From: Candidatus Ishikawaella capsulata Mpkobe
GTDB taxonomy: Bacteria; Pseudomonadota; Gammaproteobacteria; Enterobacterales; Enterobacteriaceae
Reading direction: 5' to 3'
NCBI RefSeq assembly: GCF_000828515.1
Contig: NZ_AP010872.1
Span: forward strand, 97,001 to 161,000
DNA: 64,000 nucleotides
Below the pieces are notes generated by a model, which saw nothing but the letters and a program-made list of their open reading frames with translations, was not told the DNA's origin and did no database searches. This document shows, piece by piece, positions 1 through 64,000 of the stretch. Position numbers and translations under genes: made by a program. Position 1 is the stretch's first letter. Each line of letters opens with the position of its first letter.

Positions 1-333
1 TTGATTGATGGATATTGTAATTCTTTATGGAATAACATAATTAAAGTGATGAAGTATCGAAATGTTCCAATTTATGTAGATAATATTAATCAACAATTAA
101 CAACTTCTTGGATTACTTGGAAAATTCCTGAGTATATTCCATATCATAGTAAGTATAAAATTACTTTGAAAGTGCAAAATAATAAACAAATATTGATTTT
201 AAAATTAATCGACTTACAAAGTTACCAAAAATCGATTACATCTGCAATACAAAGACACAAATATAATGCTTTAATGATGAATGAAATAAGCAAAGGACTC
301 AATAGAATATATTATGCACAATATATGAAATGA
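1..333 (+). CDS. bamC: BamC (NlpB) outer-membrane assembly lipoprotein, 3' part of a shortened gene
   Basis: BamC is a lipoprotein of the BAM complex, which inserts beta-barrel proteins into the outer membrane. The frame is open from base 1, so the start, signal peptide and lipobox lie upstream of the window. The 110 visible residues align with the first helix-grip domain of E. coli BamC: a segment like LTTxWxxW near residue 33, then KITLKVQ and a closing MMNEISKGLNR. The reading frame then stops, while E. coli BamC continues with a linker and a second helix-grip domain of more than 100 residues. I see no trace of that domain in 334-517. In E. coli bamC lies a few genes from dapE, which fits this context. 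It may be a functional minimal BamC or a decaying gene. Identity is by recalled similarity. Confidence 0.72.
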   Translation: MIDGYCNSLWNNIIKVMKYRNVPIYVDNINQQLTTSWITWKIPEYIPYHSKYKITLKVQNNKQILILKLIDLQSYQKSITSAIQRHKYNALMMNEISKGLNRIYYAQYMK

Positions 334-517
334 TATAATTTCATAAATAGTATTAAATACTAATTTGTATTTTTGTAAATGTTGTACAGAAATTTATTCT
401 TGGTTGTGTTAAATGATTGAAAATCAGAGTAATAAAAAGAACAAGTGCTGCCATTAAATTGCAGCCTTCTAACTACTATATAAAATATATTATCTTACAA
501 GATACATATTGAAAATA

Positions 518-1645
518 TTAAGCGATTAATGTTTCTATAATTTTTTGATACATCAATCTTAATCTTTGTAAATCAGAAACTCTCACAAATTCATTAATTT
601 TATGGATAGTTGCATTAACTGGACCTAATTCTACTATTTGTGCACCTATGTAATTAATAAAACGACCATCTGATGTACCACCCGTAGTAAGTAATTGAGG
701 TTTTTTCTTGTTATAATAGACAACTGAACTTATTACAGCATCAATTAATTTACCATGCGTAGTCAGAAAAGGTTGTCCGGAAATATGCCAATCAATAGTA
801 TAATGTAATTTATAACTATTAAAGAGTTCCTCTACCCGTTGACAAATTTGTTTAGAGCTTAATGCAGTACCAAATCTAAAATTAAATTGAACAAATAAGC
901 TACCTGGAATTATATTATTCTGACCAGTACCAGATTGTATATTTGAAATTTGCATACTGGTAGGCGGGAAAAATGAATTGCCTTTATCCCATTCAATCTT
1001 AATAAGTGAATTTAATAATGGTATTCCCCGATGTATGGGATTATCTGCTAAATGTGGATAAGCTACATGACCCTGAATACCATGGATAGTTAAGTTACCT
1101 GTTATAGAACCACGTCTGCCGTTTTTTATTACATCTCCTATTATTTCTATACTAGAAGGTTCTCCAATAATACAATATTCTATTTTTTCTTTCTTAGCGA
1201 TCAGACGTTCTATTACTTTTAATGTTCCATTAATAGCACTAGTTTCCTCATCGGAAGTAATTAAAAATGCAAGACGTCCTTTATGATTAGGATATTTTTT
1301 TACAAAAGATTCTGCAGCAACCACCATAGCTGCAAGAGAACCTTTCATATCAGCTGCACCTCTACCAAATAGCATCCCATCTAATATCACTGGTTCAAAT
1401 GGAGGATGCTTCCAAATACTAACATCACCTGGAGGAACTACATCAGTATGCCCTGCAAAAACTAGAGTTTCTCCTATTCCGTGAGTTGCCCAAAAATTAT
1501 TGGTATTACCAATATTTATTATTTCTATTTGAAAACCTATGGCTTCTAATCGTTTTATTAATAATTTCTGACATCCAGCATCGTTAGGACTAAGAGATGG
1601 GCGACTAATTAATTGCTGTGCAAGTGCAATAACTGGACAAAACAT
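518..1645 (-). CDS. dapE: Succinyl-diaminopimelate desuccinylase DapE
   Basis: This zinc hydrolase of the M20 family removes succinate from N-succinyl-LL-diaminopimelate, a late step in making meso-diaminopimelate for peptidoglycan and lysine. The 375-residue length equals the E. coli enzyme. Metal ligands are visible: His66 in [11 protein letters not shown], Asp99 in GRGAADMKG, Glu133/134 in SDEE, Glu162 in GEPSS and a His near residue 348 in HKINE. The start [13 protein letters not shown] matches the E. coli N-terminus directly. The gene is convergent with bamC and followed by a long gene-free spacer on its 5' side. It is kept for cell wall synthesis and probably for lysine supply to a host. 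Confidence 0.97.
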
Positions 1646-3207
1646 ATTTTCTGATTCCCCAAATACAACTAAATATACTTTATATTAAAAGATTAATAAT
1701 CTATAATTAACTATTATTTTAACAACCTACATAGATTTAAGTTTAATTTAATTTATTTAAAATAGTATCATTTTTAATAAAATATGTAATTTTTAAATAC
1801 AACGTTTATATGCTAAAAAGCTCCTCACAATGAATTAAATGATGAAGGCTTATAATCAAATATATAGATATATTTATTTAAAATATCTATAATAATGCAT
1901 ATTAATTAAAAATTAATCTACAGATATATGCGATATTTAATACTACAGTTATTTATTTTACTAAAATAGAAAATAATTGAAAAAACAGAAGCATTACTTG
2001 CTGACGTTGGTTAAGCTCACGGGATGTGAGTGATTAATTACAAATAATAATAGCTATTAGTACGTGACATTTTTTTTATTAGGTAGTTCGATTACAAGTA
2101 GCTGGACCAACTTCAACCATAATTTATCTAATTTATGGTATGTTTTGCTGTTTTATCGTACTGCTTTAGAATAGCTAATGTTACATCTTCCATCGATTGG
2201 GTAGTTTTGTTTATTACGCCAGGGATTTTTATGGTGAAAAAGCTTCGTATGAGACTTGATTTATATACTTTATGAACTTGGCCCTGACAGGAATTTTTGA
2301 TATCACATGTATAGCAATTTATGTAAATTACTGGCATTATTTTAAGACGAGACCGCAATTATTAATAGCTTTGCCTTATTAAGGATTTATTGAATATGAT
2401 TTGCCGAAAGGTTTTTGTTTTCTGCAATTAATATAATTATTTTATTTATGGTAGTAAGTAAGCTGAGTCTTTTTAAGTAGTGGTTAGTTATTATATGGTA
2501 ATCCCGGCAACTTGTATTTATTGACTGAAAACATATTTTTTGAAAGCATGGATTGCTTTTGGATTTTGCTTGAATTGAGTTAGTAGGAATTGCAGCTGAT
2601 GTAGTAGGGCAATTAATACTATAATTTTGTGCTTATCTTTTTTATATAAGTTGGTTTATACTGCCCTTTGAGTTGGATCACAGTGCCTTTGTTACTTTTT
2701 TCCCAAGCTTGGAGTACTTTATGTTATATTAATTTTTAATAGAATTAAATTCTACTAAATTTTTGTTATTTTGTTTTAGACCAGCCGTAAAATAAGTAAG
2801 AAATTACATATTTGCTATATTAAATTGGATGATCCTAATCACTTATATTATTTCTGCGATGCATTGGTGTATTGTGCTAATGCTAATTTTATAATGTTTT
2901 TTATACGTAAACGTGTGTCAATTATTCATAAACTTTATTAATAAATACACCAGATATGAATGAACATCTAAACTAGATAATTTATCTTAAAAAATTTAGC
3001 ATAATATGCTTATATTATGAGTTTTTTATCTTTTTAATTAAGGTTTCAATAAAATTGAACTTTAATTATTTTTACCCACGCAAAATAAATTTTCATGTAT
3101 ATTGAAGTCTGCTCTTAGCATTTGCTGATTAATTATATAATTAAACATTTATAATAAGTTGATATAATTTATTACTCGTAAGTTGACAGATTTATTGAGA
3201 ATTTATC
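1646..3207. other. Gene-free spacer with an unidentified decayed core
   Basis: No convincing gene lies between dapE and ydjM. 1646-1980 and 2740-3207 are very AT-rich and show nothing. The middle part, roughly 1985-2730, is visibly richer in G and C and in mixed codons, and all frames are broken by stops every few tens of codons. That composition is typical of a decayed gene rather than an ancestral spacer. Plus-strand fragments read as hydrophobic segments in switching frames, but I could not match them to a known protein. Confidence 0.5.
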
Positions 3208-3783
3208 ATGACAGCTCAAGGTCATATTATTTTTGCTATTGCTATTACTATTTTTGCTAAGCGTGCTATATTAGCCGTATTGCTCGTCAATGCTGATTGG
3301 TGGCATTTGCTTCCAGCAGCTCTTTTGACTTGTTTGCTACCAGATATTGATCATAAGAATTCTGTAATTGGTCAAAGAATTAGATGGTTATCTATACCAA
3401 TAGCGCGAGTTTGCGGACATCGTGGTTTTACCCATAGTTTATTGTGTATAGTATTGTTATGGTTGTGTTTATATTGGTTATATTCGTTTCCCAAATGGTT
3501 GATGCCACTTGATGTAATTCAGGGAATGATTATAGGATATCTTAGTCATATTATGGCTGATATGTTAACTTCAGCTGGAGTGCCTTTATTTTGGCCATGT
3601 CGTTGGAGATGCAGTTTGCCTTTACTAAAAACCAAAACAAATTATCAGATTGAACTTGAGCGTATTCTATGTTTCTTACTTATAAGTTATGCTTTCTGTG
3701 CTCCTACAAATATAAATTTATTTTTCATAAAACCTTTGTTTAATTATTTTCATAATAGCATTAACCATTTAATTAATATATAA
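3208..3783 (+). CDS. ydjM: YdjM-like inner-membrane metal-dependent hydrolase family protein
   Basis: This 191-residue protein resembles E. coli YdjM along its length, a LexA-regulated inner-membrane protein of the metal-dependent hydrolase / phage-holin-like family (YbcI/DUF457 type) whose biochemical role is not established. Landmarks are MTAQGHIIFAIA at the start, WWHLLPAALLTCLLPDIDH near residues 31-49, GHRGFTHS near residue 70 and GYLSHIMADMLTSAGVPLFWP near 112-132. The conserved His/Asp residues (PDIDH, HRGFTH, SHxxAD) look like metal ligands. There are about four hydrophobic segments. In E. coli ydjM is far from both dapE and fabI, so this is a rearrangement joint. I saw no SOS box upstream. 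Confidence 0.88.
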   Translation: MTAQGHIIFAIAITIFAKRAILAVLLVNADWWHLLPAALLTCLLPDIDHKNSVIGQRIRWLSIPIARVCGHRGFTHSLLCIVLLWLCLYWLYSFPKWLMPLDVIQGMIIGYLSHIMADMLTSAGVPLFWPCRWRCSLPLLKTKTNYQIELERILCFLLISYAFCAPTNINLFFIKPLFNYFHNSINHLINI

Positions 3784-4324
3784 TTAAGAGTTATCTCTCT
3801 GGAACAAGAATTATTTAATAGTTAAACCTAACATTAAGTAGACACGATAAATTATAAATCGTATTTATTTTATAAAAATTTTTAAGTAATTTTTCACCAT
3901 ATTAAACTAGTAGATAGAAAACCTTGTCCAGTTGCAGGTAAACTGGATGAAATGGCTATTTACGATACAAGCGGATACTATGATAAAGATCATTATCTTT
4001 TTATAGCAGTTCTTCAGTATGGAAAATAAATAGATGAAACTGCTTGTCATAATATCTCAAGTTTAGAAATTTGCCAATTTTCCAGAGGAAGTATCAGGAT
4101 GATTATAATGTAAAGTTAATCAAAGTGGGTTGTTTATTTATATATTAATAAGAAACATTAGATATCTAGCATCTGCTATATACTTATAGGTAAACAAAAT
4201 AATGCTATTAAAAATCCTACAATTCATCTAATATAATTTTTATATATATAAAAATATGCATACATCTATGTATATGATTAAATATAGTATTTTACTATAA
4301 ATATTTAACATCAAGGAAAATATT
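3784..4324. other. Spacer upstream of fabI with a possible gene remnant
   Basis: There is no intact gene here. Around 3905-4100 the composition becomes gene-like, and one plus-strand frame gives about 35 open codons (from roughly 3915) with a readable protein-like stretch before stops accumulate. I could not assign it. The sap genes that precede fabI in E. coli are not recognisable. The last 200 bases are AT-rich and probably carry the fabI promoter. Confidence 0.4.
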
Positions 4325-5092
4325 GTGGGTTTTCTTTCTGGAAAACGTATTTTAATTACTGGTATTGCTAATAAGCAATCTATTGCTTGGGGTATTGCGC
4401 AAGCTATGCATAAGCAAAAGGCTATATTAGGTTTTACTTATGAAAATAATAGATTAAGAATACGTGTAGAAGAATGTGCTAAAATAGTAGGATCAGAAAT
4501 TATATTACCATGTGATGTATCAAACGATACAAGTATAAAAGATTTTTTTTGTAAACTATCTGAGTTTTGGAATAAATTTGATGGTTTTGTGCATTCCATT
4601 GCTTTTGCTCCTAGTGATCAATTTGTTGGTGATTATGTAAATAATGTTACTAGAGAAGGTTTTAAAATTGCTCAGGAAATTAGTTCTTATAGTTTTGTGG
4701 CAATGGCTAGAGAATCTCGTAGTATGATTAATAAAGGTGGATCTCTTCTTACATTATCTTATTTAGGATCTGAACGTGCTGTTCCATTTTATAATGTTAT
4801 GGGTCCAGCAAAAGCATCTTTAGAAGCTAATGTGCGTTATATGGCTCATGCTCTGGGTCCTGATGGCATTCGTGTTAATGCTATTTCTGCCGGGCCAATA
4901 CGCACTTTAGCAGCTAGTGCTATCAAAAATTTTCGTAAAATGTTAGCTGAATACACACCAAGAACAGCTCTACATAGAAATGTTAGTATTGAAGATATAG
5001 GTAATACTGCTGCATTTTTAGTTTCTGAATTAGCTCTTGGGATAACGGGGGAAGTAATACACGTAGATGGGGGTTTTAATATTGCTTTTTAA
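4325..5092 (+). CDS. fabI: Enoyl-[acyl-carrier-protein] reductase (NADH) FabI
   Basis: FabI reduces trans-2-enoyl-ACP to acyl-ACP, the last step of each fatty-acid elongation round. The 255-residue short-chain dehydrogenase starts with GTG, as supported by AAGGA a few bases upstream and by the exact N-terminal match [15 protein letters not shown]. The catalytic Tyr156-x6-Lys163 motif is visible in YNVMGPAK, with the other conserved Tyr in LSYLG about ten residues earlier. The cofactor-site sequence [11 protein letters not shown] is retained. The protein ends at VDGGFNIAF, about seven residues short of E. coli FabI, which loses only the flexible tail. It opens the block that continues with rnb and pyrF as in E. 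coli. Confidence 0.97.
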
Positions 5093-5267
5093 AATAAATT
5101 GCTTTATTATCATAAATAATAATTACTTTCATAAGATTATTAAGTTAATATAATTAAAGTCATATTCAAATTGATAATGTAATTTAAATAGTATATAGTA
5201 CTTATATTGTAGCTATATAATATTAATTATATTATTTATTCTTAACTCCAACACTAATAAATAAAAT

Positions 5268-7217
5268 ATGTTACAGGGTAATCCATTACTCAAACAGCTC
5301 AAAAAACAACTAAACGCTAAAATGCCACGTGTAGAAGGTGTAGTAAAATGTACTAAAAATTTTGGTTTTCTTGAAGCTAATAGCAAAAAAAACTATTTCA
5401 TTCCTCCAACAAACATGAAAAAAGTCATTCATGGTGATCGTATTATTGCTGTTATTCATACTAGCGAGGAAAAGCGTGAAATAGCTGAACCAGAAATATT
5501 AATTGAATCTTTTTTAAAAAGGTTTATTGGCAAAGTTATTCAAAAAAAAGAAAATAACTTTTTTATTATTCCTGATCATCCTATAGTAAAACAACATATT
5601 ATTCCTTGTCAGGTCGCGACAAATTTACAGCATAATTTTAAGATAGGAGACTGGGCTATTGCTGAAATCCGTAAACATCCCTTAAAAGATAATTGTGGCT
5701 TGTATGCAGAATTAACGGAATTTATAGTGAGAGAAGATGATTCTTTAGTACCTTGGTGGGTGACTTTATCTCGTTATAATTTGGAACGTCATGCTCCTAA
5801 AGCGGAAAATGTAGAATTATACAATGATCATCTTATTCGTAAAGATTTGACTGATATTAATTTCATAACAGTAGATAATAGTAATACTGAAGATATGGAT
5901 GATGCAGTTTATGTTGAAGAAATATCTGATGGGAAACTACGTTTAAATGTGGCTATTGCTGACCCTACTGCTTACATTTCAGAAGGAAGTAAATTAGATA
6001 AAATAGCTGCTCAACGTGCTTTTACTAATTATTTACCTGGTTTCAATATTCCGATGCTACCAAGAGAAATTTCTGATAATATTTGTTCATTACATCCACA
6101 TGTGCCTCGTCCAGTATTGGTTTGCTCTGTTATCGTTAATAGAGATGGAACTATTTCCCATGAGATAATTTTTTTTACTGCATGGATTACATCAAAAGCT
6201 AAATTAGCTTATAATAATGTTTCTGATTGGTTAGAAAAATCAGGTAATTGGGTACCTCCCAATGATCAAATAGCTAGCCAACTTCACTTATTACATGATC
6301 TTTGCCTAATACGTAAGAAATGGCGTCAAGATCATGCGTTAGTTTTTCATGATCGTCCTGATTATCGATTTATTATAAATAAAAAAAATGAAGTAACAGA
6401 TATCATTGCTGAACCTCGTCGTATCGCTAATCGTATGATTGAGGAAGCTATGATAGTTGCTAACATATGTGCTGCTAAAGTACTTTATGAAAATCTAGGA
6501 TTCGGAGTATATAATGTGCATACTGGTTTTGATGCAGTTAAAGCTGAGCAGGTATCATCTTTGCTTGCAGCACATGGTATTATCGTAGATACTAACAATA
6601 TTAGAACATTAGAAGGATTCTGTTTACTTAAGCGTAAACTTAATGAACAACCTACGAGATATCTTGAGAGCCTTATAAGACGTTTTCAATCGTCTACAGA
6701 AATAACCACAAAACCAGGACCACATTTTGTTTTGGGGTTAGAATGTTATGCAACTTGGACTTCTCCTATTCGTAAATATGGAGATATGATAAATCATCGT
6801 TTGCTAAAAATAATTATTAAGGGTGAAAAAACAATCTGTCCGGCAGAAACATTAACAACTAAAATAAGCGAAATGCGTCGTCTTAATCGCTTGGCAGAAA
6901 GAGATATTACAGATTGGTTATATGCTGATTTTTTATCTCGATTTGCTGGTACACAAAAAAAATTCACTGCGGAAATTATAGATGTTGCACGTAGTGGCAT
7001 GCGAATCCGCTTGTTAGAAAATGGTGCCTCTGCGTTTATTCCTAAATTATTTATTCATGATATACCTAATGAATTAACTTATAGTTATGAAAATGGTACG
7101 GTACTTATTAAAAATGAAATTATTTATCGTATATCTGATATGATTAAAGTATCAATTGATGAAGTACGAAGAGAAGATCGTAGCATTATTGCACGTCCTG
7201 TGTGTGCTTTTATCTAA
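5268..7217 (+). CDS. rnb: Exoribonuclease II
   Basis: RNase II degrades single-stranded RNA processively from the 3' end. The protein has 649 residues against about 644 in E. coli. Two cold-shock-like RNA-binding domains precede the RNB catalytic domain, and an S1 domain follows near residues 560-640. The metal-binding acidic cluster is intact in the motif [12 protein letters not shown] near residue 200, which supplies the four conserved Asp residues. The [13 protein letters not shown] and [13 protein letters not shown] blocks are also present. In E. coli yciW separates fabI and rnb, and here that gene is gone. The gene converges on pyrF. Confidence 0.96.
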
Positions 7218-7235
7218 TAATCTGATTATTAGATA
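7211..7235. terminator. Hairpin between convergent rnb and pyrF
   Basis: A perfect 10-bp stem (TATCTAATAA with TTATTAGATA) encloses a 5-base loop and overlaps the rnb stop codon. A second weak inverted repeat (ATAGAT/ATCTAT) follows near 7251. The position between two converging genes suggests a transcription end, but there is no clear T-run, so it may only be an RNA 3' stabiliser. Confidence 0.45.
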
Positions 7236-7281
7236 ATGACTACAAATGAATAGATACATTCATCTATATGATGTTATTATA

Positions 7282-8001
7282 TTATTTAAAGGAGTTTATA
7301 ATAGATGTTAAAGTAAATATTGGATTAGTCGATTCTGTAACCGGACGACCAACTACTATATAGTCTGCACCAGATAAATGAGCTTGTTGAGGTGTCATAA
7401 TACGACGCTGATCATCTTCATCCATATCACTATTAATGAAACGTATTCCTGGAGTAACTAATATAAAATCCTTACCAAATATCTGCTTAAAGTGATTAGC
7501 TTCTTTAGGAGAACATACAACTCCATCTAAATTGCATTCATATGCGAGTCGCGCAAGTCGTTCAGCATGTTCAAATGGTGTAGAATGAATTCCTATTTCA
7601 TATAAATCTTGTTTTTCCATACTTGTTAGTATAGTGACAGCAATTAGTTTAGGCGCATCTTTACCTAAAGAATCCAATATTTTACGTGCAGTATTCATCA
7701 TACGAGTTCCACCATTAGCATGAAGATTTAACATCCATACTCCTAATTCTGCTGCTGCTGCTACAGCTCGTCCCGTAGTATTAGGTATATCGTAAAATTT
7801 TAAGTCAAGAAAAACTTCAAAACCTCTTTCTTGTAAAAGCTTTACTAAGTAAGGTCCAAATAAAGTAAACATTTCTTTGCCTACTTTTAGTCTGCAGCTC
7901 TCAGGATCAATGCAATCAACCAAAGATAATGTTTCATTTAAATTCTTATAATCAAGAGCAAGAATAACGGGAGAATTGTTTTTTTTATGTAAATTAGTCA
8001 T
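7282..8001 (-). CDS. pyrF: Orotidine 5'-phosphate decarboxylase PyrF
   Basis: PyrF converts OMP to UMP, the last step of de novo pyrimidine synthesis. The 239-residue TIM-barrel protein carries the catalytic DxKxxDI signature in [11 protein letters not shown] near residues 65-75. The N-terminal VILALDY strand contributes the first catalytic Asp, and the phosphate-binding end [12 protein letters not shown] is present. E. coli PyrF is about 245 residues. The intervening yciM/yciS genes that separate pyrF from pgpB in E. coli are missing. Confidence 0.96.
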
Positions 8002-8129
8002 ATTTAATTTTATTGTTTATCGAAAAAAATTATTTTAACTTATATAATCATTTATTTTAATGTTAAAAAATAATTATTTTTATTTTTTAAGAAGAATACT
8101 GTTAGTACCTCTAATTCAGATTATTCATA

Positions 8130-8867
8130 TCAAAAATCTTGTTCATAATTTTTTATTAAAAAAAAAGAAGAAACAATTTTAATACACGTAAATGCAATAA
8201 TTAATAACCATGATAACAATATCGCAAAAATTAGATCCCAAGACCAATGCATTCCTAAAAAAAGCCTACTAGCCATCACTGCATCAGCCCATAAAAACAG
8301 AAATACAACAGTTTTAATGTAGCGACGAGGCCAAAGTAATATAGTAGCTAATAGAGACCAAGTAGTTACAAAAATAGAATGACCAGAAGGAAATGAAAAA
8401 CTGCTTTCTTGAATCCAATAATTTTTTAACCATCTAGGTATTTGAGTATCTTGGGATAACATAATTGAAACTATATTAGTCACTTCATCTCTTCTAAGAT
8501 GATGAAATATTCTTTTATCAAAATTATGTATTTTTGACAACCATATCATATAAGGGCGTGGTTCTTTTATTTGTTCTTTAATAAAATGTTTAGTAAGCTG
8601 ACCTGTTATAATTATACTGTTCATTATTATTATTAATAAAAAAGCACTTTTGAAACAAAGTTGCAAACAACGTACTATGTAAATACTCAATAATATGCTA
8701 ATTAATATACTACACGGAGTATTCACAGTTTCTGTTATAAAATAAAAAAATCTTATTAAAAATGCACTATCTTTAAATTCCCATTTCCATTGAGAAAACC
8801 AAACGATCAATGGTAGTAACAATAGTAAAATTACACTGCTAACTGTATATCTAACTGTTTTATACAT
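8130..8867 (-). CDS. pgpB: Phosphatidylglycerophosphatase B / undecaprenyl pyrophosphate phosphatase PgpB
   Basis: PgpB is a membrane PAP2 lipid phosphatase acting on phosphatidylglycerophosphate and undecaprenyl pyrophosphate. This 245-residue protein (E. coli 254) keeps all three phosphatase motifs: KxxxxxxRP in KEQIKEPRP, PSGH in SFPSGHS, and SRxxxxxHxxxD in ASRLFLGMHWSWD. About six hydrophobic segments are visible, the first near residues 7-25. The long periplasmic insert between motifs 1 and 2 is as in E. coli. It lies next to ribA as in E. coli. Confidence 0.94.
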   Translation of the reverse strand: MYKTVRYTVSSVILLLLLPLIVWFSQWKWEFKDSAFLIRFFYFITETVNTPCSILISILLSIYIVRCLQLCFKSAFLLIIIMNSIIITGQLTKHFIKEQIKEPRPYMIWLSKIHNFDKRIFHHLRRDEVTNIVSIMLSQDTQIPRWLKNYWIQESSFSFPSGHSIFVTTWSLLATILLWPRRYIKTVVFLFLWADAVMASRLFLGMHWSWDLIFAILLSWLLIIAFTCIKIVSSFFLIKNYEQDF

Positions 8868-9032
8868 TTTTCTTCTTTTGATGACCTATAAAATTAACTT
8901 TTCATTTATTAATCAAATTATTTAAGATATTTTCATGTTAACCATATTATGGAATACTAAATTCTAGTTTACTAAAAGTAGTAATTCTAATATGATCATA
9001 ATTGCTAATGGATTTTTTTGGATAATAGTTAA

Positions 9033-9626
9033 ATGCAAATTAAAAAAGTGGCAAAAACTAAACTACCAACTCCATGGGGAGATTTTCTGATGATCGGGTT
9101 TGAAGAGTTATCAACAGGTAACAATCATATTGCATTAGTTTATGGAGATATTAATTATCAATGCCATGTGTTGGCTCGTATACATTCGGAATGTTTAACA
9201 GGAGATGCTTTATTTAGTTTAAGATGTGATTGTGGTTTTCAATTAAAAGCAGCTTTAAATGCTATTGCTATGGAAGGATGTGGTGTTCTTATTTATCATC
9301 GTCAAGAAGGACGTAACATAGGATTACTTAATAAAATTAGAGCATATGCCTTACAAGATGCTGGTTATGATACAGTAGAAGCAAATCATCAATTAGGTTT
9401 CGCTGCTGATGAACGGGATTTTACTCTCTGTGCAGATATGTTTAAATTGCTCAGCATTAATAAAATTAGATTATTAACTAATAATCCTCGCAAAGTAGAA
9501 ATTCTCAAATCAGCAGGAATTAATATTATTGAACGTGTGCCATTAGTTGTAGGTCGCACTTCGCATAATTCACATTATATTGATACAAAAATAACCAAAT
9601 TAGGTCATATAATTCCAAAAAAATGA
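9033..9626 (+). CDS. ribA: GTP cyclohydrolase II RibA
   Basis: RibA opens the GTP ring to start riboflavin synthesis, releasing formate and pyrophosphate. The 197 residues match the E. coli length of 196. The three zinc-binding cysteines are visible in [17 protein letters not shown] near residues 54-69, and the GTP-binding RQEGRNIGL motif is near residue 90. The Lys-rich C-terminus is kept. The gene converges on acnA with only 12 bases between the stop codons. Retention fits a vitamin-supplying symbiont or its own flavin need. Confidence 0.97.
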
Positions 9627-9627
9627 T

Positions 9628-9646
9628 TACTATATATTTTATAGTA
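9628..9646. terminator. Possible bidirectional hairpin at the ribA/acnA junction
   Basis: A 7-bp stem TACTATA/TATAGTA with a 5-base loop spans the gap between the convergent ribA and acnA stop codons and runs into the end of acnA. It is AT-only apart from one pair, so the support is positional more than energetic. Confidence 0.35.
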
Positions 9647-12308
9647 TATTACGTATTACGTAATGTAAAATTCCCCCATTACGATAATAATTCAATTCCT
9701 TGTCGGTATAAATACAACAATTAACTTTTATTATTTCTTTTAATGTATTACTATTACTTTTTATGTTGACAGTTACATTAGATCTTATTTTTATCTTATC
9801 CAAATCAATAATATCAAAATATTCTTCTCCAGTTAACTGAAGAGTCTTTCTAGTAACCCCTTTAGGAAATTCTAATGGTAGTATTCCCATTCCAATTAAG
9901 TTAGACCTATGAATTCTTTCAAATGATTCCGCTATAACTACATACACCCCTTGTAATAAAGGTCCCTTCGCTGCCCAATCACGACTTGATCCACAGCCGT
10001 ATTCTTTACCTGCTATTATAATAAGAGGAATATTATTTTTTTGATACTTCATTGCAGCATCATAAATGGTGAGTAATTCTCCACTAGGAAAGTGTTTAGT
10101 GTAACCTCCTTCTTTATTAGGCACTATTTCATTACGTAAACGAACATTAGCAAAAGTACCGCGTATCATGACTTCATAATTTCCTCTACGTGATCCATAA
10201 GAATTAAAATCACTCATTTTAACACCTTTAGATAACAGATATAATCCTGCCGGACTATCTACGCTTATATTTCCTGCTGGAGAAATATGATCTGTTGTGA
10301 TTGAATCACCTAATATAGCAAGTACCCTAGAATTACAAATTGCCTTAATAGGTTGGATTTGTTTTTGCATTTTATTAAAAAAAGGGGATAAACGAATATA
10401 AGTAGAATTTTCATCCCAATTATAATTTTCTATTTTTCTGGTTACATTAATCTGCTGCCATTCTTTAGTACCTTTAAATATATCGGAATATTCAAAACGA
10501 AACATATCATTATTTAATAAATTTACCGCATCAGCTATTTCTTCCGGAGAAGGCCAAATATCTTTTAGATAAATAGGTTTTCCTGTTCTATCTTCTCCTA
10601 GCGGATCTTTGATTAAATTAATTTTGATATTGCCAGCTAAAGCATAAGCAATAACTAAAGGTGGTGAAGCTAACCAATTAGTTTGAATTAAATGATGTAT
10701 GCGACCTGGAAAATTACGGTTTCCTGAAAGGATAGCACTTACTACCAAGTTGTGTTCTTTAATAATATCTTCAATATTATCTAATAAGGCACCTGTATTA
10801 CCAATACATGTTGTGCATCCATATCCCACTAAATTAAAACCTAATGTATCTAAGTAAGGTGTAAGACCTGCTTTATTGAGATAATTAGACACTACTTTTG
10901 AACCGGGCGCTAAAGAAGCTTTAACCCAAGGTTTACGTTTCAACCCCATGTGTACAGCTTTTTTAGCTAATAATCCTGCTGTCATCAACATATTAGCATT
11001 AGATGTGCTTGTGCATGAAGTAATAGCAGCAATAACTATTGCACCATGATACAATTTATATTTTAGGCTATTTTTTTTAGTTTTATATGGTATAATATTT
11101 TTATTTATTAGGTTATTTTTAAAATTTTTAAAAATTGAAGGTACTTGATGCAAGGGTATTCTATCTTGAGGTCTACACGGTCCAGCTATACTTGATTCTA
11201 CATCATACATATCTAATGATAATGTGCTGGTAAAAATCGGTTCATCTCCAGAATTTCGCCATATACCCTGAGCTTTTGCATACTTTTCTACTAAATCAAC
11301 TTGTGTACGATTTCTACCAGTTAAGCTCATATAATCTAAAGTTATTTGGTCTATAGGAAAAAAACCACAAGTAGCCCCATATTCTGGAGTCATATTAGCA
11401 ATTGTAGCTCTGTCTACTAGAGGTAAATGTATTAATGCATCTCCATAAAATTCAACAAATTTACCAACTACACCATGACTTCGGAGCATTTGAGTTACAG
11501 TTAATACTAAATCAGTGGCAGTAATACCTGGACGCAACTTTCCTGTAATTTTAAAACCAACGACATCAGGAATTAACATTGATACTGGTTGTCCTAATAT
11601 AGCAGCTTCTGCTTCAATCCCACCTACTCCCCAACCTAATATTCCCATAGCATTTATCATAGTAGTATGTGAATCAGTGCCAACTAATGTATCAGGATAA
11701 GCTAATCTTTCACCGTTAGAAACACTAGACCAAACAGTCTTTCCTAAATATTCTAAATTTATCTGATGACATATACCAGTGCTCGGAGGGACAACTCTTA
11801 AATTATTAAAAGCTTTCTGACTCCATTGTAAAAAAGCATAACGTTCCTTATTCCTTTTCATTTCTAATTTTACATTTTCGTTAAAAGCATTATTATCACC
11901 ACATCTATCTACAACTACTGAATGATCTATAACTAAGTCTACTAATGATAAAGGATTAACATTTTTCATGTCTCCTCCAAGACGTTTAACAGCCTCTCTC
12001 ATTGCAGCCAAATCAGATACAGCTGGTATGCCAGTAAAATCTTGCATTAAAACACGTACTGGATGAAATCCTATTTCTCTTTCTAAATGAGCATCTTTTT
12101 GCCACATTACTAATGCTTCTATATCCTCTATAGTAACCAAATCCCCATCCTGCCAACGAATTAAATTTTCTAATATTATTTTTAATGATTTAGGTAAATA
12201 ATCGATATTTCCTATTTTCTGAGCAGCAGTAAGAAGACTATAAAAGTAATATTTATCCTTATATACTGTTAATATCTTTTTACTCTGTTCACGTAATGTT
12301 AAAGACAT
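9639..12308 (-). CDS. acnA: Aconitate hydratase AcnA
   Basis: Aconitase A interconverts citrate and isocitrate through a [4Fe-4S] cluster. The frame is open to an upstream ATG at 12329, but the start at 12308 is preferred: AAAGGAG lies just upstream and the product begins MSLTLREQSK, like E. coli AcnA. That gives 889 residues (E. coli 891). The cluster cysteines are visible: one in SCTSTSNANM and two in GCTTCIGNTG. The substrate-binding region is in YGCGSSRDWAAKG. In E. coli AcnA is the stress/stationary-phase isozyme, so its survival next to cysB reflects ancestral order and may mean it is the only aconitase left. That last point is inference. Confidence 0.96.
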   Translation of the reverse strand: MSLTLREQSKKILTVYKDKYYFYSLLTAAQKIGNIDYLPKSLKIILENLIRWQDGDLVTIEDIEALVMWQKDAHLEREIGFHPVRVLMQDFTGIPAVSDLAAMREAVKRLGGDMKNVNPLSLVDLVIDHSVVVDRCGDNNAFNENVKLEMKRNKERYAFLQWSQKAFNNLRVVPPSTGICHQINLEYLGKTVWSSVSNGERLAYPDTLVGTDSHTTMINAMGILGWGVGGIEAEAAILGQPVSMLIPDVVGFKITGKLRPGITATDLVLTVTQMLRSHGVVGKFVEFYGDALIHLPLVDRATIANMTPEYGATCGFFPIDQITLDYMSLTGRNRTQVDLVEKYAKAQGIWRNSGDEPIFTSTLSLDMYDVESSIAGPCRPQDRIPLHQVPSIFKNFKNNLINKNIIPYKTKKNSLKYKLYHGAIVIAAITSCTSTSNANMLMTAGLLAKKAVHMGLKRKPWVKASLAPGSKVVSNYLNKAGLTPYLDTLGFNLVGYGCTTCIGNTGALLDNIEDIIKEHNLVVSAILSGNRNFPGRIHHLIQTNWLASPPLVIAYALAGNIKINLIKDPLGEDRTGKPIYLKDIWPSPEEIADAVNLLNNDMFRFEYSDIFKGTKEWQQINVTRKIENYNWDENSTYIRLSPFFNKMQKQIQPIKAICNSRVLAILGDSITTDHISPAGNISVDSPAGLYLLSKGVKMSDFNSYGSRRGNYEVMIRGTFANVRLRNEIVPNKEGGYTKHFPSGELLTIYDAAMKYQKNNIPLIIIAGKEYGCGSSRDWAAKGPLLQGVYVVIAESFERIHRSNLIGMGILPLEFPKGVTRKTLQLTGEEYFDIIDLDKIKIRSNVTVNIKSNSNTLKEIIKVNCCIYTDKELNYYRNGGILHYVIRNIL

Positions 12309-12360
12309 AACTACTCCTTTAATTGACAATCATTAAATATAATATACAATATACCACAGG

Positions 12361-14149
<1,789 letters not shown>

Positions 14150-15151
14150 CTAAAAAAAATGTTCCATGAATATATTCATGCTATGTGAAATACGTTGAAA
14201 CAAGGTTTTTTTAGGAGGTACATATTGTACTTTTATAACGTTAAAGTTTTTCATAGAATTAATTATAAATTCATCACTAGTAGCAATAACATCAATTAAA
14301 CCTTCTGATAACGCTTGTTTTCCATAGCAATGGTCTCCATTAGCTACTCTATCAATATCTAAAGTCGGTCTCATTTCATGCACAAATGATTTAAATAATT
14401 TGTGAATTTCACATAAGTCTTCACGAAATTTTTTCCTATCATCTGGAGTATTTTTGCCAAATAGTGTTAAAGTACGTTTATATTGTCCCGCAGTATGCAA
14501 TTCGATATCAATATTATTACGTTTTAATAAACGATGAAAATTAGGAAACTGAGATACTACTCCAATTGAACCAATAATGGCAAATGGTGCTGCTACAATA
14601 CTATCTGCTACACATGCCATCATATATCCACCACTAGCAGCTATTTTATCTACGGTAGTAGTTAAACGTAACCCAGCATTACGAATTCTTTGTAATTGTG
14701 AAGAAGCCAATCCATATCCATGTACTATTCCACCGGAACTTTCTAAACGCAGTACCACTTCATCCCCTGTGTTTGCAACAGCAAGAATTGCTGATATTTC
14801 TTTTCTTAAAGAATTAACCTGAGAAGCATATATATCTCCTGTAAAATCGATCACATATAGAGTAGGTATCGCTGGACTACTGTTATTTTGTTTATAATCT
14901 TTATTTTTTCTTTTCTCTTCTTTCTTCTTCTGTTTTAACCATCGTTTTTGCTCATATGGATTCATCTTAACTAGTTGCATTTGTTCCTTCATTTTTTGAT
15001 AATTATCGCTTAAGCTAGTTAAGCTTAACTCCTCATCTGGAATTTTATTGCGCTGAAAAATATTCATAATTAATATAAAACATATAACAATAATAAATAT
15101 TACTGTAACAGTTTTTACACAAAATAATCCATAAAGAATCAGTAACTTCAT
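14150..15151 (-). CDS. sohB: Inner-membrane S49-family peptidase SohB
   Basis: SohB is a membrane-anchored serine protease of the signal peptide peptidase A (S49) family, presumably facing the periplasm. Its exact substrates are not known. The 333-residue protein (E. coli 349) starts with one long hydrophobic segment at residues 8-30, followed by a charged Lys-rich linker near 66-90. The catalytic Ser is in DKIAASGGYMMACVAD and the catalytic Lys in HTAGQYKRTLTLFG. The block VVLRLESSGGIVHGYG is strongly conserved. The C-terminus is trimmed compared with E. coli. Order cysB-(topA lost)-sohB-trp follows E. coli. Confidence 0.93.
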   Translation of the reverse strand: MKLLILYGLFCVKTVTVIFIIVICFILIMNIFQRNKIPDEELSLTSLSDNYQKMKEQMQLVKMNPYEQKRWLKQKKKEEKRKNKDYKQNNSSPAIPTLYVIDFTGDIYASQVNSLRKEISAILAVANTGDEVVLRLESSGGIVHGYGLASSQLQRIRNAGLRLTTTVDKIAASGGYMMACVADSIVAAPFAIIGSIGVVSQFPNFHRLLKRNNIDIELHTAGQYKRTLTLFGKNTPDDRKKFREDLCEIHKLFKSFVHEMRPTLDIDRVANGDHCYGKQALSEGLIDVIATSDEFIINSMKNFNVIKVQYVPPKKTLFQRISHSMNIFMEHFF

Positions 15152-15521
15152 TATACCTACCTATATAAAAATATAAAGAATGCTATTCGAATGTAGTGAG
15201 GAATATACAATATATTGTAACTTATAATTTTTATTTTTACGATATATAAAATCGTGTTATTGATCTTAGATCAACTCCTTCTTAAAAAGATTATAAAATA
15301 ACATATATTATATTAAAATTCTTGTTGTAAGAATACAAATAATTATATGTCTTAAAATAAGATTGACATCTTCTTATATATAGTTAAGTAATGTATCTTA
15401 TTAATGTTTTATATTGTAATTATGAATCTCAGATCTTAGTAAGATTCTCATCATTAATTCATGATATACGCTCCAAAATTATATGCCAGTGAATTATTAA
15501 ACAAATTTCAGAAAATTAATT
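15152..15521. other. sohB-trpE intergenic region, divergent promoters, no Trp leader peptide
   Basis: The two flanking genes diverge. The half nearest trpE carries the promoter candidate listed next. Between it and the trpE start there is no TGG codon in any plus-strand frame, so a TrpL-type leader peptide with tandem Trp codons is absent. A modest stem (GAATCT/AGATTC, 12-base loop) lies near 15424-15447 but is not followed by a T-run. Confidence 0.7.
15363..15396 (+). promoter_or_regulatory. Candidate trp promoter with operator-like sequence
   Basis: A consensus -35 box TTGACA (15363-15368) is followed 12 bases later by TAGTTAAGTAATGT. The E. coli trp promoter has TTGACA followed by TAGTTAACTAGT, where the TrpR operator overlaps the -10 box. 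The resemblance in both sequence and position is suggestive. The inner dyad is weaker here, and the 15-base spacing to TTAAGT is short, so AGTAAT at 15387 may be the working -10. This is inference from pattern only. Confidence 0.5.
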
Positions 15522-17087
15522 ATGTGTAATAATCAAACTACCGTACAATTAATTACTAAAAATATAAGTTATCGTGAAGATCCTGCTAATGTATTTTATC
15601 AGCTATGTGGTGAACGTGCAGCTACATTATTACTAGAATCGGCTGATATTAATAGTAAACGTAATCTAAAAAGTATCTTGATAATAGACAGCGCATTACG
15701 TATTACTGCAAGAAATAATGTTGTACGAGTAGAAGCACTATCAAAAAATGGAAGTGATTTACTTTCTTTATTAGACGTTAGATTACCTGGAAATGTTATT
15801 GAGATAAAAACTTCTTACAGAGAAAGAGAAATAACATTTCCTCGTTTAGAAAAACTACAAGATGAAGACTCTATTCTAAAATCATCTTCAGTATTTGATA
15901 TATTACGTTTAATTCCTAAATTAATTGCACCAGTAGAAAATAAACAAGAAGCAATACTTTTAGGTGGATTATTCGCTTATGATTTAGTAGCTAATTTTGA
16001 AAATTTACCGTTATTACCTAGTGAACAACGTTGTCCGGATTACTGTTTTTATCTAGCTGAAACACTTCTTATTATAGATCATCAAAAATGTCAGGCTAAT
16101 TTACAAGCAACTGTTTTCCTACCTTCTATGAGTGAAATGCATAGATTAAAAATGCGTGTAGAACAGCTAAGTAATGAAATGGTAAAACCTATAAAACCAT
16201 TACCGGTAGAAAGTATAAAACACATGACATTAAGATGTAATCAAACTGATGAAGATTATTGTAATGTTGTTTATCGTATGCAATCAGCTATTCGTAGAGG
16301 AGAAATATTTCAAGTAGTTCCATCTCGACGTTTCTATATACCATGTCCTTCTCCCCTAGCAGCTTATGACATATTAAAAAAGATTAATCCTAGTCCCTAT
16401 ATGTTTTTTATGCAGGATAATGATTTTACTTTATTTGGAGCATCTCCAGAAAGCTCATTAAAATATAATTCTGATACTCGACAAATAGAAATATATCCTA
16501 TTGCTGGTACCAGACCTAGAGGTCGTCATGCAGATGGATCATTATATCCTGATTTGGATAGTAAAATTGAACTAGAAATGCGTACTAATACCAAAGAACT
16601 TTCAGAGCATATTATGCTCGTTGATTTAGCACGTAATGATTTAGCTCGTATTTGTGTTCCAGGAAGTCGTCATTTAGCAGATCTCACTAAAGTGGACCGA
16701 TATTCTGTAGTTATGCATTTAGTATCGCGTGTAGTTGGTACTCTAGATAAAAATCTAGATGTATTGCATGCTTATAGGGCTTGTATGAATATGGGAACTT
16801 TAACAGGTGCACCAAAAGTACGTGCTATGCAATTAATATCTGAAGTAGAGGGTATACGACGTGGCAGTTATGGTGGAGCTATAGGTTATCTTACAGCTCA
16901 TGGTGATTTTGATACTTGTATTGTAATACGCTCTGCGTATATTGAAGATGGAGTAGCTACTGTACAAGCTGGAGCAGGAGTAGTTATTGATTCCTATGGG
17001 CCAGCGGAAGCTGAAGAAAGCCGTAATAAAGCACGAGCCGTGCTTAATGCTATTGCCATTGCTCATAATTGTAAGGAGATCTTTTAA
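15522..17087 (+). CDS. trpE: Anthranilate synthase component I TrpE
   Basis: TrpE makes anthranilate from chorismate with ammonia supplied by TrpG, the committed step of tryptophan synthesis. Length is 521 residues (E. coli 520). The N-terminal feedback-inhibition motif LLLESADI near residue 36 is intact, so Trp inhibition of the enzyme is probably kept. The chorismate-binding domain shows [27 protein letters not shown] and the end block [21 protein letters not shown]. It is the first gene of a complete six-gene trp operon, with the stop codon one base before the trpG start. Confidence 0.97.
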
Positions 17088-17088
17088 G

Positions 17089-17676
17089 ATGCATATCTTG
17101 CTCTTAGATAATATAGATTCATTTACATATAATTTAGTTGATCAACTACGTATTTTAGAGCATCAGGTAATAATATATCGTAATACTGTGCCCCTTTCAA
17201 TAATTATTGAAAATATAAATAAATTAAATAATCCAATACTTATGCTATCAGCTGGACCTGGCACTCCGGCAGAAGCAGGATGTATGCTGGATTTAATAAA
17301 AATCCTACGTGGGGTTGTTCCCATAATGGGTATTTGCCTAGGTCATCAAGCAATTATAGAATCTTATGGTGGTTATATTCGACCAGTAAGAGAAATTTTA
17401 CATGGAAAAGTTTCAGAAATAACACACGATGGTAAAGCAATGTTTTCAGGATTAAATAATCCATTAGCAGTAGCCCGTTATCATTCTTTAGTAGCTGTTA
17501 ATGTACCTACAGAACTAGTTGTCAATGCATATTGTAATGATATGATCATGGCTGTGCGTCATGAAAAGGATAGGATTTGTAGTTTTCAATTCCATCCTGA
17601 ATCTATTCTGACTACTTACGGAGATAAACTACTAGAACAAGCCTTAAATTGGATACAATTAAAACACGAAGAGTAA
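17089..17676 (+). CDS. trpG: Anthranilate synthase glutamine amidotransferase component TrpG
   Basis: TrpG hydrolyses glutamine and passes ammonia to TrpE. The frame is open upstream into trpE, but the start at 17089 is chosen because GGAG lies about 10 bases before it and the product [15 protein letters not shown] matches the family N-terminus. That gives 195 residues. The class-I amidotransferase triad is visible: Cys in GICLGHQ, His and Glu in FQFHPES. In E. coli this domain is fused to the phosphoribosyltransferase TrpD. Here the two are separate genes three bases apart, as in Serratia-like relatives. Confidence 0.96.
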
Positions 17677-17679
17677 TAA

Positions 17680-18678
17680 ATGCAATCTATTATGGAAAAA
17701 CTCTATTCATTCCAATCATTAACTTATATAGAAAGTCAAGAGCTTTTCACTTCAATCATTAATAAAGAAGTAAATTTAATACAAATTACTGCGATACTAA
17801 TTGCTATAAAGATGCGTGGAGAATCTCCGGAAGAAATAGCTGGAGCTGCTAGCGCCTTATTAGAAAAAGCACAAAATTTTTCCCGTCCAGATTATAATTT
17901 TGCTGATATTGTGGGAACTGGAGGAGATGGTAGCAACACTATTAATATTTCTACAGCTAGTGCTTTTGTCGCTGCTGCTTGTGGTTTCAAGATTGCAAAA
18001 CATGGCAATTGTAATATATCCAGTAAATCTGGTTCAGCGGATTTGTTGCAGGCTTTTAATATTAATTTAAATATGTCTGCAGAACAATCTCGCATTGCAC
18101 TAGATAATTTAAATATTTGCTTCTTGTTTACACAAAAGTATCATCCGATATTTCAGTATGTTATGCCGATGCGTCAGCAATTAAAAACACGGACATTATT
18201 TAATATATTAGGTCCCTTAATTAATCCTGCACGTCCAATTATGTCTTTAATTGGAGTGTATAACAGAGAATTAACCTTACCGATAGCTCAGACTTTAAAG
18301 TTATTGGGATATAAACGGGCTATTGTAGTATATGGTGGGGGTATAGATGAAGTAGCTTTACATAGCTTAACACATGTTACTGAACTCAATGGCGATAAAA
18401 TAATTAATTATGTAATTTCTCCGGAAGATTTTGGATTACCTTTTTATCCAAAAAATAGTCTTAAAGGAGGTACACCAAAAGAAAATTTCGATATTTTTAC
18501 AAAATTACTTCAAGGAAAAGGTAATAAAGCTCATGAATCAGCAGTAGCTATTAATGTAGCAATGCTAATGAAAATTTTTGGTAAAGAGGATTTATATCAA
18601 AATACTAAAAATGCATTAGATGTTATTCGTAGTGGACAAGCTTACGAGCGCATAAATGAGTTAGCAGCAAGGAGGTAA
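17680..18678 (+). CDS. trpD: Anthranilate phosphoribosyltransferase TrpD
   Basis: TrpD transfers the phosphoribosyl group of PRPP to anthranilate. The free-standing protein has 332 residues, the usual size for an unfused TrpD. The PRPP-binding glycine-rich loop is visible in VGTGGDGSNTINIST near residues 78-92, the anthranilate site in KHGNCNISSKSGSAD near 107-121, and the metal-binding DE pair in GGGIDEVAL near 225. The start overlaps the tandem stop codons of trpG (TAATAAATG), so translation is likely coupled. Confidence 0.96.
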   Translation: MQSIMEKLYSFQSLTYIESQELFTSIINKEVNLIQITAILIAIKMRGESPEEIAGAASALLEKAQNFSRPDYNFADIVGTGGDGSNTINISTASAFVAAACGFKIAKHGNCNISSKSGSADLLQAFNINLNMSAEQSRIALDNLNICFLFTQKYHPIFQYVMPMRQQLKTRTLFNILGPLINPARPIMSLIGVYNRELTLPIAQTLKLLGYKRAIVVYGGGIDEVALHSLTHVTELNGDKIINYVISPEDFGLPFYPKNSLKGGTPKENFDIFTKLLQGKGNKAHESAVAINVAMLMKIFGKEDLYQNTKNALDVIRSGQAYERINELAARR

Positions 18679-18679
18679 A

Positions 18680-20086
18680 ATGCAAGATCATGATATTCTT
18701 CACAAAATAATTAAACATAAAATTCAATGGATTAAAGATAGCAAAGCAAAAACTCCTTTTGAAAAGTTGTCTAAAATAGTTCAACCTGCTAAACGTTATT
18801 TTTATAAGGCTCTCGACAACATTAATACATCCTTAATTTTAGAATGTAAAAAAGCATCTCCTTCACACGGAATTATAAGGAAAGAATTTAATATACATGA
18901 AATTGCAAAAACATATAGTAAATATGCTTCAGTAATTTCAGTAATAACAGAAGACAAATATTTTCATGGTAATTTTGATTTTTTATCTACTGTAAGTGGG
19001 TTAGTTAGCCAACCTATACTTTGCAAAGATTTTATAATTGATCCATATCAAATTTTGTTAGCTAGATATCATAAGGCAGATGCTATCTTACTGATGCTTT
19101 CTATTTTAGATAATCAACAATATGCTCGATTAGCTAATTTAGCTCATGAACTTAACATAGGAATTTTAACGGAAATAAATAATGAGGCGGAATTAAAAAG
19201 AGCTATTGAACTAAACGCTAAAGTAATTGGTATTAATAATAGAAATTTGCATGATTTATCAGTAGATTTGGATCGTACAAGAAAACTATCTTTAAAAATT
19301 CCACAACATATTAAAATTATTAGTGAATCAGGTATTAACAAATATGAAGATATCATTAAATTGAGTAATTTGGTCAATGGTTTTTTAATTGGTTCGGCAT
19401 TGATGCTTGAGCCAAATATGAATCTTGCTGTAAACAAATTATTATTTGGGGATAACAAAATTTGTGGTTTAACCAGTGCTGAAGATGCAAAAATGGTTTA
19501 CCAAAAAGGTGCGGTTTATGGAGGTTTGATTTTTGTGGATAGATCATTACGCCTTGTTAATAAAAATAACGCATTGCAAATTGTTAATAGCGTACCACTA
19601 AAATATGTTGGAGTATTTCGTAATGCCGAAATTTTTGAAATAATTAAATTAACAATGAAATTAAATCTATCAGTTATTCAGCTTCATGGTAATGAAGATG
19701 ATACTTATGTAACTATATTACGTAAATCACTACCAACAAATACAAAAATATGGAAAGCGATCAGCATTAAAGATGCAGTTCCCGATCTAAATGGCACCAA
19801 TATAGATCGATATATTTTTGATAATGGTGAAGGTGGTACTGGACATAGCTTTAATTGGTCTTTATTAAAAGATAAAAAATTACACAATGTTATGATTGCC
19901 GGTAATTTAAACATAAATAATTGTGTTCAGGCTGTCAATTTGGGAGCTGCTGGACTAGATTTCAATTCAGGAGTAGAAATTAGACCAGGTGTGAAAGACA
20001 TAACAAAGGTTACAGCCGTATTTAATAGATTAAAGGAATATAAATTAATTAATTCTCATAGAAATCAGCAAATAGAAGGAAGATAA
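18680..20086 (+). CDS. trpC: Bifunctional indole-3-glycerol phosphate synthase / phosphoribosylanthranilate isomerase TrpCF
   Basis: The 468-residue fusion carries out two consecutive steps. The N-terminal half (about 1-255) is indole-glycerol-phosphate synthase, with the catalytic Glu/Lys in [13 protein letters not shown], the second Lys in [12 protein letters not shown] and ISESGI near 215. The C-terminal half (about 256-455) is the isomerase, with CGLTSAEDA (catalytic Cys), [15 protein letters not shown] and the Asp-bearing [15 protein letters not shown]. The fusion is the enterobacterial arrangement. A strong AGGAGG precedes the start, two bases after trpD. Confidence 0.96.
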
Positions 20087-20087
20087 T

Positions 20088-21293
20088 ATGAGTTTAATGA
20101 ATCCTTATTTTGGTGAATTCGGTGGTATGTATGTACCGCAAATTTTGATACCAGCTTTATATCAGCTAGAGAAATATTTTGTTAATATGCAAAATAATCC
20201 TAATTTTTGTCTAGAATTGCGAAATTTATTAAAATACTATGCTGGTCGTCCCACCCCATTGACTCTTTGTCGTAATTTGACCAAAGGTACTAAAAGTCGT
20301 ATATATCTCAAAAGAGAAGATCTTTTACATGGGGGAGCACATAAAACTAATCAAGTTTTAGGGCAATTACTGTTGGCCAAAAAAATGGGGAAAAATGAAA
20401 TTATTGCAGAAACTGGAGCAGGTCAACATGGTATTGCCATAGCCATGGCTAGCGCTTTATTCAACATGAAATGTCGTATTTATATGGGCGCAAAAGATTT
20501 AAAACGGCAATCTTTAAATGTTTCTCGTATGCATCTGATGAAGGCTAAAATAATTCCTGTATATAGTGGTAATGCTACCTTAAAAGATGCATGTAATGAA
20601 GCAATGCGTGATTGGTCGGAAAATTATGATACTTCTCATTATGTTCTTGGAACAGCCGCAGGACCTCATCCTTTTCCAACTATTGTGCGTGAATTTCAAC
20701 GCATAATAGGTAAAGAAACAAAACAACAAATTCTTGAATTAGAAGGACGCTTACCTGATATTATTATTGCTTGTGTTGGAGGGGGTTCCAATGCTATAGG
20801 TATGTTTGCCGATTTTATAAATGAAAAAAGTGTCCGTTTAATTGGAATAGAACCTGCTGGCAAAGGTATATCTACTGGAGAACATGGTGCACCATTAAAG
20901 CATGGTACTATAGGTATTTATTTAGGGATGAAATCGCCTTTAATGCAAAATGAAGAAGGACAGATTAAGGAATCTTATTCTATTTCTGCTGGTCTTGATT
21001 TTCCTTCTGTCGGACCAGAACATGCTTATTTACATAAGATAGGTCGTACTGAGTATTTTTCTATTACTGATATAGAAGCAATAAATGCATTTCAACAACT
21101 TTGCCAATCAGAAGGAATATTACCCGCTTTAGAATCATCTCACGCTTTAGCATATACATTAAAACTAATCCATGAAAATCCACATAAAGAACAAATTTTG
21201 GTAGTTAATCTTTCCGGACGTGGAGACAAAGATATTGTTACAGTTAGCGATTTTTTAAAAAATAAGGCAAATTTTAATGAAGCAACGTTATAA
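20088..21293 (+). CDS. trpB: Tryptophan synthase beta chain TrpB
   Basis: TrpB condenses indole with serine using pyridoxal phosphate. The product has 401 residues (E. coli 397). The PLP lysine is in [17 protein letters not shown] near residue 88, the PLP phosphate loop in [10 protein letters not shown] near residue 233, and the substrate loop ETGAGQHG is intact. It starts one base after the trpC stop region, behind GGAAG, and its 3' end overlaps trpA by 17 bases. Confidence 0.98.
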
Positions 21294-22089
21294 AAAACTT
21301 TTTAAACGTTTATCAGCATCAAATGAAGGTGCTTTAGTACCATTTATTATTATAGGTGATCCTTCTATTGAAGTCTCTTTAAAAATTATTGATACTTTAA
21401 TTAATGGAGGCGCAGATGCCTTAGAATTAGGAATTCCTTTTTCTGATCCATTAGCCGACGGTCCTACTATCCAAAAAGCTACAGTTCGTGCTTTTAATGC
21501 CGGAATTACTGTAGAAAGATGTTTTGAGATACTTAGATTAGTACGGAAAAAGTATACTCAGTTGCCTATTGGTTTGTTAACTTATGCCAATTTAGTTTTT
21601 TCTCATGGAATAAATAATTTTTATAACAGATGTTCCTACATTGATATTGATTCAGTTCTAGTGGCAGACGTACCAATTGAATACTCAATGAGTTTTCGTG
21701 AATCAGCTATTAAAAATCTTATTTCTCCAGTTTTTATATGTCCCCCCAATGCTCATGAAGAGTTAATAAAGCAAATTGCTTCTTTTAACCAAGATTACAC
21801 TTACTTACTTTCCCGTCCTGGAGTAACAGGAATAGAAAATTCTTGTGTACAATTATTACCACATTTAATTAAAAAATTACGTATTTATAATTCTCCGCCT
21901 ATATTACAAGGATTTGGAATATCTAAACCAACTGAAGTAAAAAGTATTATATCTTCTGGAGTAGATGGTGTTATCTTAGGTTCAGCAATTATTTCCATAA
22001 TTGAACAATTTATGGGAGATGGAATAGATCAGATGTTAATAAATTTACTAAATTTCCTCAATCAGATTAAAGCAGCAACTAAGAAATAA
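21277..22089 (+). CDS. trpA: Tryptophan synthase alpha chain TrpA
   Basis: TrpA cleaves indole-3-glycerol phosphate and channels indole to TrpB. The 270-residue TIM barrel (E. coli 268) keeps the catalytic Glu in [18 protein letters not shown] near residue 51, with the catalytic Asp in the same segment, and the phosphate-binding GFGISKP and ILGSAI blocks. The start [12 protein letters not shown] lies inside the end of trpB, giving a 17-base overlap that implies translational coupling. The operon ends here, followed by the decayed yciC. Confidence 0.97.
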
Positions 22090-22376
22090 TTTTAAAATCA
22101 ATATTATATTTTTTATGGCGTATAATATTAATTCTAATATGTATTATATATGTTGATTACAGCAAACATATTAGGATACAAAAAAGCAATTTTGTAACGT
22201 ATTTTTCAAAATACTATTAATATCATTTTTTTGTCTTTTACTATGTTGGTAATTATACATATTATACGTCACACCAAATTATTTTATGTACTTATCACAT
22301 TTCTTAAGTACTAGCATATTCCTAGTGATTAGAATTTTTTTTTAAATTCATCGAGCGAAAAACCTGTAATTAGTAG

Positions 22377-22761
22377 GATGCTACTAATAGTAAAATTATC
22401 TATCCAACTTTTTTTGTTCATGTATTAGTAATAGCAGGAGCAACATTATTTATAGTACCTGGTATATTATTATTTATGCTACTTTCTTTATCTCCTATAA
22501 TTCTCATTAAAACAAAATATGGAATTATCACTACAATAAAGGATAGTATCCGCATATCGTGGAAAAATTTAAAACTTATTATACTACATATAATAAGTTT
22601 TGGACTGGCTAACCTAATAATTTCTGTTTTATTAGCTTGTTTATTTTTGGAAATATAGGATTGTTTTTGTACTGTCGTATCATATTTGGCATTATTTATT
22701 ATTGACTGCGCTAATTATTTGCTTGTATCGTTTATATATGTCTGAAATTTATAATAGATAA
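22377..22761 (+). pseudogene. yciC: Decayed yciC (UPF0259 inner-membrane protein)
   Basis: The frame from 22377 reads through segments like the C-terminal half of E. coli YciC: LFIVPGILLFMLLSLSPIIL, then IKDSIRISWKNLKLI and a hydrophobic stretch, ending at a stop near 22658. The true C-terminus continues in another frame (LLTALIICLYRLYMSEIYNR to a stop at 22759-22761), matching the YciC ending LIYLFRLYM. So the gene has lost its 5' half and carries a frameshift. In E. coli yciC is near trpA on the same side, which supports the call. An ATG at 22476 opens 60 codons, but it is a remnant. Confidence 0.82.
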
Positions 22762-22783
22762 CATATATCAATACTTCATAAGT

Positions 22784-23593
22784 TTAATTAATTAAAAATA
22801 ATGGTTCTATATTATTAGAATATGGTAATGCAAAATGAGAAGGATAGTCTACGGATAGCAAGTAAAGACCTTGAGCTTGAGCCTTAACACCAGCTAATTT
22901 ACGATCTTTTGCGATTAATAATTCTGATATCCACTTTTCAGTATGTTTGCCACAACCTACCTCTATTAGGCTACCAACAATATTACGAACCATGTGATGA
23001 ACAAAAGAATTTGCTTTCATATCAATTGTTATATAATGTCCATAACGTTTAACCTTAAGATATATTAATTTACGCCATGGGGTATGAGATTGACAATACG
23101 AGGAACGAAATGTAGAAAAATCATTTTCTCCTAATAGATACTGTCCTGCTCGGTACATTTTCTCTTCACTTAAATAAGGATAAAAATGCATCATGCAGTT
23201 GTTAAAGAGGGGACATCTTAATGATTTATTATATATTATGTAAAGATAACGACGTGCAAGAGCACTAAAACGAGCGTGAAAACAATTGGGTACTTCTTTT
23301 ACCCAACTCACCGCAATATCATGGGGTAAATGAGCATTTACACCCCTAGTCCAAGCAGATTCATTTCTTTTGGATATAGTTTCAAAATGAACCACTTGCC
23401 CTATGCTGTGAACACCTGCGTCAGTACGCCCAGCACAAAAAACTTTTACTTCGTGATTTGCTACTACAGAAAGAGCGTTTTCTAAATATTCTTGTATAGT
23501 GTGTAATGCTTTTTGTTTTTGCCAACCATAGTATTTACTGCCATCATATCTAACACCCAGTGCCCATTTAATAAATTTACTACTCTTAAGCAT
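22784..23593 (-). CDS. truA: tRNA pseudouridine(38-40) synthase TruA
   Basis: TruA converts U38-U40 in the anticodon stem-loop of many tRNAs to pseudouridine. The 269-residue protein (E. coli 270) contains the catalytic Asp in the motif [14 protein letters not shown] near residue 60, the RYLYIIYN block and the late [15 protein letters not shown] motif. In E. coli usg lies between truA and pdxB. Here only a short spacer is left. Confidence 0.97.
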
Positions 23594-23720
23594 ATATTAA
23601 TATATATTCCCGTTAATGTTATAGTATATGATATAAAGTTCATAATAACTATTAATATAATATGGGTTATGGGTGTTCAAGCTGCCTTGAAACCTTCTCC
23701 AGTTCATCTAATAAAATATC

Positions 23721-24860
23721 TTAATCTGAATGATATTCAGCTGTAAAGCCTAATTTTATTAACTGATCTGCAGTATTTTTATAATTGCATATAACTTTTA
23801 AAGAAGACCATTCACGTCGAATTTTATACAAACATTGTTTTCGAACATCATCAAATCCATTAGGCAATAATGAAAAATTTCTAAAAATCGCATCATCATC
23901 ATATACATTGTAAATCAAATGTACTAAGCTTTTTAATATATTTTGAGTAAGTTGGCCATTTAAGAGAATATAACTAAATGTAGGTGGAGGTAGTATTTGT
24001 TCTATCATTATTGTCTGAGGTTTACCTAAAAAATTAGTCCACGCCTCAAAAATTTGAATAGTTCCACGTGTTTTACCTTCTAAAGAATGTCCAGCAATAT
24101 GTGTTGTAGCAATCTCAATACGATCTAACAAATCTATAGAAAAATTAGGTTCATCTTCCCACACATCTAAAACTACCACTATATCATGACGTATCTGAAG
24201 TATTTCTAATAATGCTTTATTATCCACTATGGAACCACGAGAAGTATTAATCAATATAGTATTTTTTTTTAAAGAAAGTAACAATTCTTTATTTATTAAA
24301 TGTAAACTTTTATATTTACCTTCCTTATATAGAGGAAGATGAAGAGTAATCACATCTGATTGTTTGATTAATTCTTCAAGAGTAAAAAAATTCCCTGGTT
24401 CCCCATTATCTGCGCGAGGTGGATCACAAGTAAGTGTTTTTACTCCCCAAGCCATTAAACGCTTTTTTAATTTACTACCGATATTACCTAATCCAATAAT
24501 TCCTACCGTAAGTAAAGTAAGTTGGAAAGATTTACGTTCGGCTAATAATAGCAATGCAGAGAAAACATATTCTACAACAGCAATAGCATTACAACCAGGA
24601 GCTGCAGAAAATGTAATACCAGATTTACGAAGCCATGTTGTATCAATATGATCAATACCTGATGTAGCAGTACCAACAAATTTAATTTTTGTATTTTTTA
24701 AAAAATCTTTATTAATTTTAGTAACAGAACGTACCATCAATCCATCAGCTTCATTTATTTCTTTCTCTGATAAATAACGTCCTGGAACAGAGATGACTTT
24801 ACCAGTACGACTGAATAATTCTAAAGCGTAAGGCATATTATCATCAATAACTATTTTCAC
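23721..24860 (-). CDS. pdxB: Erythronate-4-phosphate dehydrogenase PdxB
   Basis: PdxB oxidises 4-phosphoerythronate in the DXP-dependent vitamin B6 pathway. The 379 residues match E. coli PdxB (378). The D-isomer 2-hydroxyacid dehydrogenase fold is visible: NAD-binding GIIGLGNIGSKL near 119-130, catalytic Arg in INTSRGSIVDN, Glu in DVWEDEP and His in THIAGHSLEGK. The family-specific C-terminal dimerisation domain ends with REWSSLKVICN. Its retention implies pyridoxal phosphate synthesis if the rest of the pathway is present elsewhere. Confidence 0.96.
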   Translation of the reverse strand: MKIVIDDNMPYALELFSRTGKVISVPGRYLSEKEINEADGLMVRSVTKINKDFLKNTKIKFVGTATSGIDHIDTTWLRKSGITFSAAPGCNAIAVVEYVFSALLLLAERKSFQLTLLTVGIIGLGNIGSKLKKRLMAWGVKTLTCDPPRADNGEPGNFFTLEELIKQSDVITLHLPLYKEGKYKSLHLINKELLLSLKKNTILINTSRGSIVDNKALLEILQIRHDIVVVLDVWEDEPNFSIDLLDRIEIATTHIAGHSLEGKTRGTIQIFEAWTNFLGKPQTIMIEQILPPPTFSYILLNGQLTQNILKSLVHLIYNVYDDDAIFRNFSLLPNGFDDVRKQCLYKIRREWSSLKVICNYKNTADQLIKLGFTAEYHSD

Positions 24861-24929
24861 AGAATTATTTCCTATTTAGAAAAATAAGATATTTTATGAT
24901 AGCAGTCTAAATATAGATTATGATATATT

Positions 24930-26159
24930 TTATATAGTATATTTACGTATGGTAATACTAGCATTAGTCCCTCCAAACCCAAAACTGTTTGACATAACTG
25001 TAGTTAGGGTAGTTTCTGTAAATTTAGTAATAATTTTTACATCTTTTATTTTCGGATCAATTTTTTCAATATTAATGCTTGGAGCTATAAAACAATATTT
25101 TAACATTAATACAGTGTAAATTACCTCTTGTACTCCTGCTGCACCTAAAGCATGCCCAGTAATCGATTTAGTAGAAGATAAATAAGGTATTTTATCTCCG
25201 AATACTTCACGAATTGCATCTATTTCTTTTATGTCACCTATTAATGTAGAAGTACCATGAGTATTTATATAATCAATAGGAGTTTCTATATCCTTAATAG
25301 CTATTTTCATGCAACGTGCTACACCTTCGACAGAAGGAACTACCATATCTTGACCATCAGAATTTGCTCCATATCCAACTACTTCAGCGTAAATAGAAGC
25401 ACCGCGGGCTAAAGCGTTTTCTAATTCTTCTATTACAATGATTCCCCCACCTCCTGCAATAACGAAACCATCTCTGTTAATATCATACGGACGAGATGCT
25501 TGCTGAGGAACACCATTATATCTTGTTGATAATACGCGCATTGCATCAAATTCACATGCCATTTCCCAACTTAGTTCTTCACCTCCTCCTGCGAATATAA
25601 TATCCTGTTTACCTAATTGAATTTGTTCTACAGCATTTCCAATACAATGTGCAGAGGTAGCACATGCCGAACTAATAGAATAATTTAAACCATAAATTTT
25701 GAAAAATGTTGCAAGACAAGCAGATACACTAGACGACATTGATTTAGTAACTATATAAGGACCAATAGCTTTTACCCCACGTATACTACGTAGAGCATCA
25801 GCAGCAAACACTTGAAAGCGAGGTGATCCACTACCAGAACCAGCTAATAACCCCACCCGCGGATTTCTTTGATAATCTTTCGATGTTAATCTAGCATCTT
25901 TTATTGCCTCCATCATAGATAAATAAGCGTAAATAGAAGCATCGCTCATAAAACGTAGATTCTTACGATCTATAAGAGTAGAAATTAAATTGTTAGATAA
26001 TTTAATATCTCCCCAAATATGACTACGCATACCAGAATCTTGCATTTCTTTAGAAAACGAAATGCCAGATTTTCCTGTACGTAGAGAATTTAATACTTCT
26101 TGCTGGTTATTGCCAATACTAGAAACTATTCCTAAGCCAGTAATTACTGCACGTTTCAT
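24930..26159 (-). CDS. fabB: 3-oxoacyl-[acyl-carrier-protein] synthase I FabB
   Basis: FabB elongates acyl chains on ACP and is the enzyme needed for unsaturated fatty acids in enterobacteria. The 409-residue thiolase-fold protein (E. coli 406) has the catalytic Cys in SSACATSAH near residue 165 and the two His in INTHGTST and [11 protein letters not shown]. The Lys in STKSITGH is also present. Its place near pdxB and aroC is ancestral, with flk, mnmC and other intervening genes gone. Confidence 0.97.
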
Positions 26160-26272
26160 TTATTCGTTTCTCTTTTAAAAATTGGATAGATATAATTATA
26201 CTTTAATCAAAGTTATCCAACTTAAACCAAGTGAATTGGTAAAATATCCTTTAATATAATAAGGTATCTTTA

Positions 26273-27361
26273 TTATAAATACTGATTAATCATATCTATT
26301 GAGTCAGAACATTGAGCACGATGACGCAATAAATGATCAATAATCACTATAGCTGTCATTGCTTCCGCGATGGGTATAGCACGAATACCTACACAAGGAT
26401 CATGTCTACCTTTAGTAATAATTTCTACTTCTTCTCCATATTTAGTGATAGTTTTACCGGGTATTGTAATACTAGAAGTAGGTTTCATGGCTAAATTGAT
26501 TTTAATAATTTGACCGTTACTAATACCACCTAAAATTCCTCCGGCATGATTGCTCGTAAAACCTTTTAGACCCATTTCATCTCTATGTTCACTACCCAAT
26601 TGACCAATTACAGCAAACCCATCTCCTATTTCTATTCCTTTTACTGCATTAATACTCATTAAAGCATGAGCGAGATCAGCATCAAGACGATCAAAAACGG
26701 GCTCTCCTAATCCTGGAGGGACATTTTCTGCTATAATTGTTACTTGTGCTCCTATAGAATTTCCCGATTTTTTTAAATTACGTATTAATCGATCTAATAA
26801 ATCTATTTTATTAGGATCAGGGCAGAAAAAATTATTTTTTTCTACATTATCCCATCCTTTAAATTCACAAATAATGTCACCCATTGTTGATAGGTAACCA
26901 CGTATTTTTACATTATGTTTCATATGTAAATATTTTTTTGCTATAGCTCCAACAGCTACACGCATAGTCGTTTCACGAGCAGAAGAACGCCCTCCACCAC
27001 GGTAATCACGAATTCCATACTTTTTATAGTAAGTATAATCAGCATGACCAGGACGAAATAAATCTTTAATAGCACTATAATCTTGTGAGCGTTGATCAGT
27101 ATTTTTAATCAACAAACCAATAGGTGTTCCAGTTGTAACACCTTGAAAGACACCAGATAAAATTTTTACTTCATCTGATTCACGTCGTGGAGTAGTATAT
27201 GGTGACATCCCTGGACGTCTGCGATTAAGATCACTTTGAATATCAGATTCAACTAATGGAATGCCAGGTGGTACACCGTCAACTACACATCCTAACGCTA
27301 TACCATGAGATTCACCGAAAGTAGTCAATCTGAAAAGTTGACCAATACTATTACCAGCCAT
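26273..27361 (-). CDS. aroC: Chorismate synthase AroC
   Basis: AroC converts EPSP to chorismate with reduced FMN, feeding the trp operon in this window as well as other aromatics. The 362-residue protein (E. coli 361) begins [20 protein letters not shown] with the conserved His, then RRPG, the FMN-site block [11 protein letters not shown] near 120 and [17 protein letters not shown] near 318. AAAGGAAT lies upstream of the start. Confidence 0.97.
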
Positions 27362-27422
27362 TCTAATTCCTTTTACTAGGATAATAAATATATATTAATC
27401 ATATAATTTTAAATTATTTAAA

Positions 27423-28343
27423 CTATAAATACTTAATAAAATTAGCAATTTGTTTACGATTTAGCATAAAGATTCCTTCTCCACCATTATTTAATGCTAA
27501 CCAATTAAAAGGTAGCTGAGGATATCGCTTGATAAGATTCATCATATTATTACCTACCTCACAAACTAAAATTCCATTTTCGCTTAAATATGCAGAAACA
27601 CTATTAATAATCTGAATTACTACTTCTAGTCCCTGACTACCAGCAATAAAACCGATCGCTGGTTCATAACTATATTCTTTTGGTAAATGTTTTAATTCTT
27701 CTACATCAACATAAGGTGGATTAGCAATTACTAAATCATATTTATTAGTTAAAGGAAGTTCTTGAAAAAGATTACTACGTATTAGTTTAATACGATGTAA
27801 TAAACTATGAGCAATAACATTCTGTCTAGCTACATTTAGTGCATCTTGAGAGATATCTACGGCATCTATAGTAGCTTCTGGAAAAAAGTTAGCACAAGAT
27901 ATAGCAATACATCCACTTCCAGTACACATATCTAAAATATTTTGAGGATTATAAGATATTAAACCCAGGAAGCGATTTTCAATTAATTCTGCTATGGGAG
28001 AGCGAGGTATTAAAACACGTTCATCAACATAAAATTCATAACCACAAAACCAACTTTTATTAGTGATATAAGCAACAGGTATACGTTCTATAACTCGGCG
28101 AACAGCTAATTTAACAATCTGTTGTCGTTCACTAACAGTTAAATTAGCCTTTCGTATCTCTATTGGTATATCAATAGGTAAATAAATAGTAGGAAGAATT
28201 AACTGTAAAGCTTCATCCCATGGATTATCTGTGCCATGACCATAATATATATTATTAGAAGAAAAATAACTCACAGTCCAGCGTAACATATCTTGAATCG
28301 TATGAAGATCTTTTTGTATCTCCGATAATAAAGGGTTTTTCAC
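27423..28343 (-). CDS. prmB: Ribosomal protein uL3 N5-glutamine methyltransferase PrmB
   Basis: PrmB methylates a glutamine of ribosomal protein L3. The 306-residue protein (E. coli 310) has the SAM-binding motif ILDMCTGSGCIAI near residues 133-145 and the amide-methylating signature NPPYVD in VIANPPYVDVEEL. It differs from PrmC by the N-terminal block starting MKNPLLSEIQKDLHTIQDMLRW and by its position upstream of aroC, as in E. coli. Confidence 0.93.
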   Translation of the reverse strand: MKNPLLSEIQKDLHTIQDMLRWTVSYFSSNNIYYGHGTDNPWDEALQLILPTIYLPIDIPIEIRKANLTVSERQQIVKLAVRRVIERIPVAYITNKSWFCGYEFYVDERVLIPRSPIAELIENRFLGLISYNPQNILDMCTGSGCIAISCANFFPEATIDAVDISQDALNVARQNVIAHSLLHRIKLIRSNLFQELPLTNKYDLVIANPPYVDVEELKHLPKEYSYEPAIGFIAGSQGLEVVIQIINSVSAYLSENGILVCEVGNNMMNLIKRYPQLPFNWLALNNGGEGIFMLNRKQIANFIKYL

Positions 28344-28883
28344 TTCGTCAATTCTCTATCATTAGATGATTATATCAGTAATTAGGTATTGATTGTATCG
28401 TGGCACTTTCAATTATTTTAATAATCTACCCGCCTTTTACTATGATGATTTCAAAAAATTCAATTTGTTATTTTATAATAGGTACCATATATTATTTGTT
28501 ATATTATAACAATACGCATATTGTATATAATACAAATTAAATGTATATTCATGAGAAATATATAATGCATTAAATATTGATACTTTATCATATCAAAATG
28601 CATGTATTATACCTAAATATTATCAGTCCTCTTAGTTAAATGGATATAACAAGCCTCTCCTAAGGGCTAATTGTAGGTTCAATTCCTACAGAGGACATAT
28701 TTTGTTTACAGCAAAAATTAAAATAATTTAACTACATATTTTCTAACCATTTTATTATATAAGTAATCTATTTTGTAGATTCATAAAATATTAATAAACA
28801 ATATAAACTCTAAAAATCTAAATGATTATCGAAAATATTTCTTCTAAACAGAAGAAATTTATTGGTTAAAATAAGGTTAAATC
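28344..28883. other. Spacer around the argW tRNA
   Basis: The 540 bases between prmB and the next gene contain only the tRNA-Arg described separately. The parts before and after it are AT-rich without open frames of note. The final bases before 28884 hold AAGG, a likely ribosome-binding site for the next gene. Confidence 0.6.
28626..28697 (+). tRNA. argW: tRNA-Arg (anticodon CCT)
   Basis: The acceptor GTCCTCT pairs with AGAGGAC, followed by discriminator A. The anticodon loop CTCCTAA has CCT and reads AGG. The T arm is TGTAGGTTCAATTCCTACA. It closely resembles E. coli argW, which lies in the same chromosomal area. The 3' CCA is not encoded (the next bases are TAT), so it must be added by nucleotidyltransferase, unlike the Val and Lys genes in this window. 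Confidence 0.95.
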
Positions 28884-29393
28884 ATGCTTAAAAAAAAGGA
28901 TATTAATCCTATTAAATCATATAAATTTAAAGAATTACCAGAACCAATTTTTAAATATTTACATAAAGATATATCGATAAATACAGTCAATGAATCCGTT
29001 TGTCTTCTCAGCACAAATACACAAGGTTGGCCTCATACGGCTCAATTAAGCTTAGGAGAAATTTATGCTAGCGATCAGAAAACTATTAAAATTGCTCTCT
29101 GGTCAAATTCTAATAATAAAAAAAATATTGAGTATAACAATAAATTATCTTTAGTATTAGCATGGAATAAAGGTATTGTAGAAATACAAGGATTAGCAAA
29201 ATTACTTGCTGAAAAATCTCTCTGTAAACTAACAATATTTGAAATAAAACTTATTAGCATAATACATTACTGTTCCAATTATGCTAATGTCATCAGTGGT
29301 ATTAGTTTTATTGTCCATGATCCCCAAAATGTAAATTTTCGTTGGAAAAAACAACGCCAATTACTTGTAAATATTAATGAGAAATATAATTGA
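28884..29393 (+). CDS. Pyridoxamine 5'-phosphate oxidase-fold (split-barrel flavin-binding) family protein
   Basis: The 169-residue soluble protein has the signature of the FMN-binding split barrel: a strand VCLLSTNTQGWPHTAQLSLG near residues 38-57, then IKIALWSNSNNKKNI, LSLVLAWNKGIVEIQG and a C-terminal HDPQNVNFRWKKQRQ. It is too divergent and short to be PdxH, so substrate and cofactor are unknown. It has no counterpart at this place in E. coli. It is convergent with, and three bases from, an AroY-like decarboxylase. A shared function in aromatic or flavin chemistry is possible but unproven. AAGG upstream supports the start. Confidence 0.68.
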   Translation: MLKKKDINPIKSYKFKELPEPIFKYLHKDISINTVNESVCLLSTNTQGWPHTAQLSLGEIYASDQKTIKIALWSNSNNKKNIEYNNKLSLVLAWNKGIVEIQGLAKLLAEKSLCKLTIFEIKLISIIHYCSNYANVISGISFIVHDPQNVNFRWKKQRQLLVNINEKYN

Positions 29394-29396
29394 ATA

Positions 29397-30872
29397 CTAT
29401 TTATTAATGAATGGAGTAATATCAACATATTGGAACTGGGCTCTTTGAAACTTATCTTTTATTTGAAATGGCACGGTGCAATCAAAAATTGATTTATTAG
29501 TTATTCCTTTCGTAGATATTCCAGAGTTATATTCTGGCATTTGGGATGGATCTAAAATATGGCCACTCACACCTGGAATATTAATAAGATCATAGTTACC
29601 TTGAAAACGTGTAGTCATGGCCCAAAGAATATCATCGCTGTCATAAATATCTACATCTTCATCTACTAAAATAATGTTTTTTAATTCAGAATAAATTCCA
29701 AAAGCTAATAAAGCTGCCTGTCTAACTCGTCCATCATCTAAAGCGGTTTTTTTATTACATTTTAAAATAACAAGTAATTTACCTCCACCCGAACTATGAG
29801 CATATACTTCACTGATAAAACCCGGCATAGCTTTATTTAATGCATTAAATATACTGGCTTCAGTAGGTAAACCTACTAAGTTGACATGTTCTTCTCCAGG
29901 ACCTACAATAGTTTGTAGAATAGGATTCTGACGAGTCGTAATAGCAGTCACCTTAATAATAGGTAAGGAAGGATTAGCGTTACCACTATATCCTAAAAAT
30001 TCTGGCATAGAGTAACCCGTCTGCGTATTATAATCTTCTTGTAAATATCGTCCTGGTTCAATGAATCCCTCTATAACAATTTCTGCTGAACCAATACATT
30101 TAGCGTCTACAGTTAATGCCTTAACTAATTTTATAGGTTTTTGTCTAATGCTACCTGCTATAGCTAACTCATTAAAACCCAAAGGAGTAATAGGAGCTTC
30201 AAAACAAGATCCTATGTAAATAGCAGGATCTAAACCTATATTGATAGTAATTGAAAGTTTTTTACCTTTTGATTCGGCTCGTTGGCGAAAAACATCAATA
30301 TGCCTACCTGGTGCAAAAAATATAGTTAATTCATCCTTGTTTTGCACACATAAACGATGAATAGTGACATCCATTCCTAACGTTGGATCTTCAGCTAATA
30401 CCAGTCCCATACAAAAATAAGGTCCGGCATCATTGGTCGTATTAGTAATAGCTGGCAAGATAGTGCGTATATCGAAATTTTTATTTTTAGCTAACCAAAT
30501 AACCTCTTGACACAATGCTGATGCCGGTCCAGCTAATTTAGGACTAATTGGATGTAATATAGCTTGATTAATTAAGTAAGTAAGTTGTTTTGGATCACTA
30601 CCTAGTAACCATCCGACTCTATTACGGCTTGCTAATAGTCCTACTAAAATCCGAATTTTATTATATCCTTTAATATTATTAAATAACATTGCTGGTCCTA
30701 TTTTTGTAGGCCTTTGTACTGTACCACCAGCTCCAACAAGTTTATAAATACCTGCTAATTCACAATTAGGATTAACTTCATGATGGGTTTCAACGTATTG
30801 TCCAGGAATTTTTTGTAAGAATTCTATAGCAGAGCGTAGATCATTTATTTCTGTTTTTTGCCGATTATACAT
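29397..30872 (-). CDS. aroY: UbiD-family aromatic-acid decarboxylase, AroY/LpdC type (protocatechuate or gallate decarboxylase-like)
   Basis: The protein has 491 residues. It reads much closer to Klebsiella/Enterobacter AroY and Lactobacillus LpdC than to ubiquinone UbiD: NDLRSAIEFLQ at the start, GIYKLVGAGGTVQRPT near 42, DAGPYFCMGLVL near 150, VTIHRLCVQ, ITINIGLDPAIYIGSCFEAP, MPEFLGYSGNANPSLP, GPGEEHVNLVGLPTEAS, IILVDEDVDIYDSDDILWAMTTR and IFDCTVPF near the end. The acidic pair of the prenylated-FMN active site is visible in EIVIEG. The known relatives non-oxidatively decarboxylate 3,4-dihydroxybenzoate to catechol or gallate to pyrogallol, and need a UbiX-like flavin prenyltransferase, not seen here. 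The gene is intact, convergent with the split-barrel gene. Substrate is inferred, not proven. Confidence 0.85.
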   Translation of the reverse strand: MYNRQKTEINDLRSAIEFLQKIPGQYVETHHEVNPNCELAGIYKLVGAGGTVQRPTKIGPAMLFNNIKGYNKIRILVGLLASRNRVGWLLGSDPKQLTYLINQAILHPISPKLAGPASALCQEVIWLAKNKNFDIRTILPAITNTTNDAGPYFCMGLVLAEDPTLGMDVTIHRLCVQNKDELTIFFAPGRHIDVFRQRAESKGKKLSITINIGLDPAIYIGSCFEAPITPLGFNELAIAGSIRQKPIKLVKALTVDAKCIGSAEIVIEGFIEPGRYLQEDYNTQTGYSMPEFLGYSGNANPSLPIIKVTAITTRQNPILQTIVGPGEEHVNLVGLPTEASIFNALNKAMPGFISEVYAHSSGGGKLLVILKCNKKTALDDGRVRQAALLAFGIYSELKNIILVDEDVDIYDSDDILWAMTTRFQGNYDLINIPGVSGHILDPSQMPEYNSGISTKGITNKSIFDCTVPFQIKDKFQRAQFQYVDITPFINK

Positions 30873-31135
30873 TTTTATATATCCTCGATCCTTTAAAGTA
30901 GATGCATATAATTAATGTACTAACAGTAATTTTCCACTTAAAACTTTGATTCTATAATACGCATTATACCTAATTGAAGAATTATAATATTGCTTATAAC
31001 GTTTAATATAATAAATAAAATAATGAAATGAATTGTAATAGGTATGAAACAAATATAGAAGTTTAATGAAATATGTTTTGATTGAGATAGAAAATAGATA
31101 GGTAATGTTTAAATCAGTTAGGGGATAAAAAAATA

Positions 31136-32101
31136 TTAAAGAATATATCCTAATTCTTGACGTAAATATGCACCTGCTCCTAGTAAACCAGGTTGATCGT
31201 GAGTAATCATATAAACTGGAATATCTAATAAGTATTCTTTGAAGCGACCTTTATCTTCAAAGGCGGCTCGGAAACCAGATGACTTAAAAAAATCTAAAAA
31301 ACGTGGAACGATTCCACCAGCTATATAAACACCACCAAATGTACCAAGGTTCAGTGCTAAATTTCCCCCGAAACGTCCCATTAAGATGCAAAAAAGCGAA
31401 AGAGCTTGGCGACAATCATTACATTTATATCTTAATGCACGTTCAGAAACGTCTTTTGGTGTTAAATATTCTGGTCTACGATGGTTGGATTTCACTATGG
31501 CACGATAGAGATTAACTAATCCAGTTCCAGATAATACACGTTCCGCTGAAACATGACCTAATTCATCTCGTAATACTTCTAAAATTTTACTTTCCTCTTG
31601 ACTATTTGGTGCAAAATCTACATGACCACCCTCTCCTGGAAGACTTATCCAAAATTTATCTACATGAACAAGATGACTGACGCCTAATCCAGTACCTGCA
31701 CCGTAAACTGCAATAGGCTTATATCTTTCTGCTTCTTTTCCTCCAAATTGGAATATATCATTTTTACCCAACATGGGAATAGACATAGAAACAGCTGTAA
31801 AATCGTTGATAATTTCTAGTTTATTGAATTTTAAGTTTTTTTTAAGTTTCTTTTTGGAAAAAGCCCAATCATGATTAGTCATTTCTACCAAATCACTAGT
31901 TATTGGACAGGCAATAGCAATACAGCCATATTTAATATATGGTTTTTGTTTACTCAAATAATCGTAAATAACTTGTTCAAGACTATCATATTTCAATGTT
32001 GAGAATGTTTCTACCTGTGTAATTTTACCACTTTTTACTTCACACATAGCGAGACGGGCATTTGTCCCGCCTACGTCACCCACCAAGGCATACTTGATCA
32101 T
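31136..32101 (-). CDS. glk: Glucokinase Glk
   Basis: Glk phosphorylates free glucose with ATP. The 321 residues equal the E. coli enzyme. The N-terminal ATP-binding [15 protein letters not shown] near residues 8-22, the catalytic Asp in IINDFTAVS, the GAGTGLGVS loop and GEGGHVDF are all present. It is next to mntH remains, as in E. coli where glk and mntH are near neighbours. It suggests that unphosphorylated glucose enters the cell. Confidence 0.97.
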
Positions 32102-32625
32102 TCTTAATAGTGCTCCACAGGGTCTCGAATATTTTAAGAATCTATATAAAAATTATCGTGAGTAAACAACCACATCTATTTACAAAATTAATTATATAAA
32201 TTTTAAATACAATAACATGACTGAGATCCTGATAATCTTATGGTAATAAATAATTTATAATATAAGTATTAATAGCAAAATAGCAAATAATATTACTCGC
32301 AAAGCTATAATGGTTATAGTGTAAACTGAATATTTAATTATAACTATATGTATGATTTATCACTTAAAATTAATTTTTATAGTCATAAAATCTATAAGAT
32401 TGATCATTATTAATATGTAATAACAGCTAAAGAAATAGTAAAGTTTATACTGTATGTGCTAATATATTATTACAAATATACATTTGATATTTTTGTAATT
32501 GTTTGAATTATATGAAATAAAGCTCATAATTAATAAACAATAAAATCTCGCTTATAAAGTTGTATTGTATACATTATTATATACTACCCTAAATTGGCAT
32601 ATAAATATGTATAATTACCGAATGA
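32102..32625. other. AT-rich spacer between glk and the mntH pseudogene
   Basis: This holds 524 bases of low-complexity AT-rich DNA without a recognisable gene, tRNA or strong hairpin. The first part must carry the glk promoter (glk is transcribed leftward from 32101). Confidence 0.6.
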
Positions 32626-33821
32626 CTAAAATATATTTACTTCACCTATAAGTAAATATATCTTAAGTAAGACTACTGTTACTATAATGATGAATCCAAT
32701 ATTTATACTAATACGGGAATTAACTAGTTTTTCTCCCATAATCAAAGGATTACTGGTAAAACAAAGTAAAGGAATGAGAGCTAATGTAATACTAAAGCTC
32801 AGCAACATTTGACTAAAGACTAAAATAAGTTGGATTACAACCCACTGAAATCAATATTGAAGGTAGCAAATAATACGACGACGTAACCATAGTGGCCTTG
32901 CATTACTACCTGTCCTGCTAAAGTAGCTACAACAGTGGAGGAAATACCTGCCGCTATTAAGCTCAATGCAAAAACTACTGCAGCCGAACGTCCTAAAAGT
33001 GGATGTAAAGTAGTTCAATTCGGCTACTTTAGTATGTCCTGTAAAATGAAATGCTGCTGCCATAGCTATCATGGCTACATTTACAAATCCGGCTCTTGTC
33101 ATTGCTATAACTACATCAACTTTTGTAGAAGCATAACGTTGTTCTAAAGTTGCCCGAGAATTAATTTGCTTGTGTTAGTGCTGAATGTAAATAAATAACA
33201 TGCGGCATAATTGTAGCTCCTACGATACCAGCAGCTAAAAAAACCGCATCAAAAGTAGGAAATGAAAACAATACCATGCCTTTAATTATATCTATACTTT
33301 TTGGATGTGCCCACATTAACTCCAGTATGTAACATACCGCAACTATCACTATCTCTAATCGCTGCTCTCCATGATTTTGTAGCATTAAAATTAAAAAAGG
33401 AACTAATCCGGTAATTAGATCTCCTTGAAGTAGTGAAATACCAAATAACATTTTGAAACCCAATGCTGATCCAATAAATTCTGCTACTATATCGGTTGCC
33501 ATCGCAATAATTTCTGCTTGTATCCAGTAAAACCAAACAATAGGACTAGGAAATCTATTTCTAATATGTTCGGCTAGATTCTTACACGTAGCAATGCCTA
33601 ATTTAGCAGACATTAATTGAATTGACATTGCAATAAGATTTGACAAAAGAGCTACCCATAATAGTTTATAGCCATAAACTGCAAACTGCACCAGCTGGAA
33701 TATTAGTAGAAAAATTTCAGGGATCTATATAACCAATAGCTGCTACAAAAGCTGGACCAAGTAAAAGCATATTAATTTTTCTAGATTCTGTATGAATTTT
33801 TTCAGTATTATTATCTGACAT
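32626..33821 (-). pseudogene. mntH: Manganese transporter MntH, recently inactivated
   Basis: MntH is an NRAMP-type proton-coupled Mn(II) transporter. The start at 33821 gives MSDNN..., and at codon 35 the invariant IDPGNF reads IDP-stop-NF: TGA at 33717-33719 replaces a Gly codon. A 7-bp tandem duplication (AAACTGC twice on the plus strand, 33676-33689) then shifts the frame. A long open piece (33161-33691) keeps family signatures such as [19 protein letters not shown] and [17 protein letters not shown]. Further frameshifts follow near 33160 and in the final third, where [17 protein letters not shown] and the C-terminal [20 protein letters not shown] sit in different frames. Sequence conservation is high, so decay is recent. 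Confidence 0.95.
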
Positions 33822-33913
33822 AATGAAATTACCTAATGATATTAATCCTATATATGTTGTATTTCTTTTAAAAAACAGTATATAATTTCAATAATTGATA
33901 TACAATTGTATTG

Positions 33914-33985
33914 TGGAGCTAAGCGGATTTGAACCGCTGACCTCTTACATGCCATGTAAGAACTCTACCACTGAGCTATAGCCCC
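33914..33985 (-). tRNA. alaW: tRNA-Ala (anticodon GGC)
   Basis: On the minus strand the acceptor GGGGCTA pairs with TAGCTCC plus discriminator A. The D arm is AGCTCAGTGGTAGAG. The anticodon loop is ATGGCAT (GGC, reading GCC/GCT). The T arm is CAGCGGTTCAAATCCGCTT. In E. coli alaX/alaW, with the same anticodon, lie beside gltX. CCA is not fully encoded (ACAA). Confidence 0.95.
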
Positions 33986-34056
33986 GTATATATTATTACA
34001 TAATTAGCAAGTCAGAAATTAATAAGTTCTGACTAGGTATGTAATATATTAAAAGA

Positions 34057-35478
34057 TTAATCAATTATCCTATTTTTATTTTTTATAAAAAACAAAGCTT
34101 TTTTAATACGATATATAGAACGATCTTTCCCAATTGCTTCTATAGTAATATTTAGAGAAGGTGAATTACTCTTTCCTGTAACTGCAACGCGTAATGGCAT
34201 GGAAACCTTATTTATATCTAAATTTAATTTATTTGCAGTGTTGTAAATAGTCAGTTTAATATTTTCTGCATTCCATTGCTTGAGAGTGCCCAAACCACGG
34301 GATATCATATTTAGCGACTCTATCGATACAGGAATCAGATACTTAGCAGCTGCATCAGAATCAAATGTTTCAAATTCTTCATAAAAATAACGTCCTGATA
34401 TTACTATTTCTTTTAAAGTTTTGCAATGTTTCCTTAATAACAGTACTAATTTAACTAAATTTGGGCCAGTACAAATATTAATTTTTTCTTTGGTAAGATG
34501 CCACTGTAACTGTTTAGCTACATATTCAACTGGTAGATTGTTGATATAATGATGATTTAACCAAAGTAATTTTTTTAAATTGAATGTACTAGATGATTTA
34601 TTAATTTTATTTAAAGTAAAAAGATCAAGCATATCTTTCATACTAAAAATTTCTTTATTACCATGTGACCAACCTAATCGAATTAAATAATTAAGTAATG
34701 CTTCCGGTAAAAAACCATCTTCATGAAACTGCATGACACTTACAGCTCCATGGCGTTTAGATAATTTTTTACTATCTTCTCCTAAAATTAAGGAAAGATG
34801 GGCGTACTGTGGTACAGTAGCACCTAGCGCCTTAAAAATATTGATTTGACGGGGTGTATTATTAATATGATCTTCTCCACGGATTATATGAGTAATACCC
34901 ATATCCCAGTCATCTACTACAACACAAAAATTGTAAGTAGGAGATCCATCAGTACGCCTAATGATTAGATCATCTAACTCTTCGTTTTTAAATTCTATTG
35001 GACCGCGGATATGGTCGTGAAAAATAACAGATCCACTTAATGGATTAAGAAAACGTACTACATAAGGGGTATTAGCATCTAAACAACTAATATTATTAGT
35101 GCGACAATATCTATCATAACGGGGTTTTTCTCCACGTTTGATTTGTATATCTCTAATATGATCTAATCTCTGTTTAGCACAATAACACTTATAAGCTTTT
35201 CCTAATTTTAACATTTTATTAATTACATCATTATAGCGATCAAAGCGCTGACTTTGAAAATATGGACCTTCATCCCAATTGAGTTTAAGCCACTTCATAC
35301 TATCTATAATTGCTTTAATTGCTTCAGGTGTGGAACGTTCTAAATCGGTATCTTCAATACGTAATACAAAGCTACCTTTATTATGTTTAGCATATAACCA
35401 AGAATAAAGAGCAGTACGAGCTCCCCCTATATGTAAATAACCACTTGGACTAGGAGCAAATCTTGTTTTAACCTTCAT
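34057..35478 (-). CDS. gltX: Glutamyl-tRNA synthetase GltX
   Basis: GltX charges tRNA-Glu. The 473-residue class-I synthetase (E. coli 471) has the HIGH-type motif [13 protein letters not shown] near residues 12-24 and the KMSKS-type motif KKLSKRHG near 237-244. The four Cys/His zinc-binding insert is partly visible as CYCAKQR...YDRYC near 97-125. It is flanked by the alanine tRNA on one side and Val/Lys tRNAs on the other, exactly as in E. coli. Confidence 0.97.
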
Positions 35479-35733
35479 GATATTATCCTATCTAATAATT
35501 AATTTTTATTTATAAGATGAAAATTTATTTTATATTAAACAATAACATTAATTAAACAGGACAATAAAATTTGTACTAAAAAAGTATTGACTCAATATAA
35601 AGTTTTAATAAAATGAATTTATATACAGTAAATGATTAATTTACAGAAATTTTTTCTAAAAAATCTTAAAGATGTATTTAAAATATTTTATTTTATGCTA
35701 TAATTTGATTTTGTGTAATGTAGATACATTAGC

Positions 35734-35809
35734 GGGTGATTAGCTCAGTTGGTAGAGCATCTCCCTTACAAGGAGAGGGTCGACGGTTCGAATCCGTCAT
35801 CACCCACCA
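35734..35809 (+). tRNA. valU: tRNA-Val (anticodon TAC)
   Basis: A standard cloverleaf: acceptor GGGTGAT with ATCACCC, D arm TAGCTCAGTTGGTAGAGC, anticodon loop CTTACAA (TAC), T arm GACGGTTCGAATCCGTC, and an encoded CCA. It matches E. coli valU/valX/valY, which lie in the same place as three copies. Here one is kept. Confidence 0.97.
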
Positions 35810-35815
35810 CTTGAA

Positions 35816-35891
35816 GGGTCGTTAGCTCAGTTGGTAGAGCAGTTGACTTTTAATCAATTGGTCGCAGGTTCAATTCCTGCACGACCCACCA
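35816..35891 (+). tRNA. lysV: tRNA-Lys (anticodon TTT)
   Basis: The acceptor GGGTCGT pairs with ACGACCC. The anticodon loop is CTTTTAA (TTT). The T arm is GCAGGTTCAATTCCTGC, and CCA is encoded. It follows tRNA-Val by six bases, so the two are probably one transcript, as in the E. coli valUXY-lysV cluster. Confidence 0.97.
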
Positions 35892-36082
35892 AATATATCT
35901 TAATAAAGATTATAATCTAGTTTGATTGTATGTAGCCTATCAGTGAGTTCTTTAACTTAAAGAGCTATTAAATTTTAGCAATACTGCAGTTCTATTATCA
36001 ATAGAATAACATATAATTCTCTGCAGTATAATAAAGTTATTAATGAGCATATTATAATATTAATTTTTAAATGGATGGTGAA

Positions 36083-37036
36083 ATGAGCTTATTAAGATTT
36101 GAATCAACTATGATAAAACTCTTTTTTACTATCTTGTTAGCAACTTTATTTCCGGCAAAAGGCCATTTTGTTGTTTTTTTAAACTTTTTAACAGCTATTA
36201 CTATCTCACTGTTGTTTTTCATGCATGGTTCCAGATTATCCAGAAAAAAACTTATTTTAGGCAGCAGCAATTGGCAATTACATTTATGTATATTACTAAG
36301 CACATTTTTATTATTTCCAATCTTGGGATTATTGTTAGGTTGGTGGCATCCTCTTAATATTCCAGCAGAAATATATACAGGATTTATCTATTTATGTATT
36401 TTACCAGCCACTGTACAATCTGCTATTGCATTTACTTCTATGGCTGGTGGTAATGTAGCTGCTGCTATCTGTAGCGCTTCTGCTTCTAGTTTCCTAGGTA
36501 TATTTCTTTCTCCATTCTTGCTTAATTTAGTAATTAATATAGAATATGGTTCCTCGAATAAAATAGAACAAATCACTAAAATTATGTTGCATTTGTTACT
36601 GCCATTTATATTAGGTCACCTATTAAGACGTTGGACTAGCGGATGGATTGAAAAACACGATTATATTATTAATGAAATGGATAAATATTCCATACTGTTA
36701 GTTGTTTATTCAGCTATAAGCGAAGCGATAGGAAATAGTATTTGGAATAAATTGGGTTTTCAAGCTATGTTATCGATTATCACAGGATGTATGTTATTAC
36801 TTTCTATTGTATTATTAATTAATCTTCTAGTAGCGCGTTTACTGAGATTAGATAAACAAGATGAAATTGTTGTTTTATTTTGTGGTTCTAAAAAAAGCTT
36901 AGCCAATGGACTTCCTATGGCCCATCTTCTTTTTCCCGGCTCTATTAGAGGAATGATACTACTACCGTTAATGATATTTCATCAAATTCAACTTTTAGTT
37001 TGTTCTATTATTGTCCAAATCTATAAAAATAGATAG
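36083..37036 (+). CDS. yfeH: YfeH, bile-acid:sodium symporter-family membrane protein
   Basis: This hydrophobic protein of about 317 residues matches E. coli YfeH (about 330), a member of the SBF-like (BASS) transporter superfamily whose substrate in bacteria is not settled. About nine to ten membrane segments are visible. Signature blocks are LLFFMHGSRLSRKKL near 40-54, YLCILPATVQSAIAFTSMAGGNVAAA near 104-129 and VLFCGSKKSLANGLPMAHLLFP in the last quarter. The start at 36083 (MSLLRF) is preferred over the ATG at 36071 because it matches the family N-terminus and GGTGA precedes it. It stops three bases before the convergent ligA end, as yfeH borders ligA in E. coli. Confidence 0.9.
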   Translation: MSLLRFESTMIKLFFTILLATLFPAKGHFVVFLNFLTAITISLLFFMHGSRLSRKKLILGSSNWQLHLCILLSTFLLFPILGLLLGWWHPLNIPAEIYTGFIYLCILPATVQSAIAFTSMAGGNVAAAICSASASSFLGIFLSPFLLNLVINIEYGSSNKIEQITKIMLHLLLPFILGHLLRRWTSGWIEKHDYIINEMDKYSILLVVYSAISEAIGNSIWNKLGFQAMLSIITGCMLLLSIVLLINLLVARLLRLDKQDEIVVLFCGSKKSLANGLPMAHLLFPGSIRGMILLPLMIFHQIQLLVCSIIVQIYKNR

Positions 37037-37038
37037 CA

Positions 37039-39096
<2,058 letters not shown>

Positions 39097-39289
39097 TTAC
39101 AGATAAAAAAATTATTTAGAGAAATCTGTTATAACCGTTACGGTGTTTTTTTATTATTAATACAATAATTTTATATATCTAATTAAATGATAACTAATTT
39201 AAATTTGATGATATATCAATCAAAAAATATTAATAGAATATCTTAAATAAGATATACAAAATATAAACTTTATTTAGAGGGCTTAAATA

Positions 39290-40240
39290 ATGAGTAATAT
39301 ATATACTGATAATTCTTTAACAATTGGTAATACTCCGTTAGTACGTCTTAACAAGATAGGAAATGGTAATATTTTAGCAAAAATTGAATCGCGTAATCCT
39401 AGTTTCAGTGTAAAATGTCGCATAGGAGCTAATATGATTTGGGATGCCGAGAAACGTGGTATTATCCATGCCAATCGAGACTTAGAATTAATAGAACCCA
39501 CTAGCGGTAATACTGGAATAGCATTAGCTTATGTAGCTGCTGCTCGTCAATATAAATTAACTCTCATCATGCCAGATACCATGTCTATGGAACGTCGATC
39601 TCTACTCCAAGCATTGGGCGCGAAATTAGAATTGACAGATGGTAAAATGGGTATGAAAGGAGCTATAGATAGAGCAGAAATGATTGTTAATAATAATCCT
39701 AAATATTATGTGCTTTTACAACAATTCAGTAATCCAGCTAATCCTGAAATACATGAACTAACAACTGGTCCAGAAATATGGAAGGATACTGATGGGCAGA
39801 TTGATATTTTTATTGCCGGGGTTGGAACAGGAGGTACTTTAACAGGAGTGAGTCACTATATCAAAAATACTAAAAATAAAAAAGATCTGATTAGTGTAGC
39901 AGTAGAGCCTACTGATTCTCCTGTTATTAGTCAAGCTTTATCCGGTAAAAAGATTAAAGCAGGTCAGCATAAAATTCAAGGTATTGGTGCTGGATTTATT
40001 CCTGCTAATTTAAATCTTAATTTAGTAGATCAAGTAATTACCATTACTAATGAAGAAGCAATAACAACAGCTCATTGTTTAATGAAAAAAGAAGGCATTC
40101 TAGCTGGAATTTCTTCAGGAGCTGCGGTAGCCGCTGCTTTAAAAATACAACAAACAAAAAAATTTTCCAACAAAACCATAGTAGTTATCTTACCTTCTTC
40201 TGCAGAACGTTATTTAAGCTCTATACTTTTTAAAAGTTAA
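39290..40240 (+). CDS. cysK: O-acetylserine sulfhydrylase A CysK
   Basis: CysK makes cysteine from O-acetylserine and the sulfide produced by the cysJIH products in this window. The 316 residues follow E. coli CysK (323) rather than Cys[16 protein letters not shown] at the start, PLP lysine in [14 protein letters not shown] near residue 42, [31 protein letters not shown] and [13 protein letters not shown]. The last residues are trimmed compared with E. coli. GAGGGC upstream of the start is a good ribosome-binding site. In E. coli it is followed by ptsHI-crr, here absent. Confidence 0.97.
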
Positions 40241-40456
40241 TAAGATTACATGTGACAGACATTATCCTTATTAAGGATTATTATCAAATATTTTTAATAA
40301 ACATTATAGATATTAATGCATAAAAGAGGATATTTTTATTAAAATAATTGCAGGAAATATGATATTTAAAAGAAATATGAATGCTCTAGTAAGCTATTTT
40401 AAAAGAGAGAAATACTCTTATCATTTGTTATGTTATAAATATAAAAGGAAAATTTA

Positions 40457-40990
40457 ATGAATTTCGATAAGATACCAGCTGGTTTAAATTTACCCAAAGA
40501 TATCTATGTAATCATTGAGATTGGAGCTCATTCTACTCCGGTGAAATATGAAATAAATAAAGAATCTGGCCATTTATTTGTAGATCGTTTTATGTCGACT
40601 ACTCTTTGTTATCCATGCAATTATGGTTATATAAATAATACCTTATCTTTAGATGGAGATCCAGTCGATGTTTTGGTACCTACCCCACATCCTTTATACT
40701 CAGGATCTGTAATACGTTGTCGACCAGTTGGAATGCTAAAAATGACTGATGAATCAGGTAAAGATGTAAAAATAGTTGCTGTACCTCATAATAAGGTTTC
40801 AGAAACATATAAATATGTCAAAAATATCACTGATTTACCAGAATTACTACTGAATCAAATTAACCATTTTTTTCAACACTATAAGGACTTAGAAAATAAT
40901 AAGTGGACGAAAATAGATAGTTGGGCTGATATTAAATCAGCTGAGCTGGAAATTATCAATTCATTTCAACGTGCTCAAGAAAATAGTTAA
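40457..40990 (+). CDS. ppa: Inorganic pyrophosphatase Ppa
   Basis: Ppa hydrolyses pyrophosphate, pulling forward biosynthetic reactions such as the ATP sulfurylase step. The 177 residues match the E. coli enzyme (176). The metal-binding signature DGDPVDVLV near residues 66-74 and the [15 protein letters not shown] block are intact. AAAGGAAAA precedes the start. Its neighbours differ from E. coli, marking a rearrangement joint. Confidence 0.97.
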
Positions 40991-41032
40991 TTAACTAAGA
41001 AATGAAGGATATTCAATTGCTCATTAATGGAC

Positions 41033-41059
41033 AAAGACATTAAACATGTTTATGTCTTT
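41033..41059. terminator. Hairpin between convergent ppa and bioH
   Basis: AAAGACATTAAA and TTTATGTCTTT pair around a CATG tetraloop, with one unpaired T in the left arm. It lies midway between two genes that converge, which is where a shared terminator would be expected. No strong T-run follows. Confidence 0.5.
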
Positions 41060-41103
41060 CCCAAATAGCATGACCTTAATTAGTTAAATATAACAATCAA
41101 AAA

Positions 41104-41871
41104 TTATGCTTTAATAAAATTTATTATATGTTGACAAAATAATGTAGGGTGAGAAAGAAAAGGTGCATGTGCTGCTTTCTGCATTATAATTGATTTGCTA
41201 TTAGGATACATTTCATCCAATAACCGTGATATGCTTCGTGGTACTAATCCATCAAGAGCGCCGTATATCCTTAGAAAAGGACAAGACACTTGAAGGAGTG
41301 CATTTCGTAAGTCGGTATTGCATAAAATATTTAAACTATTTTCCAGTGCTGATAATCGTGGTATGGAACACGATAATATAACTTTATTAAAAGTATGAAT
41401 ATCTTTTATAGCAGTTTGACTACCTATAGTTTGTAATATAAAGAAACGTTCTAGAGTACGATAAAAATTTTTGTTAAGCTGTTTTTTTATCTCAATTAAT
41501 GTTTGCATTTTAATGCCAGGCCAGTGTACTTTTTTGATAAAGCACGGTGAAGATGCTACAGTAATGAGTCCTTTTATTTTGTGTGGTTGTGTTATAGCTA
41601 AATAACTAGCCACTAAACCACCTAAAGACCAACCTAAAACGAAGCTATCTTCAGGAATTATAGGAACTAAAAATTGTGACATTTCTCTCAAAAGAGTTGC
41701 TTCATATCTTTGATTATAACCAAAACCAGGTAAATCTATAAGATACACACGAAAATAAGGATTTAACCAGGATAATATGGTATCCCATATTTTTGCATTT
41801 AATCCCCATCCATGCAATAATACTAGATTAATAGTACCGTGTCCACACGTATGGTAATAAAATGGTTTCAT
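41104..41871 (-). CDS. bioH: Pimeloyl-ACP methyl ester carboxylesterase BioH
   Basis: BioH releases methanol from pimeloyl-ACP methyl ester, ending the synthesis of the biotin precursor. The 255-residue alpha/beta hydrolase (E. coli 256) shows the oxyanion region LLHGWGLNAKIWD, nucleophile Ser in LGWSLGGLVAS near 80-90, Asp in YGALDGLVP near 207 and His in KAAHAPFLSHP near 235. It is divergent from nfuA. In E. coli gntX lies between them and is lost here. Retention suggests biotin synthesis. Confidence 0.94.
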   Translation of the reverse strand: MKPFYYHTCGHGTINLVLLHGWGLNAKIWDTILSWLNPYFRVYLIDLPGFGYNQRYEATLLREMSQFLVPIIPEDSFVLGWSLGGLVASYLAITQPHKIKGLITVASSPCFIKKVHWPGIKMQTLIEIKKQLNKNFYRTLERFFILQTIGSQTAIKDIHTFNKVILSCSIPRLSALENSLNILCNTDLRNALLQVSCPFLRIYGALDGLVPRSISRLLDEMYPNSKSIIMQKAAHAPFLSHPTLFCQHIINFIKA

Positions 41872-41985
41872 AAATATTTTCCAAAATTATTTTTTACATA
41901 TTTAACTTTTTTAAAATGTTTTATTATATTTTTATAAACTATATATAGTTTATAAGTATATATTTTAAATAAAGAGAGAGATTAC

Positions 41986-42567
41986 ATGATCAGCATTAGT
42001 GCAGTTGCTCAAGAGCATTTTATAAAATTACTAGCAAATCAAGAGAAAGGTACTCAAATTAGAGTATTTATTATTAATCCAGGTACTATTCATGCTGAGT
42101 GTGGGGTTTCTTACTGTCCTTTAGATACAATAGAACAAACTGATATTGAAATCAAATTCAACAATTTTTGCGTTTATATAGATAAATCTAGTGTTCCTTA
42201 TTTAAAAGGAGCAGAAATAGATTTATCAATAGATAATCTTGGCTCTCAATTAACCTTAAAAGCTCCGAATGCTAAAATAGCTAAACTAGCAGATGATGAT
42301 AATGCTCCATTAATTGATCGTATGAGATATTTAATAAATACCAAGATTAATCCTCAGCTAGCAAATCATGGTGGTTATGTAAATATAGTAGAAATAACAA
42401 ATGAAAATTATGTTATTTTAGAATTTAGCGGAGGATGTAATGGATGTTCTATGATTAATGTAACCTTGAAACAAGGAATTGAAAAAGAATTAATTAAATA
42501 TTTTCCGGAAATAAAAGGAGTATGTGATGTAACTAAACATCAATATGGTCAACATTCTTATTATTAA
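41986..42567 (+). CDS. nfuA: Fe/S biogenesis protein NfuA
   Basis: NfuA carries and delivers [4Fe-4S] clusters to apo-enzymes. Targets in this window could include aconitase and sulfite reductase. The 193 residues (E. coli 191) comprise a degenerate A-type domain (1-100) and a C-terminal Nfu domain with the CxxC cluster site in [14 protein letters not shown] near residues 148-154. GAGAGAGA upstream of the start is a good ribosome-binding site. Confidence 0.96.
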
Positions 42568-42622
42568 AATAACTGTTTGAGATATGTCTTTTCTTAAAAA
42601 GAAGTTATCAACAGCTTATATA

Positions 42623-43417
42623 TTATACTGCTACCTCAGCGAAAATAGGAGGATATGGATTATATCCTATAATTTTAAAATCTTTAAAATTATAATTAAA
42701 TAATGAATCTGATTTATGATTAATAATCAATTTTGGTAATGAGCGTGGTTTCCTTGCTAACTGTATATGTGCTTGTTCAATATGATTATTATACAGATGG
42801 ATATCTCCACCTGTCCATATAAAATTACCAACTTTTAGGTTACATTGTTGAGCTATAATATGCATTAGAAGCGCATAACTAGCAATATTAAAAGGTAATC
42901 CTAAAAATATATCGCACGAACGTTGGTATAATTGACAAGAAAGTTTACCAGCTGATATATAGAATTGAAAAAGAATGTGACATGGAGGAAGAGCCATTTG
43001 GCTTAGTTCTCCAACATTCCAAGAAGATACAATCATTCTACGAGAATCAGGATCATATTTTATTTGTTCTAATACCTGACTAATTTGATCAACTATTCGT
43101 CCATTTACTGTTTGCCAACTGCGCCACTGTTTTCCATATATTGGTCCTAAGTTGCCATCATTATCGGCCCATTTGTTCCATATATTAACTTTGTTTCTTT
43201 TTAAAAAGTTAATATTTGTATCACCTTGTAACATCCAGAGTAATTCATAAATAATCGAACGTACATGACATTTTTTTGTAGTTACTAATGGAAAACCCTT
43301 TTGAAGATCAAAAATCATTTGTGCACCAAAAATAGAAATAGTACCAACGCCGGTACGATCATTTTTTTTTGCACCTTTCTCTAATACCTTTTTCATTAAT
43401 TTTAAATATTGTTTCAT
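42623..43417 (-). CDS. thyA: Thymidylate synthase ThyA
   Basis: ThyA methylates dUMP to dTMP with methylene-tetrahydrofolate. The 264 residues equal the E. coli protein. The nucleophile Cys146 lies in [13 protein letters not shown], the dUMP-phosphate Arg residues in [13 protein letters not shown] and [10 protein letters not shown], and the C-terminus ends with the family-typical PIFAEVAV-type tail. The start overlaps the lgt stop by four bases (ATGA), so lgt and thyA are co-translated, as in E. coli. Confidence 0.98.
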
Positions 43418-44280
43418 ATTTTATAACACTCATGATAATGATATGACCATATTACTATAATTACACCACTTATAATCATAGGAATAGAAAGAATTTGGCC
43501 CATGCTGATAATTTTATGAAAAAGACCTAGCTGGGGATCAGGTTGTCGAAAGAATTCTAAGATAATACGAAATAAACCATAACTAATTAAAAACACTCCG
43601 GAAGTACTCCCCCTAGGTCTAGGTTTACAAATAAATATCTTAATAATGATAAAAAGCAACACACCTTCCAACATTAATTCATAAATTTGCGAGGGATGAC
43701 GTGGTAGTACACTATATATATTTAACATTTTTTGATATTCAGGATGTATTTTAACAAAATTTAGATCTTCATTGTATGAATTATGAAATAGCATTGCCCA
43801 AGGAATATTAGGAGCAACACGGCCATATAATTCACCATTAATAAAATTACCTAAACGACCTGCCCCCAAACCAAACGGAACAAGAGGGGCGATAAAATCA
43901 GATATTTTCAAAAAATCACGGTTAGTACTATATGAAAAACAAAATACAATAAAAATTACTCCTATTAATCCACCATGAAATGACATTCCTCCATTCCATA
44001 TTTTAAACATAAATAATGGATCTTTAATAAAAAGATCAAATCTATAGATCAATACATATCCAATACGACCACCTACAATTGCAGCGATGAAAGATAAACA
44101 TAATAAATTTTGTACCTCATCTTCTTTCCAATCACTATGTGGTTTTCTGACATACCGTAATGCTAACCATTTGGCAAATATAAAACCTATGACATACATC
44201 AATCCATACCAATGGAACGAAAGCGGACCAATAGATAAAAATATAGGATTAATTTTTGGCAAAGTAATATAATTAATCAT
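43414..44280 (-). CDS. lgt: Prolipoprotein diacylglyceryl transferase Lgt
   Basis: Lgt attaches diacylglycerol to the lipobox Cys of prolipoproteins in the inner membrane, which BamC would need. The 288-residue protein (E. coli 291) has about seven membrane segments. The signature HGGLIGVI and the catalytic-region motif [14 protein letters not shown] near residues 140-153 are conserved, and RHPSQIYE follows. It is the first gene of the lgt-thyA unit. Confidence 0.97.
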
Positions 44281-44675
44281 GTTTAACTATTATTTTTACT
44301 AAAAATATATACTGTATGCAAAATATGCTCTATGTATTTATCTAACTACTATATAAATCGGCATAAGATGTCGATAAATATTACAACATATAAAAACCAC
44401 GTTACGGATAAAGTACATCATACATTTACAACTATTAAATTCTTAAACAGTAACAAATTGGCTGCTAAATACTCTGAGCAATTTATATCATAAACTCCTA
44501 TCTATTCAAACAATTATAGATACATTATTCTTCAAAAATTGAAATGGTAAGCATTATTAATAATTAGCTTATCCTAAACTTGCATTCAATAATTTATTTT
44601 TTAATTTTCATAATATAAAGTCATATTAGTTAAAATATTAATACTATATTAAAATTTTAATATAAAATTAAATTT
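44281..44675. other. Divergent lgt-mutH spacer
   Basis: There is no gene in these 395 AT-rich bases. In E. coli rppH and ptsP lie here, and I could not recognise remains of either. The region must hold promoters for both the lgt-thyA and mutH units. Confidence 0.6.
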
Positions 44676-45362
44676 ATGAGTAAACCTTTTAATTTGCATA
44701 ATCCGCCAATAGATGAAAAAACTTTGCTATTAAGAGCTCAGAAGTTAGCAGGATGCACTATTCAAGAGTTAGCCTTAAAGGCAGGTATTACGGTACCTAT
44801 AAACTTAAAAAATAATAAGGGATGGGTTGGTATCCTAATAGAATTGAATTTAGGAGCGTATGGTAATAATAGAGCCATTCAAGATTTTCCTCATCTTGGC
44901 ATTGAACTGAAAACTATTCCTATAAATAGTGAAGGATATCCACTAGAAAGTACTTTTATATGTATGGCCTCTCTAAGAGGCAATATTGGAATCACTTGGA
45001 ATAATAGTTATGTCTACCACAAATTAACAAGAGTGCTCTGGATTCCAGTAGAAGGAAAACAAAATATTCCGCTTAATATAAGACGTGTTGGTGCACCTGT
45101 ACTTTGGAGCCCTAATGCCCATGAAGAACATTTATTACGACAAGATTGGGAGGAATTAATAGATATGATTGCACTGGGGGAAATTGAAAATATTACATCA
45201 AGTTATGGAGAATATATGCAATTGCGTTCTAAAAGCGCTAACAAGCAGATATTTACAGAAGCAATTGGCAATAATGGTCAAATTATACTAACGACACCGC
45301 GCGCTTTCTACCTTAAAAAAAAATTTACCAGTTCTTTGTTGGCACGTTATTTTTTATTATAA
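44676..45362 (+). CDS. mutH: DNA mismatch repair endonuclease MutH
   Basis: MutH nicks the unmethylated strand at hemimethylated GATC after activation by MutS-MutL. The 228 residues (E. coli 229) include the catalytic acidic residues and Lys in DFPHLGIELKTIPI near residues 70-83. The DNA-contact region TRVLWIPVEG and the C-terminal FYLKKKFTSSLLARYFL are conserved. It implies that Dam methylation may still be used for strand discrimination. Very reduced symbionts usually lack MutH. Confidence 0.96.
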   Translation: MSKPFNLHNPPIDEKTLLLRAQKLAGCTIQELALKAGITVPINLKNNKGWVGILIELNLGAYGNNRAIQDFPHLGIELKTIPINSEGYPLESTFICMASLRGNIGITWNNSYVYHKLTRVLWIPVEGKQNIPLNIRRVGAPVLWSPNAHEEHLLRQDWEELIDMIALGEIENITSSYGEYMQLRSKSANKQIFTEAIGNNGQIILTTPRAFYLKKKFTSSLLARYFLL

Positions 45363-45418
45363 TGTTTCAACCAGATCTATCATAAATTGTTTAATTTTAA
45401 TTAACTTTGAGAGTCAAA

Positions 45419-46129
45419 ATGTTTACTTGGACTGCCCTGTATAATGTCTGGTTCGCACTTGGAACACTTACTGTTTTAGAAATAGTTCTTGGTATTGATA
45501 ATATAATCTTCCTCTCTTTAGTAGTGTCTAAATTACCTTATAATATGCAAAACAGAGCACGATTACTAGGTATAATAATGGCAATGATCATGCGTGTCAT
45601 GCTTCTTATGTGTGTCACTTTTATAGGACGTATGACTCATCCCATATTTCACTTATTTCATCATGAGTTTTCTATACGTGATTTATTTCTTTTTAACGGA
45701 GGTTTTTTTCTTGTATGGAAATCTAGCCGAGAAATTTATGAAACTATTAAAGATAGAACAATTTCTACAAATGATAATTATCAACCATCTTTTATTTATG
45801 TTATTATACAAATAATGTTTTTAGACATTATTTTTAGTCTGGATTCTGTCATAACCGCTGTAGGTCTTTCTAATAATCTTCATATTATGATATGTGCGAT
45901 TCTTATCTCAGTATTTTTTATGTTATATGCGGCTAAAATTATAGGAGAGTTCATTGAAAAACATCCATCAATAAAAATATTAGCTTTAACTTTCTTAAAT
46001 TTAGTAGGTTGGATGTTAGTTTTAGAAAGTGAAAGGATATTTATTGTTAAAAGTTATATCTATTTTGCTATGTTATTTTCTATTATAGTTGAAATTCTAA
46101 ATTGGTTACGTACTAATAATATCTATTAA
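45419..46129 (+). CDS. ygdQ: YgdQ, TerC-family integral membrane protein
   Basis: YgdQ belongs to the TerC family of membrane proteins, members of which have been linked to metal export. The role of YgdQ itself is not firmly known. The start at 45419 (MFTWTAL) is preferred to a TTG at 45407, since GAGAG precedes it and the N-terminus then fits. The product is 236 residues (E. coli 237). Family blocks ALGTLTVLEIVLGIDNIIFLS, with acidic membrane residues, and LDIIFSLDSVITAVGLS are intact. About seven membrane segments. It follows mutH as in E. coli. Confidence 0.9.
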   Translation: MFTWTALYNVWFALGTLTVLEIVLGIDNIIFLSLVVSKLPYNMQNRARLLGIIMAMIMRVMLLMCVTFIGRMTHPIFHLFHHEFSIRDLFLFNGGFFLVWKSSREIYETIKDRTISTNDNYQPSFIYVIIQIMFLDIIFSLDSVITAVGLSNNLHIMICAILISVFFMLYAAKIIGEFIEKHPSIKILALTFLNLVGWMLVLESERIFIVKSYIYFAMLFSIIVEILNWLRTNNIY

Positions 46130-46206
46130 TCCTTATTTAAAGGAATAATTAATATATTATTGCACAATATAAATAGTATTTATTATGTATTAACAAGGAA
46201 AAAACA

Positions 46207-48786
46207 TTGATTGATTATACACGTGAAAAAACTAGTGATATAGATTTAAACAATCATACACCTATGATACAACAATATCTATCTATTAAATCTAGTTATC
46301 CGGAAATTTTGTTATTTTATCGCATGGGAGATTTTTATGAATTGTTTTATGAAGATGCAAAAAAAGTTTCCGAATTATTAGATATTGCTCTTACTACACG
46401 TGGTAATTCAGCAGGCAATCCTATTCCTATGGCTGGTATACCTTACCATGCTCTTGATAATTATTTAAATAAATTAATGCAATTAGGAGAATCTGTTGCA
46501 ATTTGTGAACAAATTGGAGAGACTTCAAAATGTCGTAGTTTAGTGGAACGCAAAGTTGTGCGTATTGTTACTCCGGGTACTATTACTGATGAATCTTTGT
46601 TACCAGAAAGAAAAGATAATTTAATTGCTGCCATTATAATGAATTCCTCGGGATATGGTTATGCAACTTTAGATATAGGTTCTGGAAATTTTATTATTAG
46701 TGAGTTCAACAAAATCGACATTATGGATTCGGAAATTCAACGTACTAATCCTGCAGAATTGCTATATCCAGAAGATTTTGAAGAATTAAAATTAATTAAA
46801 CATCTGCCCGTAATACGCAGACGTCCGGTGTGGGAATTTGATTTGGATACTGCTTGTCAACAGCTTAATCTACATTTTGGTACTCGAGATTTAAAAGGAT
46901 TCGGAGTAGAAGATGCTAATCTTGCTATACGTGCAGCGGGTTGTTTGATTCAATATGTAAAAGATACACAAAAAACTTCTTTACCTCATATTAATTCGAT
47001 ACATATAGAGCATCAGAAAGATATTGTAATTATAGATGCAGCGACCAGAAGAAATTTAGAAATAACACAAAATTTTTCAGGAACTTCTGAAAATACTTTG
47101 GTATCTGTGATAGATAAGACAGTGACTCCCATGGGAAGTCGCATGTTAAAAAGATGGCTAAATATGCCCTTACGTAATAACTTGAAAATTAAGAAACGTC
47201 AGGAAGCTGTACTAGAGTTGAAAGAAATAAGTATAGAAGAAGTAAAAAGTTTATTACGACCAGTAGGTGATTTAGAACGGATATTAGCTCGTTTAGCACT
47301 ATATACTGCTCGTCCAAGAGATTTGTCAGGTATGCGCAATGCCTTAAGACAGTTGCCTAAATTAAAACTAGCCTTAGTAAAAGTACAATCTCCTTTAATA
47401 ATAGGACTTATGAGACAATTAGGAGAATTCAGTGAACTGAGCAAACTCTTAGAAAAAGCTATAATTGAAACACCTCCACTTCTAATACGTGATGGTGCAG
47501 TTATTGCTACAGGATATAGCTCTGAATTAGATAAATTAAGATCTTTATCAGAAGGAACTAATGAATATTTATCTTTATTGGAAATAAATGAACGTAAAAA
47601 ACTAGGAACAGATTCATTGAAGGTTGGTTTCAATAGAGTACATGGATACTATATTCAAATTAACAGTAATCACAGTCATTTAGTTCCTATCCATTATATC
47701 CGTAGTCAAACACTAAAAAATGTTCAACGTTATATTACTCCTGAATTAAAAAAATATGAAAATTCCATGATGACAGCCAGAGCTAGATCATTATTATTAG
47801 AAAAAAAACTATATAATGAAATATTAGAATTTATCATACCTTATTTAAAATCGCTTCAATCTTGCTCAGCATCATTATCAGAGATTGATGTATTAAGTAA
47901 TTTGGCTGAACGTGCATATACTTTGAATTATTGTCGTCCTATCTTAAAAGAAGATCCATGTATTAAAATTATAAATGGTAGACATCCAGTTGTTGAACAG
48001 GTAATCAAAGAACCATTCATTGCCAATTCCCTAGAGCTTTCTCCAAACAGACGCATGATTATTATCACTGGTCCTAATATGGGAGGTAAAAGCACATATA
48101 TGAGACAAGCAGCTTTGATTGTATTACTAGCTTGTGTTGGTAGCTATGTTCCAGCGGAAAAGATGAATATTGGTCCTTTAGATAGAATATTTACACGTAT
48201 TGGTGCTGCTGATGATTTAGCTTTAGGACGTTCTACATTTATGATAGAAATGATAGAGACAGCTAATATTATGCACAACGCTACGGCAAATAGTTTAGTA
48301 TTAATTGATGAAATTGGTCGCGGCACTTCAACTTATGATGGTTTATCGCTAGCTTGGTCTTGTGTAGAAAAATTAGCAAAAAGTATTAAAGCAATGACTC
48401 TATTTTCAACTCATTATTTTGAATTAACTAAATTAACAAAGACCATAGAAGGAGTCTTTAATATTCATTTTAATGTAATAGAATATGAAAATAATATTAT
48501 ATTTATGCATAAGATACAAGAAGGAGCTAGCAATAAGAGTTATGGATTAGCAGTTGCAGCTTTAGCTGGAATACCTAAGGAAATTATTAAGAATGCTTCA
48601 GAAAAGCTGAGACAATTAGAGTATGCATCCGATATAACTAAAGATACCTATCACAATAAGTGTATAGCAAATAATCAATTAACTAATAAAAATTCAATAA
48701 TACAGAAACTCTCAGACATAAATCCTGATTTGATCTCTCCTTATCAAGCATTAAAGTTGATTTATGATTTAAAATCATTAATATAA
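46207..48786 (+). CDS. mutS: DNA mismatch recognition protein MutS
   Basis: MutS detects mispaired bases and recruits MutL. The 859-residue protein (E. coli 853) starts with TTG behind AAGGAAA. The alignment of [11 protein letters not shown] with the E. coli N-terminus supports that start. The mismatch-reading Phe-x-Glu is in [12 protein letters not shown] near residue 38. The connector, lever and clamp domains are complete. The ATPase has Walker A in [12 protein letters not shown] near 622-633, Walker B in [13 protein letters not shown] and the switch His in STHYFEL. The C-terminal clamp tail ends with [11 protein letters not shown]. Confidence 0.97.
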
Positions 48787-48804
48787 ATTTCTACTTATCG
48801 TTTT

Positions 48805-48837
48805 TAATAGCCCATAAGCGTACTTATGGGCCTATTA
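48805..48837. terminator. Bidirectional terminator between mutS and rpoS
   Basis: A perfect 9-bp stem GCCCATAAG/CTTATGGGC with a CGTA loop is extended by AATA(G)/CTATT on the outside. T-rich DNA flanks it on both strands (TATTATTTATT to the right, and the complement of CGTTTTTAATA to the left). It lies between two convergent genes and is unusually GC-rich for this genome, so it is the best terminator in the window. Confidence 0.85.
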
Positions 48838-48857
48838 TTTATTAATGAAGATTATTC

Positions 48858-49793
48858 CTATTCCAGGAATAAAGCATCAATATTTAATTTTTCTTCTTCT
48901 AAGATTTCACGTAATTGATGTAATCCTTCAACCTGAATTTGACGGACCCTTTCACGAGTCAAACCGATTTCATGACCTACATCTTCTAATGTAGCTGCTT
49001 CATAACCTAAAAGACCGAACCGACGAGCTAGTACTTCTCGTTGCTTAGGATTTAACTGTAATAACCATTTGACAATATTTTGTTGAATATCCTCATTCAA
49101 TATAGTATTTTCTGGACCAGAATCGTTTTCGTCTGCTAAAATATCTAGTAATCGTTTTTCTGATTCGTTACCTAAAGGTATATCTATAGAAGTCATGCTT
49201 TCATTAAGACGTAGCAGATCGCTAATAGTTTTAGGTGGTTTATCTAATTCTTCAGATATTTCTTCTGGGCTTGCTGCATGATCTAATTTATGAGATAATT
49301 TACGTGCAACACTTAAATAAATATTTAATTCTTTTACTCTATGAATAGGCAGACGAATTGTTCTAGTTTGGTTCATAATAGCACGTTCAATAGTTTGACG
49401 AATCCACCATGTTGCATAAGTTGAAAAACGAAAACCACGTTCTGGATCAAACTTTTCAACTGCTCGAATCAACCCTAAGTTGCCTTCTTCAATAAGATCT
49501 AATAAAGCTAAACCACGATTACTATAACGACGAGCAATGTTAACAACCAGCCTTAAGTTGCTTTCTATCATACGACGACGAGAAATAATATCACCGTTTA
49601 AAGCACGACGAGCAAAAACCACTTCTTCTTCTGCAGTTAATAGTGGTGAAGAACCAATTTCTCCAAGATAAAGCTGAGTAGTATCTAAAACTCGTTTATT
49701 CATATTTTGAGAGGATAAAATCTCTTCTATATGATCATCAAGATCACAACATTCGTTGTCACTCCGTGAGTTATTTACATAGTGTAGTGTCAT
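48858..49793 (-). CDS. rpoS: RNA polymerase sigma factor RpoS, main reading frame
   Basis: RpoS is the stationary-phase/general-stress sigma factor. From the ATG at 49793 the frame gives 311 residues (E. coli 330). Region 1.2 ([19 protein letters not shown]), region 2 ([43 protein letters not shown]), region 3 (VKELNIYL) and region 4 ([37 protein letters not shown]) are all intact, so core function is likely. The family N-terminal ~25 residues are in a different frame upstream, where the native start and ribosome-binding site lie (see next entry). A TTG at 49796 is an alternative start. Translation may restart at this ATG, which overlaps the upstream frame. Confidence 0.9.
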
Positions 49794-49885
49794 CAATTAC
49801 CTCAACTACATTTCTGTCAAAAACATTATAATCTGAAAAATTATTCATTTTAAGAATATTATGACTCATAAGCTGCTCCTCTGAT
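49771..49885 (-). other. Native rpoS start region, out of frame with the rest of rpoS
   Basis: The sequence GGGATCAGAGGAGCAGCTT followed by ATGAGTCAT (start at 49869) strongly resembles the E. coli rpoS ribosome-binding site and start (GGGATC...AGGAGCC...TTATGAGTCAG). The frame reads MSHNILKMNNFSDYN, then [15 protein letters not shown], like E. coli MSQNTLK...FDENGVEVFDEKAL, and ends at TAA 49771-49773 after 32 codons. The main rpoS frame is shifted relative to it, and it meets its own TAA at 49797-49799. The shift must lie in 49773-49799. Confidence 0.8.
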
Positions 49886-50689
49886 CCCACTAAACAGAAA
49901 ATAGGGTTCTACCAGCTTATCGTTGCGTGCATATCCCCCCCCATGATAACTATTTTCATATAATATAACTGAGCCAGTAGCGGTGATGCTTTACTTATTT
50001 ACTATATTTAGTACAAAATTTAAAGATCATAATGACTGTATTAAGTAAGCTATTACTCAATACTGAGTAGATGTTCGGAATTATTAATAACTTTCATGTT
50101 ATGAGTTAATTGTATTATCAAATAAGTTATTTATTATTCTTTATCAATAAAAAATTGACCACACTACAGTGTATATATTCATATAGCTATGAGCCACATA
50201 TAAACGTATTATATTAATAAACTATAAACAGTATCAATTTATTATTTACTGAAATAAGCTTTTTATTAATATAAAATATCTTACTGTTGTAAAGTAATTG
50301 ATATTATAGCTATAATATAAATAATTGTCATTAATTTTATTGAATCGTGTTATATGATAGGAGAAAAATACTTTTTATATAGTAAAAATTGAACTATTTT
50401 ATTAGAAATAATATGAGGATAGATGAGAAGCTAATTTGACATATTATGCATATTTATATGTTACTTAGCTAAAAGCTTTAGCAGTTAATTAATAAATAAC
50501 AACTACTATTTATGTTTTAAAAAAATTTATTTTACGTTAGATTGACAACGATCTAAAAGATGAAAACAAAGGTTCTTGTACTATATATCTATGTTACCAA
50601 CGGAGGGAGTAACCGGATTAGTTGAATAACCTTTCAAATATCAATTAGTTTTGCTATGGTTAATATCTTGTGTAGGATTATATATCTAA
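49886..50689. other. Eroded region where nlpD, pcm, surE and truD would lie
   Basis: In E. coli nlpD, pcm, surE and truD separate rpoS from ispF. Here about 800 AT-rich bases have no open frame and no fragment I can match. A run of eight C (49935-49942) stands out. The part next to 49885 still resembles the short E. coli rpoS leader (GTAGAACCCTATTTTCTG on the minus strand). Confidence 0.6.
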
Positions 50690-50852
50690 TATTTTCAAAT
50701 ATCACCGCACTTGCACATACAAATGCATGATGACACTACAATCACAATTAGCAATTAAATCACGTATAGAATTATCATTCTACCAATCACTAAAAAATAT
50801 GCTGTACCTCAAAAAGCATGAACATCAAAATGTTGTGAAATTATCATTTCAT
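50690..50852 (-). pseudogene. ispF: Decayed ispF (2-C-methyl-D-erythritol 2,4-cyclodiphosphate synthase)
   Basis: Just below the dead ispD, the minus strand reads HFDVHAF-stop-GT in one frame, matching the IspF opening GHGFDVHAFG with its metal His/Asp. It then reads RDLIANCDCSVIMHL in another frame, matching GLIAHSDGDVVMHAL, and GDI-stop-KYF in a third, matching ALGDIGK-F. The order and spacing fit IspF. The start ATG at 50852 is followed at once by stop codons. The C-terminal half is not recognisable. Position after ispD is as in E. coli. Confidence 0.82.
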
Positions 50853-50862
50853 ATTTTCCTTA

Positions 50863-51398
50863 TTAAGGATAAATATTTTTCGCTAGAAGTTTAGGCATTT
50901 TTATATCTCTACGTCCTATCACTAATTACTAGGAATATCTGATTCTCAAGCTTCAGCTTTATCAATTAATGCTCCTTCATACAAGGCATGTAGCAACTCA
51001 AAATAAGCAAATTAAAAAATTTAGGCGTTAGCGACAGATATTTACTATTGTATAAGATAAAACTATTTATGTCAGTTTTTTATATGGTTATGTACTGACT
51101 GGAGTGCCCAAAAATCCATGGATTTTACTATATTTACGTATATTCAGTAAGATTTTTAAATCTGGAGAATGCACGTGTGAACGAACTGTAATACTTATAA
51201 AATCGCATGGTCTCGTATATGATCTCGTTTATGCTATTGCTAATTTGCCAAAATTTTACCTTGATAATTAATGACTACAATAACTGCCTTAAATAGATGA
51301 TTAATCAATATATTAATGATACTAATTAATTGCATTCTTCTGCAGATTACTGCTGGAACAATAGCAATTACATAAATCTCATGAATTTTTCTACTCAT
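50863..51398 (-). pseudogene. ispD: Decayed ispD (MEP cytidylyltransferase)
   Basis: IspD adds CMP to methylerythritol phosphate. From ATG 51398 the minus strand gives MSRKIHEIYVIAIVPAVICR then RMQ, matching the IspD opening with VPAAGFGRRMQ but with the Gly residues of the nucleotide loop changed. Further pieces in different frames match in order: TRPCDF (AARPCL), GTPVST (AAPVRDT), SLTPKFFN (ALTPQFF), ELLHALYEGALIDKAEA (ELLHDC..EGA.ITDEASA) and IGRRDIKMPKLLAKNIYP ([20 protein letters not shown]) up to TAA at 50863. Several frameshifts and stops make it non-functional. It is next to ftsB as in E. coli. Confidence 0.9.
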
Positions 51399-51447
51399 AA
51401 TCGATTGATTAAACATTTACTAAATTTATTGAAAGCATATTTTATGC

Positions 51448-51723
51448 TTATGAGACAAAACGGTAGAATACTTCACAAGGTTTAATCATATTAAATTTAC
51501 TACGAGCTATCTCTTCAATAATTTCAGAACTATTGTTGATAGCATCTACTTCAGCTTGTAATTGATCAATATCATTTTTGATTTTATCATTTTTTTCTTC
51601 TTGGCGGCTAATTTCTTTACTTACATGTAGGCTTTCCTTAATACCATTGTCGCCTAACCACAATGAATGTTGAAGCCATATGAATATCATTAAGAGTATT
51701 AAATTTAATTTGAATTTGTTCAC
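51448..51723 (-). CDS. ftsB: Cell division protein FtsB
   Basis: FtsB forms the FtsQLB divisome subcomplex. The 91-residue bitopic protein has one membrane segment at residues 5-22, with the family motif FIWLQHSLWLGDNGI, a coiled coil at about 31-65 and a C-terminal SKFNMIKPCEVFYRFV, where E. coli has LSMTRPGETFYRLV. It lacks the last dozen residues of the E. coli protein (103), which are variable. It is the last live gene before the ispDF remains. Confidence 0.95.
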   Translation of the reverse strand: MNKFKLNLILLMIFIWLQHSLWLGDNGIKESLHVSKEISRQEEKNDKIKNDIDQLQAEVDAINNSSEIIEEIARSKFNMIKPCEVFYRFVS

Positions 51724-51860
51724 TGATGTTTATATTTTTTGAAAATTAAATTTATTATAAAATACAATAAATTCAGAATATATTTATTATTCCAAAAAAG
51801 AAAATTTTTAAATTTTTTCTACAGGTTAACCATTTCCCAGAAGAGAATACCATTCTTATT

Positions 51861-52460
51861 TTAAGAGATAATTATTTTACGATTACGTAATAGAGCTAAT
51901 ATTTGGTTAGTTAAAGTTACAACGGATTGTGTACCATCAAGATGAATGTCAGGATTTTGAGGTACTTCATAAGTAGCATTAACTCCTGGGAAATAGTTTA
52001 ATTTTCTTCTACGTGCTTTTTCATAAAGACCCTTAGGATCTCTTCCTTCACATATTTCCAACGGTGTGTCTACAAAAATTTCAATAAATTTTTCTTCTCC
52101 TAATAGCCGCTTTACCATTTGTCTTTCTGCTCGATAGGGAGCAATAAAAGCTGTTAATACTATTAATCCTGCATCTATCATTAGTTTCACTACTTCTCCT
52201 ACACGACGTATATTTTCTTTTCGATGAACATCACTAAATCCTAAATCACAGCAAAGTCCATGACGCAAATTATCTCCATCTAAAAGATAAGTATTTATAC
52301 CCATATGATATAAATAATTCTCTAAATAATCAGCAATAGTAGATTTACCAGATCCAGACAGTCCTGTAAACCATAATGCTACAGCAGGATGTTTATGTTG
52401 TATTTCTCTATCATTTCTATTTATAGAATATTTATGCCATGTTACATTGTGATTAATCAT
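51861..52460 (-). CDS. cysC: Adenylylsulfate kinase CysC
   Basis: CysC phosphorylates APS to PAPS, the substrate of CysH. The 199 residues (E. coli 201) include the P-loop [12 protein letters not shown] near residues 33-44, [18 protein letters not shown] near 59-76 and the APS-binding ENIRRVGEV. The phosphoserine-loop region [13 protein letters not shown] is conserved. The start overlaps the end of cysN by four bases, so translation is coupled in the cysDNC unit. Confidence 0.97.
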
Positions 52461-53893
52461 TTTGTACCATTTGTGTTGGATCGATTAATATTTATCCATT
52501 CGGGAAAATAACGACTAATTAAAATATTCAGTTCTTTTTCAAAAGAACTATAGTTTCTAATATTGTTTACTATTGGTGTCGTTTCATTAATCATACCAGC
52601 ACCTATTGTCATATTAGTTAATTTGTCAATAAAAATCATGTTTCCGATGGTTCTATTGTGTTTATATTTATCCACTATAACTGGTTCAGTAAAGAATACT
52701 TCGACTAATCCAATGCTGTTAAGAGATAGACTATCATTAGGAATCTTTTGTAACGTATTAATATCAAATTGATAATGTATTTTTTCTATATATACACGCA
52801 CTTTTTTCGTCATGATTTTAGCATCATACATCTCACCAATTTTTAATGGCTTATTTGTCATCCAGACAACATCAATTTTGGCATGTTGTATGGGCTTTAG
52901 TGTAGACCTCAAATCTACTAAAAAATTGCCTCTAGTAATGTCTATATCATCATGTAGCTCTAATGTAATAGCTTCACCGGTAACTGCTGTTTGTAAATTG
53001 CCATCAAAGGTAATGATACTGGTCACATGAGTTTCTATATTTGTAGGCAATACTCTAATACGCTGACCTACTTTTAACGTACCAGCAGCTAATGTACCAG
53101 CATAACCGCGAAAACAAACATTATTGCGATTAACATATTGTACAGGAAAACACATCGGTGAATAATCAGTGTCTTTTTTGATTACAATAGTTTCCAATAT
53201 ATTTAGCAATGTTGGACCATCATACCATTGCATAGCTGATGTGCGTTTAACGACATTATCTCCCTCTGAGGCTGAAATTGGAATGAAATGTATATCTAAA
53301 TCTTCTGGCAGTTCTTTAGTGAAATTTAAATATTCTTTTTTTATTTTTTCAAATATTGATGGGTCATAATTTACAAGATCCATTTTGTTAATTGCTACTA
53401 TAAAATGATTAATACCTAATAAAGTAGAAATGAAAGTATGCCTAATTGTTTGATTTAACATACCTTTACATGCATCAATAAGTAAAATTGCTAAATCACA
53501 CGTCGAAGCTCCAGTAGCCATATTACGTGTATATTGTTCATGACCTGGGGTATCTGCAATAATAAACTTACGTTTTTCAGTAGAAAAATAACGATAAGCA
53601 ACATCGATAGTAATTCCTTGTTCACGTTCTGCTTGTAACCCATCTACTAATAGAGACCAATCAACTTTCTCACCATAAATACCTTGCTTTTTACTATCAT
53701 TTTGTAATGTCAAAAATTGATCTATATGAATTTGATTGGTATCATGTAATAAACGACCAATCAATGTACTTTTCCCATCATCTACACTGCCACATGTCAT
53801 AAAACGTAATAAACTATTTTTTTGCTGAGAAGATAACCAAGATTCTAAATCTCTCTCTTGAAATAATTTTTTTGAAGTAATGGAAGCTTTCAT
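52457..53893 (-). CDS. cysN: Sulfate adenylyltransferase GTPase subunit CysN
   Basis: CysN is the EF-Tu-like GTPase that drives ATP sulfurylase (with CysD) to form APS from sulfate. The 478 residues (E. coli 475) show G1 in [15 protein letters not shown] near 36-50, G3 in [17 protein letters not shown] near 114-130 and G4 in INKMDLV near 168. The beta-barrel domains II and III follow with [17 protein letters not shown]. It starts 12 bases after the cysD stop. Confidence 0.97.
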
Positions 53894-53905
53894 ATTAATA
53901 TATCC

Positions 53906-54814
53906 TTAGAAATAGCCCTGGCGTTTCTTTAATTCCATAGAGTTTGAATGGTCATGATCAATAATACGTGCATGGCGTTCACTGGTATTTGAAACTAACA
54001 TTTCTTCAATAATTTCTTTTATATTTTTTGCATTAGACTCTATTGCTCCTGTTAAAGGCCAACATCCTAAGGTACGAAAACGCACCATTCTTTGTTTAAC
54101 CACTTCTCCAGCCTCTAAGCAAAGACGATCATCATCTACCATGATCAGCATACCATTTCTTTCTAAAATAGGACGAATATCTGCAAAATAAAGAGGAACG
54201 ATTGGAATGCTTTCTAGAAAGATATACTGCCAAATATCGAGTTCAGTCCAATTAGATAACGGAAATACTCGCATACTTTCATTGCTATTAATTTGACCAT
54301 TATAGTTATTCCATAATTCTGGTCGTTGATTTCTAGGATCCCAACAATGAAATTTATCTCTAAATGAATAAATTCTTTCCTTAGCTCTAGATTTTTCTTC
54401 ATCTCTACGTGCTCCACCAAGGGCAGCATCAAATCTGTATTTGTTTAATGCTTGTTTTAATCCTTCCGTTTTCATAATATCAGTATATTTAGTGCTGCCA
54501 TGAATAAATGGATTTATTTTCATGGAAATACCTTCAGGATTAGAATACACTTTCATTTCTAATTGAAATTTTTTCGCTATATAATCACGGAATTTATACA
54601 TATCCTGAAATTTCCAACCCGTATCAATATGTAATAATGGAAAAGGTAATTTATTAGGATAAAAAGCTTTATTTGCTAAATGTAACATTACAGAAGAATC
54701 TTTTCCGATAGAATACATCATCACCGGATTATTAAAATCAGAAACTACTTCACGAAAAATATAGATGCTCTCCGCTTCTAATTGACGCAGATGAGTCAAC
54801 TTTCTTGCATCCAT
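53906..54814 (-). CDS. cysD: Sulfate adenylyltransferase catalytic subunit CysD
   Basis: CysD carries the adenylyl-transfer site of ATP sulfurylase. The 302 residues equal the E. coli length. The PP-loop-like [13 protein letters not shown] motif is near residues 36-48, followed by [18 protein letters not shown] and [15 protein letters not shown]. It is the first gene of cysDNC. In E. coli CysB activates this promoter. CysB is present in this window, but I did not identify a site. In this genome cysG lies just upstream on the same strand. Confidence 0.97.
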
Positions 54815-54858
54815 AAGCGTTCCTTAAACTTTTTTAAGAATAAATAATGCTATTTATG

Positions 54859-56232
54859 CTAATTTGCATTGTGAAACCAAGTTAATTGTTTATGGAGATC
54901 AACAACTTCACCTATTACTAATAGAGTTGGACTAAGAGTGTTGGTTGAAAGTTTTTCAAGATACTTTAACTGACCAATCAATACTTGTTGATTTTTATTT
55001 GTACCACTACTAATAACAGCTACTGGTGTTTGTGGTGAACGCCCATGCTTTATTAATTCAGCACTAATTTCTGCTGCTTTCATTGCACTCATATAAATAG
55101 CTAAAGTTTGACGTTCACATGCCAATGAAAGCCAGTCAATATTATTTTTATTTGTTTTACCCTGAGCAGTAATAAATATTACTTTCTGTGCATAATCCCG
55201 ATGAGTTAATGGGATGCCTGCATATATACTAGCCCCAATAGCAGCTGTAATGCCCGGTACTACCTGAAATGGAATACCTGCTTGATATGCAGCTTGTAGC
55301 TCTTCAGCTCCTCGTCCAAAAATAAATGGATCACCTCCTTTAAGGCGAACTACTCTTTTACCTTGTTTAGCTAGTTTTATCAGTAAATCGTTAGTTTTTT
55401 CTTGAGAAATAGAATGATATCCCGCTCGTTTACCTACACAAATAAATTCAGCATCTCGTCTCACCATTTCTAATACTTCTTTACTTACAAGATAATCATA
55501 AAGCACTACATCAGCTAATTGCATCACCTGTAGAGCACGTAATGTAAGCAAGCCACTATCTCCTGGACCAGCTCCTACTAAAATGATTTCTCCTTTGTTA
55601 GAATGATGATTATTTAATTCATGAACAAGGACTTCCTGAGCTTTTCTAATATTTCCCATTGTTACGTAACTAGGAAATAATCCCGTAAACAAACGTTCCC
55701 AAAAATAACGACGTTCGGAAAATTTAAGTTTTTGTTTTACTTTATCACGCCACTGACCGGCTAGTTTAGCTATTTTACCTATGTTAGTAGGCAATAAAGC
55801 TTCTATTTTTTCTCGTAGTAATCGAGATAATACAGGAGCAGTACCACTGGAGGAAATTCCAATAATTATTGGAGAACGGTTAATAATAGAAGGAAATATA
55901 AAACTACAAAAGACGGGGTTATCAACGACATTTACTAACTTATGATAATAAGTGGCTGCTGTAAAAACCTGCTTATTTAACTTATTATCATTAGTTGCCG
56001 CTACCACTAAAAAAACTTTTTTTAACTGTGATACATGAAAATCATTTGCAATCCATTTTATTTTATCTTTTTTTTGTAAAATTTGTAATTCTTTACACAG
56101 TTTATGAGCAACAATCTTTACATTTGCTCCAGAACTGTTTAACAGTCTAATTTTTCTTGCTGCGATATTTCCACCACCAACAACTAAAACTGATCGACCA
56201 TTAAGATCTGTAAAGATAGGAAGATAGTGCAC
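54859..56232 (-). CDS. cysG: Siroheme synthase CysG (multifunctional)
   Basis: CysG makes siroheme, the cofactor of sulfite reductase CysI, from uroporphyrinogen III. The 457-residue fusion equals the E. coli length. Residues 1-150 form the precorrin-2 dehydrogenase/ferrochelatase, with the NAD-binding [17 protein letters not shown] near 15-31 and [17 protein letters not shown]. The C-terminal methyltransferase starts at [16 protein letters not shown] near 218 and includes [18 protein letters not shown] and GITAAIGA. In E. coli cysG is with the nir genes. Here it joins the cys genes, which fits its remaining single use. Confidence 0.97.
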
Positions 56233-56364
56233 GTTAACCTTAATAGATTAAATACTATTTTAAATAAATATATGTTGGTTGTTTATTATAAATGAAATTA
56301 CTAATTGTAATGAGTAGTTACCTAATCGAATAATGTATTAATAAAATTCCTCATTTTAAATAAT

Positions 56365-57096
56365 TTATTTAGTATTTTCGTGTAGACCACACTCACGCTT
56401 TAAACCAAAAAATCTTGTTTCTTCTTCTGATATATCTGGAGTTAATATTTTGGTAGTATGAATATCTCCTACAGAAACGTATCCTTTTCGCCACAATGGA
56501 TGATATTGTAACTTATGTTTGTTGATATAATTAGCGACCTGATCATCATTCCAATCAATTATTGGAAAAAATTTAAAAACATTATTCTGAATTTGCACAA
56601 TGGGTAAATTCGCCCTACTATGAGACTGAACACGCCTAAGTCCTGCAAACCACGTTTGAATATTTAATGTTTTTAAAGCGGTATTTATAGGTTCCACTTT
56701 ATTAAGTTTATTATATTTATCAATACCTTCAATACCTTGTTCCCAGAGTTTACCATAACGTGCTTCTTGCCAAGCAGGTGATATATTTGAACGAAATACC
56801 ATTAGGTTGAGTCGCATGTTTTTTGTTAGTTCATCAATAAAATGATAAGTTTCAGGAAATAAATAACCCGTATCAATTGTAACAATGGGAATGTCGGGAG
56901 CTTGGCAAGTTAATAAATGCAAAGATACAGCCGCTTGAATGCCAAAGCTCGAAGATAGCATAAAATTGATAGGCATATGTTCTAAAGCCCAGCTAACACG
57001 CTTCTCTGCCGAAAAGCTGGCTAATTTAATATTTATTTCATTTAGTAAACTAATGCGTTCATCTTGAGGGATATTTTTTATTACAGGTACTTTCAT
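56365..57096 (-). CDS. cysH: PAPS reductase CysH
   Basis: CysH reduces PAPS to sulfite with thioredoxin or glutaredoxin. The 243 residues (E. coli 244) show the substrate loop [15 protein letters not shown] near 47-61, [15 protein letters not shown], the Arg motif in [16 protein letters not shown] and the catalytic Cys in [11 protein letters not shown] at the C-terminus. It lacks the extra Cys pairs of [4Fe-4S] APS reductases, so it should use PAPS, consistent with cysC being kept. It follows cysI by 16 bases. Confidence 0.96.
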
Positions 57097-57112
57097 TAAG
57101 TTTTCCTACTTT

Positions 57113-58825
57113 TTAGGTCCAAAAATCTTTAGCTGGATCTATTACTGGTATAATGATACCACTACGTATAACAAAATCACCAAAAGATTCTGTATTAATG
57201 CGATTTTTTGCCCAATAACCAATTAGCTCATCTATTATATTAATAATTTGATTTTCTGTTATATTTTCTCGATATATACGAGGAATACGGGTTCCAATTC
57301 TATTACCACCAATATATAAATTATAATGTCCTTTTGTCTTACCTATTAGTCCTATTTCCGCTAGCATAGCTCTAGCACAACCATTAGGGCAACCACTTAC
57401 ACGTAATACTATATACTCATCTGCTAAACCATAATGATCCAAAATTTTTTCTACCTTAGTAACTAATAATGGAAGAAAACGTTCTGCTTCTGCCATTGCT
57501 AATGGACAAGTAGGAAAGGATACACAAGCCATCGAATTTTCACGTTGTTTACTGACTCCTTCTATGAGGCCATATTGTCTTGCAATTTGTTCAATGTTAT
57601 TTTTTTCTCCTTCTGATACACCTGCTACTATTAAATTCTGATTTGCTGTTAAGCGAAAATTACCTTGATGAATTTTAGCAATATTGGAAATTCCTGTTTT
57701 TAAACAACGTCCAGGATAATCAATTAATCTTCCATTTTCAATGAAAAGAGTTAAATGCCATTTATTATCTATCCCTTTAATCCATCCAAATCTATCTCCA
57801 CGTGTAATAAACTCATAAGGACGAATTGGCTCAAAAATTAATTGAGCTCTTTTTTGTAATTCCTTTTTAAAAATATCAAGGCCAACACGTTCTAACGTAT
57901 ATTTAGTTTTAGCATTACTCCTATTAACACGATTCCCCCAATCACGTTGTATAGTAACTACAGCAGTTGCTACTTCTAATGTTTTTTCTAAAGGCAGATA
58001 ACCTATCTCTTTTGCAGTACATGGATATGTTTCTTTCTTACCATATTCCATAGATAATCCACCACCTACCAAAAGGTTAAAACCTAATATCTTATTCTTT
58101 TCTACTACTGCAATAAAATTAAGGTCATTAGCATGCAAATCCACTTCATTATGAGGAGGTACTACTACAGTAGTTTTAAATTTTCTCGGTAAATATGTTT
58201 CACCTAAAATAGGTTCACAATCAGCTGTTGATTTTTTTTGTTGATCTAACCAAATCTCTACGTAAGCATGTGTATGTGGTAAAAGATGTTCAGAAATTCT
58301 TTTTGCCCATATATAAGCTTCTTGATGTAATACTGATTCTACCGGATTAGAAGAACACATAACATTGCGGTTAACATCATTAGCAGTAGCTAATGCATCT
58401 AAGCCAATTGAGTATAACATTTGATGCGCTCTTTTTAAATCTTTCTTTAATATACCATGAAACTGAAAAGTTTGACGATTAGTTAGTCGAATACTGCCAT
58501 AAATTGTTCTGTCAGTAGCAAATTTATCTATAGCTAACCATTGTTGAGTACTTATAATACCACCAGGTAAACGACAACGTAGCATCATAGCATAACGTGG
58601 CTCTAGTTTTTGCAATATTCTTTCAGCTCTAATATCACGATCATCTTGTTGATACATTCCGTGAAATCGAATCAGCATAATATTATCGCCATTAAAACCA
58701 CCAGTTAATGCATCTTGTAGATCTTCAACTATAGTGCCACGCAGATAATTACTGCTTTTTTTTAAGCGTTCTGTATCAGAAAATTTGCCATCAATAACTA
58801 ATGGTCCGATATGTCGAGTACTCAT
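57113..58825 (-). CDS. cysI: Sulfite reductase hemoprotein subunit CysI
   Basis: CysI reduces sulfite to sulfide by six electrons using siroheme coupled to a [4Fe-4S] cluster. The 570-residue product equals the E. coli length. Cluster cysteines are visible in [18 protein letters not shown] near residue 432 and [20 protein letters not shown] near 476. Siroheme-contacting Arg residues lie in [14 protein letters not shown] and [13 protein letters not shown]. Its start codon overlaps the cysJ stop by one base, coupling the two subunits. Confidence 0.97.
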
Positions 58826-60609
58826 TAATAAACATCTCGCTGATAACGGCGCTCAGAGCGCAATTGGTTTAAAAAATTGTTGGCTTCCTCTAAATCCATA
58901 TTACCGTATTTTGATATTACATCCAACAATGCTTTTTCAACATCTTTTGCCATATAATTAGCATTCCCACATACATAAATATATGCATTTTCTTGAATCC
59001 AATCCCATAATATTTTACCTTTCTCCCTAATTTTATGTTGAACATAAATTTTTTCTCTTTGGTCTTGAGACCAAGCAAGATCGATTTTGGTTAATAAGCC
59101 TTTTTTAACATATCTTTGCCACTCAACTTGATATAAAAAATCTTCAGTGAATTTTTGATTACCAAAGAAAAGCCAATTTTTTCCCTTAGCTCCTTCATGA
59201 TCACGTTGCTGCATAAAAGCCCGAAAAGGGGCAATACCCGTACCAGAACAGATCATAACAATAGGTGTATCTAAGTTTTTAGGAAGGCGAAAACTATCAT
59301 TAGTTTTTATAAAAATACGAATTTTGTCATTATTTGGAGAACAAGATGCTAAATATCTGGATGCTCCTCCTGAACGAATTCTATTATTAATCTTGTAGCA
59401 TATTATACTAACAGTAATATGTATTTCATTTTCTACTTCATCTTGAGATGAAGAAATAGAATAAAAACGTGGTTTTAAAGGACGTAATAATTTTATCAAA
59501 TCCATGGCTTGTATTTTGGCAGGAGCTTCTCGAATCATTTCAATTAGAGGAATTTTTTTGCAATAATTGCGTAATTTTATTTTATCCTTCACTATATTTA
59601 ATAAGGTTTTATTGTTGGATAATACAGCATATTTCTCTACAATCTGGGGGGTATTAACAGTAAGTTCCAAATAATTTTGAAGTGCTTCTTCTAGTGATAA
59701 AGTTTGATTTTGTAGTTTAACTGTTTCAGTGGGCAAACACATTAGATTTGTTAATTCTTTTACTAATTCATAATCATTTTGATACCAAATACCAACTGTA
59801 TCACCAGGTTGATATTTGATCATAGAATCTTGAATATCTATTTCAATATGTCGTATATCTTTATTAGATTTTCTTCCAGTGATTTTTTGATTAAGAGCAA
59901 TATTTGCACTAAATGGATTTTCTTTTGTATAACATTTTTCTGGTATTTGATGAGAGGATCTAGAATTCATTAGAATCGGTGAATCTAAATTTCTTTTTTG
60001 CACATATTGGGAAATAATACTGGTAATTTGTTGACGCCAACAAACAGCTTGTTCAGTATAATCTATATCTGCGTCTACACGATTTAATAAACGCTCAGCT
60101 CCTAATTGCTCTAATCTTTTATCAAGATCTTTTCCTATCTTGTTAAAAAATTCATAAGATTTATCACCTAAACCAAAAATAGCAAAAGCTGTTTTATTAA
60201 GTTTTATTTTTTTTGACATTAAAAAGTTATACAGCACTACAGCTTCTTCTGGTGGTTCTCCCTCTCCATATGTAGAAGTTATAATAATTAGTATTTTTTC
60301 CTGATCAATTTTTTTAAAATTATAATCATTAGCATTTAATAAGTTAACATCTAATTTTTCTACTAATAGATCATCTTTTAATTGTTCAGCAACAAGACGT
60401 GCATTACCGGTTTGTGATGCGGAAATAATGGTGATAACGAAAGTAGAATCTACATTTTTTATACAATTATTTTCATTCACTAATCCCCAGAAGTAACCAG
60501 AAAGCCAAGCGATTTCATTTTTAGAAAGATCAGCTATTATTTTTTGTAATTTTTCAAATCGATCAAGTTTTAACGGAATTGAAAAATCTTGAGGAAACTC
60601 ATTTATCAT
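58825..60609 (-). CDS. cysJ: Sulfite reductase flavoprotein subunit CysJ
   Basis: CysJ passes electrons from NADPH through FAD and FMN to CysI. From ATG 60609 it has 594 residues (E. coli 599). A TTG at 60621 would add four, and neither start has a well-spaced ribosome-binding site. Domains in order: flavodoxin (about 60-200) with [15 protein letters not shown] and [13 protein letters not shown], connector and FAD domain with RFYSISSS, and NADPH domain with [17 protein letters not shown] and [16 protein letters not shown]. The C-terminal ends in [10 protein letters not shown], as in E. coli. First gene of cysJIH. Confidence 0.96.
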
Positions 60610-61001
60610 CGTAGTACACAATACCTACTAACAATCTATAGTATTATTAATATAATTGCTTAGATTACTGATGTACATACGTATCTTTAAATAAAGCTTT
60701 GATATATTAAATAACAAAAATTACTAATTAAACAGATAAATTATATAGATCAAATTCCAAGTGTTCAATGAGGGTTTATTAAATAATTATTCTTGTTATG
60801 TTTTGTTCTATATACCTTCTTATCCACATTATTAAAATTATTTTTTATCAAGTTGTACCCAACAATAATTAATATTATTAAAATAGTTACTTACGTGACA
60901 TTAGCAAAATAATTGTTATTAAAGCTAAAGTTCACATAATACTAATGATTATCTTAAATATAACACTAAATATATTGATATTGTTATATCAAAAAGATAT
61001 A
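60610..61001. promoter_or_regulatory. cysJ upstream region, no gene
   Basis: About 390 AT-rich bases separate cysJ from the end of eno. The promoter for cysJIH must lie here. CysB sites are too degenerate for me to call one by eye. In E. coli queD and other genes occupy this place. No remains were recognised. Confidence 0.4.
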
Positions 61002-62300
61002 TTAATATTGTCCTTTAACTTCTCGTCTTCCATTAAAACAGGATTTATCCCCTAATAATTCTTCTATTCGGATCAACTGATTATATTTTGATAAACGTTC
61101 TGAGCGACTCATAGAACCTGTTTTTATTTGGCCTGCCATAGTACCTACAGCTAGATCAGCAATAGTTGTATCTTCAGTTTCTCCTGAGCGATGGGAAATT
61201 ATTGTTGTATAATTAGCATTTTTTGCCATTTTAATAGTAGATAAGGTTTCTGAAAGAGTTCCTATTTGGTTTAATTTTATTAAAATAGAATTAGCAATTC
61301 CTTTTTCAATACCTTTTTTTAAAATTTTAGTATTAGTCACAAATAAATCATCACCGACTAATTGAATTTTATTACCGAGCACTTTAGTTTGGTAAGCAAA
61401 ACCTATCCAATCAGATTCATCTAACCCATCTTCAATAGAAATAATAGGATATTTTTTGGTTAATTTTTCCAAAAAATGAGTAAACTCTTGATAATTAAGT
61501 TCTTTTGCTCCTTCACTCATTAAAACATATTTACCATTTCTATAAAATTCTGAAGCAGCACAATCTATGGCTAAAGTGATATCTTTTCCTAATTCATAAT
61601 TAGCTCTTTGTACTGCTTCTGAAATAATTTCTAGTGCTTGAATATTAGAATCAAAATTAGGAGCATAACCACCTTCATCTCCTACTGCTATAGTCATGCT
61701 ATTTTGTTTTAATACTTTTGCTAAATGATGAAATATTTCACAACTCATACGAATTGCTTCTTTTATGTTAATAGCGCTAACTGGTTGTATCATAAATTCT
61801 TGAATATCTACATTATTATCAGCATGAGCACCACCATTTATAATATTAATCATAGGTAATGGCATAGAAAACTTGTTTGGAGTACCATTTAGTTCTGCAA
61901 TATGCTCATATAGATACTTACCGTTAGCCACAGCAGCAGCTTTTGCAACAGCTAAAGAAACTGCTAGAATAGTATTCGCTCCGAAATGAGCTTTATTTTC
62001 TGTACCATCTAAATCTATCATGATTTTATCAATATTTACTTGATCCTCAGCATCTTTTCCTTGAAGGGCTGTATTAATTGGGCCATTAATTATAGCGACA
62101 CATTTAACTACACCTTTACCTAAAAAACGTGCTATATTATTATCTCGTAACTCTAATGCTTCACGAGACCCAGTTGAAGCACCGGAAGGCGAAGAAGCTA
62201 AACCAATATAACCACCTTCTAAATGCACTTCAGCTTCAACAGTAGGGTTACCACGAGAATCAATGATTTCTCTACCAATTACTTTTATAATTTTAGACAT
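61002..62300 (-). CDS. eno: Enolase Eno
   Basis: Enolase converts 2-phosphoglycerate to phosphoenolpyruvate, which also feeds the shikimate path. Length is 432 residues, as in E. coli. Landmarks are [16 protein letters not shown] near 11-26, [33 protein letters not shown], the metal ligands in [21 protein letters not shown] and [10 protein letters not shown], and the catalytic Lys/His region LIKLNQIGT and [18 protein letters not shown]. It lies 47 bases downstream of pyrG, as in E. coli. Confidence 0.98.
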
Positions 62301-62347
62301 GAGATTAACCTTTAATTAATTTAATAAAATTAATAACTTGTTATATA

Positions 62348-64000
<1,653 letters not shown>

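Follow-up and report, generated by a model that had tools for sequence, protein, structure and literature searches.

Co-retention of AroY, UbiX and a QuiC-like dehydratase in reduced symbiont genomes and a proposed catechol branch in Candidatus Ishikawaella capsulata

The aroY locus and the identity of its product

The hosts of Candidatus Ishikawaella capsulata are plataspid stinkbugs. The bacterium is a gut symbiont, to which AP010872.1 has been assigned (PMC7218078), and its genome comprises two contigs of 745,590 and 9,139 bp (754,729 bp in all), reduced as the original prediction had held. We analysed a window of 64,000 nucleotides of the chromosome, in which the following genes concern us (window coordinates).

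26273..27361, minus strand: aroC, chorismate synthase (assigned from the translated ORF sequence, not by family search)
28884..29393, plus strand: small PNPOx-fold-like ORF, 169 aa (26.9 bits, just below the Pfam cut-off)
29397..30872, minus strand: aroY, prFMN-dependent protocatechuate (3,4-dihydroxybenzoate) decarboxylase, 491 aa

The aroY reading frame begins with ATG and translates into 491 intact codons with zero internal stops, and all three UbiD Pfam domains cover the protein from end to end. Its GC content by codon position (0.46/0.38/0.18) follows the pattern expected of a translated gene under AT bias; a scan for promoters and terminators gave no excess over shuffled sequences. The original prediction described a full-length gene whose sequence blocks (GAGGTVQRPT, GPGEEHVNLVGLPTEAS and DEDVDIYDSDDILWAMTTR) place it with AroY/LpdC rather than UbiD. 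All three blocks are present in the protein, and sequence searches, active-site residues, phylogeny and predicted structure agree with that placement.

In phmmer searches, the crystallised AroY proteins 5o3m, 5o3n and 5ny5 were matched at E of about 1e-196, the next family at 1e-54 and E. coli UbiD at 1e-24; identity to 5o3m and 5o3n was 59-61%. Scores fell below the cut-offs of both the NCBIfam UbiD equivalog NF008175 (107.8 bits, cut-off 788) and the VdcC/KpdC hydroxyarylic acid decarboxylase model NF041204 (400.6 bits, cut-off 650). Five residues whose exchange abolishes activity in EcAroY (R188, E289, H327, K363 and H436; PMC5656893) correspond to R190, E291, H329, K365 and H438 in Ishikawaella and are all kept, as they are in six other symbionts, while KpdC-type enzymes and UbiD are without the AroY His/Lys/His set. 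By our numbering, Arg181 of PMC5656893 maps onto a Ser in the crystallised chain; the conserved Arg171 of the DVTIHR motif is present in Ishikawaella. Of the 146 positions that are near-invariant across 69 AroY/LpdC proteins from free-living and firmicute sources, the Ishikawaella protein keeps 134. Its structural model (pLDDT 79) matched 5o3m best (TM 0.90, 61% identity), with HmfF second (30% identity), and a quick tree placed the protein on a long branch within the enterobacterial AroY clade (SH-aLRT 100), apart from UbiD proper. The identity of the gene as AroY-type, not UbiD, is well supported by these comparisons.

The product resembles AroY of Klebsiella pneumoniae and Enterobacter cloacae in length, three-domain fold and catechol-binding and catalytic residues, and the same dependence on UbiX is expected; unlike those enzymes, it stands alone in a 755-kb genome in which no downstream aromatic catabolism was found. 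The gallate decarboxylase LpdC of lactobacilli belongs to the same subfamily (about 50% identity between the loci compared) but to a separate clade of the tree, and has been described as specific for gallate (PMC10865409). E. coli UbiD shares the superfamily and the UbiX-made prFMN cofactor, but is only about 25% identical, is without the His327/Lys363/His436 set and serves a pathway missing from the Ishikawaella genome. By analogy with the 60% identical enzyme, Ishikawaella AroY would decarboxylate protocatechuate to catechol.

The PNPOx-like ORF is convergent with aroY and ends 3 bases from its stop codon. It had no significant PDB match and no counterpart in the flanks of the other aroY loci compared, and was set aside as a conserved aroY partner. 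Between glk and the tRNA-Ala/gltX stretch, at about 32851-33691 on the minus strand, lie fragments resembling a frame-broken Nramp-type metal transporter (mntH). The aroC gene indicates that the shikimate pathway, and with it the supply of 3-dehydroshikimate, is retained; it provides context from outside the module considered below. Genes of the Tyr and Phe pathways are also present in Ishikawaella (PMC9561257).

Partners of AroY across reduced genomes

Orthologues were sought in 147 relatives and then in 392 genomes of the family, 37 of which are reduced (up to 1.6 Mb). Eight of these 37 carry AroY, 11 carry UbiD proper and 18 neither; UbiD proper is absent from all eight AroY bearers. The named bearers besides Ishikawaella, Ca. 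Pantoea carbekii (plasmid pBMSBPS1) and P. edessiphila, have the gene on small plasmids, the genus of the latter including Ca. Pantoea edessiphila SoEL and SoET (plasmid pSOE1) and Pantoea sp. SoEX. Two further orthologues lie on an 11.8-kb contig of a 1.1-Mb genome (G013) and on the chromosome of a 572-kb genome (G084). A Benitsuchiphilus plasmid reported to carry 'ubiXD' (PMC7218078), with ibpB alongside, is a lead to a further AroY/UbiX bearer outside the count of eight. An Hsp20 gene is divergent to aroY in P. carbekii (L035:11123-11623) and in G084 (L102:6207-6719), the two being 36% identical.

Two further genes lie on the Ishikawaella chromosome (C1), outside the window.

C1:52107-52670, plus strand: ubiX, flavin prenyltransferase (223 bits against a cut-off of 108.9)
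C1:45191-46006, plus strand: probable 3-dehydroshikimate dehydratase, QuiC-like (PF01261 search)

The identity of UbiX, the only Flavoprotein-family gene of the genome, is well supported; its flanking genes, cvpA and pta, were both named from sequence. The genome thus holds the UbiX-like partner for which the original prediction suggested a search, and no separate ubiD, aroY being its sole UbiD-family gene. UbiX was present in 8/8 AroY-bearing genomes, in 11/11 with UbiD proper and in 1/18 with neither; the single exception (G015, 1.0 Mb) is the only one of the 37 with UbiX yet no UbiD-family gene. UbiA-grade matches were found in 0/8 AroY-bearing reduced genomes (best 75 bits, against more than 300 for true UbiA). 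Within the UbiD-proper group, UbiA passes the cut-off in nine genomes (one with an internal stop) and is broken in two. In Ishikawaella, where gene absences are based on family searches, there is no UbiA/MenA-type prenyltransferase, the single UbiA-family gene being cyoE inside the cyo operon, and the search for a UbiH/I/F-type flavoprotein hydroxylase gave only a marginal 108-bp match. The cyo (quinol oxidase) operon itself (L003, G000:C1:401385-405134) is retained with no UbiA/MenA-type prenyltransferase found. UbiX is therefore retained in reduced genomes that have a UbiD-family client, which in the AroY-bearing symbionts is AroY. UbiX/prFMN chemistry is established for EcAroY and KpAroY (PMC5656893), and the conserved residues suggest that UbiX-made prFMN serves Ishikawaella AroY as well.

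According to a PF01261 search, every one of the eight AroY-bearing reduced genomes encodes a TIM-barrel protein of 271-278 aa. In a profile search of 57 genomes, this QuiC-like dehydratase was present in 8/8 AroY-bearing and 0/29 other reduced genomes, a co-occurrence with a chance probability of 3.6e-6 when genera are counted once and shared ancestry is ignored. The counts are phylogenetically non-independent, and apart from G084 the AroY bearers may share one or two ancestral sets. The link is loose among the free-living genomes searched, where the dehydratase occurred in 6/8 AroY bearers and 5/12 others. The three genes, aroY, ubiX and that for the dehydratase, do not form a single operon. 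Pantoea sp. BRR-3P has an additional 3-dehydroquinate dehydratase gene, aroD (L037:3341-4186), near its aroY, whose product would supply 3-dehydroshikimate.

The best NCBIfam profile for the Ishikawaella protein was QuiC (142 bits; next 44), against an equivalog cut-off of 1200 bits for a 635-position model that includes a second domain which the dehydratase is without. QuiC1 of Pseudomonas putida (5hmq) was its closest PDB entry both by sequence (E = 8e-34, with the runner-up at 2e-9) and by the fold of the predicted structure (pLDDT 92, TM 0.91). Seven of the ten active-site positions of QuiC1 (PMC7442255) are kept, including His168, Arg64, Arg210 and the four metal ligands E134, D165, Q191 and E239 (E135, D166, Q192 and E245 in Ishikawaella); the other three are changed (L97>Q, L136>M and S206>A). 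The symbiont protein thus shares the TIM-barrel dehydratase domain with QuiC1 but differs in having no HPPD-like second domain, at 3/10 active-site positions and in being accompanied by no intradiol dioxygenase. It belongs to a long branch of the tree apart from characterised QuiC; in two free-living relatives this type lies outside any quinate or pca cluster, and among its relatives encoded on plasmids elsewhere are QuiC-type genes of rhizobia, one of them within a pobA-pca cluster. We regard it as a probable dehydroshikimate dehydratase that would convert 3-dehydroshikimate to protocatechuate, an assignment less well supported than those of AroY and UbiX.

G084 has the same three-gene set built from different paralogues of AroY and the dehydratase. 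Its dehydratase is a classical QuiC with all 10 active-site residues kept, and its AroY falls in a different enterobacterial clade, near that of Pantoea dispersa, where aroY adjoins a ubiX-type gene. The hypothesis that the seven symbiont AroYs together form one clade was rejected (p-AU 1e-4), whereas for the six without G084 it was not (p-AU 0.089). At least two origins of the AroY/UbiX/dehydratase set are therefore supported, and there may have been more.

The aroY gene is chromosomal in Ishikawaella and on plasmids in most other bearers. The Ishikawaella plasmid carries genes of the arginine succinyltransferase (ast) pathway and one for a cupin resembling oxalate decarboxylase. Counterparts of its Rep (73-77%) and of this oxalate-decarboxylase-like protein (63%) are encoded on P. 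edessiphila-type plasmids; those of its ast genes occur in P. carbekii (48-64%) and G013. Across the small plasmids of Ishikawaella, P. edessiphila and P. carbekii and the G013 contig (L101, L105, L035 and L103), Rep, ast, gdh, the oxalate-decarboxylase-like cupin and aroY occur in varied combinations. These similarities suggest that the accessory genes of such symbionts were drawn from a common plasmid pool.

A proposed catechol branch and its alternatives

We propose that a working AroY, UbiX and dehydratase form a natural branch from 3-dehydroshikimate through protocatechuate to catechol, which genomes of such symbionts have retained or put together on at least two occasions, and give this reading as a whole a probability of about 0.6. 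The dehydratase would divert 3-dehydroshikimate from the shikimate pathway to protocatechuate. UbiX, kept though ubiquinone synthesis has been lost, would prenylate FMN to make the AroY cofactor, and AroY would decarboxylate protocatechuate to catechol. No intradiol catechol dioxygenase was found by family search in any of the eight AroY-bearing reduced genomes, so catechol is probably the end product and would leave the cell for the crypt or the host. It might serve to tan the cuticle or the symbiont capsule, act as a crypt antimicrobial, bind iron or give surplus shikimate flux an outlet. Tanning is an appealing conjecture: the need for tyrosine in forming the cuticle has been documented for this host (PMC9561257), and a brownish colour is reported for the symbiont capsules (PMC7926433).

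The substrate could instead come from the diet, with AroY and UbiX decarboxylating protocatechuate or gallate from plant sap and the TIM-barrel protein having another role. Plant phenolic acids were among the possible sources named in the original prediction, which missed the dehydratase. EcAroY acts on gallate too (PMC5656893), related enterobacterial AroY-type genes adjoin tannase, and the Ishikawaella and P. edessiphila plasmids bear the cupin oxalate-decarboxylase-like gene, oxalate detoxification having already been proposed for these symbionts (PMC7926433). Dietary detoxification would, however, leave the exact co-retention of the dehydratase unexplained, and is hardest to reconcile with the classical QuiC that G084 has independently. 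It is also doubtful whether converting such acids to catechol would detoxify them when no intradiol dioxygenase follows. Because a dehydroshikimate dehydratase is co-retained, endogenous protocatechuate is the better-supported source, and we consider the dietary explanation unlikely.

The same three genes might operate with a different product mattering, AroY tuning the level of protocatechuate or acting mainly on gallate to give pyrogallol. EcAroY converts gallate only slightly more slowly, and the symbiont enzyme might prefer either substrate. The dehydratase family, in contrast, yields protocatechuate, the preferred substrate of EcAroY, and no gallate-making gene was found, so that this variant appears quite improbable.

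Decaying genes occur in reduced genomes, and one P. edessiphila-type aroY copy (G178) appears broken, as it might if aroY were a functionless relic being lost. The break is an exact 127-bp tandem duplication within the gene (L104:11940-12193, C1), and since 127 bp is the length expected of an untrimmed k-mer overlap, we judged it probably an assembly artefact left by untrimmed assembler k-mer or circular-contig overlap. By the NG86 method, dN/dS ranged from 0.14 to 0.20 in aroY and from 0.09 to 0.16 in the dehydratase gene, far below 1, these being rough values (dS near 1) from pairs of related symbionts, without a close sister for the Ishikawaella branch. Together with the intact reading frame, catalytic residues and near-invariant positions, they agree with the originally predicted retention under selection, and the relic explanation was rejected as highly improbable.

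Replacement of UbiD by AroY in ubiquinone synthesis, which the original prediction had allowed, has in its favour the ubiD label in the literature (PMC7218078), the retention of UbiX and the place of aroY as the only UbiD-family gene. It was nevertheless rejected as extremely improbable: by family search UbiA is missing from every one of the eight AroY-bearing reduced genomes, which in Ishikawaella leaves no substrate, MenA and a UbiH/I/F-type hydroxylase beyond the marginal match are missing there too, and AroY keeps its catechol-binding His/Lys/His set, not the UbiD pocket.

Implications for stinkbug gut symbionts

What is new is the pattern, the co-retention of AroY, UbiX and a QuiC-like dehydratase in reduced genomes. 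It has been hidden so far by the filing of the gene as ubiD, and Ishikawaella ubiD has been listed as species-specific (PMC7218078). In the literature we found no report of AroY or protocatechuate decarboxylase from a symbiont, and no paper on dehydroshikimate dehydratase in insect symbionts as judged by title and abstract.

The two steps of the proposed catechol branch, from 3-dehydroshikimate to protocatechuate to catechol, are those of the catechol pathway engineered by Frost's group, in which aroY reportedly served as the second step; that group's engineering of the K. pneumoniae dehydroshikimate dehydratase gene aroZ is cited in PMC9324987. Unlike the engineered pathway, the symbiont version would have arisen in nature and outlasted the shrinking of these insect symbionts' genomes, with a single-domain QuiC relative as its dehydratase. 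If the proposal is true, the branch would be a natural counterpart to the engineered pathway, and the survival of UbiX without ubiquinone synthesis would be accounted for. The named bearers, Ishikawaella, P. carbekii and P. edessiphila, are stinkbug gut symbionts. We tentatively suggest that such symbionts have a dedicated, repeatedly evolved catechol-supply pathway of dehydroshikimate dehydratase, AroY and UbiX as a main service beside amino-acid provisioning; a small aromatic product made by the symbiont only would then be a new kind of service.
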